From: Ideonella livida
Lineage (GTDB): Bacteria > Pseudomonadota > Gammaproteobacteria > Burkholderiales > Burkholderiaceae_C
Reading direction: 5' to 3'
NCBI RefSeq assembly: GCF_010499455.1
Contig: NZ_JAAGOH010000006.1
Span: forward strand, 159,003 to 223,002
DNA: 64,000 nucleotides
In this document: in pieces, positions 1 to 64,000 of the stretch
How positions within the stretch are numbered: the first letter of the stretch is position 1
Layout of the letters: each line of letters starts with the position of its first letter
Translations under genes and position numbers: made by a program
The notes under the pieces: model-generated
What the model was told of the DNA's origin: nothing
Database searches by the model: none
The model's input: the letters and a program-made list of their open reading frames with translations, nothing else

Positions 1-329
1 GAGAGGCCCTGGAGGAGACCACCTGCCCCTTCACGCCCCGTGCGCTGGTGGGGGTCTACCTGGCGCGGCTGCGGCATCCGCGCACCGAGGAGGACATCAC
101 CTACCTGCGCTTCGCCTTCACGGGTGAGCTGGGCGATCCCGTGCCGGGACGGACCTTCGACGCCCCGGTCGAGCGCACACTCTGGATGAGCCTGGAGGAG
201 GTACGCGCCAGCGTGGCGCGCCACCGCAGTCCGCTGGTGCTGCAATGCATCGAGGACCACCAGGCCGGACGGCGCTTTCCGCTGGACCTGCTCCATACCC
301 ACCCCAGTGTCACCCTGCTCCAGAAGTAA
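1..329 (+). CDS. Nudix hydrolase, C-terminal part (cut by window edge)
   Basis: The window opens inside this gene. The first codons in frame read REALEET, the second half of a Nudix box (GX5EX7REUXEEXGU), so the Mg-binding glutamates sit right at the edge. About 108 residues remain, ending in TAA. Nudix enzymes hydrolyse nucleoside diphosphates linked to another group; the exact substrate cannot be told from this part. It lies 21 bases upstream of mnmA on the same strand, so the two are probably co-transcribed. The true start is outside the window. Confidence 0.85.
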   Translation, partial: EALEETTCPFTPRALVGVYLARLRHPRTEEDITYLRFAFTGELGDPVPGRTFDAPVERTLWMSLEEVRASVARHRSPLVLQCIEDHQAGRRFPLDLLHTHPSVTLLQK

Positions 330-350
330 GCAGGGGTCACCAAGCATTTC

Positions 351-1493
351 ATGATGCGGAAAATTGCCCCACAACGTGTGGTCGTCGGCCTGTCCGGCGG
401 CGTCGATTCGGCGGTCTCCGCCTGGCTGCTCAAGCAGGCTGGGCATGAGGTCATCGGCATCTTCATGAAGAACTGGGAGGACGACGACGACAGCGAGTTC
501 TGCTCGTCGCGCCAGGACTTCCTGGACGCCGCCAGCGTGGCCGACGTGATCGGCATCGAGATCGAGCACGTCAACTTCGCAGCCGAGTACAAGGACCGCG
601 TCTTCGCGGAGTTCCTGCGCGAGTACCAGGCCGGCCGCACGCCCAACCCCGACGTGCTGTGCAACGCCGAGATCAAGTTCAAGGCTTTCCTGGACCACGC
701 CATGCGGCTGGGGGCCGAAAAGATTGCCACCGGACATTACGCCCGCGTGCGCGCGGTGCCCGATGCCAGCCGGGAGGGGGGCGAGCGCTTTGAGCTGCTC
801 AAAGGCCTGGACCCGCTCAAGGACCAAAGCTACTTCCTGCACCGGCTGCGTCAGTCCCAGCTGGCCAAGACGATGTTCCCGGTGGGCGAGCTGCCCAAGA
901 CCGAGGTGCGCCGCATCGCCGAGGCCATCGGCCTGCCCAATGCCAAGAAGAAGGACTCCACGGGCATCTGCTTCATTGGCGAGCGGCCCTTCCGGGACTT
1001 CCTCAACCGCTACCTCTCCAACCAGCCCGGCCCGATCCGTGACGACCGCGGCCGCAAGCTCGGTGAACACGTGGGCCTGAGCTTCTACACCCTGGGCCAA
1101 CGCCAGGGCCTGGGCATTGGCGGGGTGAAGGACAAGAAGGCGCCGCGGGGCGGTGGGGAGCACCTGCCCTGGTTTGTGGCCCGCAAGGACCTGGCCACCA
1201 ACACGCTGGTGGTGGTGCAGGGCCATGAGCACCCGTGGCTGCAGTACCGCTGGCTGGAGGCCGCGGACACCTCGTGGGTGGCGGGCCATGCGCCTGCGGC
1301 CGGCCTGCTGGGCAGCAAGGCCCGCTACCGGCAGGCCGATGCGCCAGGCACCCTGGCTGCCGGCGCGGGTGAAGCCTTCCGGCTGGACTTCGGCGCCGAG
1401 CACCTGCAGTGGGCCGTGACCCCCGGCCAGTCGGCCGTGCTCTACGACGGTGAGATCTGCCTGGGTGGCGGCGTGATCAGCGCCGCCGGCTGA
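351..1493 (+). CDS. mnmA: tRNA-specific 2-thiouridylase MnmA
   Basis: MnmA activates U34 of tRNA-Lys, -Glu and -Gln with ATP and places sulfur at the 2-position in the cytoplasm. The 380-residue protein has the PP-loop SGGVDS at residues 15-20, the catalytic cysteine in NPDVLC (Cys104) and the second, persulfide-bearing cysteine in [12 protein letters not shown] (Cys207). Length is usual for the family. Two in-frame ATGs lie at 351 and 354 and either could be used; no strong Shine-Dalgarno sequence sits at normal spacing. It follows the Nudix gene closely and converges on the DsbG-like gene. Confidence 0.97.
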
Positions 1494-1512
1494 AAGCCCC
1501 GCGGCGCGGGCC

Positions 1513-2175
1513 TCACTGGCCCAGCAGCTCCCGCAGGCGCGGCTCGTCCAGCGAGCCGGCGCGCGCGCCATAGGCGCCGGTGCGCGCATGGCGATAGAGC
1601 ATCAGGGGCACGCTGTCGGCGCCCAGCTTTTCAAAGATCTGCGTGTTGGTGCGGACCTTGCCCAACACCTCCTCGGACAGGTCTTGGGCGATGGGAATGC
1701 CGCCCAGCCGCTGGGCCACGCGCGTCTCGTTCTCGCGCATGGCCTGCTGGGGGCTGGCGGCGGCCAGGATGGTCGCCCCCTGTCGCAGCGAGACCCCCGG
1801 GCGCAACAGCCCCACCGGCATCCACACAAAGCGCAGCTTGCCTGTGAGGGCCTCGCTGGCCTGCCAGAGGTGGGCGCAGTGCGGGCAGGTGGTGTCAAAG
1901 AACACATAGACCGGGTGTGCGGCCATCAGCGGGCCCACGCTCAGCCCATGTCCGCCGGCGGCCAGCGCATAGGCCTCCTCGGGGGCCAACTTGATCGGGG
2001 GGGCGGCCTGCCCCTGGGCGCGCACAGCCACGGCAGGCGTCAGGCCCAGCCCCGCGGCAGCGGTGGCGGCCAGCCATTGCCGCCGCCGCCACGGGCCAGA
2101 GGCGCCGGACGGCACCACCTGGGCGGCAGGCGCATGGGGGGCTGGATCGGACGGCAGAAGTACGGTGGGATTCAC
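1513..2175 (-). CDS. Thioredoxin-fold thiol:disulfide interchange protein, DsbG/DsbC-like, Tat-type signal
   Basis: A 220-residue exported thioredoxin-fold protein with the redox motif CPHC (Cys97-Cys100) after VYVFFDTT, as in DsbA/DsbC/DsbG. A cis-proline-type SVP occurs near residue 187. The N-terminus reads WRRRQWLAATAAAG (residues 29-42) followed by a hydrophobic stretch ending near AVRAQ, which looks like a twin-arginine signal rather than the Sec signal usual for Dsb proteins. The start is GTG at 2175 with AGGA about 11 bases upstream. No separate DsbC-type dimerisation domain is evident. A periplasmic disulfide role is inferred from the family. Confidence 0.8.
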   Translation of the reverse strand: MNPTVLLPSDPAPHAPAAQVVPSGASGPWRRRQWLAATAAAGLGLTPAVAVRAQGQAAPPIKLAPEEAYALAAGGHGLSVGPLMAAHPVYVFFDTTCPHCAHLWQASEALTGKLRFVWMPVGLLRPGVSLRQGATILAAASPQQAMRENETRVAQRLGGIPIAQDLSEEVLGKVRTNTQIFEKLGADSVPLMLYRHARTGAYGARAGSLDEPRLRELLGQ

Positions 2176-2295
2176 GGGTGTGCTTTCCTGGTGGGTGCGA
2201 CAGCAAACGGTACGCTACAGCGTCCGACCCCGGAGACGGCAGCAGGTTCCCTGGCGAGCCGGGGGCCGCCGGCAGGGCGGCAAAACCATCGGCGC

Positions 2296-2319
2296 AAAAA
2301 AGCCGGCACAAGGCCGGCT
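2296..2319 (-). terminator. Rho-independent terminator of the SWIB gene
   Basis: Read on the minus strand, a 7-bp stem (AGCCGGC/GCCGGCT) with a 5-base loop is followed by a run of six T residues. It lies about 45 bases past the stop of the SWIB gene. Confidence 0.85.
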
Positions 2320-2364
2320 CGTCAGCAGCGGCGCAGGGGCGGTGCGTGGGCCGCCCCGGCACGG

Positions 2365-2694
2365 TCAGCTCAGGTGCGCATTGACCAGCTTGGTCATCTC
2401 GAACATGGTGACCTGATCCTTGCCCAGAACCGCCTTGAGCTTGGCGTCGGCGTTGATCAAGGTCTTCTTGTCGGCATCCTGCAGCTTGTGCTTCTTGATG
2501 TATTCCCAGACCTTCTTGGTCACCTCGGTGCGCGGCATCGGCTGCTTGCCGATGACAGCGGCCAGGGCAGCGCTGGGGGTCATTGCCTTCATGAAGGCCG
2601 CGTTGGGCTTGCGCTTGGCCGGGGCGGCCTCAGCGGGCGTCGCCGCCGCGGCAGCCTTCTTGGCGGGGGCGTCAGCCTTCTTCGCAGTTGCCAT
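2365..2694 (-). CDS. SWIB/MDM2 domain protein with Lys/Ala-rich tail
   Basis: A 109-residue protein. Residues 1-31 are rich in Lys, Ala and Pro (ATAKKADAPAKK), like the tails of bacterial histone H1-like proteins. Residues about 32-109 form a SWIB/MDM2 fold (NAAFMKAMTPSAALAAVIG, then MPRTEVTKKVWEYIKKH). The ATG at 2694 is chosen because GGAGAG lies at good spacing upstream and the extra upstream reading frame has no similarity. SWIB proteins occur in chlamydiae and some proteobacteria; a DNA- or nucleoid-associated role is inferred. It has its own terminator, so it is probably monocistronic. Confidence 0.88.
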   Translation of the reverse strand: MATAKKADAPAKKAAAAATPAEAAPAKRKPNAAFMKAMTPSAALAAVIGKQPMPRTEVTKKVWEYIKKHKLQDADKKTLINADAKLKAVLGKDQVTMFEMTKLVNAHLS

Positions 2695-2998
2695 GTGGAA
2701 TCTCTCCGTCTGATGAAATTTCGATTTGCCGTGTCGGCGCCTCACGCCAGGCGCCCGTTTCGCTCGAGCGTCACCACGGCGCGGGTAATGGTACTGCCCC
2801 TGTATGGGGCTGAGAAGCCGCATTCTCGCGGCAAACGCGGTTCCCGCCCTCGCAGCGCCACCGGCGGGCGCCGAGTGTGGCCCGCCCGCCGCACTGGCCG
2901 GCAGGCCCGGCGCCACCTGCAGGCATGATGAGCCCACGGGCGTGATCGCCGCCACCTGCGCCCATCGCCCGCCTTCTCCTTCACCTGAGGCCTTTCCC
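2695..2998. other. Divergent intergenic region, SWIB gene / holin-like gene
   Basis: About 300 bases between two divergent starts. It must hold both promoters, but neither -35/-10 pair stands out. The half next to the holin-like gene is very GC-rich. I see no reading frame, RNA gene or long palindrome. Confidence 0.5.
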
Positions 2999-3361
2999 AT
3001 GAAGCTCCTCCTGCGCTGGGGCCTGCTGGCCGCCGCCCTGCTGCTGGTGGCCCACCTGGACATCGGCGTGAGCGTGAACAGCTACGGCGCCGCCCTGGTG
3101 GCCGCCTGCGTGCTGGGTCTGCTCAACCTGCTGGCCCGGCCGGTGCTGGTGCTGCTGACCTTGCCGGTCACGGTGCTCACCCTGGGCCTGTTCCTGTTCG
3201 TCATCAACGCCGCCCTGTTCTGGTTGGCGGCGGAGGTGCTGGAAGGTCTGGCGGTGGAGGGCTTTGGCGCGGCACTGCTGGGCTCGCTGATCTACAGCCT
3301 CTGCGGCCTGGTCATCGGCACCGCGCTGGACAGCCTGACGGCGCCCCGCCGGACCGACTGA
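2999..3361 (+). CDS. Phage holin family 4 / YvlD-like small membrane protein
   Basis: A 120-residue very hydrophobic protein with about four transmembrane helices (residues about 5-20, 30-55, 60-85 and 92-112), matching the YvlD / phage-holin-4 superfamily common in proteobacterial chromosomes. There are no phage genes nearby, so a lysis role is unlikely and the function is unknown. The ATG at 2999 is chosen because the membrane-like sequence (MKLLLRWGLLAAALLL) begins exactly there; further upstream the frame is low-complexity. It converges on the BepA-like gene. Confidence 0.85.
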   Translation: MKLLLRWGLLAAALLLVAHLDIGVSVNSYGAALVAACVLGLLNLLARPVLVLLTLPVTVLTLGLFLFVINAALFWLAAEVLEGLAVEGFGAALLGSLIYSLCGLVIGTALDSLTAPRRTD

Positions 3362-3427
3362 GCGCCCCGGGGCACGACGCAGGCCCCGCACGCCCCGGCG
3401 AACGGCCCTGCCGCCCGCTCCGCCCCC

Positions 3428-5116
3428 TTAATCCGGCCGCTCCCCGCGCGCCTCGGCCAGCAGCCGGCGCTTCTCGGCCTCCAGTTCGCGCAGCCGGGAC
3501 TGGACGATGGCCACCTCCATGTAGTCGGCCTTGGGGTCCTGCTGCACCGACTGCTGCGCCGCCCGGAAACGGTCCACGGCGCCGACCACATCGCCCTGGG
3601 CGGCGGCGGCCTCGGCGGCGGCGCGCTGCGCGCGCAGCGTCTGGCCCTGGGCCTCGGCCAACTGCGACAGGGTCTGCCAGGCCAACACATCCCGGCGGTG
3701 TTCAATCACCCAGGTCTGCAGGGCCTGCGTCTCACGGCGCAGCACGCCCTCGGTGCCTGCCACGCCATGGCGGCGCAGCAGCAAACCCGCCTGGGCGCGG
3801 GCCAGCAACGCCGCCCGACCGGGGCGTGCGGCCAAGGCGCCGCCGTCCTGCAGCAGGGCCAGGGCCTGAGGCCCCTGGCGCAGTGCGCTCACCTCCAGCT
3901 GCAGCAGGTCCAGCACGCCGGCCACCGCCGGCAGGGTGGCCAGCCGGCCGCCCTCCAGCGCCTGGGCCGAGCGCAGGAAGGCCTCGGCCCGCTCCGGCTC
4001 ACGCAGTTGCAGCGAGGCCAGCGCCGCCGCGTAGTGCTGCCCCAAGCGCGTGGTCTCGGGCTGTCCGGCAGGGGCGGCGGCGCTGGCGCTGTCCTGCAGC
4101 CGCCGCCAGGCCTGCTCGCTGCGGTCCACCAAGGCACGGGCACGGCCCTGCATCAGGGCGTGCAGGGCCAGGACCTCGGCCGGGGCGGCCCCCGGCTCGG
4201 CCCCCGAGGCGCGCAGGCGCGCCTCGGAAATGCGCTCTATGGTCAGCGGGTGGCTGCGCAGATAGGGGTACTGGTTGCTGTCGTTCAAGCGCGCGCCGGC
4301 GTCGAGCTTCTCGAACATGCCGGCCATGCCCCAGGCGGAAAAGCCCGCCTCGCTGAGCACCTGCTGGCCGATGCGGTCGGCCTCGCGCTCCATCTCGCGG
4401 GAGAAGTTGAGCTGACCCTGCATGGCCGCGGCCTGCCCGCCCATGATGACCGCCTGCGCCCCGTCCACCGCGGTGGAGCGCGAAGCCACCAGGATGCCCA
4501 GCAGGATGGCCGCCATGGAGGCCATGCCCTGCCGCTGCGAGTTCTCCATGCTGCGGGCAATGTGCCGCTGGGTGACGTGGGTCAGCTCGTGGGCCAGCAC
4601 CGAAGCCAGCTCATCGCTGCTGGCCGTCATGGCGATCAGGCCCAGGTGGACCCCGACAAAGCCCCCCGGCAGGGCAAAGGCATTGACCGAGCGGTCACGC
4701 ACCTGGAAGAGCTCCCAGCCGTAAGTGCGGTCCAGGTCGGGATTGATCTCGCCCCGGGCGCGCGCGGCCTGCAGCAGCCGGCTCCACAGCGGCTGCAGGT
4801 AGTCGCTCAGCAGGGGGTCGTCCAAGTAGTCCGGATCACGGCGCACCTCGCGCATGATCCGCTCGCCCAGGCGACGCTCGCCCAGGATGTCCAGGCCCTC
4901 GGAGGAGGCATCGCCCAGGGCTGGCAGACTGCTCTGGGCCCTGGCGGGGGCCAGGGGCGCGGCGCCTGCCCCCATCAGGCACAGGGCCAGGGCCAGCGCC
5001 CGCAGGCGGCTGGGCGGTGCTGAGGCGGGGCGTGCGGTCAAGGCGGGAAATCCTGGCTGGCGGGCGGCAGCCGGCCGCGGGGCCGGGACGCCCGGGAAAA
5101 AGGGCGCCGATATCAT
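3428..5116 (-). CDS. bepA: M48 family metalloprotease, BepA-like
   Basis: A 562-residue exported zinc protease related to BepA (YfgC), which watches over outer-membrane protein (LptD/BAM) assembly in the periplasm. The zinc motif HELTH is at residues 176-180, with the downstream glutamate in [11 protein letters not shown] long Ala/Leu-rich C-terminal half fits TPR-like repeats. The signal peptide is near residues 37-61 ([12 protein letters not shown] to ARAQ), unusually far from the annotated ATG at 5116; an in-frame TTG near residue 27 would give a normal signal peptide. The gene diverges from moaC. Confidence 0.9.
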
Positions 5117-5149
5117 CGCACCGGTTTGTCAAGCGCAGGTGGCCGCCCC

Positions 5150-5635
5150 ATGTCCTCTTCTCCCCTCACCCATTTCGACGCCCAGGGCCAGGCCCATATG
5201 GTGGACGTGGCCGCCAAGGCCGACACCCACCGCGTCGCCCGCGCCGCCGGCGTCATCCAGATGCTGCCGGCCACGCTGGCCCTGATCCAGGCCGGTCAAG
5301 CCGCCAAGGGCGACGTGATCGGCATCGCGCGCATCGCCGCCATCCAGGCGGCCAAGCGCACCAGCGAGCTGATCCCCCTGTGCCACCCCCTGCCGCTGAC
5401 CCGCGTGGCGGTGGACTTCAGCCTGCATCAGGACCCGCCGCGGGTGGAATGCACCGTGCAGGCGGAGACAGTGGGCAAGACCGGCGTCGAGATGGAAGCC
5501 CTGACCGCCGTGCAGGTCGGCCTGCTCACCATCTACGACATGTGCAAGGCCGCCGACAAGGGCATGGTCATGACCGACGTGCGCCTGCTGGAGAAGCAGG
5601 GCGGCAAGAGCGGGCATTGGGTGGCGCCCGCCTGA
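5150..5635 (+). CDS. moaC: Cyclic pyranopterin monophosphate synthase MoaC
   Basis: MoaC converts 3',8-cyclo-7,8-dihydro-GTP to cyclic pyranopterin monophosphate, an early step of molybdenum cofactor synthesis. The 161-residue protein matches the usual length and carries the family segments [13 protein letters not shown] and [13 protein letters not shown], plus DMCKA with the catalytic Asp/Lys area near the C-terminus. The ATG at 5150 is preferred over one at 5126 because the family start (SSPLTHFD) follows it and AGGTGG lies just upstream. No other moa genes are in the window. Confidence 0.97.
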
Positions 5636-5651
5636 GGCGCGCCGGCGCCGC

Positions 5652-7478
5652 TCACCGCCGGGCGCGTGCCGGATCCAGGGCCTGGAAGGCGCGCCAGTCG
5701 GCCGGGGTCTGCGGCGCTTCGCACTGCACCGGCCGCGGCGATTGCTGGGCCAGCGGGTCCTGACATTCGGCCAGGAACTCCCGCGAATCGGGGTTGCCGA
5801 ATTCCCGCAGCCGCTGCGCCAGGTGGCGCGCCAGCTCCCGGTCGCCCTGGGCCTCCAGGGCACGCAGCCAGACCAGCATCAAGCGGGTGTCCAGCAGCGA
5901 GTGCGCCGTGCGCCAAGCCGGTGCCAAGGCCCGCTCCAGCGGGTCGGCCAGCGTGGCCGCCGCATAGTCGGCATGGTGGCCATAGAGCGGACTGCGCTGG
6001 CCGGCCGCGATGCGCTGATCCAGCGGCGGCGCGTGCGGCCCGGGCTGGTAGATGACGACCACACGCTGGTAGTCCAGCGCGGCCGCCAAGGCGCCCAGCA
6101 CCAGGACGGCACCGGCCGCGGTGGTCAGCCGCCGCCCCTGCGGCCAGGGCTGCACGCCCTGCACCGCGTCGGCCGGTGCGGCCCAGGCGCCGGCGCGCAG
6201 GGCACGCCCCAGTGCCCAGGCGGTGGGCAGCAGGAAGTACAGGTACCAAAGCGGGTACTCAAACAAGCTGTGCAGACCGGCCAGCAGCACGATCATCCAG
6301 GCGCCGCGGGCGGTCACCCCCTCATCGCCCGGGGCGGCGGCGGCGGCACGGCCGGCCAGCACGGCAGCAGCCCCCAACCCCAGCAGGACCAGCCCGCCCA
6401 GCGGCAGGCCCAGCTCCACCAGCCACTGCAAGGCCAGGTTGTGGCTGTGGTCGAAGAAGGGAGGGGGCCGCTGCGGCAGGGGCGAGAGGCTCCAGGCAAA
6501 GTTGAAGTTGCCAAAGCCCACGCCGGTCCAGGGCTCCCGCGCGATGAGGGTGAGGGTGTCGCGCCAGATGCCCAGCCGGGAGGAGCGCAGGTCGTTCTCG
6601 GCCAGCCGCGCCTGCCCGCCAAAGGTGCGTGCAGCGGCCTCGGCCCAGGCCGACATCAGCAGCCAGCCCCCCAGGTACAACAAAGGCGTGACCACCAGGG
6701 ACCAGCGCACCGCGGGCCGCAGCCGCTTGTCGCACAGCCCCCACACCGCCAGCAGCAGGATGCCCGCCACGCCGGTGCGGCTGGCGGTGAGCACCACCGC
6801 CAGCACCAGCAGCAGGCCCATGGCCGCGGCCAGCCCGTCGGGCAGGCGCTGGCCCAGCCAGCGCCCTCGGTGGGCCATCACGGCCAGCGCCATCAGGCCC
6901 CAGATGAGCAGGGTGCTGAGGTGGTTGGGCTGGCGCAGGTTGCCCACGGCACGCCCGGCCAGGCTGGTGCGCGCCAGCCACTGGCCGTCGGCGGCGGCCG
7001 GCCAGAAGACTTGCACCAGCCCGACGAGCGCCGACAGCAGCGCCGCCGTCAGCAGCCCGCCCAACACCCAATCGGTGGCGGCGTCATCGCCCTGCCGTGG
7101 CGGCGCAGCCGCCCACAGCATCACTCCCAGCGCGGCGGCCACCCCCAGCGCCGGGCCCAGCGCCAGCGGCCCGGGCAGGCCCTGCCAGGCCGACAGGGCA
7201 ATGCCTGCCAGGATCAGCAACAGTGCAGCCGACGGCACCGCCAGCCGCCGGGCCACGGCCCCGGACCAGCACGCCGCCGGCGGTGCCAGCAGCAGCAGCA
7301 GGCCCCAGGCGGCCACCGCCAGCAACTGGTTGACCACCGTGGTGGACGGGCTCAGGCTGGAAGCCACCAGGAAAGGCAGCGCCAGCAAGGCCAGCAACAC
7401 CGGACTGCGCGAGTCGTGCCACAGGGGCACCGGACCAGGCGCGCGCGGCGGGAGGGAGGAGGCGGAAGCGTCGGTCAT
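5652..7478 (-). CDS. Wzy/PglL-type O-antigen ligase or pilin O-oligosaccharyltransferase
   Basis: A 608-residue inner-membrane protein with about 11-12 transmembrane helices. The middle has the Wzy_C signature FFDHSHNLALQWLVELG with its conserved histidine, followed by LHSLFEYPLWYLYFLLP, typical of PglL/TfpO bacterial O-oligosaccharyltransferases that transfer lipid-linked glycan to pilin or other proteins. The C-terminal roughly 150 residues form a soluble periplasmic tail. A pilin lies 20 kb away, making it a plausible but unproven substrate. It starts 27 bases after aroG on the same strand and may be co-transcribed with it. Confidence 0.82.
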   Translation of the reverse strand: MTDASASSLPPRAPGPVPLWHDSRSPVLLALLALPFLVASSLSPSTTVVNQLLAVAAWGLLLLLAPPAACWSGAVARRLAVPSAALLLILAGIALSAWQGLPGPLALGPALGVAAALGVMLWAAAPPRQGDDAATDWVLGGLLTAALLSALVGLVQVFWPAAADGQWLARTSLAGRAVGNLRQPNHLSTLLIWGLMALAVMAHRGRWLGQRLPDGLAAAMGLLLVLAVVLTASRTGVAGILLLAVWGLCDKRLRPAVRWSLVVTPLLYLGGWLLMSAWAEAAARTFGGQARLAENDLRSSRLGIWRDTLTLIAREPWTGVGFGNFNFAWSLSPLPQRPPPFFDHSHNLALQWLVELGLPLGGLVLLGLGAAAVLAGRAAAAAPGDEGVTARGAWMIVLLAGLHSLFEYPLWYLYFLLPTAWALGRALRAGAWAAPADAVQGVQPWPQGRRLTTAAGAVLVLGALAAALDYQRVVVIYQPGPHAPPLDQRIAAGQRSPLYGHHADYAAATLADPLERALAPAWRTAHSLLDTRLMLVWLRALEAQGDRELARHLAQRLREFGNPDSREFLAECQDPLAQQSPRPVQCEAPQTPADWRAFQALDPARARR

Positions 7479-7505
7479 GCGGGGCCGGAAGGGGGCGGGG
7501 CCAGG

Positions 7506-8633
7506 TCAGCCGCGGCGGGCCTGAACCGCGGCGCTCAACAGCGCCAGCACCTGCTCCGTGTCGTCCCAGCCGATGCAGGCGTCGGTGATGCTCTGGCCGT
7601 AGCAGAGCTTGGCCGGATCGTCCTTGCCCGGAGAGAACTTCTGCGCACCCGCCACCAGATGGCTCTCGATCATCACGCCGAAGACCTGCCGGCTGCCCTG
7701 CTGGAGCTGGGCGGCGATGTCCCGGGCCACGTCGATCTGGCGCTGGTGCTGCTTGCTGGAGTTGGCGTGGCTGCAGTCCACCATCAGGCTGGCGGGCAGC
7801 TTGGCGGCGGCCAGCTCCTGGCAAGCCGCCGTCACGCTGACGGCATCATAGTTCGGGGTCTTGCCGCCGCGCAGGATGACGTGGCAGTCCTTGTTGCCCT
7901 TGGTCTGGACGATGGCCACCTGCCCGTTCTTGTGCACCGACAGGAAATGGTGGGGCCGGGCCGCCGCCTGGATGGCGTCCACGGCAATGCGCAGATTGCC
8001 GTCGGTGCCGTTCTTGAACCCGATGGGGGCCGACAGGCCGGAAGCCAGTTCGCGGTGCACCTGGCTCTCGGTGGTGCGCGCGCCGATGGCGCCCCAGCTG
8101 ATCAGGTCGCCGATGTACTGCGGGCTGATGGTGTCGAGGAACTCGCTGGCCGCGGGGACCCCCTGGCGGTTGATCTCCAGCAGCAGCTGGCGGGCGATGC
8201 GCAGGCCCTCGTCGATGCGGTAGCTCTCATCCAGGTAGGGGTCGTTGATCAGCCCCTTCCAGCCCACCGTGGTGCGCGGCTTCTCGAAGTACACCCGCAT
8301 CACCACCTCCAGGCTGTCCTGGTACTTCTCGCGCAGCGGACGCAGGCGGCGCGCGTAGTCGATGGCGGCGGCCGGGTCGTGGATCGAACACGGGCCCACG
8401 ATGACCAGCAGGCGGTCGTCCTTACCGTGCAGGATGTGGCGCACGGTCTGGCGGGTCTCCTTGACCAGACGCTCGACGGGACCGCCGGCGATGGGGAAGA
8501 AGCGGATCAGGTGCTCGGGGGGGGGCAAGGGGGTCACCTCCTGGATGCGCAGGTCGTCGGTCTCGCTGGTGCGTTCACGCAGCGACCAGGCACTGGGGTT
8601 GTCCACGGGGGCGGCGGTCTTGGTGGCGTTCAT
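7506..8633 (-). CDS. aroG: 3-deoxy-7-phosphoheptulonate synthase (DAHP synthase, class I)
   Basis: Joins phosphoenolpyruvate and erythrose 4-phosphate, the first and most controlled step of the shikimate pathway to Phe, Tyr and Trp. At 375 residues it matches the AroF/AroG/AroH class, with GPCSIHDP, the FEKPRTTVGWKG segment, the ARTTESQVHRELASG segment and DCSHANSSKQ. ATG at 8633 with GGAGA upstream. About 70 bases upstream lies a strong terminator preceded by a short Phe/Tyr/Trp-rich reading frame, suggesting attenuation control; isozyme feedback type (Phe, Tyr or Trp) cannot be read with certainty. Confidence 0.97.
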   Translation of the reverse strand: MNATKTAAPVDNPSAWSLRERTSETDDLRIQEVTPLPPPEHLIRFFPIAGGPVERLVKETRQTVRHILHGKDDRLLVIVGPCSIHDPAAAIDYARRLRPLREKYQDSLEVVMRVYFEKPRTTVGWKGLINDPYLDESYRIDEGLRIARQLLLEINRQGVPAASEFLDTISPQYIGDLISWGAIGARTTESQVHRELASGLSAPIGFKNGTDGNLRIAVDAIQAAARPHHFLSVHKNGQVAIVQTKGNKDCHVILRGGKTPNYDAVSVTAACQELAAAKLPASLMVDCSHANSSKQHQRQIDVARDIAAQLQQGSRQVFGVMIESHLVAGAQKFSPGKDDPAKLCYGQSITDACIGWDDTEQVLALLSAAVQARRG

Positions 8634-8701
8634 CAGGTCTTCTCCGGTGGATGGGATCGGGTGGATCGATCAGGGACGTGGCGCCTTGCTGCGGACCGGC
8701 G

Positions 8702-8729
8702 AAAAAAAACCGCCGGGGCTGCCGGCGGT
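8702..8729 (-). terminator. Terminator between sulfatase gene and aroG; candidate attenuator terminator
   Basis: On the minus strand an 8-bp GC stem (ACCGCCGG/CCGGCGGT) with a 5-base loop is followed by eight T residues. It ends the transcript coming from the sulfatase gene and also lies inside the leader of aroG, 29 bases past the stop of the leader reading frame. Its 5' arm (CCGCCGG, plus-strand positions 8722-8728) can instead pair with CUGGCGG in the leader reading frame (8784-8790), giving a possible antiterminator. Confidence 0.88.
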
Positions 8730-8757
8730 CTTCTGGGGGTGTTCGCTTCGCTGTTTC

Positions 8758-8838
8758 TCAGGTGCGCGCGTTTGCCTCTCCAGCCGCCAGACGGGGCGAG
8801 AACCAAAAGTAGGCAAAGAAAAATCGCGAAGCGCGCAT
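8758..8838 (-). CDS. Candidate aroG leader peptide, 26 residues, rich in Phe/Tyr/Trp
   Basis: A 26-codon frame from ATG at 8838 to TGA at 8758-8760. Residues 6-13 read FFFAYFWF, that is five Phe, one Tyr and one Trp in eight or so codons, directly upstream of a terminator and of the first enzyme of aromatic amino acid synthesis. This is the layout of pheA-type attenuation, where ribosome stalling on scarce aromatic tRNAs blocks terminator formation. No Shine-Dalgarno sequence is visible; an extended -10 (TGCTACATT) puts the transcript start within a few bases of the ATG, so it may be leaderless. Alternatively the pyrimidine-rich stretch is a dispersed repeat that happens to encode aromatics. 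Confidence 0.6.
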   Translation of the reverse strand: MRASRFFFAYFWFSPRLAAGEANART

Positions 8839-8846
8839 AGCCGTTG

Positions 8847-8854
8847 AATGTAGC
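8847..8854 (-). promoter_or_regulatory. Candidate extended -10 promoter of the aroG leader
   Basis: On the minus strand TGCTACATT matches an extended -10 (TGnTATAAT) and would start RNA at about 8840, next to the leader ATG. No good -35 is present; that region falls inside the end of the sulfatase gene. The same TGCTACATT word occurs upstream of sucC. Confidence 0.4.
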
Positions 8855-8858
8855 ACGA

Positions 8859-10199
8859 TCAAGTGGGCAGGTGCCGGGCCAGCTCGGCGATGACACCGGC
8901 GTAGGCCGGATCCCCGGCCAGGTTGCGGTGCTCACCCGGGTCGGCCTGCTCGTCATAGAGCTCCTGCTCTCCCCGGGCATAACGGATGTAGCGCCAGCGG
9001 CTGTCACGCACGGCGAAGTTGTGCTGATCCAGTGTCGTGACCACAGGCTCGCTCCAGCTGAGGTCGGCCTGGGTCATGAGCGGTGTCAAGTCACGACCGT
9101 CCATGGCGTAGGTGGGCTTCACCCCACACTGGCTCATCAGGGTAGGGGCCAGGTCCGCCAGGCTCACACAGGAATCAATGGCGCGGCCAAGGCGCTGCCC
9201 TGGCAGGCGGATCAGGAACGGCACCCGGGTGGCGTGCTCCCACAGCGCCAGCTTGTGCCAATGGAACTTCTCCCCCAGATGGAAGCCATGGTCACTCCAG
9301 AGCACCACGATGGTGTTGGCCGCATGGGGACTGGCCTCCAGGGCGGCGATGAGCCGGCCAATCTGCTCATCCACCCAGGAGATGGTGGCCAGATAGCCCT
9401 GGACGGCGGAGGCCCAGAGGTCCTGCCGCACGATGCACTCGTGGAATTTCCACTTGAGCGCAAAGGCCTTGGCCTCCGGCCCCAAATCCTCCAGCTCATC
9501 CGCAGGCACGGTGGGCAGGATGAGCTGGTCCAGCGGATACAGGTCGATGAACCGCTGCGGCGTGTACCAGGCGACGTGGTTGCGATAGAGCCCCACCGAC
9601 AGGCAGAACGGCCGCCCGACCGCCTGTGCCTTGAGGAAGTCAATGCCCCGCTGGGCCAGGATGTAGTCGGGCTGCCCGGACTCCAGTCCCGGGGCAGGCC
9701 CCCAGTCAAATGCCCCCTGAAAGTCCAGATCCGTGCTGCCATGGACCGCGGGGCACTGCTTGTTGTGGTACGGCCGGCTCACCGGCACGGGTTGTGACAG
9801 GGCGCCGGCCCACTCATGGTCAATCTTGCCGTGGCGCTGCACCTGATAGCCGGCGCCCGCCAGCATCTGGTCGAACTGCAGCTTGCCTGGATTTTTGGAC
9901 TTGAAGGTCGCGCTGAGGTCGTACACGCCCGTGGACTGCGGAGACAAGCCCGACAGGACGCTGGCCCGGGAGGCGGAGCACACCGGGACCGTGCAGTAGG
10001 CACGGCGGAAGTTGAAGGCGCTGGCCGCCAGGGCATCCATGTGCGGCGTCTTGGCCTGCGGATGCCCCAGGAAACCGACCCAGTCATTCAGGTCATCCAG
10101 GGCAATGTTGAGGATGTTGGGGGTGAGCTGCCCGCTGCCCGATCCGCAGCCCGTCAGTGCCGCGCCAAGGGCGAGTTGAAGAAGTTCGCGTCGTTGCAT
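8859..10199 (-). CDS. Sulfatase (iduronate-2-sulfatase-like), exported lipoprotein
   Basis: A 446-residue type I sulfatase hydrolysing sulfate esters, most like the iduronate-2-sulfatase branch (DDLNDWVGFLGHPQAKTP). The formylglycine motif is C74-S-A-S-R78, followed by ASVLSG; metal-binding Asp35-Asp36 lie near the N-terminus and DHG appears later (SDHGFHLGEK). The N-terminus MQRRELLQLALGAALTGC has both a twin arginine and a lipobox (Cys18), so it is probably exported folded and lipid-anchored. No formylglycine-generating enzyme is in the window. It follows the acyltransferase by 24 bases and is likely co-transcribed with it. Confidence 0.9.
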   Translation of the reverse strand: MQRRELLQLALGAALTGCGSGSGQLTPNILNIALDDLNDWVGFLGHPQAKTPHMDALAASAFNFRRAYCTVPVCSASRASVLSGLSPQSTGVYDLSATFKSKNPGKLQFDQMLAGAGYQVQRHGKIDHEWAGALSQPVPVSRPYHNKQCPAVHGSTDLDFQGAFDWGPAPGLESGQPDYILAQRGIDFLKAQAVGRPFCLSVGLYRNHVAWYTPQRFIDLYPLDQLILPTVPADELEDLGPEAKAFALKWKFHECIVRQDLWASAVQGYLATISWVDEQIGRLIAALEASPHAANTIVVLWSDHGFHLGEKFHWHKLALWEHATRVPFLIRLPGQRLGRAIDSCVSLADLAPTLMSQCGVKPTYAMDGRDLTPLMTQADLSWSEPVVTTLDQHNFAVRDSRWRYIRYARGEQELYDEQADPGEHRNLAGDPAYAGVIAELARHLPT

Positions 10200-10223
10200 G
10201 AATTGGGTTCTGGAGGATCAGAT

Positions 10224-10877
10224 TCAACGGCCACGCCACCAATTGAACAGCTTGGCTCGCGGCACCGCTGCAGGGGTTTCGGTGGCTTTCATGGGCAGGC
10301 GGCGGCGGTCCCAGGTCACGCCAGTGCGCAACACGCGGGCCGGCACCCCGGCAGCCAGGCTGCCGGCGGCCAGGTCGTCGGCCACGATCGACCCCGCCCC
10401 CACCACGCAATCCTGCCCGATCTGGACGCCCTTGAGCACATAAACGCCAAAGCCCAGCCAGACATGGTCGCCGATGAGCACGTCCCCCGGCGGGTTGAGG
10501 CGCTCCCCAGTGGCCGCATCCAGGATGCTGTGCATGTCGCTGGTATCCATGCGCACCTGCCCGGCAAACATGCAGTCCCGCCCGATGCGGATGCGCCCGG
10601 CCTCATGCATCGTGATCTTGGCGCCCATCATGGTCGTCTTCTCGCCGATGGTCAGCGCGGTGTCGCGCTCCTTGAGCACGAACTCTCCTATCAGGACGCA
10701 GGACGCGCCGATGTGGACCGTGCAGCCGTCGGCCGCGATTTCAAACCGGGCGTTCTGCAACCGGCAACCGGCGGCGATGGTGATCTCATTGCCGGAGCCC
10801 GTCACCAACAACTGCCCCGCCTGCACCGACTTGTCAACGGTGATGCGGTTGTCTTTGCCCTCGTCCTTGATGTTCAT
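10224..10877 (-). CDS. Hexapeptide-repeat (left-handed beta-helix) acyltransferase, CatB-like
   Basis: A 217-residue protein of imperfect hexapeptide repeats (IGASCVLIGEFVL, IGEKTTMMGAKI, IGRDCMFAGQV) ending in the CatB-type segment VLIGDHVWLGFGVYVLKGVQIG followed by GAGSIVADDL and GVPARVLR. Such enzymes acetylate sugars or other small acceptors as trimers. Start is taken as ATG 10877 (MNIKDEGKD), where the repeats begin; an upstream extension exists in frame but has no recognisable content. It precedes the sulfatase by 24 bases, hinting at a shared role in a surface or external glycan. Confidence 0.82.
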   Translation of the reverse strand: MNIKDEGKDNRITVDKSVQAGQLLVTGSGNEITIAAGCRLQNARFEIAADGCTVHIGASCVLIGEFVLKERDTALTIGEKTTMMGAKITMHEAGRIRIGRDCMFAGQVRMDTSDMHSILDAATGERLNPPGDVLIGDHVWLGFGVYVLKGVQIGQDCVVGAGSIVADDLAAGSLAAGVPARVLRTGVTWDRRRLPMKATETPAAVPRAKLFNWWRGR

Positions 10878-11061
10878 GCGTGTGCCTGGCCGCCAGGGGT
10901 GGATCTGAAGTCGATCGCAGTCTAACGGCCCTGGCCCGCTGCGCCCACGCGGGCGCTCGCCCCTACCCGTGCGCCAACACGACCTCAAGCTGCGCCAGGG
11001 AGTTGCCGACATCCCGGTCAGACGGCGCGGTGTGTGCGCCTGGATGCATGAGGAGTTGGCC

Positions 11062-12450
11062 ATGGAAAAGCGGCCCCGCCCTTGGGCGCAACTGTCAGCG
11101 GGCCGGAGCCCACGCGGCGCGGCGTGGCGCTTTGCGGCAATCGTCGGCGGTCTGGTGGCCACCAGCGTCATTTCCGTGGCCTGCGGAGGCGGTGGCAGTG
11201 CAGACGCCAACCCAGACAGCCCACCCGACCAGGACATGCTGGACGACGGCCAGAGCACAGGCCCGGTACTGGCCACGGCCAACGGCGAATTCCTGTTCCG
11301 CCCGGACAGCAAGATGACAGAAGCGGCCACACTGGACCGCGTGGCCGGCGGCACCGCCCTGGCCCTGGCCTGGAACCCCTCTGAAGCCAAGACGGCCTTG
11401 CGCCCGGGCATGAAGGTGCTGTTCTTCGGTCGGGCCACGCAGTGCGACAACAGCCGTCAAGGCCCGCTGGACTCCTTCGATGACGCCCGGCTGCTGGACG
11501 TGGCCCAACGCACCGGCATGGCCGCCCAGGCCGTCCCTGCCACGCTGCGCTGGACCCCCGTCGGCACGGTGGACCGCTGCACGGGCGAAGCGCCCTGGCT
11601 GGGGGGGGACGCCGCCGCCTTCCTCTCGCCCGACGACGAGCACGGAGGGGTGGCGCTGCTGACCACCACCGGCGCCCGGGAAGACGGCAGCAAACCCTTC
11701 TTCGACACCTTCACGGCCGATGGACAGGATGGTGCGGGCACCAACAACTACCTGCAAGTCGGCATCGTCTCCTTCCGCATGAACCCAAGCGCCACGACTG
11801 CGCTCAAGCCGTGGGCCGGCGGCAAGCCAGCCCGGGTGCAAAGCACCCAAACCCTGGGGACGGCCACGGTGGAAGGCGGCAATGGCCAGCTGGTACAAGC
11901 CAAGCAGCAAATTGGTCTGAGCTTCCTCAACCGCCAGTGCTTTGCAGAGCGGCGCAGCTCCCCGTGCCAGCTGCAGTACATCCTCACGACGGCCATCGTG
12001 CGCCGGGGGGTGCAGGACTGGTCCGAGGTGGGCTGGTTCCGGCGGGCCAATGTGCTGTTCGACCCGGTGCAGGGCGGCATTGCCGTCATGGATGGGCGCA
12101 TCGGCACCAGCGGCACCGACACCGTCGATGCCGAACACCGCCTGCCACTGTGGTCCTCACAAGGCTCCGCAACGCAGCACGGCACCTTCAGTGCACGCAC
12201 CTTTGACGTGACCATCAGCTTTGAGCAGTTCCAGAATGCGCTGAAGATCATCGCGGCCCGCAAGCATGGCGTGCCCCTGGCCTCCGTGGACGCGGCACGG
12301 ATGGTCGAGTTCTGGGGCGGCGGTTGGAACGACACCAGCCAATGGGTCCTGCTCTCCACCGACGTCGGCCAGGAGGTCTACAACCCGGACACCGCGTTCC
12401 GCGCCGAACTCGGTGGTGGCTTCCGGCACCTGTATGTGGGCCAGCAGTGA
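11062..12450 (+). CDS. Putative exported lipoprotein of unknown function
   Basis: A 462-residue protein I do not recognise. The N-terminus is basic (MEKRPRPWAQ), followed by a hydrophobic stretch (residues 24-40) and SVACGGGG with a possible lipidated Cys41, then a low-complexity acidic linker. The rest looks like a globular beta-rich secreted domain, with four or so cysteines (for example CDNSRQG and CTGEAPW, then NRQCFAERRSSPC) that could form disulfides. ATG 11062 is chosen for GAGGAG six to seven bases upstream. It is divergent from the acyltransferase-sulfatase pair and convergent with the glycosyltransferase. Confidence 0.7.
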   Translation: MEKRPRPWAQLSAGRSPRGAAWRFAAIVGGLVATSVISVACGGGGSADANPDSPPDQDMLDDGQSTGPVLATANGEFLFRPDSKMTEAATLDRVAGGTALALAWNPSEAKTALRPGMKVLFFGRATQCDNSRQGPLDSFDDARLLDVAQRTGMAAQAVPATLRWTPVGTVDRCTGEAPWLGGDAAAFLSPDDEHGGVALLTTTGAREDGSKPFFDTFTADGQDGAGTNNYLQVGIVSFRMNPSATTALKPWAGGKPARVQSTQTLGTATVEGGNGQLVQAKQQIGLSFLNRQCFAERRSSPCQLQYILTTAIVRRGVQDWSEVGWFRRANVLFDPVQGGIAVMDGRIGTSGTDTVDAEHRLPLWSSQGSATQHGTFSARTFDVTISFEQFQNALKIIAARKHGVPLASVDAARMVEFWGGGWNDTSQWVLLSTDVGQEVYNPDTAFRAELGGGFRHLYVGQQ

Positions 12451-12465
12451 GCCCTGTCCCAGCGC

Positions 12466-13767
12466 TCAGGCCCGAGGAGCGAGCAGGGCCTCGGGTGACA
12501 GGCCCGCGTCGATCAGGGCCTGGTGCGCCCGGCGCCGCTGGGCAAGCAGGGGATCCAGGGTTTCACGCCAGTCTGGCATCAGGTGGTCCATGACTGCGGT
12601 GACAGGCAAGGGATCGCGGAGCAGTGCGGCGGCGGCATGTTGCTCCAGGTGGGTGCGCATCACCGACCGCAAACCGGCCACGCCGCGCTGACAGACCTGC
12701 TTGTACCAGGCGGACCAGTGCGTGCCGATCGGCGCGGCGCCCAACTGGGCGGCCGCCTCCAGCGCACGACCACCATTGACGATCTTGCCGAGGAACTGGG
12801 CCTCGGAACGGACGGGATACTCCCGCATGGTCAGGCCCCGCGGCGAGGCGTACGCGACCGGCGGGGCGTCGGCAGCAGACTCCACCAAACGGTGGTTGCC
12901 CGCACCAACGGCCAGCCCCCCGCGGCCCGCACGCACCAGCACCTTGTTGGAGACTTGGAACGGCAGCTTGCGGCTCAGGAGGCGCTCCGAAAAATGAGCG
13001 CTCTCCAGCGCATCGTCTCCTTCGGTCAGCCCGTAGACGCTCTTGGGCATCACCAGCGCCTGGGCCGGGCCCGCGTCGGCCAAGACCTCGTCCCACGGCC
13101 GGTGCAGGCAGAGGAATTCATCGGCATCGACCAGCAGCAGCCAGGCCACATCCGGCCAGATCTGCTCGACGAAAGCGCAGGCCGCCGTCATCTTCTGACC
13201 CTGCAGGTAGGCCACGACCGGGTCATGCAACCGGTAGACCACGGCGTCGGCAAAACGCTGCTCGAACAGGCAGACCAAGGGGCCGGTCTGGTCCGTGGAA
13301 CCGTTGTCCATCAGGAAGAAACGCCTGACGCCCAGGGCATAGTGCCAGACCAGATTGAAGAGGATGATGTCCTCCTCGTTCTTGACCATGCCCACGTAGG
13401 CCAGGTCCGGCCGCGGCGGCAGGCCCTGGGTGAGCACCGGGGAGACGTCTTCCAGGTCCATGCCGGCGAGGTGCGCCGCCAGGCTGAACTCGCGGGACGA
13501 CAGGGCCTGCAGGCCCGGGCGGTCGGTCAGCGCCTTGAACTGCCCGGCCTTGAGCAGCTGCACCGCCAGGCGCCGCCCCACCACAGCGTCCCCGTGGCGG
13601 TCAAAGTAGGCCTGGAGCAGTGCCAGCGATTCTTCGGTGCGCTTGCTGTCAGCCAAGTGGGTGGCCTGCTCCAGCACCTGCTTGCGCTCTTTGGCGCGCA
13701 AGCCGTCGGCCAGCTTCTGCGCAGAGGCCAGGGGCTTGCCCCAACTCATCCAGGACGGCTTGTTCAT
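12466..13767 (-). CDS. Family 2/92-like glycosyltransferase
   Basis: A 433-residue protein. Residues 1-120 are helical and may form TPR-like repeats. The catalytic part begins near residue 125 with MVKNEEDIILFNLVWHYALG and MDNGSTDQT, then LLLVDADEFLCL with the DxD metal motif, typical of Glyco_tranf_2_4 (GT92-like) enzymes. Donor and acceptor are unknown. It lies 46 bases downstream of tldD on the same strand but belongs functionally with the glycan-related accessory genes at 8.9-12.5 kb. Confidence 0.85.
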   Translation of the reverse strand: MNKPSWMSWGKPLASAQKLADGLRAKERKQVLEQATHLADSKRTEESLALLQAYFDRHGDAVVGRRLAVQLLKAGQFKALTDRPGLQALSSREFSLAAHLAGMDLEDVSPVLTQGLPPRPDLAYVGMVKNEEDIILFNLVWHYALGVRRFFLMDNGSTDQTGPLVCLFEQRFADAVVYRLHDPVVAYLQGQKMTAACAFVEQIWPDVAWLLLVDADEFLCLHRPWDEVLADAGPAQALVMPKSVYGLTEGDDALESAHFSERLLSRKLPFQVSNKVLVRAGRGGLAVGAGNHRLVESAADAPPVAYASPRGLTMREYPVRSEAQFLGKIVNGGRALEAAAQLGAAPIGTHWSAWYKQVCQRGVAGLRSVMRTHLEQHAAAALLRDPLPVTAVMDHLMPDWRETLDPLLAQRRRAHQALIDAGLSPEALLAPRA

Positions 13768-13813
13768 GCCTCTTTCACCCGTCGACGGTGCACGGGAGCA
13801 GACCCGGGCGCAC

Positions 13814-15277
13814 TCACGCCGTGCCGCCCACCGTCAGCCCGTCAATGCGCAGCGTGGGCTGTCCCACGCCCACGGGCACGCTCTGGCCTTCCTTGCCGCA
13901 CACGCCCACGCCGGCGTCCAGGCTCAGGTCACGGCCGATCATGCTCACCCGGTTCATGGCGTCCGGACCGTTGCCGATCAGGGTGGCCCCCTTGACCGGG
14001 TACTGGATCTTGCCGTTCTCGACCCAGTAGGCCTCCGAGGCGGAGAACACAAACTTGCCCGAGGTGATGTCCACCTGCCCCCCGCCAAAATTGGTGGCGT
14101 ACAGGCCGCGCTTGATGCTGGCCACGATCTCCTGCGGATCCTTGTCGCCGGCCAGCATGTAGGTGTTGGTCATGCGCGGCATGGGCACATGGGCGTAGCT
14201 CTCGCGACGGCCGTTGCCGGTGGGCTTGACCCCCATCAGGCGGGCGTTGAGGCTGTCCTGGATGTAGCCGCGCAGGATGCCGTCCTCGATCAGCACATTG
14301 CGCTGGCTGGGGTGGCCTTCGTCGTCGATGTTGAGGCTGCCGCGGCGGTCGGCCAGGGTGCCGTCGTCCAGCACGGTCACGCCCTTGGCGGCCACGCGCT
14401 CGCCAATGCGGCCGGAGAAGGTGGAGGAACCCTTGCGGTTGAAGTCGCCCTCCAGCCCGTGGCCCACCGCCTCGTGCAGCAGCACGCCCGGCCATCCGGG
14501 GCCCAGCACCACGGTCATCATGCCGGCCGGCGCCGGCCGGCTTTCCAGATTGGTCAGGGCGGCGCCCACGGCCTGGTCCACATAGGCCTGCAGTTGCTCC
14601 TGCTGGAAGTAGCCCAGCCCAAATCGACCCCCACCGCCGCCGGAACCCACCTCCCGGCGGCCGTTCTGCTCGGCGATGACCGTGATGGACAGGCGCACCA
14701 GCGGGCGCACGTCGGCGGCCCGGGTGCCGTCGGCGCGGGCGACCAGGACCACGTCATATTCGGCGGCCAGGCCGGCCATCACCTGCACCACCCGCGGGTC
14801 CTTGGCGCGCGCCATGCGTTCCACCCGCTCCAGCAGGGCCACCTTCTGGGTGCTGTCCAGCGTGGCAATGGGATCGAGCGCGGGATAGAGCAGGCGGCTG
14901 CGGGCCACCTGCGGCTTGCGCGCCAGCTTGACACGGCGGTTCTGCCCGGCCGCGGCGATGGCGCGCACCGTGGTGGCGGCGTCCAGCAGGGCGGCTTCGG
15001 ACAGGTCGTCGGAGTAGGCGAAGGCGGTCTTCTCGCCCGCCACCGCGCGCACGCCCACCCCCTGGTCGATGGAGAAGCTGCCGCTCTTGACGATGCCCTC
15101 CTCCAAGCTCCAGCCCTCGGCCCGGGTGTACTGGAAGTACAGGTCGGCGTCGTCCACCTGGTGCTGGGCGATGGTGCCCAAGGCCTTGGCGAGCGAGGCT
15201 TCGCCCAGGCCATAAGGGTCCAGCAGGAGGCTCTGGGCGACAGCCAGTCGTTCGAGGGTGGTTTCGCGCGAGATCAT
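13814..15277 (-). CDS. tldD: Metalloprotease TldD
   Basis: TldD with its partner TldE forms a zinc protease that trims unfolded or leader-bearing peptides, for example in microcin and PQQ-like maturation and CcdA turnover. The 487-residue protein has the metal motif HEAVGHGLEGD and conserved LLDPYGL near the N-terminus. ATG 15277 (MISRETTLERL) is preferred over an adjacent in-frame TTG at 15280. TldE/PmbA is not in this window. Confidence 0.96.
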   Translation of the reverse strand: MISRETTLERLAVAQSLLLDPYGLGEASLAKALGTIAQHQVDDADLYFQYTRAEGWSLEEGIVKSGSFSIDQGVGVRAVAGEKTAFAYSDDLSEAALLDAATTVRAIAAAGQNRRVKLARKPQVARSRLLYPALDPIATLDSTQKVALLERVERMARAKDPRVVQVMAGLAAEYDVVLVARADGTRAADVRPLVRLSITVIAEQNGRREVGSGGGGGRFGLGYFQQEQLQAYVDQAVGAALTNLESRPAPAGMMTVVLGPGWPGVLLHEAVGHGLEGDFNRKGSSTFSGRIGERVAAKGVTVLDDGTLADRRGSLNIDDEGHPSQRNVLIEDGILRGYIQDSLNARLMGVKPTGNGRRESYAHVPMPRMTNTYMLAGDKDPQEIVASIKRGLYATNFGGGQVDITSGKFVFSASEAYWVENGKIQYPVKGATLIGNGPDAMNRVSMIGRDLSLDAGVGVCGKEGQSVPVGVGQPTLRIDGLTVGGTA

Positions 15278-15384
15278 CAAATGATTGTAGGAGGGGGGCT
15301 GCGGCGGCGGCCGCCGGATTTACAGGGACGAACCAAGGGAGATACCCCGCCATCGGCCCTGCGGCCCCAGCGGTCCGGGCGGGC

Positions 15385-16383
15385 CTACCCGCGCGCGTCG
15401 CCCGCCTCGTCGCCCGCCCCACCGCGGGCGTCGTCCAGGTCATCGCCCGCCTCCTGCCCGCGGCGCCGGGCCAGGGCCTCCTGGTAGAGCGCCTTGCGGG
15501 GCACCCCCGTGAGCTCCGCCGCCAGGGCCGCCGCCTGCTTGAGCGGCAGCTCCCGCAGCAGCACCTCCAGCGTGCGCAGGGCTTGCGGCGGCAGGCCGTC
15601 GGCAGCGGCCGCCGCCTTGGGCTCGGCATGCAGCACCAGGGCGAACTCTCCGCGGCGGTGGCCGGACTCCTCGGCCAGCCAGGCCGGCAGGGCCTGGGCG
15701 GGCAGGGTCAGGATCTGCTCGAACTGTTTGGTGAGCTCGCGGCCCACGGTCACGCGCCGGTCGGGACAGGCCTGGGCCAACTGCTCGGCCAAGGCCTCGA
15801 TGCGGTGTGGCGCCTCGAACAACACCACACTGCCTGCCCGCGCCAGGGCCTGCTGCAGCGCCGCCTGGCGCTCGGCCCCCTTGGGCGGCAGAAAGCCCGC
15901 AAACGAGAAGCCGCTGCCCTGGGCGGCGGCCTCGGCATCCCCCGCGGCACAGAGCAGGGTGGCCACGGCGCTGGCCCCCGGCAGGGGCAGCACCCGGTGC
16001 CCTGCCGCCCGGACCCGCGACACCAGTACCGCGCCGGGATCGGACACCGCCGGCGTGCCCGCGTCGCTGACCTGGGCCACCCGCTCGCCACGGGCCAGGC
16101 GCTCCAGCACCCGGTCGGTGGCGGCTTGCTCGTTGTGCTCGTGCAAGGGGATGAGGGGCTTGGCTTCCAGGCCCAGGTGGCGCAGCAGGCCGCCGGTGAC
16201 GCGCGTATCCTCGCAAGCCACGGCATCGGCCAGGGCCAGCGCATGCAGGGCACGCAGGCTGAAGTCCGCCAGGTTGCCGATGGGCGTGGCCACCACATAC
16301 AGGGTGGCCGGCGGAAAGAGCTGGCCGCCGGCCGCCGAGGCGGCGGCCTGCAGCAGGGACGGCGCAGGAGAGGTGATGGTCAC
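15385..16383 (-). CDS. rsmI: 16S rRNA (cytidine1402-2'-O)-methyltransferase RsmI
   Basis: Uses S-adenosylmethionine to methylate the ribose of C1402 in 16S rRNA. Motifs [34 protein letters not shown] and [12 protein letters not shown] are all present. I take the GTG at 16383 ([11 protein letters not shown]), with AAGAAGG about ten bases upstream; the longer open frame to 16494 is Arg-rich and unlike the family. At 332 residues it is longer than the E. coli enzyme because of an acidic/Gly-rich tail after [13 protein letters not shown]. Its start overlaps the divergent yraN start by eight bases. Confidence 0.95.
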
Positions 16384-16774
16384 GGGCAGCAAGCCTTCTT
16401 CAGATGCAACGGGCCGCGCCCGCACCGGCCAGCAGGCCGAGGAGCGGGCCGCGGCCTTCCTGCAGCGGCAGGGCTTGCGCCTGCTGGCCCGCAATTATCG
16501 GGTGGCCCTGGGGCCTTACCGCCGCGGCGGCGAGATCGACCTGATCCTGCAGGACCGCGATGGCACGGTGGTGTTCGTGGAAGTGCGGGCCCGGGCGGCC
16601 GGGGCCCGGGTGGACGCGGCCGCCAGTGTCACCGCCATCAAGCAGCGCCGTGTGGTGCATGCGGCCCAGCATTACCTGCAGCGCTGGCCCCGGCTGCCGC
16701 CCTGCCGCTTTGACGTGGTGGCCGTTGACGGCGAGCAGCTCCAGTGGCTGCAGGCGGCGTTTGAGGCCGGCTGA
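16376..16774 (+). CDS. yraN: UPF0102 family endonuclease-like protein YraN
   Basis: A 132-residue protein with the restriction-endonuclease-like core [11 protein letters not shown] and VFVEVRARA (E..D...E.K-type pattern) preceded by [17 protein letters not shown]. Function is not established. ATG 16376 has AGGAG just upstream. Its first eight bases overlap the start of rsmI on the other strand. In many proteobacteria rsmI, yraN, diaA and a BON lipoprotein gene form this same cluster. Confidence 0.93.
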
Positions 16775-16860
16775 AACCTGAACGATCGGCCCATTTTGGT
16801 GCAGACCCCGCGCCGGCGCCGGGTCGGGGGCAGCCCTGTCCCCACTTATGATGCCGCCCC

Positions 16861-17454
16861 ATGCTCCAAGCCCGTATCCAGCAGCAGTTCTTTGGTGCGG
16901 CCGACCTGCTCAACCAGGTGGCCGACATCCTGGCGCGCCCGCTGGAAGAAGCCACCGAAGCGGTGGTCAACTGCCTGACCAATGGCGGCAAGGTCCTGGC
17001 CGCCGGCCTGGGCGCCGATGCCGGCCTGGCGGCCCTGCTGTGCGGCCTGCTGCAGCACGGCCATGAACGTGAGCGCCCACCCCTGCCCGCCTTCTGCCTG
17101 GGCCCGGGGCTGGGCCTGCCCGCCGGCGCGGGCATCGACCCGGTGGATGCGCTGGTGCGCCAGCTGCAGGTGCTGGGCGCGCCCGGCGACCTGCTGGTGC
17201 TGCTGGCGGGCCCGGTGGAGGCCCACGTGCCCCTGCTGACCCTGGCCGAGGCTGCGCGTGAGGCCGACATGAGCCTGCTGCTGTTCACCGGCGGGGAACC
17301 CGGACCCTGGATCGAGCATCTGGTGGAAACCGACGTGTGGCTGCCGCTGGCCGAAAGCCGGCCGGCGCAGGTCCGCCAGATCCACCTGGTGGCCGTTCAT
17401 GCCCTGTGCGACGCGATCGACCTGCAACTGCTGGGGCCCGCCGAAGGCGAATGA
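16861..17454 (+). CDS. diaA: SIS domain protein, DiaA-like, with degenerate sugar-phosphate site
   Basis: A 197-residue SIS-fold protein in the DiaA/GmhA position between yraN and the BON lipoprotein gene. DiaA binds DnaA and stimulates replication initiation. The frame of the family is clear (ARIQQQFFGAADLLNQ at the start, NCLTNGGKVLAAG, VRQIHLVAVHALCDAID near the end), but the GNGGSAADA loop is replaced by GLGADAGLA and the STSGNS loop by LAGPVE. It therefore cannot bind sugar phosphate in the usual way. Symbol is by position and family, not proof of DnaA binding. Confidence 0.8.
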   Translation: MLQARIQQQFFGAADLLNQVADILARPLEEATEAVVNCLTNGGKVLAAGLGADAGLAALLCGLLQHGHERERPPLPAFCLGPGLGLPAGAGIDPVDALVRQLQVLGAPGDLLVLLAGPVEAHVPLLTLAEAAREADMSLLLFTGGEPGPWIEHLVETDVWLPLAESRPAQVRQIHLVAVHALCDAIDLQLLGPAEGE

Positions 17455-17508
17455 CGCCGGCCCGTCAGGCGGTGCGCCGTCTTTTCCGCCATTCCTGAAG
17501 GAGACCCC

Positions 17509-18192
17509 ATGACCGTACAACATCAGGCCCCGCGACGGGCCGGATGGACTTCCGCCGCCCTGCTGCTGGGTGCGGCCAGCCTGTTGAGCGCTTGCGTGCC
17601 CGTGCCGCTGATGATCGGCGGGCTGGCCGCCGGCGGCGTGCTGGTGCAGACCGACCGCCGCACCTCCGGCACCCAGCTGGAGGACCAGAGCATCGAGGTC
17701 AAGGCCATGATGCGCGTGCCCAAGGCGCTGGGCGACCGCGGCCACCTCAACTTCACCAGCTACAACCGGGTGGTGCTGATCACCGGCGAGGCGGCCAGCG
17801 AGGCCGACCGGGCACTGGCCGCCGACACCGCCAGCCGCATCGAGAACGTGCGCTCGGTGGTCAACGAGGCCGCGGTGATGACCTCCAGCGCCCTGAGCGA
17901 GCGCACCCGCGATGGCCTGATCACCACCAAGGTCAAGGCCACGCTGGTGGATGCCGGCGATGTGGAAGCCAACGCCTTCAAGGTGGTGACCGAACGCGGC
18001 ATCGTCTACCTGATGGGCCTGGTCACCGACAAGGAGGCCGAGCGCGCCACCACCCTCATCCGCACCATCGACGGCGTGCAGAAGGTGGTGCGGGTGACGG
18101 AGACGATCTCCGAGGCCCAGCTCATGGAGATCAAGGCCCGCCTGGCCCGTCCGGCCAGCGACAAGCCCGCCTCCACCAAGCCGGCGAGCTGA
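17509..18192 (+). CDS. BON domain lipoprotein, DolP/YraP-like
   Basis: A 227-residue lipoprotein (signal ending LLSAC, Cys29) with two BON domains: roughly residues 60-130 (EDQSIEVKAMMRV to ASRIENVRSVVNE) and 140-205 (DGLITTKVKATLVD to GVQKVVRVTETI). DolP-type proteins sit in the outer membrane, bind anionic phospholipid and support envelope integrity and BAM function. AAGGAG lies at good spacing before ATG 17509. It is 54 bases after the SIS gene, the conserved order. Confidence 0.9.
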   Translation: MTVQHQAPRRAGWTSAALLLGAASLLSACVPVPLMIGGLAAGGVLVQTDRRTSGTQLEDQSIEVKAMMRVPKALGDRGHLNFTSYNRVVLITGEAASEADRALAADTASRIENVRSVVNEAAVMTSSALSERTRDGLITTKVKATLVDAGDVEANAFKVVTERGIVYLMGLVTDKEAERATTLIRTIDGVQKVVRVTETISEAQLMEIKARLARPASDKPASTKPAS

Positions 18193-18199
18193 GCGCGCC

Positions 18200-19093
18200 T
18201 CAGCGCAGGCGGCGGATGAGGCTGGAGGTGTCCCAGCGGCCGCCGCCCAGCGCCTGCACATCGGCGTAGAACTGGTCCACCAGGGCGGTGACGGGCAGCT
18301 TGGCGCCGTTGCGGCGGGCCTCGTCCAGCACCAGGCCCAGGTCCTTGCGCATCCAGTCCACGGCAAAGCCGAACTCGAACTGGCCGTCCACCATGGTGTG
18401 GCCGCGGTTGTCCATCTGCCAGCTCTGGGCGGCGCCCTTGCCGATGACACCCAGCACCTGCTTCATGTCCAGGCCCGCCTTCTGACCAAAGGCCACGGCC
18501 TCGGACAGGCCCTGCACCAGCCCGGCGATGCAAATCTGGTTGACCATCTTGGCCAGCTGACCGGCCCCGCTCTCGCCCACGCGGGTGACCGCGCGCGAGA
18601 AGGCCATGGCCACCGGACGCATGGCCTCGAAGGGCGCCTCGTCGCCCCCGCACATCACCGTGAGCACGCCATTGACCGCACCGGCCTGGCCGCCGGAGAC
18701 CGGCGCATCCACAAAATGCAGGCCCAGGCGGGCGGCCTCGGCGTGCAGCTCGCGCGCCACCTCGGCCGACGCGGTGGTGTGGTCCACCAGGATGGCGCCG
18801 GGCGACATGCCCGCAAAGGCGCCGTCCGGGCCCAGGACCACACTGCGCAGGTCGTCGTCGTTGCCCACGCAGGCAAACACGATCTGGGCGCCGGCGGCCG
18901 CCTCGCGCGGGGTGGGCGCGCAAGCGCCCCCGGCGTGGGCCTGCACCCAGGCCTGGGCCTTGGCAGCGGTGCGGTTGTAGACGGTGACGGCATGGCCGGC
19001 GGCCTGCAGGTGGCCGGCCATGGGGCCGCCCATCACGCCCAAGCCCAGGAAGGCGACGCGGTGGGAGGCGATGGAGTCGTAGGTGCGGGACAT
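18200..19093 (-). CDS. NAD(P)-dependent beta-hydroxyacid dehydrogenase (3-hydroxyisobutyrate / tartronate semialdehyde reductase family)
   Basis: A 297-residue oxidoreductase with the N-terminal Rossmann motif FLGLGVMGGPMAGHL, the substrate motif DAPVSGGQAGA and the catalytic-lysine region GAGQLAKMVNQ. The family reduces or oxidises beta-hydroxyacids such as 3-hydroxyisobutyrate or tartronate semialdehyde. Which substrate is used here cannot be told; no valine or glyoxylate-carboligase gene is adjacent. It ends eight bases from the BON gene in convergent orientation and lies directly downstream of pilU. Confidence 0.9.
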   Translation of the reverse strand: MSRTYDSIASHRVAFLGLGVMGGPMAGHLQAAGHAVTVYNRTAAKAQAWVQAHAGGACAPTPREAAAGAQIVFACVGNDDDLRSVVLGPDGAFAGMSPGAILVDHTTASAEVARELHAEAARLGLHFVDAPVSGGQAGAVNGVLTVMCGGDEAPFEAMRPVAMAFSRAVTRVGESGAGQLAKMVNQICIAGLVQGLSEAVAFGQKAGLDMKQVLGVIGKGAAQSWQMDNRGHTMVDGQFEFGFAVDWMRKDLGLVLDEARRNGAKLPVTALVDQFYADVQALGGGRWDTSSLIRRLR

Positions 19094-19107
19094 GGCAGAG
19101 GGCGGGG

Positions 19108-20244
19108 TCAGAGAATCTTCAGGTGCTCGGTGCCCACCGTCAGGTCCTGGCGGTGGCTGCGCTGGCTGTTGAGCTTGATGTTCAGGCGCAGGTCGTTGAC
19201 CGAGTCGGCGTTGCGCAAGGCGTCCTCCAGGGTGATGGAGCCCGCCTCGTAGAGGTCGAACAGGGCCTGGTCAAAGACCTGCATGCCCTGCTCGCGCGAC
19301 TTCTTCATGTGCTCCTTGAGCTCGGCCACCTGGCCGCGGAAGATCATGTCGGCCACCAGCGGCGTGTTGAGCAGGATCTCCACCGCGGCCACGCGGCCGC
19401 GGCCGTCCTCGCGCGGGATCAGGCGCTGCGAGACCATGCCCTTGAGGTTGAGCGACAGGTCCATCAGCAGCTGCTCGCGCCGTTCCTCGGAGAAGAAGTT
19501 GACGATGCGGTCCAGCGCCTGGTTGGCGCTGTTGGCATGCAGCGTGGCCATGCACAGGTGGCCGGTCTCCGAGAAGGTGACCGCCATCTCCATGGTGTGC
19601 TTGTCGCGGATCTCCCCCATCAGGATCACGTCTGGCGCCTGACGCAGGGCGTTCTTCAGGGCAATGTCCCAGTCGTCGGTGTCAATGCCGATCTCGCGCT
19701 GGGTGACGATGGAGTTCTTGTGCGGATGCACGAACTCCACCGGGTCCTCCACGGTCAGGATGTGATCAAACGAGTGCTCATTGCGCCAGTCCACCATGGC
19801 CGCCAGCGTGGTGCTCTTGCCCGAGCCGGTGGCGCCCACCATGATGACCAGGCCGCGCTTGGTCATGGCCACCTCCTTGAGCACCGCCGGCAGGGCCAGG
19901 TGGTCCAGGCTGGGCAGTGTGGTGGGGATGACCCGCAGCACCAGGCCCACATGGCCCTGCTGCATGAAGGCGTTGACGCGGAAACGGCCGATGCCCTGCG
20001 GCGCGATGGCGAAGTTGCACTCCTTGGTGCGCTCAAACTCCGCCGCCTGCTTGTCGTTCATCAGCGAACGGGCCAAGGTCAGGGTGTGGGCGCCGGTCAG
20101 GGGCGTGGGCGAGACCCGCGTGACCTTGCCGTCCACCTTGATGGCGGGCGGAAAGTCGGCGGTGAGAAAAAGGTCCGAGCCCTTGCGGCTGATCAGCAGC
20201 CGCAGCAGGTCGCTGACAAATTTGGATGCCTGGTCGCGTTCCAT
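19108..20244 (-). CDS. pilU: Type IV pilus retraction ATPase PilU
   Basis: Accessory hexameric ATPase that helps PilT retract type IV pili. The 378-residue protein has the PilU start (KGSDLFLTADFPPAIKVDG), Walker A GATGSGKST at residues 137-145, the Asp box VEDPVEFVHPH, Walker B ILMGEIRD and the His box GHLCMATLHANSA. It is longer at the C-terminus than PilT. It lies 61 bases downstream of pilT on the same strand. Confidence 0.96.
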   Translation of the reverse strand: MERDQASKFVSDLLRLLISRKGSDLFLTADFPPAIKVDGKVTRVSPTPLTGAHTLTLARSLMNDKQAAEFERTKECNFAIAPQGIGRFRVNAFMQQGHVGLVLRVIPTTLPSLDHLALPAVLKEVAMTKRGLVIMVGATGSGKSTTLAAMVDWRNEHSFDHILTVEDPVEFVHPHKNSIVTQREIGIDTDDWDIALKNALRQAPDVILMGEIRDKHTMEMAVTFSETGHLCMATLHANSANQALDRIVNFFSEERREQLLMDLSLNLKGMVSQRLIPREDGRGRVAAVEILLNTPLVADMIFRGQVAELKEHMKKSREQGMQVFDQALFDLYEAGSITLEDALRNADSVNDLRLNIKLNSQRSHRQDLTVGTEHLKIL

Positions 20245-20305
20245 GTGGCCTGCGCGCTCCTGAAGGACGGCTTGGAAAAAGAGGACCGGGGCCCGCCGTG
20301 GCGGC

Positions 20306-21349
20306 TCAGCCCGGGAAGTTGTCGGGGAACTTGGCCTTGGAGCGGGCCTCGGCCGGCGAGACGCGGTTGCGCCGCACCAAGTCCGTCAGGCACTGGTCCA
20401 GGGTCTGCATGCCCATGTTCTGGCCCGTCTGGATGGAGGAGTACATCTGGGCGATCTTGTTCTCGCGGATCAGGTTGCGGATGGCGGAGGTGCCCAGCAT
20501 GATCTCGTGCGCCGCCACCCGGCCACTGCCGTCCTTGGTCTTGCACAGCGTCTGCGAAATGATGGCCACCAGCGACTCCGAGAGCATGGCGCGCACCATG
20601 TCCTTCTCGGCCCCGGGGAACACGTCCACGATACGGTCCACGGTCTTGGCCGCGCTGGAGGTGTGCAAGGTGCCGAACACCAGGTGGCCCGTCTCGGCGC
20701 CGGTCAGGGCCAGGCGGATGGTCTCCAGGTCGCGCAGCTCACCCACCAGGATGGCGTCCGGGTCTTCACGCAGCGCAGCGCGCAGCGCGTTCTGGAAGCT
20801 GTGGGTGTGCGGTCCCACCTCGCGCTGGTTGACCAGGCACTTCTTGGACTCGTGCACGAATTCGATCGGGTCCTCCAGCGTCAGGATGTGGCCGTACTCG
20901 TTCTCGTTGAGGTGGTCGATCATGGCCGCCAGCGTGGTGGACTTGCCCGAGCCGGTGGGGCCCGTCACCAGCACCAGACCCCGCGGGCGCAGCGCCAGCT
21001 CGGCAAACACCGGCGGGCAGTTGAGCTGCTCCAGCGTCAGGATCTTGGACGGAATGGTCCGGAACACCGCCGCCGAGCCCCGCTGCTGGAAGAAGGCGTT
21101 GACCCGGAAGCGCGCCAAGCCCTGCACCTCGAAGCTGAAGTCGCACTCCAGCGTCTCCTCGTAGTGCTTGCGCTGCGAGTCGTTCATGATGTCGTACACC
21201 ATGGCGTGGACCTGCTTGTGGTTGAGCGGCTCCACGTTGATGCGGCGCACATCCCCGTGCACGCGGATCATGGGCGGCATGCCGGCCGACAGGTGCAGGT
21301 CCGACGCCTTGTTCTTGACCACGAAGGCCAGCAGTTGGGTGATGTCCAT
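20306..21349 (-). CDS. pilT: Type IV pilus twitching motility ATPase PilT
   Basis: Main retraction motor of type IV pili, at the cytoplasmic base of the machine. The 347-residue protein has ASDLHLSAG at the N-terminus, Walker A GPTGSGKST (residues 130-138), Asp box EDPIEFVHESK, Walker B ILVGELRD and AIRNLIRE near the C-terminus. ATG 21349 (MDITQLLAF) matches the family start; the longer open frame upstream overlaps yggS on the other strand and is a shadow. Confidence 0.98.
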   Translation of the reverse strand: MDITQLLAFVVKNKASDLHLSAGMPPMIRVHGDVRRINVEPLNHKQVHAMVYDIMNDSQRKHYEETLECDFSFEVQGLARFRVNAFFQQRGSAAVFRTIPSKILTLEQLNCPPVFAELALRPRGLVLVTGPTGSGKSTTLAAMIDHLNENEYGHILTLEDPIEFVHESKKCLVNQREVGPHTHSFQNALRAALREDPDAILVGELRDLETIRLALTGAETGHLVFGTLHTSSAAKTVDRIVDVFPGAEKDMVRAMLSESLVAIISQTLCKTKDGSGRVAAHEIMLGTSAIRNLIRENKIAQMYSSIQTGQNMGMQTLDQCLTDLVRRNRVSPAEARSKAKFPDNFPG

Positions 21350-21419
21350 GGTGGAGACGCAGGGGAGGGGCGGCCCGGGAGGGGGTTGGCTTATGCTCGC
21401 GGCCTTGCCGCCGGGCCCC

Positions 21420-21435
21420 GTCGGATCGGTCCGAC
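21420..21435. promoter_or_regulatory. 16-bp palindrome between pilT and yggS
   Basis: GTCGGA-TCGG-TCCGAC, a perfect 6+4+6 inverted repeat 26 bases before the yggS start, in the divergent pilT/yggS gap. It may be an operator or a short RNA hairpin near the yggS transcript start. No known factor is assigned. Confidence 0.4.
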
Positions 21436-21460
21436 ACCACGGGCGGCGGGAAGACCACGC

Positions 21461-22165
21461 ATGTCGAGTATCGCTGAGAACCTTTTGCAGGTTGGCCACC
21501 GCATCCAGGCCGCCTGCCGCCTGTCCGACCGCCCATCCGCCGGGGTGCGGCTGCTGGCCGTGAGCAAGACCTGCCCGCCCGAGGCGGTACGCGCCGCCCA
21601 CGCCGCGGGCCAGCGCGACTTTGGTGAGAACTACGTGCAGGAGGCGCTGGACAAGATGGCCGCGCTGGCCGACCTGCGCGGCCAGCTGTGCTGGCACCTC
21701 ATCGGCCCGCTGCAGAGCAACAAGACCCGCGCCGTGGCCGAGGCCTTTGACTGGGTCCACAGCGTGGACCGGCTCAAGATCGCCCAGCGCCTGAGCGAAC
21801 AGCGCCCGGCCTGGCTGCCCCCGCTGCAGGTCTGCCTGCAGGTCAATGTGAGCGGCGAGGCCAGCAAGAGCGGCGTGGCCCCGGCCGATCTGCCCGCCCT
21901 GGCCCAGGCCGTGGCCGCCCTGCCCCGGCTGCAGCTGCGCGGCCTCATGTCCATCCCCGAGCCGGCGGACACCTTGGCGGCCCAACGCGCCCCGCACGCC
22001 CGGCTGCAGGCCCTGCTGCGCGACCTGCAGGCCCGGGGCCTGGCGCTGGACACCCTGTCCATGGGCATGAGCGCCGACCTGGAGGCCGCGGTGCTGGAAG
22101 GTGCCAGCTGGGTGCGGGTGGGCACCGCCGTGTTTGGGCAGCGGCAGCGCCCCGCAGCCGGCTGA
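21461..22165 (+). CDS. yggS: YggS/PLPBP family pyridoxal phosphate homeostasis protein
   Basis: A 234-residue fold-type III PLP-binding protein that carries PLP on the lysine in LAVSKTCPPE and helps balance vitamin B6 and amino acid pools; it has no known catalysis. Conserved segments include RDFGENYVQEALDKM, WHLIGPLQSNK, VNVSGEASKSG and LSMGMSADLEAAV. ATG 21461 agrees with family length. It is divergent from pilT, a classic proteobacterial arrangement. Confidence 0.96.
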   Translation: MSSIAENLLQVGHRIQAACRLSDRPSAGVRLLAVSKTCPPEAVRAAHAAGQRDFGENYVQEALDKMAALADLRGQLCWHLIGPLQSNKTRAVAEAFDWVHSVDRLKIAQRLSEQRPAWLPPLQVCLQVNVSGEASKSGVAPADLPALAQAVAALPRLQLRGLMSIPEPADTLAAQRAPHARLQALLRDLQARGLALDTLSMGMSADLEAAVLEGASWVRVGTAVFGQRQRPAAG

Positions 22166-22228
22166 CTGCGGCCCGCCCCCAGGGCGGGCCGGTCACGGCA
22201 CGGTGGCCGTGGCCACCCGGACAACCCG

Positions 22229-22253
22229 GGCAGCCCGAACAAGCCGGGCTGCC
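22229..22253. terminator. Hairpin between convergent yggS and RTX gene
   Basis: A 9-bp perfect stem GGCAGCCCG/CGGGCTGCC with a 7-base loop lies between the stops of the two converging genes. There is no T run on either side, so it is a weak or Rho-assisted terminator, or a stabilising 3' end. Confidence 0.45.
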
Positions 22254-22261
22254 AACACGGC

Positions 22262-25200
22262 TCAAAGCCCCAGCGCGACCGACGTGGTGGTCAGGCCGGT
22301 GCCCAGCCCGGCCAGGGTCGTCACCAGGGTCAGCTCCGCCGCAGACACATCGTTGTCTGCATTGGCCGCCGTGAACAGGAACAGCGCCGACTGGCTGCCG
22401 TTGTCCACCGCAAACAGGCGGGTATCACCCACCGCGTAGCTGGCGCTGGCATTGCCAATCACCGCCGCCGCGCTGGTGGTGGTGATGGCGCCCCCCACGT
22501 TGTTGGTGATGACCACCAATTCGGCCGTGGTGGCAAAGCCGGTGCTGGCCACGCTCACCGCGCCATCCACCACCGTGTCGCCGTCGCCCACCACCACGCC
22601 AGAAGACTGGGTGATGTAGAGCTTGTCGCCTGAGGTGCTGAAGTCGTTGATGGTGTCCAGCAGGTCGGTGATGACAAAGGTGTCCGAGCCCGCGCCACCG
22701 CTCAGGGTGTCGGCGCCGCCGCCGCCGCCCAGGATGTTGTTGCCGCTGTTGCCCACCAGGGTGTTGGCCGCCCCGTTGCCAAAGCCATTGACCGCTGCCG
22801 TGCCCGTGAGGGTCAGCTTCTCGAAGTTGTCGGCCAAGGTCCAGCTGACCGAGGTCTCCACGGTGTCGGTGCCGGCGGCCGCCGCCTCGGTCAGCACGTC
22901 GCCCACGCTGTCCACCCGGTAGGTGTCGTCGCCCGCGCCGCCCACCAGGGTGTCGTCACCCAGGCCGCCGTCCAGGGTGTCATGGCCGTCCAGGCCGGTC
23001 AGCACGTTGGCGGCTTCATTGCCCGTCATCAGGTTGGCCAGGGTGTTGCCCGTGCCATTGAGGGTGTTCGCGCCCTTGAGCGCCAGGTTCTCCACATTGG
23101 CCGCCAGGGTGTAGGTCAGCCAGGCCTCCACCAGATCGGCCGTGCCTTCAGTGGCCAGCTCCGTCACCAGGTCGCCGGCGTTGTCCACCACGTAAGTGTC
23201 GTTGTCAGCGCCACCGGTCAGGTTGTCGGCGCCCACGCCCCCGTCCAGCGTGTCGTTGCCCGCACCGCCGCTCAGGAAGTTGACGCCTGCGTTCCCAATG
23301 AGCACGTTGTGCAAGGCGTTGCCGGAGCCGTTCAAGGCCGCAGAACCCAGCAGGGTGAGGTTCTCCACGTTGGCCAGGCTGTAGGGCGTCAACTGACCCA
23401 GGTTGATGGAGATCGTGGAACGGATGGTGTCCGTGCCAGCGTTGGCCGCCTCGGTCACCACATCGCCCGCGTTGTCGACCACATAGGTGTCGTCACCCGC
23501 ACCACCAGACATCAGGTCGGCGCCGCCCGCACCATCCAGCCAGTTGTTCAGTGCATTGCCCACCAGCGTGTTGGCAGCGGCATTGCCCTTGCCATTGAGG
23601 GCGGTCGTGGAGCCGATGAGGAGGTAGAGACTCTCAAACCCGTCGGCCAGCGTCCAGTCGATGGCACTGATCACTTCGTCGTCGGTGCCGCTGCTGTCCA
23701 CCAGCACGTCCCCGATGTTGTCCACCCAGTACCAGTCGTTGCCGTCACCGCCCACCATGGAGTCGGCGTCGCGGTTGTAGTTGGCCCACGTCCAAGTGGA
23801 ACCGGAATTGGTCAGCGTGCCCGAACCGGCCATGATGTCGTCGCCGGCCAGACCCGTCAGCACGTTGTAGCCGCCGTTGCCCACCAGAATGTTGTTCAGG
23901 GCATTGCCCGTGCCGTTGATGGAGCCGCCGTTGCCCAGTGCACCCTCCATCAGGTAGAGGTTCTCCAAGGTCGCGCCCAGCGTCCAGCTCACATAGGACT
24001 GCACCGCATCGGCGCCGCCCGAAATGGACGTCTCGCCCTGGATCACGTCCAGCAGGTTGTCCACCACAAAGGTGTCGTTGCCCAGGCCGCCATCCAGGGT
24101 GTCCACGCCGGCGCCGCCGTCCAGGGTGTCGTTGCCGTCACCGCCCACCAGCGAGTTGGCCGCCGCGTTGCCCACCAGCAGGTTGGACAGGGCGTTGCCG
24201 GTGGCGTTGATGGCGGCGCTGCCGGTCAGCACCAGGTTTTCCACGGTGCTCAGCCCGGCCAGGCTGTAGGTGACCGAGCTGCGCACCACGTCGGTGGTGC
24301 CGGAGGCGTCCACGATCACATCGCCCACGTTGTCGACCACATAGGTGTCGTTGCCCGCGCCCCCGTCCAGGGTGTCCACACCGCCGGAGCCCCCGTCCAG
24401 GGTGTTGTTGCCGGCGTTGCCGGTGATCAGGTTGTTGAGGGCGTTGCCCGTGCCCGCCGTACTGCCCGAACCGGTCAGCGTCAGGTTCTCCAGGTTGTCA
24501 CCCAGCGTCCAGCTCACCGAGGCCTGCACCACGTCCGTGCCCTCGCCCGCGGCCTCGCTCACGCTGTCCAGCACCGAGTCCACCACATAGCTGTCATTGC
24601 CCAGGCCGCCCACCAGCGTGTCGGCGCCGCCCTGGCCGTCCAGGGTGTCATCGCCTGCCAAGCCGTACAGGACATTGGCCCCCTGGTTGCCGGTGATCTT
24701 GTTGGCGTCGGCGTTACCGGTGCCGTCCAGGGCCGGGTCGCCGCCATCGGCGCCGCCCCCGTCCCCCAGCAGGGTGAGGTTGTCCACATGGGCCGACAAG
24801 GTGTAGGACACAAAAGAGCGCACCTCGTCCAGACCCGCCAGCGCGGCCTCGGTCACCACATCGGCGGCGTTGTCCACCACATACACGTCGTTGCCGGTGC
24901 CACCTTCCATCACATCGGCGCCGGCACCGCCGTCCAGCGTGTCATTGCCTTCGGCGCCCCACAGGGTGTTTTGCCCCACATTGCCCCAGAGCTTGTTGGC
25001 CAGGCTGTTGCCGCGGCCCGTCAGGTCGGCGCCGCCGGTCAGCACCAGGTTCTCCACCTTGTCGTTGGCGTCGTCCAGGCCGTCGGCGCCGATCAGGCTC
25101 CAGCTCACCGAGGCCAGCACCTGGTCGCTGCTGGAATTGGTGGTCAGCAGCGACTCCTGCACCACGTCGGCCGCGTCATCCACCACATAGGTGTCGTTGC

Positions 25201-27646
25201 CGTCGCCGCCGATCAGGGTGTCCACGCCGGCCCCGCCGTTGAGCACATTGGCGCCGGTGTTGCCGGTCAGGGCATTGTTCAGGGCGTTGCCGCTGGCGTT
25301 CAGCGCCGCCGTGCCCAGCAGCACCAGCTTTTCGGTGTGGGCCGCCAGGGTCCAGTCCACGGTGGCATACACAGTGTCCACCGAGGTGTCCGCGGCGTAC
25401 TCCACGGTCAAGTCGTCCAGGCTGTCGACAAAGTAGGTGTCAGCCCCCGAGCCGCCCTCCATGGAATCGGCCTCGCCGGCATTGCCGGTCCAGGTCCACA
25501 CCCCGCCAGACGAGGTGGCCGTGCCGCCGCCCACCATCGTGTCATTGCCGGCACCGCCCAGCAGGCGGTTGTAGGCGCCGTTGCCGGTGAGCACGTTGTT
25601 CAACCCATTGCCGGTGGCGTTGTTGGCCTCGGCCCCCAGCAGGGTCAGGTTTTCAACTTGGGTGGACTTGGTCCCCATGTCCCAGCTGACATAGGCCTCA
25701 ATGCGGTCGGCCGTGCCGCTGTTGGCGGCCTCCACCGTCTTGTCGTTGAGGTCGTCCACCACGTACACGTCGTTGCCGCCGCCGCCCACCAGGGAGTCAG
25801 CCCCCTCGCCACCATCCAGCCGGTCATTGCCATCACCGCCGCTCAGGGTGTTGACGCCGGCCGTGCCACGCAGGAAGTTGTTGCCGCTGTTGCCGGTGCC
25901 CACCGTGGCACTGCCCACCAGGGTCAGGTTTTCGATGTCCTGGCCTTGGGCCAGGGTGTAGCTCACGCTGGCCACCACCGAATCGGTGCCGCCGCCGGTG
26001 GCTTCCTCGATCACGTCGGTGGCGCTGTCCACCAGGTAGATGTCATCACCGGCCAGACCGCGCATCGTGTCATTGCCCGCCCCGCCATTGAGCACATTGG
26101 CCGCAGAGTTGCCGGTCAGCACATTGGCCAGGGCATTGCCCGTGGCGTCGATCTGGGTGGTGCCCGACAGGGTCAGGTGCTCCAGCCCATCGCCCAGGGT
26201 CCAGGACACGCCGGCCTGCACCGTGTCATTGCCCGCGGCGTCCACGACCACGTCGCCCAGCGAGTCGACCACCAGCAGGTCGTTGCCATTGCCACCGTCC
26301 AGGGTGTCGGCGCCCAGGCCGCCGTCCACGGTGTCGTTGCCGTCGCCGCCGCTCAGCAGGTTGTCACGGGCATTGCCCGTCAGGGTGTTGGACAGGGCGT
26401 TGCCGGTGCCAGTCAGGGCCGAGATGCCCACCAGCGTCAGTTGCTCCACGTTGACCTGACCGGCCAGCGACCAGTCCACCGACGACTGCACCAGGTCGGC
26501 CGTGCCCGCCGCCGCGTCCTCGGTCACCACGTCACTGGCGTTGTCCACCACATAGGTGTCGTTGCCACCGCCGCCCACCAGGGTGTCGGCGCCGGTCATG
26601 CCGTTGAGGGTGTCGTCGCCTTCGCCGCCCACCAGGCTGTTGGCGGCGGTGTTGCCGGTGATGGCGTTGGCCAGCTCGTTGCCGGTGCCGTTCACCGCGG
26701 CACCGGTCAGGGTCAGGTGTTCCACATTGCTGAGGGAACCCAGGTTCCAGTTGACCGAGGCGCGCACCAGGTCGGTGCCGGCGCCGGCGGCTTCGGTCAC
26801 CACGTCCCCCGCGGCGTCCACCACGTAGATGTCGTTGCCGGTGCCGCCGGCCAGGGTGTCGTTGCCGGCGCCGCCGTCCAGGGTGTTGGCGCCGGTGTTG
26901 CCCACCAGGCTGTTGGCCAGGCTGTTGCCGGTGGCAGACAGGGCCGCGCTGCCGGTCAGCTCCAGGTTCTCCAGGTTGGCGCCCAGGGTCCAGTTCACGC
27001 TGGTGCGCACGGTGTCGGTGCCCGCCGCGGCGGCTTCCACCACCTGGTCCAGCACGTTGTCCACCACATAAATGTCGTTGCCGGCGCCGCCGGCCATGGA
27101 GTCGGCCCCCGCGCCACCGTCCAGGGTGTTGGCCAGGGCGTTGCCCAGCAGCTCGTTGTTGAGCGCATTGCCGGTGCCGGTGGTGGCCACGGTGCTCTGC
27201 GACAGGTCCAGGCGCTCGACGAAGCCGCCCAGGGTGTAGCCGGTCAGGGTGGTGCCGGTGAGCTGCACCGTGTCCTTGCCGCCGCCGGCCACTTCCACCA
27301 CCAGGTCGCCCACGGTGTCCACGCGGTACAGGTCACGCCCCGCGCCGCCCACCATCGAATCGTTGCCCGTGCCGCCGTCCAGCGTGTCGGCACCGGCGCC
27401 GCCCAGCAGGGTGTCCACGCCGTCCAGGCCCACCAGGGAGTCGTTGCCGTCGCCGCCGTCCAGCAAATCGGCACCCGCGGTGCCGGTCAGGGTGTCGTCA
27501 CCGGTGGTGCCGGTCACCAGGGGCTGCACACCCGGCAGGCCCAGGGCGTCGGCCAGCTGCAGTTCAGCGGCGCGGTCGTCGGTCTGCGGGTCAGCACCGG
27601 TACGGCGCAGGTTCTGGACGGTGGACGGGTCGAAACGAGCGTTCAT
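22262..27646 (-). CDS. Giant RTX (hemolysin-type calcium-binding repeat) surface or secreted protein
   Basis: A 1794-residue protein. After about 50 residues without a Sec signal come 17 tandem modules of about 95 residues, each pairing GGxGxDxLx calcium-binding nonapeptides with a beta-strand segment (pattern YVVDNxxDVVTEAAxxGTDTVxxSVxWTL then NLTLTGxAxxxGTGNxxxN). The last roughly 150 residues leave the repeat (DTFVITDLLDTINDF) and resemble a type I secretion tail. Export by an ABC/HlyD/TolC system is expected, but no such genes are nearby. ATG 27646 (MNARFDPS) has AGGGA upstream and is preferred over 27697. Adhesin, S-layer-like or matrix roles are all possible. Confidence 0.88.
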   Translation of the reverse strand: MNARFDPSTVQNLRRTGADPQTDDRAAELQLADALGLPGVQPLVTGTTGDDTLTGTAGADLLDGGDGNDSLVGLDGVDTLLGGAGADTLDGGTGNDSMVGGAGRDLYRVDTVGDLVVEVAGGGKDTVQLTGTTLTGYTLGGFVERLDLSQSTVATTGTGNALNNELLGNALANTLDGGAGADSMAGGAGNDIYVVDNVLDQVVEAAAAGTDTVRTSVNWTLGANLENLELTGSAALSATGNSLANSLVGNTGANTLDGGAGNDTLAGGTGNDIYVVDAAGDVVTEAAGAGTDLVRASVNWNLGSLSNVEHLTLTGAAVNGTGNELANAITGNTAANSLVGGEGDDTLNGMTGADTLVGGGGNDTYVVDNASDVVTEDAAAGTADLVQSSVDWSLAGQVNVEQLTLVGISALTGTGNALSNTLTGNARDNLLSGGDGNDTVDGGLGADTLDGGNGNDLLVVDSLGDVVVDAAGNDTVQAGVSWTLGDGLEHLTLSGTTQIDATGNALANVLTGNSAANVLNGGAGNDTMRGLAGDDIYLVDSATDVIEEATGGGTDSVVASVSYTLAQGQDIENLTLVGSATVGTGNSGNNFLRGTAGVNTLSGGDGNDRLDGGEGADSLVGGGGNDVYVVDDLNDKTVEAANSGTADRIEAYVSWDMGTKSTQVENLTLLGAEANNATGNGLNNVLTGNGAYNRLLGGAGNDTMVGGGTATSSGGVWTWTGNAGEADSMEGGSGADTYFVDSLDDLTVEYAADTSVDTVYATVDWTLAAHTEKLVLLGTAALNASGNALNNALTGNTGANVLNGGAGVDTLIGGDGNDTYVVDDAADVVQESLLTTNSSSDQVLASVSWSLIGADGLDDANDKVENLVLTGGADLTGRGNSLANKLWGNVGQNTLWGAEGNDTLDGGAGADVMEGGTGNDVYVVDNAADVVTEAALAGLDEVRSFVSYTLSAHVDNLTLLGDGGGADGGDPALDGTGNADANKITGNQGANVLYGLAGDDTLDGQGGADTLVGGLGNDSYVVDSVLDSVSEAAGEGTDVVQASVSWTLGDNLENLTLTGSGSTAGTGNALNNLITGNAGNNTLDGGSGGVDTLDGGAGNDTYVVDNVGDVIVDASGTTDVVRSSVTYSLAGLSTVENLVLTGSAAINATGNALSNLLVGNAAANSLVGGDGNDTLDGGAGVDTLDGGLGNDTFVVDNLLDVIQGETSISGGADAVQSYVSWTLGATLENLYLMEGALGNGGSINGTGNALNNILVGNGGYNVLTGLAGDDIMAGSGTLTNSGSTWTWANYNRDADSMVGGDGNDWYWVDNIGDVLVDSSGTDDEVISAIDWTLADGFESLYLLIGSTTALNGKGNAAANTLVGNALNNWLDGAGGADLMSGGAGDDTYVVDNAGDVVTEAANAGTDTIRSTISINLGQLTPYSLANVENLTLLGSAALNGSGNALHNVLIGNAGVNFLSGGAGNDTLDGGVGADNLTGGADNDTYVVDNAGDLVTELATEGTADLVEAWLTYTLAANVENLALKGANTLNGTGNTLANLMTGNEAANVLTGLDGHDTLDGGLGDDTLVGGAGDDTYRVDSVGDVLTEAAAAGTDTVETSVSWTLADNFEKLTLTGTAAVNGFGNGAANTLVGNSGNNILGGGGGADTLSGGAGSDTFVITDLLDTINDFSTSGDKLYITQSSGVVVGDGDTVVDGAVSVASTGFATTAELVVITNNVGGAITTTSAAAVIGNASASYAVGDTRLFAVDNGSQSALFLFTAANADNDVSAAELTLVTTLAGLGTGLTTTSVALGL
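22690..27540 (-). repeat. Seventeen tandem RTX modules of about 285 bases
   Basis: Counting the hallmark xYxVDxxxD gives 17 copies. Modules differ enough that they are not recent identical copies. Modules 8 (near 25.5 kb) and 14 (near 23.8 kb) share an extra insert with the pattern GxxTxSGxxWTW and the preceding GNGxYN, six modules apart. Confidence 0.85.
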
Positions 27647-27772
27647 TGAGGATCCCTGTGTTTCAAACTGAGTCTGAATGTATATGGTACGCAGCACCTC
27701 AGGGGTCCACCACCCGGGGGAGGCACGGTGTGGCGTGGGGGCTGCGCCCGGCGGCGCCGGGTCACACGGGCG

Positions 27773-27798
27773 AAAAAAAAGCCCGCCAAGGCGGGCTT
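27773..27798 (-). terminator. Rho-independent terminator of the pilin gene
   Basis: On the minus strand an 8-bp stem AAGCCCGC/GCGGGCTT with a four-base loop is followed by a run of T residues. It sits about 55 bases past the pilin stop and shields the RTX gene from pilin transcription. Confidence 0.9.
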
Positions 27799-27854
27799 TG
27801 GGGGCGGTGAGGGGCGGGCGGGTGGTTCAGCTCAAGCCACCACCCGCAGGCGCC

Positions 27855-28394
27855 TCAACGGCAGTTGTTGGGGGCGTACTTGGCCAGCAGGGTGCCCGTG
27901 CCAGCGGTGATACCGTCGTTGCCGGCGGTGGTGCCGGTGGCGGAGGTGCAACCCCAGTCCACCACGCCGGTGGCGCCGGCAGCCAGACCGGTCGCGTAGG
28001 CTTGACCGGCGGCGGTGTCACGCATCCAGGGGGTCAGGACAATGGTGTTCTCGGCAGCGCCCACACCCACGGCGGTGGCGTTGAAGGTGATGGTGATGAC
28101 GCCAGTGGCGGTGTCAGCTTGGATGTTGTCGACGTACTTGCTGGTGGCACCCGCGCCGCCGGCTTGGGCGTTCCAGGTGGTGGCGGCCACAGACAGATCA
28201 TTGGCCGAGGCCACGCCGGTGGTCAGCATGTTCTTGGCATCACCCGCCAGGCCCAGACCTTCAGAGATGCGGGCGCGGATGGTGTAGTCCTGGTAGGCCG
28301 GCAGGGCCACGGCGGCCAGAATGCCGATGATGGCCACCACGATCATCAGTTCGATCAGGGTGAAACCCTTTTGGACGAGCTTCTTGGCTTGCAT
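27855..28394 (-). CDS. pilA: Type IV major pilin, PilA-like
   Basis: A 179-residue type IVa prepilin. The short leader [10 protein letters not shown] is cut by the prepilin peptidase before [18 protein letters not shown], with the key Glu at mature position 5, followed by the N-terminal helix ([15 protein letters not shown]). Two cysteines near the end (DWGC and PNNC) fit the C-terminal disulfide loop. ATG 28394 is set by AAGGAG seven bases upstream. It has its own sigma-54 promoter and terminator, so it is probably a highly expressed single-gene unit powered by PilT/PilU. Confidence 0.95.
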
Positions 28395-28480
28395 AGCTGA
28401 CTCCTTGACTTGAGAGAGACGGTAGAGGAAGCGGTTGCCTCTCTGAGGAGGTCCTGGCAACCAACGACGATTACCCTTAT

Positions 28481-28495
28481 GCGGGAACCGTGCCA
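28481..28495 (-). promoter_or_regulatory. Sigma-54 (-24/-12) promoter of the pilin gene
   Basis: On the minus strand TGGCACG-N4-CCGC places GG and GC exactly ten bases apart, the defining spacing of RpoN promoters; the -24 box matches the consensus and the -12 box keeps the invariant GC. Transcription would start near 28470, giving a leader of about 75 bases. Pilin genes are commonly driven by RpoN with PilS/PilR. Confidence 0.8.
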
Positions 28496-28580
28496 GCTTT
28501 TGCGCCCCATGCCAATCCCGGCGGCTGCCACGGCAGGGTCGGCCGTGAAGTGACGATTAGCGGCAGGTTTACCCATCAAC

Positions 28581-28595
28581 TGACAAGTTTTGTCA
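28581..28595. promoter_or_regulatory. Palindrome 1 (TGACA-N5-TGTCA), candidate PilR site
   Basis: TGACAAGTTTTGTCA lies about 95 bases upstream of the -24 box, the normal range for an enhancer-binding protein. TGTC half-sites resemble those described for PilR. Its centre is 25 bases from that of the second palindrome. Confidence 0.6.
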
Positions 28596-28605
28596 GTTCA
28601 GGCCG

Positions 28606-28620
28606 TGACATAACGTGTCA
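28606..28620. promoter_or_regulatory. Palindrome 2 (TGACA-N5-TGTCA), candidate PilR site
   Basis: TGACATAACGTGTCA repeats the half-sites and spacing of the first palindrome with a different centre, which argues that the half-sites are what is conserved. Confidence 0.6.
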
Positions 28621-28656
28621 GCCTCGGCCCGAACAGGGCCGGACCGGACCGGCGGC

Positions 28657-29517
28657 TCAGGCCTCCAGGGCAAAGTGCTGCCCCTCGCGCAGCGGCGCCG
28701 CGGGGCAGCCCAGCAGGGCCGACCAGTCCACGGGGGGGCAGGCCGGCGCCGCCGCGGCGCCACCCGCCGGGCGGGGTTTGAAGTGGCTGAGCCACAGCCG
28801 GGTGTCGGCCCCCTGCGGCCGCAGCGCGGCCAGGTCCTGCCGCAGGCTGGCGGGGCAGTGGTGGCCGCTCAGCCGGGCCAGGTCGGCCTCGTCGTCGCCA
28901 AAGGTGAGTTCAACCAGCAGGTCCCGCACCGGCAGGTGGCGCAGCGCCTGCCACAGGGCGGGGTTGGGGCCGGTGTCGCCGGTGTAGACCCACCAGCCCG
29001 GGCCGGTGCCGGCCACGGCATAACCCACGGCGGGCACCGAGTGGGCGGCGGGCAGCACCCGGATGCGGCGCTGGCGGGCGCCCAGCGTCAGCGCCTGCCC
29101 CACGGCCAGGGGCTGCAGGGCCAGCACCGGCGCCTGGGCGCTGGGCAGGCGGGTGAAGTCGGGCCAGAGCTGGTGGTTGAAGAGGTGGGTGCGCAGCACC
29201 TCCAGCGTGGCCGGCAGGGCATACACCTGGATGGGCGGGCGACCCCGCCGGGCGCCCAGCACCGCATCGGCCAGCAGGGGCAGAGCCAGCACATGGTCCA
29301 GGTGGGCGTGGCTGAGCAGCACATGGTCAATGGCGGCCATCTGGTCCACGGTGAGGCGGCCCACGCCGCTGCCGGCGTCCAGCAGCACGTCGTCGTCCAG
29401 CAGAAAGGCGCTGGTGTGGCAGCCTGCGGCCAGGCCGCCCGCACAGCCCAACACCAGGATGCCGGGCCCCCCTGCCGGCACGTCCTCTGCCGGCAGGGGG
29501 ACTGGCGCGGGGGGCAT
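28657..29517 (-). CDS. MBL-fold metallo-hydrolase, cAMP-phosphodiesterase-like
   Basis: A 286-residue metallo-beta-lactamase-fold protein with the metal motif HAHLDH (residues 70-75), an upstream CHTSAFLLDDDVLLDAG, later PAAHSVPAVGYAV, GDTGPNPALW and a closing LSHFKP. These fit the class II 3',5'-cyclic nucleotide phosphodiesterase branch, though substrate is uncertain. ATG 29517 is used; a longer frame begins at GTG 29604. The codons for residues 6-17 contain a 13-bp perfect inverted repeat. It is upstream of the pilin on the same strand but separated by the pilin promoter. Confidence 0.8.
   Translation of the reverse strand: MPPAPVPLPAEDVPAGGPGILVLGCAGGLAAGCHTSAFLLDDDVLLDAGSGVGRLTVDQMAAIDHVLLSHAHLDHVLALPLLADAVLGARRGRPPIQVYALPATLEVLRTHLFNHQLWPDFTRLPSAQAPVLALQPLAVGQALTLGARQRRIRVLPAAHSVPAVGYAVAGTGPGWWVYTGDTGPNPALWQALRHLPVRDLLVELTFGDDEADLARLSGHHCPASLRQDLAALRPQGADTRLWLSHFKPRPAGGAAAAPACPPVDWSALLGCPAAPLREGQHFALEA
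29468..29500. repeat. 13-bp perfect inverted repeat near the start of the MBL gene
   Basis: CCCCCTGCCGGCA and its complement flank a 7-base loop. In mRNA this would be a very stable hairpin only about 17 bases inside the gene as annotated, so it may affect translation or indicate that the real start is further downstream. Confidence 0.6.
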
Positions 29518-29593
29518 GACGAGGGGGTTCACGGGCGGTGCTGCAGGGCCAAGAAGCGCTGCATGCTGCCGCAGTCCCGGCGGCCCCACAAGG

Positions 29594-29625
29594 AAAAGGG
29601 CCACAGGCCCTGCGGCCGTGGCCCT
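29594..29625 (-). terminator. Terminator downstream of the FHA gene
   Basis: On the minus strand an 8-bp stem AGGGCCAC/GTGGCCCT with a 13-base loop is followed by TTTTCCTT. It lies about 90 bases past the FHA stop, separating that cluster from the MBL gene. Confidence 0.65.
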
Positions 29626-29715
29626 GTTGCAGGGGGTGGGCGTGAAATCTGACCCACACCCGGTAGGGGTGGCGCCGGGGGGGACGCCGGGGCGGCGTGC
29701 GCCGGTGGGCGGGTC

Positions 29716-30348
29716 TCAGCCCTGGATGAACTGCATCTTGGTGCCGGCCAGCTCGATCAGGTCGCCGTTCTTGAGCGGCATGACGTCGCCGTCGACATCA
29801 CTGCCGTTGACCTTGGGCCGCAGCGGGCCTTCCACATGGGCCAGCACGTAGCCGGTGGGCCGCTTGGCGATGGACGCCACCTGGGTGCCGGGCTTGCCCA
29901 CGGTGGTGACGGCCTTGCTGAGCAGCACCTCGCGCCCGGCGGCGCCACCGTTGAGCACGCGGATGGAGGCGGGCAGCACCGCGGCCATGGGCTGCGGCAT
30001 GCCCCCGTGCGAGGCGGCGCTGGGTGGCCGCAGGATCATGGTCTTCTCGTAGTCCGGCGCCTCATCGGCCACGTAGCGAATGCGGTACTTGCCCACCTCA
30101 ACCACGTCGTTGTGCGCCAGCAGCTGCTTCTTGATGGCCTTGCCGTTGAGGTAGGTGCCGTTGGTGCTCTGCAAGTCTTCAATGAAGACGTCGCTGCCCA
30201 CGCAATGCAAGACCGCGTGTTCGCCGCTCACGGCCAGGTTGTCGATCACGACGTCGTTGTACGGCCGCCGACCCAGGGTGAGCCGATCCTTGAGGATCTG
30301 CACTTCCTTGATCACGACGTTGTCCAGCGTCACCACCAGCTTGCCCAT
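29716..30348 (-). CDS. FHA domain protein (tandem FHA, second degenerate)
   Basis: A 210-residue cytoplasmic protein. Residues about 1-90 form a canonical phosphothreonine-binding FHA domain (TLGRRPYNDVVIDNLAVSGEH, then STNGTYLNG). A linker with EKTMIL offers a threonine that partner kinases often phosphorylate in such proteins. Residues about 125-210 look like a second FHA domain that has lost the GRxxxxD and SxxH binding residues. It is the last gene of a cluster with a PP2C phosphatase and a kinase, so it probably reads out their balance. Confidence 0.88.
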   Translation of the reverse strand: MGKLVVTLDNVVIKEVQILKDRLTLGRRPYNDVVIDNLAVSGEHAVLHCVGSDVFIEDLQSTNGTYLNGKAIKKQLLAHNDVVEVGKYRIRYVADEAPDYEKTMILRPPSAASHGGMPQPMAAVLPASIRVLNGGAAGREVLLSKAVTTVGKPGTQVASIAKRPTGYVLAHVEGPLRPKVNGSDVDGDVMPLKNGDLIELAGTKMQFIQG

Positions 30349-30394
30349 GGGTCTTTTCCCTCTGATTTGTTAGGCCGGAATCTTGGTCTTGGCG

Positions 30395-31189
30395 TCAGCG
30401 CTTGTTGAAAGGCCACCACAGGCGGCGCGCCGCGGCGGCGTCGCCCTGCACCTTGGCCAGCACGACAGAAATGTTATCTCGCCCGCCTGCTGCATTGGCT
30501 GCGTCTATCAGGGCCTTGCCCATGGCAGGCAAGGTGGGGTGCAGGCGCAGGATGTCGGCAATCTGCGCATCCGGCACCATGTCCGACAGACCGTCCGAAC
30601 ACATCAGGATGAGATCCCCCACGCGAAGATCGTGCCCGTGCACTTCGGGGTCGATCTCGGGCTCCACGCCCACGGCCTTGGTGACCAGGTTGCGGTGGGC
30701 AGAGAACTTGGCCTCTTCGGGGGTGATGAGGCCCGCGTCGATCTGCTCCTGCAGCAGCGAGTGGTCACGGGTGATCTGTTCGAGCTTGTTCTGGCGGAAG
30801 CGGTAGGCCCGGGAGTCGCCCACATGGCCGACCCACATGCGGTCCACGCCAAACAGGGCCTGGACCAGGGTGGTGCCCATGCCGGCGTACTCGGGCGTGC
30901 GCTGGGCCGCGGCGTAGACCGAGCGGTTGGCGCGGCGGGCACTGGCCACCAGGGCGCGCCGCACCTCACCTTCGCTGCTGCTGACCTGGCCGGAGGCGAC
31001 CCAGCGGGCGAACTCGTCGCGGGCCTCGCGGATGGCCATGTCGCTGGCGACCTCGCCGGCGTTGTAGCCGCCCATGCCGTCGGCCAGCAGGCACAGGGCC
31101 AGGCTTTCGTCCACCAGCACCGCGTCTTCGTTGTTGCGCCGCGCGCGCCCGGGGTCGAGGGCGCTGAAATATTCAAGGCTGATGTTCAC
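30395..31189 (-). CDS. PP2C-type serine/threonine phosphatase
   Basis: A 264-residue metal-dependent phosphatase. Motifs in order: RRNNEDAVLVDE (metal Asp), LADGMGGYNAGEVAS, WVGHVGDSRAYRF, LLMCSDGLSDMV-type segment (LILMCSDGLSDM) and GGRDNISVVLA near the end. The start is GTG 31189, where the family sequence begins (NISLEYFSALDPG). It removes phosphate from Ser/Thr on proteins, probably opposing the kinase encoded 86 bases upstream, and lies 46 bases before the FHA gene. Confidence 0.93.
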   Translation of the reverse strand: MNISLEYFSALDPGRARRNNEDAVLVDESLALCLLADGMGGYNAGEVASDMAIREARDEFARWVASGQVSSSEGEVRRALVASARRANRSVYAAAQRTPEYAGMGTTLVQALFGVDRMWVGHVGDSRAYRFRQNKLEQITRDHSLLQEQIDAGLITPEEAKFSAHRNLVTKAVGVEPEIDPEVHGHDLRVGDLILMCSDGLSDMVPDAQIADILRLHPTLPAMGKALIDAANAAGGRDNISVVLAKVQGDAAAARRLWWPFNKR

Positions 31190-31275
31190 GGCAGGCTGGC
31201 GTCAGGGCTGGGGATGGCGTCTTGCGCATTTTGCGCTGCCCCAAGGGCTTTCGTAACCGCCTGAGCCCCCCAAAG

Positions 31276-32187
31276 TCACCGAGTGTCACGCAGGAGAGAC
31301 GCGACCTCCTGGGCGGAGGGCCGCGCGCGGGGCTTTGGATGGAGCATTCGGCTCAGCAGCTCGCGCCAAGTCACCGACAACTCCGCCGGCCACACAGGTG
31401 GTGCAGCCAGATTTTGGCGCCGCAGCTGCTGGACCAGGCCCACGCAAGCGGCAGGGCGGACGACACCCAGGCAGCTGGCCAGCATCCAGCCCAGCGCGTG
31501 GACATCGGTGGCTGGCGTGGGCGAGTGGCCCAGCACCTGCTCGGGCGCCAGCCAATCCAGGCGCCCCTGCAGCACAGAGGCATGACGCAGGGGCGCAATG
31601 CCTGGCGCGGCGGCATTGCCGAAGTCGGTCAGGCACCAGCCTTGGCGCCCATCCAGGGACTGCAGCACATTGTCGGGGTGCAGATCGCCGTGGACGACCC
31701 CTTGCGCATGGAGCCTGGCGAGGGTGTCCACCAGACCGGTCAGGTCATAGGGCGTCAGCCGGCGGTCGGCATCGGATAGCACCTGGGTCAGCCGGGGGCC
31801 GTCCAGCCATTCGATCGCCAGCCACGCCGTGGGGGGGCGTTGTGGCGCGGCAGGCAGTTGCCCGTGGTCCAGCAGACAGGCAATGCCATCTTGCCGGCCA
31901 AGGCGCTGAAGGACGAGACGCTCCCGCGTCAGCCCGGTGGGATGGGAACCATCGTCCCGGCCACCCGGCGGCCAGGCCATCTTGAGGGCTACCGGCCGCC
32001 CGCTGGACAGTTGGACGGCCTGAAAGACCTGCGCCTGGCCCCCTTGACCGGCCAGGGCCACCAGCCGATAGCCCGCCGGGGTGGGCGGGCAGGCAGCGGG
32101 CTCTGGCAAGGGTGTCCCCGGCCGCAGAAGCGGTGGACAGGTCAGGCGGAGGCCTGCTCCACCTGGGCGCGACGCCGCTTGATCCAC
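31276..32187 (-). CDS. Serine/threonine protein kinase-like protein (non-RD)
   Basis: A kinase-fold protein of about 303 residues. It has a glycine loop (GQGGQAQVF), the ATP lysine (VALK, Lys69), catalytic loop HGDLHPDN (residues 166-173), DFG (188-190) and APEQ in the P+1 region. The HRD arginine is replaced by Gly, so it is a non-RD kinase that should not need activation-loop phosphorylation. No transmembrane segment or sensor domain follows. The start is uncertain: GTG 32187 and GTG 32241 both overlap the end of terC (46 or 100 bases), suggesting translational coupling. Confidence 0.82.
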   Translation of the reverse strand: MDQAASRPGGAGLRLTCPPLLRPGTPLPEPAACPPTPAGYRLVALAGQGGQAQVFQAVQLSSGRPVALKMAWPPGGRDDGSHPTGLTRERLVLQRLGRQDGIACLLDHGQLPAAPQRPPTAWLAIEWLDGPRLTQVLSDADRRLTPYDLTGLVDTLARLHAQGVVHGDLHPDNVLQSLDGRQGWCLTDFGNAAAPGIAPLRHASVLQGRLDWLAPEQVLGHSPTPATDVHALGWMLASCLGVVRPAACVGLVQQLRRQNLAAPPVWPAELSVTWRELLSRMLHPKPRARPSAQEVASLLRDTR

Positions 32188-32888
32188 AGGCCCATGGCCG
32201 CCACCAGCAGTGCACCCGCGATGCCCGCGCCATAACGCCACAGCGGCAGCACCTCGGCCGCCAGGCCGTCAGCGGCCACCGGGGCGGTGGGCACCCAACC
32301 CGCCACAGCGGGGTCGGACACGGCCATGGTGCCGGCGATCCAGCCCAGCAGCATGCCGCCCAGGGTGATGATGGCCGGGAAGCGGTTCATCAGGCCGATG
32401 ACCAGCTGGCTGCCCCAGACGATGATGGGAATGCTGACCAACAGGCCAAAAACAACCAGCGGCATCTGGTGATCGCCACCGGCGGCCTGGGCGGCGCCGG
32501 CAATGGCGATGACGTTATCCACGCTCATGACCAGATCGGCCACGATGACGGTCTTGACCGCGGCCCAGAGCTTGTCGCTGCTCTGGATGTTGCCGTGTTC
32601 GTCCTCATCCTCGGGCACCAGCAGCTTGACGCCGATCCACACCAGCAGCACCGCCCCAGCCAACTTGAGGAAGGGGATGCCCAGCAGGGTGAGCGCGAAG
32701 AAGATGAGGATGACCCGCAGCAGGATGGCGCCGGCCGTGCCCCAGATGATGCCCTTGGTGCGCTGCTGCGGCGGCAGGCCACGGCAGGCCAGGGCGATGA
32801 CAACGGCGTTGTCCCCCCCCAGCAAGATGTCGATCATGATGATCTGGCCCACGGCGAGCCAGAAGTCGGGATGGAGGAACTGTTCCAT
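32142..32888 (-). CDS. TerC family integral membrane protein
   Basis: A 248-residue membrane protein with about seven helices and the two Asp-containing repeats typical of TerC: IDILLGGDNAVVIAL (residues 19-33) and DLVMSVDNVIAIAG. Relatives export manganese or load metal onto exported enzymes, and others are linked to tellurite resistance. A cytoplasmic acidic loop (PEDEDEHG) lies in the middle. It follows sucD in the common Burkholderiales order. No manganese-type (yybP-ykoY) riboswitch is recognisable upstream. Confidence 0.92.
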   Translation of the reverse strand: MEQFLHPDFWLAVGQIIMIDILLGGDNAVVIALACRGLPPQQRTKGIIWGTAGAILLRVILIFFALTLLGIPFLKLAGAVLLVWIGVKLLVPEDEDEHGNIQSSDKLWAAVKTVIVADLVMSVDNVIAIAGAAQAAGGDHQMPLVVFGLLVSIPIIVWGSQLVIGLMNRFPAIITLGGMLLGWIAGTMAVSDPAVAGWVPTAPVAADGLAAEVLPLWRYGAGIAGALLVAAMGLWIKRRRAQVEQASA

Positions 32889-32990
32889 GGCAGAGGTGGC
32901 CCCGTGGGCTGCGGGGGCAGTGTTCGTTTTGGCGGCAGTGTAGGCGCCGGGGGCGCGCCGGTCGTGCGTGGAACTACAGACCCTGCGGCC

Positions 32991-33023
32991 AAAAACGAGA
33001 CAGGCCGCCCGAAGGCGGCCTGT
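32991..33023 (-). terminator. Rho-independent terminator of sucCD
   Basis: On the minus strand a perfect 10-bp stem ACAGGCCGCC/GGCGGCCTGT with a stable TTCG loop is followed by CTCGTTTTT. It lies between sucD and terC. Confidence 0.8.
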
Positions 33024-33089
33024 GGTGACGAAGAGGGCGCAGTACTGGGCTGCCCCTCAGGCCCGCGCGGCGGCGGGCCGGGTCTCAGC

Positions 33090-33983
33090 TCAGAGCAGGC
33101 CCTTGAGCAGGCGACCCATCTCGGACGGGTTGCGGGTGATGGTGAAGCCGCACTCTTCCATGATGGCGAGCTTGGCATCGGCGGTGTCGGCACCGCCGGA
33201 GATCAGCGCGCCGGCGTGGCCCATGCGCTTTCCCGGAGGGGCGGTGACACCGGCGATGAAGCCGACGACCGGCTTCTTCATGTTGTCCTTGACCCAGCGG
33301 GCGGCTTCGGCTTCGTCCGGGCCACCGATTTCACCGATCATGATCACGGCGTCGGTGTCCGGATCGTCGTTGAAGGCCTTCATCACGTCGATGTGCTTCA
33401 GGCCGTTGATCGGGTCGCCACCAATGCCGACGGCAGAGGACTGGCCCAGGCCGATTTCGGTCAGCTGCGCCACGGCTTCATAGGTCAGGGTGCCCGAGCG
33501 GGAGACCACGCCGATGCGGCCCTTGCGGTGGATGTGACCGGGCATGATGCCGATCTTGATCTCTTCCGGGGTGATCAGGCCGGGGCAGTTCGGGCCCAGC
33601 AGCAGGGTCTTCTTGCCACCGGCGGCTTCCTTGGCCTTCATCTTGTTGCGCACTTCCAGCATGTCCCGCACAGGGATGCCTTCGGTGATGCAGATGGCCA
33701 GGTCCAGGTCGGCCTCCACGGCTTCCCAGATGGCGGCGGCAGCGCCGGCGGGCGGCACGTAGATCACCGACACGGTGGCGCCGGTCTCGGCAGAGGCTTC
33801 CTTCACCGAGGCGTAGATGGGGATGTCCGAGAACTTCTCGCCCGCCTTCTTGGGGTTCACGCCAGCGACGAAGGCATTCTTGCCGTTGGCGTAGGCCTGG
33901 CAGCCCAGGGTGTGGAATTGACCGGTCTTGCCCGTGATGCCCTGGGTGATGACCTTGGTGTCTTTGTTGATGAAGATCGACAT
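33090..33983 (-). CDS. sucD: Succinyl-CoA ligase, alpha subunit
   Basis: Part of the TCA-cycle enzyme that makes ATP or GTP from succinyl-CoA. The 297-residue protein has the CoA-binding start ([15 protein letters not shown]), the phosphohistidine-loop region [10 protein letters not shown] and [10 protein letters not shown]. Normal length. It starts 28 bases after sucC on the same strand, so both are made from one transcript. Confidence 0.98.
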
Positions 33984-34011
33984 TTCTCGTGTTCCTTCGG
34001 TCTCGGCGGGC

Positions 34012-35172
<1,161 letters not shown>

Positions 35173-35560
35173 GGGGGTCTTTTCGTGAGGTCAGGACGAA
35201 AGAGGGAGTGGCGCGGGGGGCGCCATCTGGGGGGAGCGCACCGCCCCGCGGGCCGGCGCTGCATTCTGCGACAGTTTGTTGGCGGCTTGCTGACGAAACC
35301 CAGGGCTGTGCGGGATGCGCCAAACCCGCACCGGCGGTACGCGGTGGGGGCAGCGCCGCTGCGCGCGGCCGGTGGCGGAGGTGTGAACGGCGGCGCGAGG
35401 CCGTGGCGGCAACGTCCGCAGCACCGTTGCCGCTTGCGTTACATCAAGATTTCACAGAACGCGCGAATGTAGCACGCATGTTGCAACGCAACATCGCGGA
35501 AACCCAGGGGTCGGCAGGGGGAGTGCTGCACCGCCGCAAGGTCGCGGACGCCCGGGCGGA
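35173..35560 (-). other. Long upstream region of sucCD
   Basis: About 390 bases between recX and sucC. Near its recX end is an extended -10 word (TGCTACATT, 35466-35474 on the minus strand) and a palindrome at 35478-35494. If that promoter is used, the sucCD leader would be about 285 bases long. I find no coding frame, riboswitch signature or terminator in the leader. The rest is GC-rich and unremarkable. Confidence 0.5.
35478..35494. promoter_or_regulatory. 17-bp palindrome ATGTTGC-AAC-GCAACAT upstream of sucCD
   Basis: A perfect 7+3+7 inverted repeat lying over the -35 position of the candidate sucCD promoter. Its core TGC-N3-GCA recalls the sites reported for PhaR, the polyhydroxybutyrate regulator, but the assignment is inference from memory. 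Confidence 0.5.
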
Positions 35561-36256
35561 TCAGATCGGCTCCTCGTGGCGCGCGCCCACCACCTGCCAG
35601 ACCACCGAGGCCGCGAACCCGCGCCCGGCCAGAAAGCGGGCCTGACGGGCACGGTCTTGGGGCGAGGTGGCGGGGTGGCCACCGAACTTGCGCTGCCAGA
35701 CGGCGCGCGCGCGCTCGAACTCGGTCTCGCGCAGCTGCTGGGCCAGGGCATCGGGCAGTTCGACACCGGCGCGGGACAGCTCTTGGCGGATGCGGGACTG
35801 GCCCAGGCGTGCCGCGCGGCTGTGGACCCGCACTTCGGCAAAGCGGGTGTCACTGAGGTACTGGCGGGCTTCAAGCCAGTCCAGAACCTCCTCGACCTCC
35901 TGGCGCAAGACCTCGGTGAGCGCCTGCGCCGGGAGGGTGTCCTCGCCCCAGGGATCGGCCGCCGCCGTCACCGCAAACGGGTCCGGCACGGCACCGGCAC
36001 CGTCATGGGGCAGGCGCCGGCGGGCGTGCTGCAGCAGCTTCTGGCGCAGCTCCTGGCGGCTGTGCTCGCGCCGCGCCAGCAGGGCCAGGGCCTGGCCCTT
36101 GAGGCTCAGCGGGGTGCGGCCGCGGCGGGCCGGCGGGTCTGCCGGCAAGCCCGCCAGCTCAGGGTGGGGGCCGCGGGGGGCTGCCGGCGCCGAGGTGGCG
36201 GGGCCCACCGTCTCGCGGTGGCCCCGTGTGGGCGCGCTGGGGATCAGGAGGCGCAT
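35561..36256 (-). CDS. recX: RecA regulator RecX
   Basis: RecX binds RecA filaments and limits recombination and the SOS response. The core three-helix repeats are visible ([52 protein letters not shown]). At 231 residues it is much longer than usual (about 150): there is an N-terminal Pro/Arg-rich extension of about 50 residues and an insertion of roughly 35 residues after the first repeat ([16 protein letters not shown]). ATG 36256 is the best start seen. It lies 77 bases downstream of recA. Confidence 0.9.
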
Positions 36257-36333
36257 GGACGCGATGAAGGACGCGAGGCGAGCCGGGGGACGGGGGGCGG
36301 GCAGGCGGACGGCGCCGCAGCGGGCGTCAGGGC

Positions 36334-37374
<1,041 letters not shown>

Positions 37375-37449
37375 GGGCTTCTCCGCGGGGTGGGTCAGGG
37401 CGACAGGTTGGGAAGATTGCCGCCATTGTGCCGGAAAGTTCGGCTTGGG

Positions 37450-37465
37450 CTGGATATTCGTACAG
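37450..37465. promoter_or_regulatory. LexA operator (SOS box) of recA
   Basis: CTGGATATTCGTACAG matches CTG-N10-CAG with flanking T/A matching the longer consensus. It lies 76 bases before the recA start and covers the -10 element, so LexA binding would block polymerase. Confidence 0.85.
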
Positions 37466-37482
37466 TATGCCGCCGCCGTCAA
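37454..37482 (-). promoter_or_regulatory. recA promoter
   Basis: On the minus strand TTGACG and GAATAT are spaced by 17 bases, a good sigma-70 promoter, with the LexA box over the -10. Transcription would start near 37447. Confidence 0.7.
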
Positions 37483-37617
37483 CGGCCCCTGGCGACGGGG
37501 TGCGCGGACGGCACCCCGTGCGGCGTCAAGGGCAAGGGCATGGCAGGCTCCTAGAATCAACCCACGAAGAACACGGGCCGTCCGCCCCCTGGCGGAGCCG
37601 GCCCCAAGGAGACCCCC

Positions 37618-38289
<672 letters not shown>

Positions 38290-38315
38290 GGCCGGCAACC
38301 GGGCCGCCTGCCGAC

Positions 38316-39857
38316 ATGCTCATCCGCCTGAGAGCCCGCAGCGAGAGCGGTGAGGCCGTGCCGCACGAGCAGCGCTCGCTGTTCGGCGAGATCCTGGACT
38401 GGATGCTCGCCCCGCTGCTGCTGCTGTGGCCGATGAGCGTGGCGCTGACCTGGCTGGTGGCGCAGAACATCGCCGCCCGCCCCTACGACCGCGACCTGGG
38501 CCAGCTCACGCGCATGGTGGCCCAGCAGATGCAGGGTGCGGCGGCGCTGGAGTCGCGCCAGCCCACCCGCCTGCCCGAGGCCGCGGCGGCCCTGCTGCGC
38601 AGCGATGACGTGGACCGCATCTACTTCCAGGTGCAGGACGACGGCGGGCGCCTGGTGGCCGGCGACCGCGAGATCCCCACACCCGAAGGAGAGCCCGGAC
38701 CGTACAACGAGGTGCAGTTCCGCGACGACCTGATCCAGGGCGAGCCGGTGCGGGTGGCGCTGCTGCGGCTGCCCGCAGGCGATGAGGTGCCCTCGCAGAT
38801 CGCGCTGGTGCAGGTGGCCGAGACGCTGGACAAGCGCTCGCGCCTGGCCACCGAGATCATCAAGGGCGTGATCCTGCCGCAGTTCGTGATCCTGCCGCTG
38901 GCGGTGCTGCTGGTGTGGTTTGCCTTGGCTCGGGGCATCGCGCCGCTCAACCAGTTGCAGCAACGCATCCGCCGGCGCGAGAGCCATGACCTGAGCCCGA
39001 TCGACGAACACGACGCCCCCGAGGAGGTGGCCCCCCTGGTGCGCTCGATCAACGACTTGCTGGCGCGTCTGGACACTTCGATGGGCTCGCAGAAGCATTT
39101 TCTGGCGGATGCGGCGCACCAGCTCAAGACGCCGCTGGCGGGCCTTCGCACCCAGGCGGAGCTGGCCCAGCGCGAGATCGACGCCAGCGGCGACGTGCAG
39201 TCGGTGCGGCGCTCGCTGCAGCAGATCGCGCTGTCGAGCCAGCGCGCGGCCCACATGGTCAACCAGCTGCTGGCCATGGCGCGTGCCGAGGACAAGGAAC
39301 AGGCCCTGCGGCTCAAGTCCTTCGACCTGGTGGCCCTGGCCACCGAGACGGTGCTGGACTTCGTGCCCAAGGCCATGGACAAGCGCATCGACCTGGGCTA
39401 CGAGGGCCCGGTGGAGGGTGAGTCGGTGCCCCTGCTGCTGGGCCAGCCCATCCTGGTGCGGGAGCTGGTGCGCAACCTGGTGGACAACGCCCTGCAGTAC
39501 ACCCCGGCCGGCGGCACGGTGACGGTGCGGGTGACGCCCGACCCCTTCGGGCAGGTGATGGTGCTGCAGGTGGAGGACAACGGCCCGGGCATCCCCGAGG
39601 CCGAACGCGAGCTGGTGTTCCAGCCCTTCTACCGGGCGCTGGGCACCAACGTGGACGGCTCCGGCTTGGGGCTGGCCATCGTCAAGGAGATCGCCGACAA
39701 GCACGAGGCCAGCCTGGAGATCACCGCGGCGCGCACGCCGACCCACCCGGAGGACCGGCCGGGGGCGCAGTTCACGGTGCGCTTTCCGCTGCGGCCGCTG
39801 GAGGCCGGCACCCCAGCGGGCCCCCAGGCCAGCGAGGGCGCGGGCGGGCCGGCCTGA
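38316..39857 (+). CDS. Sensor histidine kinase, TctE/QseC-like
   Basis: A 513-residue inner-membrane kinase. Two transmembrane segments (about residues 27-50 and 190-212) enclose a periplasmic sensor domain of about 140 residues like the 2CSK_N domain. A HAMP-like linker leads to the H-box [15 protein letters not shown]-box [15 protein letters not shown]1 VEDNGPGIP and G2 [12 protein letters not shown]. It should phosphorylate the response regulator encoded just upstream. It converges on rodA. Confidence 0.94.
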
Positions 39858-39890
39858 GGCAGCCGCCACGCCCCCCGGGCCCGTGCCGGA

Positions 39891-41045
39891 TCAGGCCCGG
39901 ATCAGGCGACGGGTGCGGGCGATGGACATGAGCATGCCGAAGGACAGGCCCAGGGTGACCATGGCGGTGCCGCCGTAGGACACGAAGGGCAGCGGGATGC
40001 CCACCACCGGCAGGATGCCGCTGACCATGCCCATGTTGACCATGGCGTAGGTGAAGAAGCTCAGGGTGAGCGCACCGGCCAGCAGGCGAGAGAACAGCGT
40101 GGGCGCGGCCAGGGCGATGGCCAGCCCGCGCAGGATGACCAGGGTGAACAGGGCCAGCAGCACGCCCACGCCCACCAGGCCGAACTCCTCGGCGAAGGCG
40201 GCGAAGATGAAGTCGGTGGTGCGCTCGGGGATGAACTCCAGATGGGTCTGGGTGCCCTTCATGAAGCCCTTGCCCGGCACGCCTCCGGAGCCGATGGCGA
40301 TCATGCCCTGGATGATGTGGAAGCCCTTGCCCAGCGGGTCCTTGGTGGGATCGAGCAGGGTGCAGACGCGGTGCTTCTGGTAGTCATGGAGCACGCGCCA
40401 GTCCACCTCGGGCTGGCAAAGGTAGTCGCCGGAGAGCACCAGGGCGGTGACGGCGATCACACCCGTGGCCACCAGCGGGATGATGAGCTTCCAGCTCAGC
40501 CCGGCGAAAAACAGCACGTACAGGCCACCGAACAAGATGAGCAAGCCGGTGCCCAGGTCGGGCTGCTTGACGACCAGGCCCACAGGCAGCAGCAACAGGG
40601 CACCGGCGATGAAGAAGTCCACCGTGCGCAGCTGTCCCTCGCGCTTCTGGAACCACCAGGCCAGCATGAGCGGCGCGGCCAGCTTGAGGATCTCGCTGGG
40701 CTGGATGACCACGCCGACGTTGAGCCAGCGGGTGGCCCCCTTCTTGGTGATGCCGAACAGCGCGGTGGCCACCAGCAGCGCCACCCCCACGGTGTAGAGC
40801 GGCAGCGCCAGTGCGGCCAGGCGCTGGGGCGGCACCTGGGCGACGATGAACATCAGGCCAGCGGCCAGCAAGAGGTTGCGGCCATGGTCCACGAAACGGG
40901 TGCCGTGGTCGAAACCCACCGAGTACATGGTCACCATGCCCAGGGTGGCCAGCAGGGCCAGCCCCACCAGCAGGGGCAGGTCATAGCCTTGCACCAAGGG
41001 GGCCAGTCGCCGCCACAGGGGCGGCCGCTCGATCACCTGGTTCAT
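39891..41045 (-). CDS. rodA: Rod-shape peptidoglycan glycosyltransferase RodA
   Basis: SEDS-family transferase that polymerises lipid II for side-wall growth together with PBP2. The 384-residue protein has about ten helices, the WLNVGVVIQPSEILKLAAPL segment with the conserved Pro-Ser-Glu, KQPDLGTG with the catalytic-region Asp, FIPERTTDFIFAAFAEEFG and the closing GIPLPFVSYGGTAMV. Its start overlaps the end of mrdA by four bases (ATGA), so the two are translated together. Confidence 0.98.
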   Translation of the reverse strand: MNQVIERPPLWRRLAPLVQGYDLPLLVGLALLATLGMVTMYSVGFDHGTRFVDHGRNLLLAAGLMFIVAQVPPQRLAALALPLYTVGVALLVATALFGITKKGATRWLNVGVVIQPSEILKLAAPLMLAWWFQKREGQLRTVDFFIAGALLLLPVGLVVKQPDLGTGLLILFGGLYVLFFAGLSWKLIIPLVATGVIAVTALVLSGDYLCQPEVDWRVLHDYQKHRVCTLLDPTKDPLGKGFHIIQGMIAIGSGGVPGKGFMKGTQTHLEFIPERTTDFIFAAFAEEFGLVGVGVLLALFTLVILRGLAIALAAPTLFSRLLAGALTLSFFTYAMVNMGMVSGILPVVGIPLPFVSYGGTAMVTLGLSFGMLMSIARTRRLIRA

Positions 41046-43105
41046 GGAGTGGTTCCGGAGGAAGCGGGCCGGGCAGGCCGGGCGGCGGAGGCGGCCGGGG
41101 CCGCGCGCGGCGCGGCGGCACTGGCCGGGGCCGCCGGCACCGCCGGCTCCACACCGGCCAGGCGCGGCAGCGGCACGGAGGAGGCGGGGCGCTGCGCGCC
41201 CACCGGCGCTGCCGACAGCCCCTGCCGTGTGAGGGCCACGTCCTCGGGGCTGGGGTCCAGGCCCAGCAGGACATGGTCGAAGACCCGCCGGGCGATGGGC
41301 GCGGCGGCGGCAGCCCCCCAGCCCGCGTTCTCGACGATCAGCGCCAGGGCGATGTGCGGCTCGTCACGGGGGGCGAAGGCGACGTAGAGCGAATGGTCGC
41401 GCAGGTGCTCGGCCATGCGGTTGGCGCTGTATTTGGCGTTGCCCTTGAGGCCCACCGCCTGCGCGGTGCCGGTCTTGCCGCCCGAGAGGTAAGGGGCCCC
41501 GGCAAACACGCGGGTGGAGGTGCCGGCCACCGTGACGCCGTACATGGCGTCGCGGATCACCGCCACATGCTCGGGCTTGAGCGGCAGCGGCGCCAGCGCC
41601 GCGGCCGAGACGCGGCGGCGCCCGCCGTCGATCGCGCTCTCGATCTCGCGCACCAGCCGCGGCTCGTAGCGCTGCCCGCCCGAGACCAGGGTGGACAGGG
41701 CCGAGGCCATCTGCAGCATGGTGAAGTTGTTGTAGCCCTGCCCAATGCCCAGCGAGATGGTCTCGCCGGCATACCACTTCTTGTTCTCGGGGCGCTTGTT
41801 GACCCGCCGCTTCCATTCGGTGGAGGGCAGCACGCCGGTGAGTTCGCCCTCCAGGTCAATGCCGGTGCGCCGGCCGAAGCCGAAGGGCGAGAGCTGCTCG
41901 TGGATCAGGTCCACGCCCATCTCGTTGGCCAGGGTGTAGTAGTAGACGTTGGAACTCTCGACGATGGAGCGGCGCATGTCCATGGCGCCGCCCTTCTCGT
42001 TCTCCGGGCTGCCGTAACGGTGGCCGCCGAAGAAGAAGGAACCGTTGTCGTGGATGATGACCGAGGGCCCGCGCTTGCCACTGTTGAGCGCGGCCATGGC
42101 CATGAAGGGCTTGTAGGTGGAGCCCGGCGGGTAGGTGCCCCGCAGCGCGCGGTTGAGCAGCGGCTTGTCGATGGACTCGTTGAGCTCCTTCCAGTTCTCG
42201 GCGTCGATGCCGTCGACGAACAGGTTGGGGTCGAAGGTGGGCTTGGAGACGAAGGCCAGCACCTCACCGTTGCGCGGGTCGATGGCCACCAGGGCGCCTC
42301 GGCGCTCGCCGAACAGCTCCTCCACCATGGCCTGCAGGCGGATGTCGATGGACAGCACCAGGGTGTGGCCCGGCGTGGGGGGCTGGCTGCGCAGGCGGCG
42401 CACCGCGCGGCCGCCGGCGGTGGTCTCCACCTCCTCGAAGCCGGTGACGCCGTGCAGCGCCTCCTCGTAGCGCTGCTCCAGGCCCAGCTTGCCGATGTAC
42501 TCGGTGCCGCGATAGTTGGCCTGGCGCTCCTCGTCCCAGTCCTCCATGGCCAACTTCTCGGCCTGGTTGATGCGGCCGATGTAGCCCAGCAGGTGGCTGC
42601 CCACCTCGCCAAAGGGATAGTGGCGGAACAGGCGCGCCTTGATCTCCACACCCGGGAAACGGTAGCGGTGGGCGATGAAGCGGGCGACCTCCTCGTCGCT
42701 CAGGCGGTTGCGGATGGGCAAGGATTCGAAGCTCTTGCTCTCCTCCAACTGGCGCTTGAAGCGCTTGCGGTCGCGGGCCTGGATGTCGATGAAGGTCGAC
42801 AGGCCGGCGATGGTGCCCTCCAGGTCCTCCACCTTGGAGGGCGTGATCTCCAGCGTGTAGGCCGTGTAGTTGGTGGCCAGCACCACGCCGTTGCGGTCCA
42901 CGATACGGCCGCGGTTGGGCACGATGGGCAGCACCGCGATGCGGTTGGCCTCGGCCCGGGTAGAGAGCTCCTCATGGCGCAGCACCTGCAGGTTGAACAG
43001 GCGCCAGACCAGCAGGCCAAAGCACACCAGCACCGTCACCGCGGCCACGACCACGCGCAGGCGGAACCGGTCCTGGTCGGAATCGAAGTGGGAGAGCGTG
43101 GGCAT
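41042..43105 (-). CDS. mrdA: Penicillin-binding protein 2 (elongasome transpeptidase)
   Basis: Inner-membrane transpeptidase that cross-links side-wall peptidoglycan and works with RodA. One N-terminal transmembrane helix (residues 17-36), a pedestal domain, then the transpeptidase with Ser329-Thr-Tyr-Lys332, an SSN motif and GGKTGTAQ. At 687 residues it is a little longer than E. coli PBP2, owing to a Pro/Ala-rich tail of about 60 residues after the catalytic domain. Confidence 0.98.
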   Translation of the reverse strand: MPTLSHFDSDQDRFRLRVVVAAVTVLVCFGLLVWRLFNLQVLRHEELSTRAEANRIAVLPIVPNRGRIVDRNGVVLATNYTAYTLEITPSKVEDLEGTIAGLSTFIDIQARDRKRFKRQLEESKSFESLPIRNRLSDEEVARFIAHRYRFPGVEIKARLFRHYPFGEVGSHLLGYIGRINQAEKLAMEDWDEERQANYRGTEYIGKLGLEQRYEEALHGVTGFEEVETTAGGRAVRRLRSQPPTPGHTLVLSIDIRLQAMVEELFGERRGALVAIDPRNGEVLAFVSKPTFDPNLFVDGIDAENWKELNESIDKPLLNRALRGTYPPGSTYKPFMAMAALNSGKRGPSVIIHDNGSFFFGGHRYGSPENEKGGAMDMRRSIVESSNVYYYTLANEMGVDLIHEQLSPFGFGRRTGIDLEGELTGVLPSTEWKRRVNKRPENKKWYAGETISLGIGQGYNNFTMLQMASALSTLVSGGQRYEPRLVREIESAIDGGRRRVSAAALAPLPLKPEHVAVIRDAMYGVTVAGTSTRVFAGAPYLSGGKTGTAQAVGLKGNAKYSANRMAEHLRDHSLYVAFAPRDEPHIALALIVENAGWGAAAAAPIARRVFDHVLLGLDPSPEDVALTRQGLSAAPVGAQRPASSVPLPRLAGVEPAVPAAPASAAAPRAAPAASAARPARPASSGTTP

Positions 43106-43159
43106 GGCGGCCTCAGCGGCGGGACCCGGCCCGCGCGGCCCCGGCGGCGCGGCGGCGGG

Positions 43160-43678
43160 TCACAGCGGGCGGTTCTTGTCGGGGTCCGGCGGCCGGCGCT
43201 GCGGCGCCAGCAGCAGCCAGGTGGCCAGCGGCCAGAGCAGGGCCTCGTAGAGCGGCGCCAGCAGCAAGGTCCAGCCTGGAAAGCCGTCGCCCACCCCCAG
43301 CCGCACCAGCAGCGACACCAGATGGGCCGCCGCCAGCAGCGGCAGCACCTGGATGACCTGCTCCAGCACCCCGAACCACAGCAGGCGGCGGTGGATCATG
43401 GTGGCGCCAAAGCTCAGCAGGGTGTAGGCCAGGGCATGCTGACCCAGCAGGGCCGCTTCATGCACATCCATGAGCACGCCAAAGACGAAGGCCACGCCAA
43501 CGCCGATGCGCCGGGGCTGATGCACATTCCAGAACACCAGCACCAGGGCCAGCACGTCCGGCGCGGCCAGCTGACGCCCCAGGGGCAGCAGGTTGAAGGC
43601 AAAAGCCGCCAGCAGCGTGAACCACAGGAAGAAGGGGTTGACCGGCAGCAGCAGCTGGTCACCGCGCGGCATGATCAT
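43160..43678 (-). CDS. mreD: Rod shape-determining protein MreD
   Basis: A 172-residue membrane protein with five or six helices (PVNPFFLWFTLLAAFAFNLLP; FVFGVLMDVHEAALLGQHALAY). It belongs to the elongasome and helps position MreC/PBP2. It overlaps the end of mreC by four bases and is followed by mrdA after 54 bases. Confidence 0.95.
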   Translation of the reverse strand: MIMPRGDQLLLPVNPFFLWFTLLAAFAFNLLPLGRQLAAPDVLALVLVFWNVHQPRRIGVGVAFVFGVLMDVHEAALLGQHALAYTLLSFGATMIHRRLLWFGVLEQVIQVLPLLAAAHLVSLLVRLGVGDGFPGWTLLLAPLYEALLWPLATWLLLAPQRRPPDPDKNRPL

Positions 43679-44598
43679 TTGGCTCGCCCTTTCTTGCCCG
43701 CCGGCGCCGAGGCGGCGGCGGCTTGTGGCAGCGGCCGTGGCGGCAGCTGCAGGCCCACCGGCTCCAGCACCAGCGCATGGCGCACGGTGTCGGGACGGGC
43801 GGCCGGGGTCAGGCTGATGCGGGCAAAACCGGCGTCGCCGCGGCGGTCCACGGTACGCACCGTGGCCACGGGCAGGCCGGCGGGATAGATGCCGTCCACG
43901 CCGCTGGTGGTCAGCAGGTCGCCGGCTTTCACATCGTCGTTGGCGGCCACGAAACGCAGCTCCAGCAGGCCGCCGTCCTGGCCACCAAAGGCCACGCCCC
44001 GGTGCCCGGTACGGGCGTTGAGCACAGGGATGGCGGCGTCCCGATCCACCAGCAGCGTCACCTCGGAAGTGAGCAGATACACACGGGTGACTTGCCCCAC
44101 GATGCCCTCGGCGGTGATGACGGGGGAGCCCGGCTGCACACCGTTGTCACTGCCGCGGTCGATGACCACCTTGCGGGAGAAGGGGTCGCTGGCCTCGTAG
44201 AGCACCTCGGCGGCCAGGCTGCGCACCTTGAGCGTGGGACGCAGCTGCAGCAGGGTGCGCAGTTGCTGGTTCTCCAGCGCCAGCTGGTCGGCCCGGGCCG
44301 CGCGCTCGGCCAGCCGGGCCTCGCGGGCGGCGGCGTCCACCTCACGCTGGCGCGCAGCCTCCAGCCCCCCGAAGTAAGCGTGCGCTTCCTGGGCACCCGC
44401 CAGCGGCAGGCCCAGCACCCGGGTCAGCGGGGTCATGGCGGTGGCCAGGGCATTGCGCAGGGGCGTGGTCACACCCAGGCGGTGATCGGCCACCATCAGG
44501 AAGAGGGCCAGCGTGGAATACAGGCCGAGCTTGCCCACCGCCGAGAGTCCCTGACGGAACAGTGGCGGAGGGGAACGGTCCAGGGTGCCCAGCGGCAT
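43675..44598 (-). CDS. mreC: Rod shape-determining protein MreC
   Basis: A 307-residue bitopic protein: a transmembrane helix at about residues 21-40, a coiled coil (EAARQREVDAAAREARLAERAA; about 75-115), then the periplasmic beta-domains with SDPFSRKVVIDRGSDNGVQPG-type sequence and VYLLTSEVTLLVDRDAAIP. The tail is Ala/Pro/Lys rich. MreC links cytoplasmic MreB filaments to PBP2/RodA. Normal order mreB-mreC-mreD. Confidence 0.97.
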   Translation of the reverse strand: MPLGTLDRSPPPLFRQGLSAVGKLGLYSTLALFLMVADHRLGVTTPLRNALATAMTPLTRVLGLPLAGAQEAHAYFGGLEAARQREVDAAAREARLAERAARADQLALENQQLRTLLQLRPTLKVRSLAAEVLYEASDPFSRKVVIDRGSDNGVQPGSPVITAEGIVGQVTRVYLLTSEVTLLVDRDAAIPVLNARTGHRGVAFGGQDGGLLELRFVAANDDVKAGDLLTTSGVDGIYPAGLPVATVRTVDRRGDAGFARISLTPAARPDTVRHALVLEPVGLQLPPRPLPQAAAASAPAGKKGRAK

Positions 44599-44648
44599 CG
44601 CGCTTCAGCCCAGTGCTGCCAGAGTCGGCGCCCGGCAGGGCGCGGGCT

Positions 44649-46061
<1,413 letters not shown>

Positions 46062-46357
46062 ATGGCCCTCACCCCTGCGGACGTGAGCCGCATCGCGCAG
46101 CTCTCACGCCTGGAGCTCTCCGGCGACGAACCCGAGCGCCTGCTGGCCCAGCTCAACGGCTTCTTCACCATCGTCGAACAGATGCGTGCGGTGGACACCA
46201 CCGGCGTCGAGCCGCTGGCCACGCCACTGTCGGCCATCCACGACGTGCAGCTGCGCCTGCGCGACGACGTGGTGACCGAGACCAACCAGCGCGAACTCAA
46301 CCAGCGCAGCGCCCCGGCCGTGGAAGCCGGCCTGTTCCTCGTGCCCAAGGTGATCGA

Positions 46358-46361
<4 letters not shown>
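46062..46361 (+). CDS. gatC: Asp-tRNA(Asn)/Glu-tRNA(Gln) amidotransferase subunit C
   Basis: A 99-residue subunit that stabilises GatA-GatB ([42 protein letters not shown]). ATG 46062 fits the family. The stop overlaps the gatA start by four bases. Presence of gatCAB indicates that Gln-tRNA or Asn-tRNA is formed by transamidation. Confidence 0.96.
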
Positions 46362-47851
<1,490 letters not shown>

Positions 47852-47853
47852 GC

Positions 47854-49314
47854 ATGACGACGACGAACAAGCCCCAACTGGTGCGTGGCTACGAGGTGGT
47901 GATCGGCCTGGAGAACCACGTCCAGCTCTCCACCCAATCCAAGATCTTCAGCGGCGCGTCCACCGCCTTCGGTGCCGAGCCCAACACCCAGGCCTGCGCG
48001 GTGGACCTGGCGCTGCCGGGCACGCTGCCGGTGCTCAACCGCGCGGCGGTCGAACGCGCCATCCGCTTCGGTCTGGCCGTGGGCGCCAAGGTGGCGCCGG
48101 TGTCGGTCTTCGCCCGAAAGAACTACTTCTACCCCGACCTGCCCAAGGGCTACCAGATCAGCCAGTTCGAGATCCCGGTGGTCCAGGGCGGCAAGGTGGA
48201 GTTCTTCGTGGGCGACCAGAAGAAGGTGGTGCAGCTCACCCGCGCCCACCTGGAGGAAGACGCCGGCAAGAGCCTGCACGAGGACTTCCACGGCCAGTCG
48301 GGCATCGACCTGAACCGCGCCGGCACCCCGCTGCTGGAGATCGTCTCCGAGCCCGACATGCGCTCGGCCCAGGAAGCGGCTGAGTACGCCAAGACCTTGC
48401 ACGCCCTGGTCATGTGGCTGGGCATCTGCGACGGCAACATGCAGGAAGGCTCGTTCCGCTGCGACGTGAACGTCTCGGTGCGCAAGCCCGGCGCGCCCTA
48501 CGGCACCCGCCGCGAGATCAAGAACCTCAACAGCTTCCGCTTCCTGGTGGACGCGGTGAACTATGAGGTGAACTGGCAGATCGACCAGATCGAGGACGGC
48601 TACGCCATCCAGCAGGCCACGGTGCTCTACAACCCCGACAAGGGTGAGACGCGCGCCATGCGCAGCAAGGAAGACTCGGCCGACTACCGCTACTTCCCCG
48701 ACCCCGACCTGCCGCCGCTGGTGATCGCGCCGGAGTGGGTGGAGCGCGTCAAGGGCGAGATGCCCGAGCTGCCGCGCGCCATGGCCACGCGCTTTGTCGA
48801 CGCCGATGGCCTGCCGGCCTACGACGCGACGATGATGACCCAGAGCCTGGCCTTCGCCCGCTACTACGAGGCTGCGCGCGACGCCTGCAAGGCCCCCAAG
48901 CTGGTGGCCAACTGGCTGATGGGCGAGGTGAGCAAACGCCTGAACACCGAGGGTCGCGAGATCGATGCCTCGCCGGTGGCGCCGGTCACGCTGGCCGCGC
49001 TGATCACGCGCATCCAGGACGGCACCATCTCCAACAACTCCGCCAAGCAGGTGTTTGACGCCCTGTGGAGCGGTGCCGGCGCCGACGTGGACGCCATCAT
49101 CGACGCCAAGGACCTGCGCCAGTCCAACGACACGGGGGCCCTGGAAGCCATCGTGGCCGAGGTCATCGCCGCCAACCCCAAGTCGGTGGAGGAATACCGC
49201 GCCGGCAAGGACAAGGCGTTCAACGCCCTGGTGGGCCAGGTGATGAAGGCCAGCAAGGGCAAGGCCAACCCGGCCCAGGCCAGCGAGCTGCTCAAGGCCA
49301 AGCTGGCAGGCTGA
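47854..49314 (+). CDS. gatB: Asp-tRNA(Asn)/Glu-tRNA(Gln) amidotransferase subunit B
   Basis: A 486-residue subunit that phosphorylates and amidates mischarged Glu- or Asp-tRNA. Conserved features: [37 protein letters not shown], the catalytic-core EDAGKSLHE, and a C-terminal YqeY-like tail domain ([18 protein letters not shown]). The usual GLEIHxQL reads GLENHVQL here. Confidence 0.98.
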
Positions 49315-49333
49315 GGCCGCGCCGCCGGCGCGG

Positions 49334-49364
49334 GGGCAGGCACCGGCCAAGCCGGTGCCTGCCC
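49334..49364. terminator. Long hairpin downstream of gatB
   Basis: A 14-bp perfect stem GGGCAGGCACCGGC/GCCGGTGCCTGCCC with a three-base loop lies between the convergent gatB and MliC-like genes. No T run follows on either strand, so it may act as an mRNA end stabiliser or a bidirectional terminator. Confidence 0.55.
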
Positions 49365-49381
49365 GGGATGCCTGGGCCGCT

Positions 49382-49759
49382 TCAGCGCGCCGTGGGCGTG
49401 CCGCCGCGGAACTCTTTGAGCTTGAGCTGGCAGTTCAGGGGCGGGGCATCGCCGGTCTGCCACAGGGCCGTGGAGCGGTCGAGCTGCAGGCTGGCCTTCT
49501 TGCCCGGCGCAAAGAACAGCGCTGCGCCGGTCTGGCGCACGCGCTCCAGGCGCACACCCGGGCCACTGGGCTTGCCGCCCTCGGCCGGCAGCAGCTGCAC
49601 GGTGGCCTCGCGCGGGGTGCTGCGCACCCGCAGCACCTGCCCGTCAGCACAGGTGTAATCGGTCTGCGAGGCCCATGCCGGCACCGCCCCCAGCAGCATC
49701 AGAGACAGGCCCAGGCCGCGCCAGCAGGCGCCGCAGCCGAGCGCGCGCTCAGATGCCAT
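49382..49759 (-). CDS. Exported MliC-like protein (putative lysozyme inhibitor)
   Basis: A 125-residue protein with a signal peptide ending near PAWA and a small beta domain: DYTCADGQVLRV at the start and LWQTGDAPPLNCQL near the end, where Y.C, G and the closing tryptophan and Cys fit the membrane-bound C-type lysozyme inhibitor (MliC) fold. Similarity is partial, so the call is tentative. ATG 49759 overlaps the end of pyrE by 11 bases; a GTG lies three codons upstream. Confidence 0.6.
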   Translation of the reverse strand: MASERALGCGACWRGLGLSLMLLGAVPAWASQTDYTCADGQVLRVRSTPREATVQLLPAEGGKPSGPGVRLERVRQTGAALFFAPGKKASLQLDRSTALWQTGDAPPLNCQLKLKEFRGGTPTAR

Positions 49760-50423
49760 AGCGCTCACGGTAGGCGGCCACGCGGGGCTTGTTGGCGGCC
49801 AGGGCGGCGTCGCCGGTGGTGTCCAGGAACGCCATCAGGTCGGCCAGGGTGGCAATGGAGACCACCTGCAGGCCCAGCTCCTGCTCCACGTACTGCACAC
49901 CGCTGCGGCGGTTGGCCGGATCGTCCTTGGCGCGCTCCTGGCGGTCCATGGTGATGGCCACGCCCACCGGCGTGGCGCCGGCGGCGCGGATCATGTCGGC
50001 CGCCTCGCGCTTGGAGGCGCCGTCGGTGATCACGTCGTCGATGATCAGGACCTTGCCCCGCACCGGCGCGCCCACCAGGGTGCCGCCTTCGCCATGGTCC
50101 TTGGCCTCCTTACGGTTGTAGGCGTAGGGCACGCTCTTGCCCTCCTTGGCCAGGCCGATGGCCACCGCCGCGGCCAGGGTGATGCCCTTGTAGGCCGGGC
50201 CGAAGAGCATGTCGAACTCCAGGCCCGAAGCGATCAGACGCCGTGCATAGAATTCCCCAAGCTTCATCAGCTTGGCGCCGTCATCGAACAGACCGGTGTT
50301 GAAGAAGTAGGGCGACTGCCGGCCGGCCTTGGTCGTGAAGTCGCCGAAGCGCAGCACCCCCGCCTCCACGGAGAACTTGACGAATTCCTGGGCCAGGTCG
50401 TGGATGCGTGCGGTATCGGTCAT
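49749..50423 (-). CDS. pyrE: Orotate phosphoribosyltransferase
   Basis: Joins orotate to PRPP to form OMP in pyrimidine synthesis. The 224-residue protein has the PRPP-binding motif VLIIDDVITDGASKREA, FNTGLFDDGAKL and PYAYNRKEAKDHGEGG. ATG 50423. The exonuclease III gene starts 21 bases away on the opposite strand. Confidence 0.98.
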   Translation of the reverse strand: MTDTARIHDLAQEFVKFSVEAGVLRFGDFTTKAGRQSPYFFNTGLFDDGAKLMKLGEFYARRLIASGLEFDMLFGPAYKGITLAAAVAIGLAKEGKSVPYAYNRKEAKDHGEGGTLVGAPVRGKVLIIDDVITDGASKREAADMIRAAGATPVGVAITMDRQERAKDDPANRRSGVQYVEQELGLQVVSIATLADLMAFLDTTGDAALAANKPRVAAYRERYGI

Positions 50424-50444
50424 GAATGCAGGGAAAGACAGCCA

Positions 50445-51245
50445 ATGGGATTGAAGCTGGTGACGCTGAACCTGAACGGCATCCGTTCAGCCGCGACAAA
50501 GGGCTTTGCGGAATGGGCCGCCAGCGTGGCGCCTGATTGTATGGGGGTGCAGGAGGTCAAGGCCCAGGCAACCGACGTTGCCGGCAAGTTCGATGACGTT
50601 GCCGGCATGAAGGGCCATTTCCACTATGCACAGAAGAAGGGCTATTCCGGGGTGGGGCTCTACACCCGGCACGAGCCCAGCGACGTGGTCGTGGGCCTGG
50701 GCGTGCCCGAGTTCGACGACGAGGGGCGTTGGGTGGAGCTGCGCTTTGACATCCCCGGCCGCGCCTTGAGCCTGATCAGCTGCTACTTCCCCAGCGGCTC
50801 CAGCGGGCCGGAACGCCAGGCCGCCAAGTTCCGCTTTCTGGACGTGATGGCGCCGCACCTGGCCCGGCTGCGGGCCCAGCGCGAGTTCATCCTGGTGGGT
50901 GACGTGAACATCGCCCACCGCGAGGCCGACCTCAAGAACTGGAAGGGCAACCTCAAGAACTCAGGCTTCCTGCCCGAGGAACGCGCCTGGATGAGCACCC
51001 TGCTCGACCCCGCCCAGGGCGGCCTGGTGGACGTCTACCGCCGCCTGCACCCCGACACCACCGACGCCTGCTACACCTGGTGGAGCAACCGCGGCCAGGC
51101 CTATGCCAAGAACGTGGGCTGGCGGCTGGACTACCACCTGGCCACGCCTGCCCTGGCCGAAGGCGCCCGCACGGCCAGCATCTACAAGGACCAGAAGTTC
51201 AGCGACCACGCGCCGCTGACCATCGACTACGCCTGGTCGATCTGA
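50445..51245 (+). CDS. xth: Exodeoxyribonuclease III / AP endonuclease
   Basis: A 266-residue endonuclease/exonuclease/phosphatase-fold enzyme acting at abasic sites in base-excision repair. Motifs: LVTLNLNGIRSA, MGVQEVKAQ (metal Glu), SCYFPSG, LVGDVNIAHRE (catalytic Asp/Asn) and the closing KFSDHAPLTIDY (SDH). ATG 50445 gives the family start. Divergent from pyrE. Confidence 0.96.
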   Translation: MGLKLVTLNLNGIRSAATKGFAEWAASVAPDCMGVQEVKAQATDVAGKFDDVAGMKGHFHYAQKKGYSGVGLYTRHEPSDVVVGLGVPEFDDEGRWVELRFDIPGRALSLISCYFPSGSSGPERQAAKFRFLDVMAPHLARLRAQREFILVGDVNIAHREADLKNWKGNLKNSGFLPEERAWMSTLLDPAQGGLVDVYRRLHPDTTDACYTWWSNRGQAYAKNVGWRLDYHLATPALAEGARTASIYKDQKFSDHAPLTIDYAWSI

Positions 51246-51263
51246 GAGGCTGAGCCGCCGCAC

Positions 51264-52337
51264 TCAGCGCGCGCCGGCCTGGGACGCCGCCGCGGCCACC
51301 CCGGGGGCGGTGGCGCCGGCGGCCGCCGCACGGCGGGCATTCACCAGCCACTGCTCCTGCCAGCGTTTCTGCCAGGCCGCCACCGCCTCGCGCAGTGCCG
51401 GCAGCGCCGCCTGGGCGGCGCGCTCGCCCTCCAGCAGGGCGTTGTGCTTCTGGTCAAAGTCGGCCGGGCCCATCTTGCCCACCCGCGGCCGGATCACCAC
51501 GTCAGCCCGGGCCATCTCCTGTTCACCCAACTTCTGGCCCATGATGGTGATGGTCTGGTTGATGTTGCCCAGGATGCTGTCGGCGCGGCCATCGGTGGCC
51601 TTGCTGGAGATGTCCACCGCCACCACCAGCTCGGCACCCAACTCGCGGGCGGCATCCACCGGCACCGGACTCACCAGGCCGCCGTCCACATAACGCTTGC
51701 CGCTGATGAGCACCGGCTGGAACACCCCGGGGATGCTGCAGGAGGCGCGCACCGCCTGCCCGGTGTTGCCGGTGCGGAAGATCACGCGGTTGCCGGTGTC
51801 CAGCTCGGTGGCCACGGCCGCAAAGGGCTTGGCCAGCTTGTCCAGCGGACGCTGCTGCACCAGCTCGTTGACGTAGTCGCGCAGCTTCTCGCCCTTGACC
51901 AGGCCGCCGGCGCCGAACAGCGTCACGTCGCGCACCCGCCCCTCGTCCAGGGCGAAGGACTGCTCCTGCAGTTGGAAGGCCGACAGGCCCGAGGCGTAGA
52001 GCGCCCCCACCACACTGCCCGCGCTGGTGCCGGAGACGAACTGCGGCACGAACCCCGAGGCCTCCAGCATCTTGAGCACGCCCACATGGGCAAAGCCCTT
52101 GGCGCCGCCGCCGCCCAGGGCGATGCCCAGCTTGGGCTGCGGCGCGGGCGGCGCCACCAGCGGAGGTGGCGGCGGCGGGGGCGCCACGGGCTCGGGCGCG
52201 GCCGCCGGAGCGGCCGGCGGGTTGCTGCCGCAGGCGCCCAGCGCCAGCGTGCCCACGGCCAGCGCCAACCAGGCACGACGCAGGGGCAAGGAAAGCGGCG
52301 CGTCGGCGGGCGCGGGGGTCACGTGAAGGGGCGGCAT
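51264..52337 (-). CDS. Patatin-like phospholipase lipoprotein
   Basis: A 357-residue lipoprotein (LALGAC, Cys36) with a Pro-rich linker and a patatin domain: oxyanion loop GGGGAKG, nucleophile GTSAG (Ser105) and catalytic Asp in YVDGGLVSPVP. Such enzymes cleave acyl chains from phospholipids; relatives (RssA-like) sit in the envelope. ATG 52337 places the lipid signal correctly. Last about 20 residues are Ala-rich. Confidence 0.9.
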   Translation of the reverse strand: MPPLHVTPAPADAPLSLPLRRAWLALAVGTLALGACGSNPPAAPAAAPEPVAPPPPPPPLVAPPAPQPKLGIALGGGGAKGFAHVGVLKMLEASGFVPQFVSGTSAGSVVGALYASGLSAFQLQEQSFALDEGRVRDVTLFGAGGLVKGEKLRDYVNELVQQRPLDKLAKPFAAVATELDTGNRVIFRTGNTGQAVRASCSIPGVFQPVLISGKRYVDGGLVSPVPVDAARELGAELVVAVDISSKATDGRADSILGNINQTITIMGQKLGEQEMARADVVIRPRVGKMGPADFDQKHNALLEGERAAQAALPALREAVAAWQKRWQEQWLVNARRAAAAGATAPGVAAAASQAGAR

Positions 52338-52504
52338 GGCGGTGCGGGGTGGTTCGGATCGCGGGGGATCGGAACCGCCGATTCTGGCAGCCGGTCCGCC
52401 GCACGCATGTCCCACGCCCAGACAGGGGCGTTGGCCGCGGCCGCCCCCCACCTGCCGCAGGGCCGCCAAGATGCGGGCCTGCCGCCACGTCCCCCCGCCC
52501 CATC

Positions 52505-53698
52505 GTGCTCGACACCGCCCTGCCCCCCGCGTTCACCCTGCGTGTCCATACCCACCCCACCGCCGTGGACGCCGCCGCCTGGGATGCCCTGCTCGCCCGC
52601 CAGTCCCGGCCCACGCCCTTCATGCGCCACGCCTACCTGGCCGCGCTGCAGGCCTCGGGCAGCGCCACGCCATCCACCGGCTGGACGCCCTGCTGGCTCA
52701 CCCTGCACCGGGGCGAGGCGGCCGAGGCCCCGCTGGCGGCGGCCACCCTCACCTGGCTCAAGACCCACTCCTACGGCGAATACGTGTTCGACTGGGCCTG
52801 GGCCGAGGCCTACCAGCGCCACGGCCTGGCCTACTACCCCAAGCTGCTGGGCGCCGTGCCCTTTACCCCCGTGCCCGGCAGCCGCCTGCTGGCCGAAGAT
52901 GCCCCCAGCCGGCGCGCCCTGCTGGAGGCGCTGCGGGAATTGACGCGCCGCCAGCAGCTCTCCTCCGCCCACCTGCTGTTCCTGGACGAGGCTGAGCAGG
53001 CCGACGCCCGTGCCGCCGGCTGGCTGCTGCGCAGCGGCGTGCAGTTCCACTGGACCAACCGCCAGCCCACACCCTATGCCGACTGGCCTGACTTCCTGGC
53101 CAGCCTCCAGCGCGAAAAACGCAAGAAGATCCAGCAGGAGCGCCGTCGCGTGCAGGCCGCCGGCATCACCTTCCGCATGCGGGAAGGCGCGGCCATCACC
53201 GAAGCCGACTGGGACTTCTTCCACCACTGCTACCAGCTCACCTACGCCGCCCACCGCTCCACGCCCTACCTCACGCGGGACTTCTTCACCCGCATGGCGC
53301 AGACCCTGCCCGAACACTGGTTGATGTTCATCCCCCAGCGCCCGGAGGGCACGCCTGTGGCCGCGTCCTTGGTGGCCATCGACCGCGCCCAGGGCACCGC
53401 CTGGGGCCGCTACTGGGGCGCCACCGAACCCATTGACTGCCTGCACTTCGAGGCCTGCTACTACCAACCCCTGCAGTGGTGCATCGCCCAGGGTTTTGCC
53501 CGCTTTGAAGGCGGCGCCCAAGGCGAGCACAAGATGGCCCGCGGCCTGCTGCCGGTGCCCACGGCCTCCGCCCACTGGCTGGCCCACCCGCAGTTCGCCC
53601 GCGCGGTGGAGGACTTTCTGGCCCGCGAGGGCCAAGGGGTGGAGGCCTATCTGGATGAGCTGCGGGAGCGGGATCCGTTCAGGCGTACCCCGGAATGA
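52505..53698 (+). CDS. FemAB-like / GNAT-fold acyltransferase (PF04339 type)
   Basis: A protein of about 397 residues with PTPFMRHAYLAALQ near the start, the middle EKRKKIQQERRRV segment and GRYWGATEPIDCLHFEACYYQPLQWCI, all typical of the peptidoglycan-biosynthesis-like FemAB family (formerly DUF482). Substrate is unknown. No ATG sits at a suitable place; GTG 52505 is the most likely start. It is divergent from the patatin gene and converges on malate synthase. Confidence 0.85.
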   Translation: MLDTALPPAFTLRVHTHPTAVDAAAWDALLARQSRPTPFMRHAYLAALQASGSATPSTGWTPCWLTLHRGEAAEAPLAAATLTWLKTHSYGEYVFDWAWAEAYQRHGLAYYPKLLGAVPFTPVPGSRLLAEDAPSRRALLEALRELTRRQQLSSAHLLFLDEAEQADARAAGWLLRSGVQFHWTNRQPTPYADWPDFLASLQREKRKKIQQERRRVQAAGITFRMREGAAITEADWDFFHHCYQLTYAAHRSTPYLTRDFFTRMAQTLPEHWLMFIPQRPEGTPVAASLVAIDRAQGTAWGRYWGATEPIDCLHFEACYYQPLQWCIAQGFARFEGGAQGEHKMARGLLPVPTASAHWLAHPQFARAVEDFLAREGQGVEAYLDELRERDPFRRTPE

Positions 53699-53724
53699 AA
53701 AGCGGCGCCCCGCAGGGCGCCGCT
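53698..53724 (-). terminator. Terminator of the malate synthase gene
   Basis: On the minus strand a perfect 10-bp stem AGCGGCGCCC/GGGCGCCGCT is followed by TTTCATT. It lies about 45 bases past the glcB stop and touches the end of the convergent gene. Confidence 0.65.
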
Positions 53725-53766
53725 CATGTCTCCTCAGACCTTCTTCTCTTCAATCGTTGCGGGGCC

Positions 53767-55971
53767 TCAGGCGCTGGCCTTCACCTTCAAGCGCCAGGCA
53801 TGCAGCAGCGGCTCGGTGTAGCCGCTGGGCTGTTCCTTGCCCTTGAAGACCAGGTCCAGGGCGGCCTGGAAGGCGGCGCCATCGGGGTTGGCCACCAAGG
53901 GCTTGTAGGCGGCGTCGCCGGCGTTCTGGGCGTCCACCTTGGCGGCCATGCGGGCGAAGGACTCGCGCACCTGGGCTTCAGTCACCACGCCGTGGTGCAG
54001 CCAGTTGGCGACGTGCTGGCTGGAGATGCGCAGGGTGGCACGGTCTTCCATCAGGCCCACGTCGTTGATGTCGGGCACCTTGGAGCAGCCCACGCCTTGG
54101 TCCACCCAGCGCACCACATAACCCAGGATGCCCTGGATGTTGTTGTCGATTTCCTGCTGCTTCTCGGCCTCACTCCACTTGGCTTCGGCAACGACCGGGA
54201 TGGTCAGCAGGTCAGACAGCAGCTTGGCGGTGACTTCAGCGTTGTCGGCGTCGCCGCTGGCTTCGATGGCCTTTTGCACGTCAGACACCAGCACCTGGTG
54301 GTAGTGCAGGGCGTGCAGGGTGGCGGCGGTGGGGCTCGGGGTCCAGGCGGTGTTGGCGCCGGCCTTGGGGTGGCCGATCTTCTGCTTGAGCATTTCGGCC
54401 ATCAGGTCGGGCATGGCCCACATGCCCTTGCCGATCTGGGCGCGGCCGCGCAGGCCGCATTGCAGGCCGATCAGCACGTTGCGGCGCTCGTAGGCGGCAA
54501 TCCAGGCGCTGGTCTTGATGTCGCCCTTGCGCATCATCGGGCCGGCCAGCATGGCGGTGTGCATCTCGTCGCCGGTGCGGTCGAGGAAGCCGGTGTTGAT
54601 GAAGGCCACGCGGCTCTTGGCGGCGGCGATGCAGGCCTTGAGGTTGACGCTGGTGCGGCGCTCCTCGTCCATGATGCCCAGCTTGACGGTGCTGTCGGGC
54701 AGGCCCAGCAGCTGTTCCACCCGGGCAAACAGCTCGCAGGCGAAGGCCACTTCGGCCGGGCCGTGCATCTTGGGCTTGACGATGTAGACCGAGCCCTTGC
54801 GGCTGTTGCGCAGGCCGGGGGTGCCCAGGCCCTTGAGGTCGTGCAGGGCGATGGTGGTGGTGACCACCGCGTCCATGATGCCTTCCGGAATTTCCTTGCC
54901 TTCTGCGCCCCACAGGATGGCCGGATTGGTCATCAGGTGGCCGACATTGCGCACGAACAGCAGGCTGCGGCCGTGCAGGGTGACGTTGCCCTGGCCGTTG
55001 GCGGCGGTGTAGACGCGGTCGGCGTTCAGGCCGCGGGTCATGGCCTTGCCGCCCTTGGTGAAGGTCTCGGTCAGCGTGCCGCGCAGGATGCCCAGCCAGT
55101 TGGCGTAGCCCACCAGCTTGTCCTCGGCGTCCACGGCGGCGACGGAGTCTTCCAGGTCGAGGATGGTGGACAGGGCGGCTTCGACCACCACGTCGCTGAT
55201 GCCGGCGGCGTCACTGGCGCCAATGGCGGTGCTGCGGTCGATCCGGATGTCCAGGTGCAGGCCGTGGTGGGCCAGCAGCAGGCTGCTGGGGTTCTGGGTG
55301 GCGCCCTGGTAGCCCACCAGCTGGGTGGGGTTGGCCAGGCCGGTGAAGGTGCCATTGGTCAGGCGCACGACCAGCTGACCCGCCTCGACGGCATAGCCGG
55401 CGGCCTGGCTGTGGCTGGCGTTGACCAGGGGGGCGGCCTGGTCCAGGAACTGGCGGGCAAAGGCGATGACCTTGGCACCGCGGGCCGGGTTGTAGCCCTG
55501 GCCCTTGTCGGCGCCATCGGTCTCGGGGATGGCGTCGGTGCCGTACAGGGCGTCGTACAGGCTGCCCCAGCGGGCGTTGGCGGCATTCAGCGCGTAGCGG
55601 GCGTTGAGGATGGGCACCACCAGCTGCGGGCCGGCTTGGATGGCCAGCTCGTCGTCCACATTGGCGGTGGTGGTTTGCACGTCGGCCGGCACGGGCACCA
55701 GGTAGCCGATTTGCTGCAGGAAGGCCTGGTAGGCGGCCATGTCCGCGATCGGACCTGGGTGGGCTTGGTGCCAAGCGTCCATCTCGGCCTGGATGCGGTC
55801 ACGCTCGGCCAGCAGGGCGGCGTTCTTGGGCGCCAGGTCGGCCACGATCTGGTCAAAACCCGCCCAGAAGGCGGCGGCGTCGACGCCGGTGCCCGGCAGC
55901 ACCTGCTCTTCAATGAAGCGGTGCAGCTCGGTGGCCACTTGCAGGCCGTGGATCGGGGTGCGTGCGGTCAT
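53767..55971 (-). CDS. glcB: Malate synthase G
   Basis: Condenses glyoxylate with acetyl-CoA to malate. At 734 residues it is the G isoform, close to the E. coli length of 723; conserved parts include [32 protein letters not shown] segment ([14 protein letters not shown]), [18 protein letters not shown] and the [27 protein letters not shown] region. ATG 55971 with GAAGGA upstream. It is 88 bases after a GlcG-like gene, mirroring the E. coli glc locus. Confidence 0.97.
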
Positions 55972-56059
55972 GGGGGTGGTTCCTTCTTCCGGGTAGGCGG
56001 TTGTCGTGGGTTCTGAAATCGGAGCGGGTGTGCGGGCTGGCGGGCCAGCGGGTGGTGCT

Positions 56060-56467
56060 TCAGCCCAGCAGGGCGGCAATGCCGGCGCGGGCCACCTGGG
56101 CATCCTGGTCAGACTTGACGCCCGACACGCCCACGGCGCCGACCACCTGGCCGTCCACCACCACCGGCACCGCGCCTTCCAGCGTGCCCTGCAGCACGGG
56201 GGCGGAGAGGAAGGCGGTGCGGCCGTTGTTGATCATGTCCTCATAGACCTTGCTCTCCTTGCGGCCCAGGGCGGAGGTGCGCGCCTTTTCGGTGGCCATG
56301 TAGGCGGTCATGGGGGCGGCGCCGTCCAGCCGCGTCAGGCCCAGCGGGTGGCCGCCGTCGTCCACCACGGCGATGGTCACGGCCCAGCCCTGGCGTTGGG
56401 CCTCGGCGGTGGCGGCGGCCAGCAGGGTTTGCACGTCTTCGGCCTGGAGCACGGGTTTGGTCTTCAT
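56060..56467 (-). CDS. glcG: GlcG/HbpS-like DUF336 protein
   Basis: A 135-residue protein of the haem-degrading/GlcG family ([42 protein letters not shown]). Function is not settled; members are found in glycolate-use operons and some bind haem. It sits between the dehalogenase and glcB genes on the same strand. Confidence 0.88.
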
Positions 56468-56520
56468 GAGGGTTCTCCTGAGGGGGGTCGGAGGGGAAAG
56501 AAGGCAGGCGGCGGCCCGGC

Positions 56521-57246
56521 TCAGGCCGCCGCAGGAAAGAAATCGAGCACGGCGCGCAGGCTGGTGCCGATGCGGTGCGGCTCGGTGCCCAACTGCTCCA
56601 GCGGCGCGCCGCTGCGGTTGACCCACAGCGTGGTGTAGCCGAACCAGGTGGCACCGATGGCGTCCCAGCCGTTGCTGGAGACGAAAAGGATGTCGCGCGC
56701 CGGCAGGCCCAGCGCGTCCGGCCCCAGCTGGTAGGCGGCCGGGTGGGTCTTGAACTGGCGCACGGCATGCACGCTCAGCACCGGGTCCAGCAGCTCGGCA
56801 AAACCAGCGCTCTTGGTGGCCACGGCCAGCATGTCCGGGTCGCCGTTGGAGAGGATGCCGGCGCGGATGCCCCGGGCCTTGAGCGCGGCCAGCACCTCGC
56901 GGTTCTCCGGGAACGCGGAGAGGTGGCGGTACTCGTTCATCAGCCGCAGCTCGGTGGACGGGGTGAGCGCCAGGCCCAAAGCCGCAGCGCTGGTGCGCAG
57001 GGCGGCCAGGGTCAGCTCCCAGAAGGGGCGGTAGCGTGCGCCGTCGGGGGCGCTCATCGACACCAGGCGGGTGTAGTCGATCTGGCGGGTGCGCCACTGG
57101 CTGGCCAGGGCCTGGCCGTGGCCGGGAAACAGCTGCTCGGCCGTCAACGCCACGCTGTAGACGTCGAACAGGGTGCCAAAAGCATCGAACAGCACCGCCT
57201 TGGGGGCGGCGGCCGGGACACGGGCGGGAGCATGGCGCTTTTCCAT
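56521..57246 (-). CDS. (S)-2-haloacid dehalogenase (HAD type II)
   Basis: A 241-residue HAD hydrolase that replaces halogen on short 2-haloacids, turning for example monochloroacetate into glycolate. The nucleophile is Asp21 in VLFDAFGTLFD, and the diagnostic SSNGWDAIG block with Ser, Asn and Asp is intact, which is specific to L-2-haloacid dehalogenases. It leads the minus-strand cluster dehalogenase-glcG-glcB and is divergent from the LysR gene. Native substrate could also be a natural 2-hydroxy/halo acid. Confidence 0.92.
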   Translation of the reverse strand: MEKRHAPARVPAAAPKAVLFDAFGTLFDVYSVALTAEQLFPGHGQALASQWRTRQIDYTRLVSMSAPDGARYRPFWELTLAALRTSAAALGLALTPSTELRLMNEYRHLSAFPENREVLAALKARGIRAGILSNGDPDMLAVATKSAGFAELLDPVLSVHAVRQFKTHPAAYQLGPDALGLPARDILFVSSNGWDAIGATWFGYTTLWVNRSGAPLEQLGTEPHRIGTSLRAVLDFFPAAA

Positions 57247-57337
57247 GCGCCCACTGTATTGGATACTTCAACAAACATTAATAGACCGAAAGTTGATTGA
57301 TTTGTGACTTTTAAGTTGGAATGAAAGCACCCCCGCG
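57247..57337. promoter_or_regulatory. AT-rich divergent control region, dehalogenase / LysR
   Basis: A 91-base gap unusually AT-rich for this genome. It must hold both promoters and the LysR operator. A near-palindrome ACTTTTAAGT (57307-57316) and a TCAAC...GTTGA pair 19 bases apart (57268-57296) are visible, but no standard T-N11-A site is certain. Confidence 0.5.
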
Positions 57338-58249
57338 ATGGACCGCCTCAAGCAGATCGAGACCTTTGTGGCCGTGGCCTCCAAAGGCAGCCTGACCGCC
57401 GCCGCCACGCTGGAGGGCGTGGCCCCGGCGGTCATTGGCCGGCGCATGGACGCGCTGGAAGCCCGCCTGGGCGTCAAGCTGCTGGTGCGCACCACCCGCC
57501 GCCTGCAGCTCACCCACGAGGGCGCGGCCTTCCTGGAGGACTGCCAGCGCCTGATCACCGACTTCAACAGCGCCGAGGCCAGCGTCTCCGCCGGGGGCGT
57601 CAAGGCCAGCGGGCACCTGCGCATCACCGCCCCCGGCGGCTTTGGGCGGCGGCATGTGGCCCCGCTGGTGCCCGAGTTCCTGGCCCAGCATCCCGAGGTG
57701 AGCCTGTCGCTCAACCTCTCGGACCGGGTGGTGGACATCGTCAACGAGAGCTACGACTGCGCGGTGCGGGTGGGCGATTTCCCCGATTCGTCGCTGGTGG
57801 CCGTGCGCCTGGCCGACAACCGGCGGCTGTGCGTGGCCACGCCAGCCTACTTGGCGCGTGCCGGCACCCCGCAGCATCCGGCCGAGCTGCCGCGGCACGA
57901 CTGCCTGGTGCTCTCCTCCGACGCCAGCCAGACCCGGGGCTGGGCCTTTGCGGTGGATGGCGAGGTGCAGCACCTGCGCCTGCCCGGCCGGCTGGACTGC
58001 AGCGACGGCCAGGTGCTGCACGCCTGGTGCCTGCAGGGCCTGGGCCTGGCCTGGCGCAGCACCTGGGAGGTGCGGGCCGACCTGGCTGCCGGCCGCCTGG
58101 TGAGCGTGCTGGACGACTTTGCCGCGCCGCCCAATGGCATCTACGCCATGTTCCCCAGCGCCCGCCATCTGCCGCTACGGGTGCGGCTGTGGATCGACTT
58201 CCTCAAGCACAGCTACGGCGACCCCGGCTACTGGGAACGCGCCGGCTGA
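57338..58249 (+). CDS. LysR-family transcriptional regulator
   Basis: A 303-residue regulator: N-terminal winged helix (DRLKQIETFVAVASKGSLTAAA, then RRMDALEARLGVKLLVRTTR) and a periplasmic-binding-like effector domain. It is divergent from the dehalogenase-glcG-glcB cluster, so it most likely controls that cluster; the inducer may be a C2 acid. Close in style to the DhcR/CrgA-like LysR group. Confidence 0.94.
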   Translation: MDRLKQIETFVAVASKGSLTAAATLEGVAPAVIGRRMDALEARLGVKLLVRTTRRLQLTHEGAAFLEDCQRLITDFNSAEASVSAGGVKASGHLRITAPGGFGRRHVAPLVPEFLAQHPEVSLSLNLSDRVVDIVNESYDCAVRVGDFPDSSLVAVRLADNRRLCVATPAYLARAGTPQHPAELPRHDCLVLSSDASQTRGWAFAVDGEVQHLRLPGRLDCSDGQVLHAWCLQGLGLAWRSTWEVRADLAAGRLVSVLDDFAAPPNGIYAMFPSARHLPLRVRLWIDFLKHSYGDPGYWERAG

Positions 58250-58375
58250 ACCGGGCGCGCGGCAAGCCCCCGCGTGCAGGCAGGGTGTTCCACCTGCCCC
58301 GGGACGGACACCCTTGGTAACGTGGCCCGCCCCCGCCCGCGCGACCTGTCCGCGGGCCACCTTGACGAGCCCCGC

Positions 58376-59656
58376 ATGCCCCCGACCCGCCACCGCCCGC
58401 ACCCCCACCCCCTGCAGCGCGGACTGCTGCGCCCCCTGCGCCTGGGCCTGCTGCCCCTGCTGGCCGGCCTGGCCAGCCTGGGCGCCTGCCAGAAGACCGA
58501 GCCTGCGGCGGGCGCCGCCGCCACCGCGGCGCCCGCCGCCTCCGCCCCGCGCCCGGCACAGACCGTGACCCTGCACACCGTGCGCACCCGCGATGTGGCG
58601 GTGGAGTTCACCGCCCTGGGCACCCTGGCAGCGGCCAGTACGGTGGAGGTGCGGCCGCAGATCAGCAGCACCGTGCGGCGCATCGCCGTGCAGGAAGGCC
58701 AGGCGGTGCGCGCCGGCGCGCTGCTGTTCCAGCTCGACGACCGGGTGGAGCAAGCCAACCTGGACAAGGCCCGCGCCACCCTACAGCGCGACCGCGTCGC
58801 CCTGGCCGACCTGCAACGCCAGCATGAGCGCGCCCAGGAGCTGCGCCGGCAGCACTTCATCGCCCAGGCCGCCGCCGACACCGTGCAGACCCAAGTGGAG
58901 GCGCAGCGTGCCCTGGTGGCCCAGGACGAGGCCGCCCTGCAGGCCGCCGAAGTGGCCCTGAGCCTGACCCGCCTGACCGCCCCCCAGGCCGGCCGCGCCG
59001 GCCTCATCGCCGTCAACCCCGGCAGCGTGGTGCAGCCCGGTGGCGCCGCCCTGGTGACCCTGGCCCAGCTCGACCCGCTGCAGGTGGTCTTCACCCTGCC
59101 CGAGGTGCAGTGGAACCAGCTGCTGACCGAGGCCGGCGGCCCCCAGGGCCTGCAGCGCCTGCCCTTGCAGGTGATGGTGGGGGCCCCGCCACCCGGCGCA
59201 CGCGGTACTGGGGCGGGGGCCACCCCGCTGCCAGGCCGCCTGCTGGCTGTGGACAACTCGGTGGACAGCAGCACCGGCACCCTGCGTCTGAAGGGCGAGC
59301 TGGCCAACCCCGGACAGCGCCTGTGGCCCGGCCAATACGTCACGGTGCGACTGAAGGTGCGCACCCTGGCCGACACCCCCGTGGTGCCGCAGGCCGCGCT
59401 CATCCTGCGTGGCCAGGAGCGGCAGGTCTATGTGGTGGACGCCCAGGGGGTGGCCCAGCTGCGCAAGGTGCGCGTGCGCGCCCCGCAGGGCGAGTGGGTG
59501 GCCGTCGAAGGCGTGGAGGCCGGCGAGAAGGTGGTGGTGGAAGGCAAGCAGAACCTGCGCCCCGGCACCCCGGTGCGGGAAGCCGCCGGCAAGTCCGGTG
59601 GCGGCGCCACGGCCGCCGCCGCGGCCCGCCCCGCCAGCGCAGGAGCCACCCCATGA
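58376..59656 (+). CDS. RND efflux periplasmic adaptor (MFP) lipoprotein
   Basis: A 426-residue adaptor with signal and lipobox LASLGAC (Cys38), lipoyl-like halves (VRPQISSTVRRIAVQEGQAV), a coiled-coil hairpin (residues about 125-180) and a beta-barrel domain. It links the inner-membrane pump to an outer-membrane TolC-type channel. Its stop overlaps the pump start by four bases. No outer-membrane factor gene is in the window. ATG 58376 places the signal peptide correctly. Confidence 0.94.
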   Translation: MPPTRHRPHPHPLQRGLLRPLRLGLLPLLAGLASLGACQKTEPAAGAAATAAPAASAPRPAQTVTLHTVRTRDVAVEFTALGTLAAASTVEVRPQISSTVRRIAVQEGQAVRAGALLFQLDDRVEQANLDKARATLQRDRVALADLQRQHERAQELRRQHFIAQAAADTVQTQVEAQRALVAQDEAALQAAEVALSLTRLTAPQAGRAGLIAVNPGSVVQPGGAALVTLAQLDPLQVVFTLPEVQWNQLLTEAGGPQGLQRLPLQVMVGAPPPGARGTGAGATPLPGRLLAVDNSVDSSTGTLRLKGELANPGQRLWPGQYVTVRLKVRTLADTPVVPQAALILRGQERQVYVVDAQGVAQLRKVRVRAPQGEWVAVEGVEAGEKVVVEGKQNLRPGTPVREAAGKSGGGATAAAAARPASAGATP

Positions 59657-62600
59657 GCGGGCTGGTCGAACTCTTCATCCGCCGTCCGGTGATGACGGTG
59701 CTGCTGAACCTGGCTGTGGTGGCCGCTGGCGTGCTGGCCCTGGGCAAGATCCCGGTGGCCGCCCTGCCCAGCTACAACACGCCCATCATCAATGTGCAGG
59801 CCAGCCTGCCCGGTGCCTCGCCCGAGACCATGGCCAGCTCGGTGGCACTGCCGCTGGAGAAGCAGTTCTCCACCATCGCCGGGCTCTCGGTCATCAGCTC
59901 CACCAGCCTGCTGGGCAACACCTCCATCACGCTGGAATTCGACCCCACCCGCGACCTGGACGCCGCCGCGGTGGATGTGCAGGCTGCCCTGCTGCGCGCC
60001 CAGCGCCAGCTGCCGGCCGAGATGAGCACGCCCCCCAGCTACCGCAAGGTCAACCCGGCCGATGCGCCGGTGCTGCTGGTGGCGCTCACCTCGCCGTCGA
60101 TGAACCTGGCCGAGCTCAACGACTACGCCGAGAACCTCATCGCCCCCAGCCTGTCCACCCTGCCCGGCGTGGCCCAGGTCAACCTGTTTGGCCAGCGCAA
60201 GTACGCCGTGCGCATCCAGGCCCGGCCCGACCAGCTCGCCGTGCGCGGCCTCTCCATGGACGAGGTGCGCACCGCCCTGGCCGCCGCCAACGCCAACACG
60301 CCGGTGGGCCTGCTGGAAGGGCCGCGCCAGATCCTCACCGTGCAGGCCAACGGCCAGCTGGCCAGCGCCCGGGAGTGGGGCGCCGTCATCGTGGCCAGCC
60401 GCAACGGGGTGCCGGTGCGTCTGCGCGAGGTGGCCGAGGTGCAGGACAGCATCGAGAACGTCAAGACCCATGCCGAACTCAACGGCGAGCCCTCCATCAC
60501 GCTGGCCGTGCTGCGCCAGCCCAATGCCAACACCGTGGAGGTGGTGGACCGCGTGCGCGCCCTGCTGCCGCGCTTTGCCGAGCAGCTGCCCGCCTCGGTG
60601 GAAATGACCCCGGTCAACGACCGCTCGCGCTCCATCCGCGAGGCCCTGCACGACGTCTACCTCACCCTGGCCCTCACCGTGGCCCTGGTGGTCATGGTCA
60701 TCTTCGTCTTCCTGCGCCGGCTCAGCGCCACGGTCATCCCCACGCTGAGCCTGCCGGTCTCGCTCATCGGTGCCGTGGCCCTGCTGCAGGCCATGGGCTA
60801 CAGCCTCAACAACATCTCGCTGCTGGGCATCACCCTGGCCGTGGGCCTGGTGGTGGACGACGCCATCGTGATGCTGGAGAACATCGTGCGCCATGTGGAA
60901 GACGGCATGGCGCCCTTCGCAGCGGCCCTGCGTGGCGCGCGCGAGATGGCCTTCACCATCGTCTCCATCTCCATCTCGCTGGTGGCGGTGCTCATCCCCA
61001 TCTTCTTCATGCCCGGCGTGATCGGCCTGCTGCTGCATGAGTTTGCGGTGGTGGTGGGGCTGTCCATCCTGGTGTCGGCCGGCGTCTCCCTCACCCTGGT
61101 GCCCATGCTGGCCAGCCGCTACCTGCGCCACCACGATGCCAGCCAGGAGACCGGCTTTGGCCGCCTGTTCGAGCGCGGCTTTGACGCCCTGCAAGCCGGC
61201 TACGGCCGCAGCCTGGACTGGGCCCTGGCCCACCGCGCCTGGATCCTGGCCCTGGCCGCGGGCACCCTGGTGGCCACCGTCTGGCTGGTGCAGCACCTGC
61301 CCAAGGGCTTCTTTCCTGAGGAGGACATCGGCCAGATCCAGGTGACCACCGAAGCCGCCGAAGACATCTCCTTTACCGCCATGCTGGCAACCCAGGCGCG
61401 GGTGGCCGCCCTCTTGCGCGCCGACCCGGCGGTGGAGAACGTCTCCTCCTTCATCGGCGCCGGCGGCAACCAGGCCAGCAACACCCACAACGGGCGCATG
61501 TTCGTCACCCTCAAGCCACGTGAGCAGCGCCCGCCCATGAAGGAGGTGGTGGAAGGGCTGCGCAAGAAGCTGCGCGGCGTGGCCGGCGTGCAGGTCTTCA
61601 TGCGCCCGGTGCAGAACCTGCAGCTGGGTGGCCGCCAGAGCAAGAGCCGCTACCAGTACACCCTGCAGAGCGTGAGCGCCGGCGCCCTGGGCGAATGGGC
61701 CGTCAAGCTGCAGGAGCGGATGCGCGCCGACCCGCTGTTCCGCGACGTGACCAGCGACAGCCAGAACCGCGGCCTGCAGGCCAGCCTGCAGATCGACCGC
61801 GACAAGGCCGCCGCCCTGGGCGTGAGCATGGCCGACGTGCGCAGCGCCCTCTACACCGCCTTTGGCGAACGACAGGTCTCCACCATCTACGGCCCCTCGG
61901 CCAGCTACGCCGTGCTGCTGGAGGCCGTGCCGGAGCAGCGCCAGTTTGAAGACGCCTTCGGCAGCGTGTGGCTGCGCGCCAAGGGGGGCACCCTGGTGCC
62001 CCTGACCGCCTTTGCCACCGTGCAGCGCACGCTGGGCCCCACCGCGGTCAACCACCAGGGCCAGTTGCAGGCCATCACCCTGTCCTTCAACCTGGCGCCC
62101 GATGTGGCCCTGGGCGACGCCACCCGCCGCATGGGCGAGCTGAGCGCCGAGCTGCAACTGCCGCCCACCCTCATCACCAGCTGGGGCGGTGACGCCGCCG
62201 TCTTCCAGGACAGCCAGGGCGGGCAGCTGGTGCTCATCCTGGCGGCGCTGGCCGTCATCTACCTGCTGCTGGGCATGCTCTACGAGAGCTACATCCACCC
62301 GCTCACCATCCTGGCCGGACTGCCTTCGGCGGCCGTGGGCGCGCTGCTCACCTTGTGGCTGTTCGGGCACGACCTGACCCTGATCGCCACCATCGGCCTG
62401 CTGATGCTGATCGGCATCGTCAAGAAGAACGCCATCATGATGATCGACTTCGCGCTGGATGCGCAGCGCCACCAGGGCCTGCCGCCGGCCGAGGCCATCC
62501 GCCAGGCCTGCCTGCTGCGCCTGCGGCCCATCATGATGACCACCCTGGCCGCCCTGATGGGCGCCCTGCCCATCGCCCTGGGCCTGGGCGCCGGCGCCGA

Positions 62601-62757
62601 ACTGCGCCAACCCCTGGGTCTGGCCGTGGTGGGCGGCCTGCTGGTGAGCCAGGTGGTCACGCTCTACATCACCCCGGTCCTTTACCTGGCCCTGGACCGC
62701 TGGGCCGGCACCGGCCCCATCACCGCCGAGGTGCCTGACGCCGCCACGCGGGGGTGA
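59653..62757 (+). CDS. RND efflux inner-membrane pump, MdtB/MdtC-like
   Basis: A 1034-residue HAE1-type proton-driven exporter with twelve helices and two large periplasmic loops. It starts MSGLVELFIRRPVM, has GLVVDDAIVMLENIVRHVEDG in the fourth-helix region with the proton-relay Asp pair, and the mirrored GIVKKNAIMMIDFALD in the second half. Closest in style to MdtB/MdtC or MuxB. Multidrug or metabolite export is likely, substrate unknown. Confidence 0.95.
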   Translation: MSGLVELFIRRPVMTVLLNLAVVAAGVLALGKIPVAALPSYNTPIINVQASLPGASPETMASSVALPLEKQFSTIAGLSVISSTSLLGNTSITLEFDPTRDLDAAAVDVQAALLRAQRQLPAEMSTPPSYRKVNPADAPVLLVALTSPSMNLAELNDYAENLIAPSLSTLPGVAQVNLFGQRKYAVRIQARPDQLAVRGLSMDEVRTALAAANANTPVGLLEGPRQILTVQANGQLASAREWGAVIVASRNGVPVRLREVAEVQDSIENVKTHAELNGEPSITLAVLRQPNANTVEVVDRVRALLPRFAEQLPASVEMTPVNDRSRSIREALHDVYLTLALTVALVVMVIFVFLRRLSATVIPTLSLPVSLIGAVALLQAMGYSLNNISLLGITLAVGLVVDDAIVMLENIVRHVEDGMAPFAAALRGAREMAFTIVSISISLVAVLIPIFFMPGVIGLLLHEFAVVVGLSILVSAGVSLTLVPMLASRYLRHHDASQETGFGRLFERGFDALQAGYGRSLDWALAHRAWILALAAGTLVATVWLVQHLPKGFFPEEDIGQIQVTTEAAEDISFTAMLATQARVAALLRADPAVENVSSFIGAGGNQASNTHNGRMFVTLKPREQRPPMKEVVEGLRKKLRGVAGVQVFMRPVQNLQLGGRQSKSRYQYTLQSVSAGALGEWAVKLQERMRADPLFRDVTSDSQNRGLQASLQIDRDKAAALGVSMADVRSALYTAFGERQVSTIYGPSASYAVLLEAVPEQRQFEDAFGSVWLRAKGGTLVPLTAFATVQRTLGPTAVNHQGQLQAITLSFNLAPDVALGDATRRMGELSAELQLPPTLITSWGGDAAVFQDSQGGQLVLILAALAVIYLLLGMLYESYIHPLTILAGLPSAAVGALLTLWLFGHDLTLIATIGLLMLIGIVKKNAIMMIDFALDAQRHQGLPPAEAIRQACLLRLRPIMMTTLAALMGALPIALGLGAGAELRQPLGLAVVGGLLVSQVVTLYITPVLYLALDRWAGTGPITAEVPDAATRG

Positions 62758-62814
62758 GCACCCGCGTGCCGCCCCCACCTTGCCCGTCACCCCCCTCGCC
62801 CGTCCCGACGCCGC

Positions 62815-63069
62815 ATGACCTCCACCGCCCCCGGGCTTCCGCCCGACAGCCCCCCCGACACTTCGCCCAACGCCTGCCGCTGCCCCCTGTGCGGCGGCCC
62901 CAACGGCTGCACCCCCGCCACCACCGGCCAATGGACGGCCGACTGCTGGTGCACCACGGTGCGCATCGAAGCCGCGGTGCTGGCCCGTGTGCCCGCCGCC
63001 CAGGCGGGCAGGGCCTGCGTGTGCCGGGCGTGTGCGGCGGGGCAGGGGGCGCTTGAGTCCAGATACTGA
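62815..63069 (+). CDS. Cysteine-rich CWC family protein
   Basis: An 84-residue protein with the pattern CRCPLCGGPNGC, DCWC and CVCRAC, matching the small CWC family, probably a metal-binding fold. Function unknown. Start ATG 62815. It lies between the pump and a GNAT gene. Confidence 0.85.
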   Translation: MTSTAPGLPPDSPPDTSPNACRCPLCGGPNGCTPATTGQWTADCWCTTVRIEAAVLARVPAAQAGRACVCRACAAGQGALESRY

Positions 63070-63085
63070 ACGGCCACAACCCACC

Positions 63086-63655
63086 ATGCCCCCCTTCCCT
63101 CAGATCCGCCTGCAGACGCCCCGCCTGCTGTTGCGCCCCCTGCAGCCCACCGACGCGCCGGCGCTGTGGGCCATCTATGCGGATGCGGAGTTCATGCGGT
63201 ATTGGAGTTCGCCACCGTGGACGTCCTTGGCGCAGGCGCAGCGCCTGATTGAGGGCGACCTGAAGGAGATGGCCGCCGGTGAGCATGTGCGCCTGGGGCT
63301 GTTCCTGCGCACCACACAAGCGCTGGTGGGCACCGGCTCGCTGTTCCACCTCCACCACGCCTGCCGCCGGGCGGAGCTGGGCTATGGCATTGCCCGGCCG
63401 CACTGGCGCCGCGGTCTGATGCATGAAGGGGTGGGCGCGCTGATCGACTGGGCCTTCGGCCCGCTGGGGCTGCACCGCCTGGAGGCGGACATCGATCCGC
63501 GCAACTTGGCCTCGGCGGCCAGCCTACGCAAGCTCGGTTTTGTGCAGGAGGGCCTGCTGCGGGAGCGCTGGATCGTGGGGTCCGAGGTGTCGGATTCAGC
63601 GCTTTACGGGCTGCTGGCGCGCGAGTGGGCAGGCCGCGGCCCCGGCACCGCCTGA
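63086..63655 (+). CDS. GNAT family N-acetyltransferase, RimJ/RimL type
   Basis: A 189-residue acetyltransferase (TPRLLLRPLQPTDAPALWAIY; ELGYGIARPHWRRGLMHEGV; NLASAASLRKLGFVQEGLLRE), the RimJ/RimL/SpeG-like branch that acetylates protein N-termini or small amines. Substrate unknown. ATG 63086 fits the family start. Confidence 0.93.
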   Translation: MPPFPQIRLQTPRLLLRPLQPTDAPALWAIYADAEFMRYWSSPPWTSLAQAQRLIEGDLKEMAAGEHVRLGLFLRTTQALVGTGSLFHLHHACRRAELGYGIARPHWRRGLMHEGVGALIDWAFGPLGLHRLEADIDPRNLASAASLRKLGFVQEGLLRERWIVGSEVSDSALYGLLAREWAGRGPGTA

Positions 63656-63693
63656 GTGGCGTGGGTGCGGCGCGCGGGGCTCGGGTGCGCCAC

Positions 63694-63730
63694 AAAAAAA
63701 AGAGGGTGTGCTCCCGCGGGAACACACCCT
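63694..63730 (-). terminator. Distal terminator of the outer-membrane protein gene
   Basis: On the minus strand a stem AGGGTGTG/CACACCCT extended by TCCCG/CGGGA with one mismatch is followed by CTTTTTTTTG. Confidence 0.85.
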
Positions 63731-63793
63731 GACAACCATCGCGGCGCCGCCGTGCCATGCATGGCGCCGCGATCCCTCGCTCGTTCAAACCTG

Positions 63794-63829
63794 AAAAACC
63801 TGGCCTGCCGGACCTGACCCCGGCAGGCC
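63794..63829 (-). terminator. Proximal terminator of the outer-membrane protein gene
   Basis: On the minus strand a perfect 10-bp stem GGCCTGCCGG/CCGGCAGGCC is followed by AGGTTTTT just past the gene's stop. Two terminators in series suggest a strongly expressed gene. Confidence 0.65.
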
Positions 63830-63836
63830 CAGGGGA

Positions 63837-64000
63837 TCAGAAGGTGTAGTTCACGCGCAGGGCGAACTTGGAATTGGTGACCTTGGCGGTGCCGTCGTCG
63901 GTGGACTGGGTGCCGAAGGAGGGGGTCATGCTGGCGCCCTTGATGTCGAACAGGCCGAAGGTGTAGCCGCCAAAGGCGCCCTGGTACTTGGTGTCGCCGG
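63837..64000 (-). CDS. Outer-membrane beta-barrel protein, C-terminal fragment
   Basis: The window ends inside this gene. The last 54 codons on the minus strand show alternating beta-strand-like sequence (GAFGGYTFGLFDIKGA) and finish LRVNYTF followed by TGA; a C-terminal Phe with alternating hydrophobics is the BAM recognition signal of porin-type barrels. The family cannot be named from this piece. Confidence 0.75.
   Translation of the reverse strand, partial: GDTKYQGAFGGYTFGLFDIKGASMTPSFGTQSTDDGTAKVTNSKFALRVNYTF

Follow-up and report, generated by a model that had tools for sequence, protein, structure and literature searches.

A candidate leader-peptide transcription attenuator with Phe, Tyr and Trp codons upstream of aroG in Ideonella livida and its relatives

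The leader region upstream of aroG

The region between a sulfatase-like gene and aroG in Ideonella livida is, with high probability, a leader-peptide transcription attenuator that would open aroG when charged Phe-, Tyr- or Trp-tRNA is short. The region carries several of the elements by which an attenuator is recognised, namely a frame of pathway codons, an intrinsic terminator, an antiterminator that excludes it, and a placement of the codons that is predicted to free the antiterminator strand. An attenuator had been proposed here from the letters of the DNA alone (the sequence-only reading), and the proposal is supported by the absence of a further full copy in the genome and by conservation of the codons, the terminator and the antiterminator strand. 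Positions given below are those of the window, the whole 64,000-nucleotide stretch that was analysed, and the features of the leader region all lie on its minus strand.

DAHP synthase catalyses the entry step of the shikimate pathway, and aroG (7506..8633, start codon ATG at 8633), the gene predicted to be regulated, encodes an enzyme of DAHP synthase family I (PF00793, E 1.7e-97). The sulfatase-like gene upstream of the leader (8859-10199, PF00884) ends 20 bases before the ATG of a short frame, MRASRFFFAYFWFSPRLAAGEANART, which spans 8758..8838 with the stop included (ATG at 8838, TGA at 8760-8758) and comprises 26 codons. Translation places the putative regulatory codons, FFFAYFWF, at residues 6–13 (8800..8823), so that seven aromatic codons fall within a run of eight. 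The window has 553 ATG-initiated frames with a length of 12-60 codons (306 on the plus and 247 on the minus strand), of which this one alone has at least 7 aromatics in 10 residues; four others reach 5 in 10.

The terminator is formed by segment 3, CCGCCGG (8722..8728), a loop (8721-8717), and segment 4, CCGGCGG (8716-8710), followed by a U tract (8709-8702), the 3' side as a whole occupying 8702..8716; the hairpin has a folding energy of -20.1 kcal/mol. It was missed by a generic consensus scan of 8500-9100, which returned no promoters and no terminators. Segment 3, which is identified by sequence, fold and conservation, is also the partner of the antiterminator strand, segment 2 (CUGGCGG, 8784..8790), in which a core GG[C/U]GG and a neighbouring pair are conserved. 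The sequence-only reading had placed the leader frame, the terminator (8702-8729, ahead of the DAHP synthase gene) and the pairing of CUGGCGG with CCGCCGG, and we recovered all three: the coordinates and translation of the frame agree, hairpin and U tract are present where described, and CTGGCGG at 8790-8784 is complementary to 8728-8722, including one G-U.

Two further helices appear in the fold of the window leader. A proposed 1:2 hairpin joins segment 1, UUCUC (8798..8802), to GAGAG (8776..8780); it is clear in the window fold, and the evidence for it across loci is weak. An outer helix of 8 bp is formed by CGCTTCGC (RNA CGCUUCGC; 8826..8833) and GCGAAGCG (8744..8751), which are exact complements, and it shapes the predicted ribosome-free fold. 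Overall, the leader folds with a z score of -2.32 relative to shuffled sequences, 4 of 200 of which folded equally well.

Proposed mechanism

Upstream of the frame, TGCTACATT (8847..8855) matches the extended -10 promoter box TGnTAnnnT. With the usual -10-to-start spacing, the predicted start lies no more than about 3 bases from the leader AUG; the placement of this box is the ground for proposing that transcription likely begins at or near the AUG itself. A ribosome would then stall on any of the seven aromatic codons when the cognate charged tRNA is short, cover segment 1 and leave CUGGCGG (8790-8784) free. Pairing of the freed strand with the 5' terminator arm, CCGCCGG (8728-8722), would preclude the terminator hairpin and let transcription run on into aroG. 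Under an ample supply of aromatic amino acids, the ribosome would move across CUGGCGG and be released; the leader RNA would then fold back on itself and form the terminator, giving a transcript of approximately 135 bases.

The switch between these structures is a prediction of the folding model. In the window, the predicted probability of the antiterminator is 0.99, 0.94 and 1.00 with the ribosome on the first, middle and last aromatic codon, respectively, falling to 0.31 with the ribosome at the stop codon and to 0.00 without a ribosome. For these calculations the leader was folded up to the second terminator arm, and a stretch of 28 bases, the size of a ribosome footprint, was held unpaired.

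Copy number and gene neighbourhood

A search of the 5.26-Mb genome with the 171-base region gave one match. When 16 bases of the pyrimidine-rich run were searched with at most 2 mismatches, they were found at their own position and at one other place, and an RNA model of the leader gave one full-length match plus seven others (E 10 or better) that are partial and lie towards the terminator end. The sequence-only reading had offered a dispersed repeat as its alternative account of the pyrimidine-rich stretch and had called for a search for further copies. The single full copy leads us to reject the repeat, and the outcome of the search thus favours the attenuator.

The genome has a second DAHP synthase gene (G000:C7:104614-105660), 59% identical, and no aromatic-rich short frame was found in the 330 bases searched upstream of it; this gene is perhaps an unregulated or differently regulated isozyme. 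Elsewhere in the window, 16430-16518 (minus strand) matches the Twister-sister ribozyme with 34.3 bits, against a threshold of 34. The match is near the start of a frame that we take to be rsmI-like and overlaps long frames on both strands; being GC-rich and borderline, it may be due to chance.

Conservation before aroG

In order to assess conservation independently of the leader, we used the best 80 named loci of AroG relatives, chosen by protein similarity alone from a larger number that exist. One (L036) had no upstream DNA, and among the remaining 79 a short frame with at least 5 aromatics in 10 residues precedes aroG in 58. The frame is kept in 32 of 39 loci with at least 73% AroG identity and in 26 of 40 below that level. 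In these counts L048, in which a 5-aromatic frame was judged chance-like, was left uncounted, and L002 was left out as the same place as L001. A clear leader was not found in 21 of these 79 AroG-chosen loci, which include three from Polynucleobacter, three from Methylotenera and two from Cupriavidus (AroG ~74% identical), as well as Shewanella, Colwellia, Enterovibrio and Erwinia.

Several individual loci deserve description. The leader of L010, MRTTVRYHFWHFHIQHLTGAGVANA, keeps the layout and has His in several aromatic places, which could reflect decay or changed sensing. Before aroG in L104, the terminator and the later portion of the leader are retained, and an aromatic run was not seen. 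L044, L069 and L070 come from records named as Gemmataceae, Anaerolineae and Devosia MAGs; their AroG proteins are 63-66% identical to that of the window, and they are possibly mis-binned contigs.

Adding the window and 28 of the 29 loci found through leader DNA (L084-L112, which stay outside the count of 58 in 79) to the 58 AroG-chosen leaders gave 87 leaders. An ATG frame with at least 5 aromatics in 10 residues occurs in 87 of 109 upstream regions, 30 of which are the window and the loci found by leader DNA, compared with 2 of 109 reverse strands and 16 of 1090 shuffled sequences. A chance frame was rejected, the observed frame being far above the reverse-strand, shuffle and window-frame nulls. 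The terminator hairpin was detected by script in 83 of the 87 leaders; three of the other four have hairpins with larger loops, and in one the stretch ends early.

Wider searches returned the same arrangement. Matches to the leader DNA (E 0.001) were found in 175 of 299 genomes of the family, some of them to the terminator only. The RNA model, at E 1e-5 and with strict filters, matched 7 of 369 genomes in a search of the class and 45 of 200 in a search of the order. Excluding the window's own genome, RNA-model matches came from 48 genomes, 33 of which gave loci (L123-L155; 15 weaker matches were left out). Every one of the 33 has an aromatic-rich frame with aroG behind it, 32 have a CCGCC...GGCGG hairpin with a T run in the stretch read, and four (L125-L128) come from two families outside the order of the window. 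Conservation in relatives, on which the sequence-only reading had made its case depend, is therefore seen for the aromatic codons, the terminator and the antiterminator strand, all kept before aroG.

The promoter box is conserved over a shorter range. In 56 of the 60 close loci a TGnTAnnnT motif has its end 6-9 bases ahead of the leader ATG, compared with 0.17% of shuffled flanks; among the 27 distant loci only two have it there, and by eye most of the Burkholderia- and Massilia-like ones instead carry a TATA-like box farther upstream. For the close relatives of the window, the sequence thus makes it likely that transcription begins on the leader AUG or no more than about 3 bases from it. The probably leaderless start of the sequence-only reading is supported for this group and not for the distant loci.

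Codons of the leaders

Phe, Tyr and Trp are all present in 68 of the 87 leaders, Phe and Tyr in 18, and Phe and Trp in one; the corresponding numbers for the 58 leaders chosen by AroG from the best 80 loci are 41, 16 and 1. Of the 60 close leaders, 44 carry Trp at one particular position and 44 carry Tyr at a second, and most substitutions exchange one aromatic for another. Phe is encoded by UUU in 57% of leader codons in the close loci as opposed to 11% in the same aroG genes, the GC content of which is ~66%, and the UUU share is higher in the leader in 59 of 60 loci. The 27 distant loci show 77% UUU in the leader versus 17% in aroG, the leader being higher in 26. Within the close set UUU is nearly fixed at two places (40 of 41 and 48 of 50 Phe codons), and the last Phe is UUC in 50 of 53. 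The excess of UUU could serve slow decoding, or it could keep the leader unpaired.

Antiterminator pairing across loci

RNAalifold applied to the whole alignment returned the terminator only, and in the MAFFT alignment of 66 sequences the GGCGG core was one column off between groups; for this reason antiterminator pairs were counted on pieces anchored at the core. The core was required, which kept 82 of the 87 loci and dropped L069 and L070 (no core), L071 (terminator cut off), and L101 and L102 (core AGCGG). The leader core is GGCGG in 77 of the 82 and GGTGG in five, opposite CCGCC.

The base before the core pairs with terminator arm 3 in 69 of the 82 loci, compared with at most 65 in 2000 permutations that ignore the relatedness of the loci. 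Read as leader, arm 3 and arm 4, the paired combinations are C-G-C (47 loci), U-A-U (12), U-G-C (7), A-U-A (2) and U-A-A (1), and the pair is broken in the leader in 13 of 82, with A-G-C (7), C-A-U (3) and A-A-U (3). The leader and arm 4 bases tend to co-vary, as expected if both pair with arm 3, and the changes are confined to few groups and so represent only a few events. One position farther out, 65 of 82 loci have a pair, which is not clearly more than in permutations (0.09); the two positions beyond it are paired in 28 and 41 of 82, and no covariation signal was seen on the opposite side of the core among the 82 loci. The mean energy of the antiterminator duplex is -16.8 kcal/mol with a locus's own arm, -15.6 kcal/mol with the arm of another locus, and approximately -11 kcal/mol with a shuffled leader.

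Counted from the first base of the final aromatic codon, the antiterminator strand starts 10-21 bases (most often 13) downstream. When a stalled ribosome was modelled, the antiterminator probability exceeded 0.5 in 74, 78 and 75 of the 82 loci for a ribosome on the first, middle and last aromatic codon, and in none, by construction, for a ribosome over the core. The same level was also exceeded in 49 of the 82 for a ribosome at the stop codon and in 35 of the 82 when no ribosome was present, and the off state is therefore not explained everywhere. The model thus predicts the on state nearly everywhere; the off state is predicted clearly for the window, though not for every relative.

The additional helices fare less well across loci. 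The 1:2 hairpin (UUCUC 8802-8798 with GAGAG 8780-8776) is present in 80 of 82 predicted folds, against a null that already gives 77%, and it showed no extra stability over shuffled sequences across the loci (mean z -0.36). For the outer helix, an exact complement of at least 7 bases was found in only 9 of 82 loci, and the mean duplex energy is -9.2 versus -7.7 for shuffled sequences; it is therefore at most weakly general, and we rejected it as a general part of the attenuator. The 8-base pair that the sequence-only reading had pointed out (8833-8826 with 8751-8744) accordingly stands as an exact complement in the window and not as a conserved element.

Comparison with known systems

Judged from sequence and modelled folds, the leader would resemble the pheA and trp attenuators in most features examined. 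The E. coli pheA attenuator has a leader peptide with a run of Phe, a terminator and a competing antiterminator, and in E. coli ilvGMEDA one leader peptide is read for three amino acids. The leader described here shares with pheA the aromatic run, the terminator and the competing antiterminator, and differs in the gene that follows, in its three aromatics and in a leader that likely has no Shine-Dalgarno sequence; ilvGMEDA, likened here by description and not by sequence, differs in its amino acids (Leu, Ile and Val) and its genes. The closest Rfam match over a full model is RF01859 Phe_leader with 18.5 bits (E 0.96), far under the threshold of 55, and membership in that family was rejected; the scan of the leader against Rfam 15 gave no family at gathering score.

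The aroR-aroF attenuator of C. glutamicum was reportedly studied by Neshat et al. in 2014. According to the available parts of PMC11802643 and PMC4046766, its leader peptide AroR contains Phe-Tyr-Phe, and stalling upon Phe limitation raises transcription of the operon; the same part of the review PMC11802643 states that Tyr availability is without effect on the aroF operon. With an aromatic leader peptide before a DAHP synthase gene, this system, compared by description from these excerpts, is the nearest in function, and it differs in that it belongs to an actinobacterium and has Phe-Tyr-Phe only, whereas the leaders described here are proteobacterial and have about seven aromatics, usually with Trp. 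The excerpts also name pheL (PMC11802643), and the portion available of PMC1183508 lists ilvGMEDA as an attenuated operon. In S. meliloti, the trp attenuator RNA rnTrpL begins with the ATG of trpL and acts in trans (PMC7298713). The peptide peTrpL also acts in trans. The likeness lies in a transcript that starts at the leader AUG, mapped there and predicted here; the S. meliloti leader is for Trp only and precedes trp genes.

The open-access literature yielded no report of this leader before aroG in Beta- or Gammaproteobacteria and no match to the literal leader words, subscription papers being outside the scope of that search. In tyrA-linked operons an aroA-type name presumably denotes DAHP synthase. 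Table 7 of PMC1173090 gives computer-predicted attenuators before such operons, for example Vibrio aroAI-alpha-Y > tyrA. Some of these operons are similar in opening with an aroA-type gene; their gene arrangement is different, and an aromatic leader peptide is not described in the available portion of that paper.

Alternative explanations

The position of the hairpin close behind the sulfatase-like gene, which ends 20 bases before the leader ATG, would suit a mere terminator of that gene, with the aromatic frame arising by chance or as a dispersed repeat. We regard this as exceedingly improbable: the region has a single full copy, the frame is far above its nulls and conserved before aroG, the base next to a constant core covaries, and in 56 of the 60 close loci a promoter box stands where the frame would need it. 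A role in trans for the terminated leader RNA or for its peptide, whether in addition to attenuation or in its place, is unlikely, the peptide after the aromatic run varying between groups. Such a role would fit the predicted product, a short RNA beginning at or near the AUG, and it has a precedent in rnTrpL, which starts with the trpL ATG and acts in trans (PMC7298713, in the part available).

The attenuator reading itself leaves room for two views of what is sensed. Codons for an aromatic amino acid do not in themselves prove that it is sensed. That the attenuator answers a single amino acid, most likely Phe, with the Tyr and Trp codons adding little, is a serious possibility that falls somewhat short of being probable. 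Phe is present in all 87 leaders and is their commonest residue, Trp is missing from 18, and Tyr has no effect through the Phe-Tyr-Phe peptide AroR (PMC11802643, as excerpted). On the other hand, the position of Trp and that of Tyr are each shared by 44 of the 60 close leaders, most exchanges are between aromatics, and stalls on the first, the middle and the last aromatic codon should, according to the folding model, be about equally effective. We tentatively propose the alternative of a nearly leaderless, widespread attenuator in which one peptide acts as a three-input OR gate on entry into the shikimate pathway, responding to shortage of Phe, Tyr or Trp, with the disfavoured codon UUU sharpening the stall. 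We place the claim that all three are sensed well below certainty because Tyr is reported to be without effect on aroR-aroF.

Significance

The E. coli DAHP synthase genes are repressed by the TyrR and TrpR proteins, as stated in the parts available of PMC11878033 and PMC11802643. In a large group of Proteobacteria, such a gene appears to be under the control of an RNA switch, with two or three of the end products represented in a single peptide. The leader falls under every Rfam 15 threshold, and a new family model would therefore help annotation. If the proposed attenuator is correct, it would provide a simple, testable case of one attenuator summing several signals, and also a case of attenuation from a nearly leaderless start.
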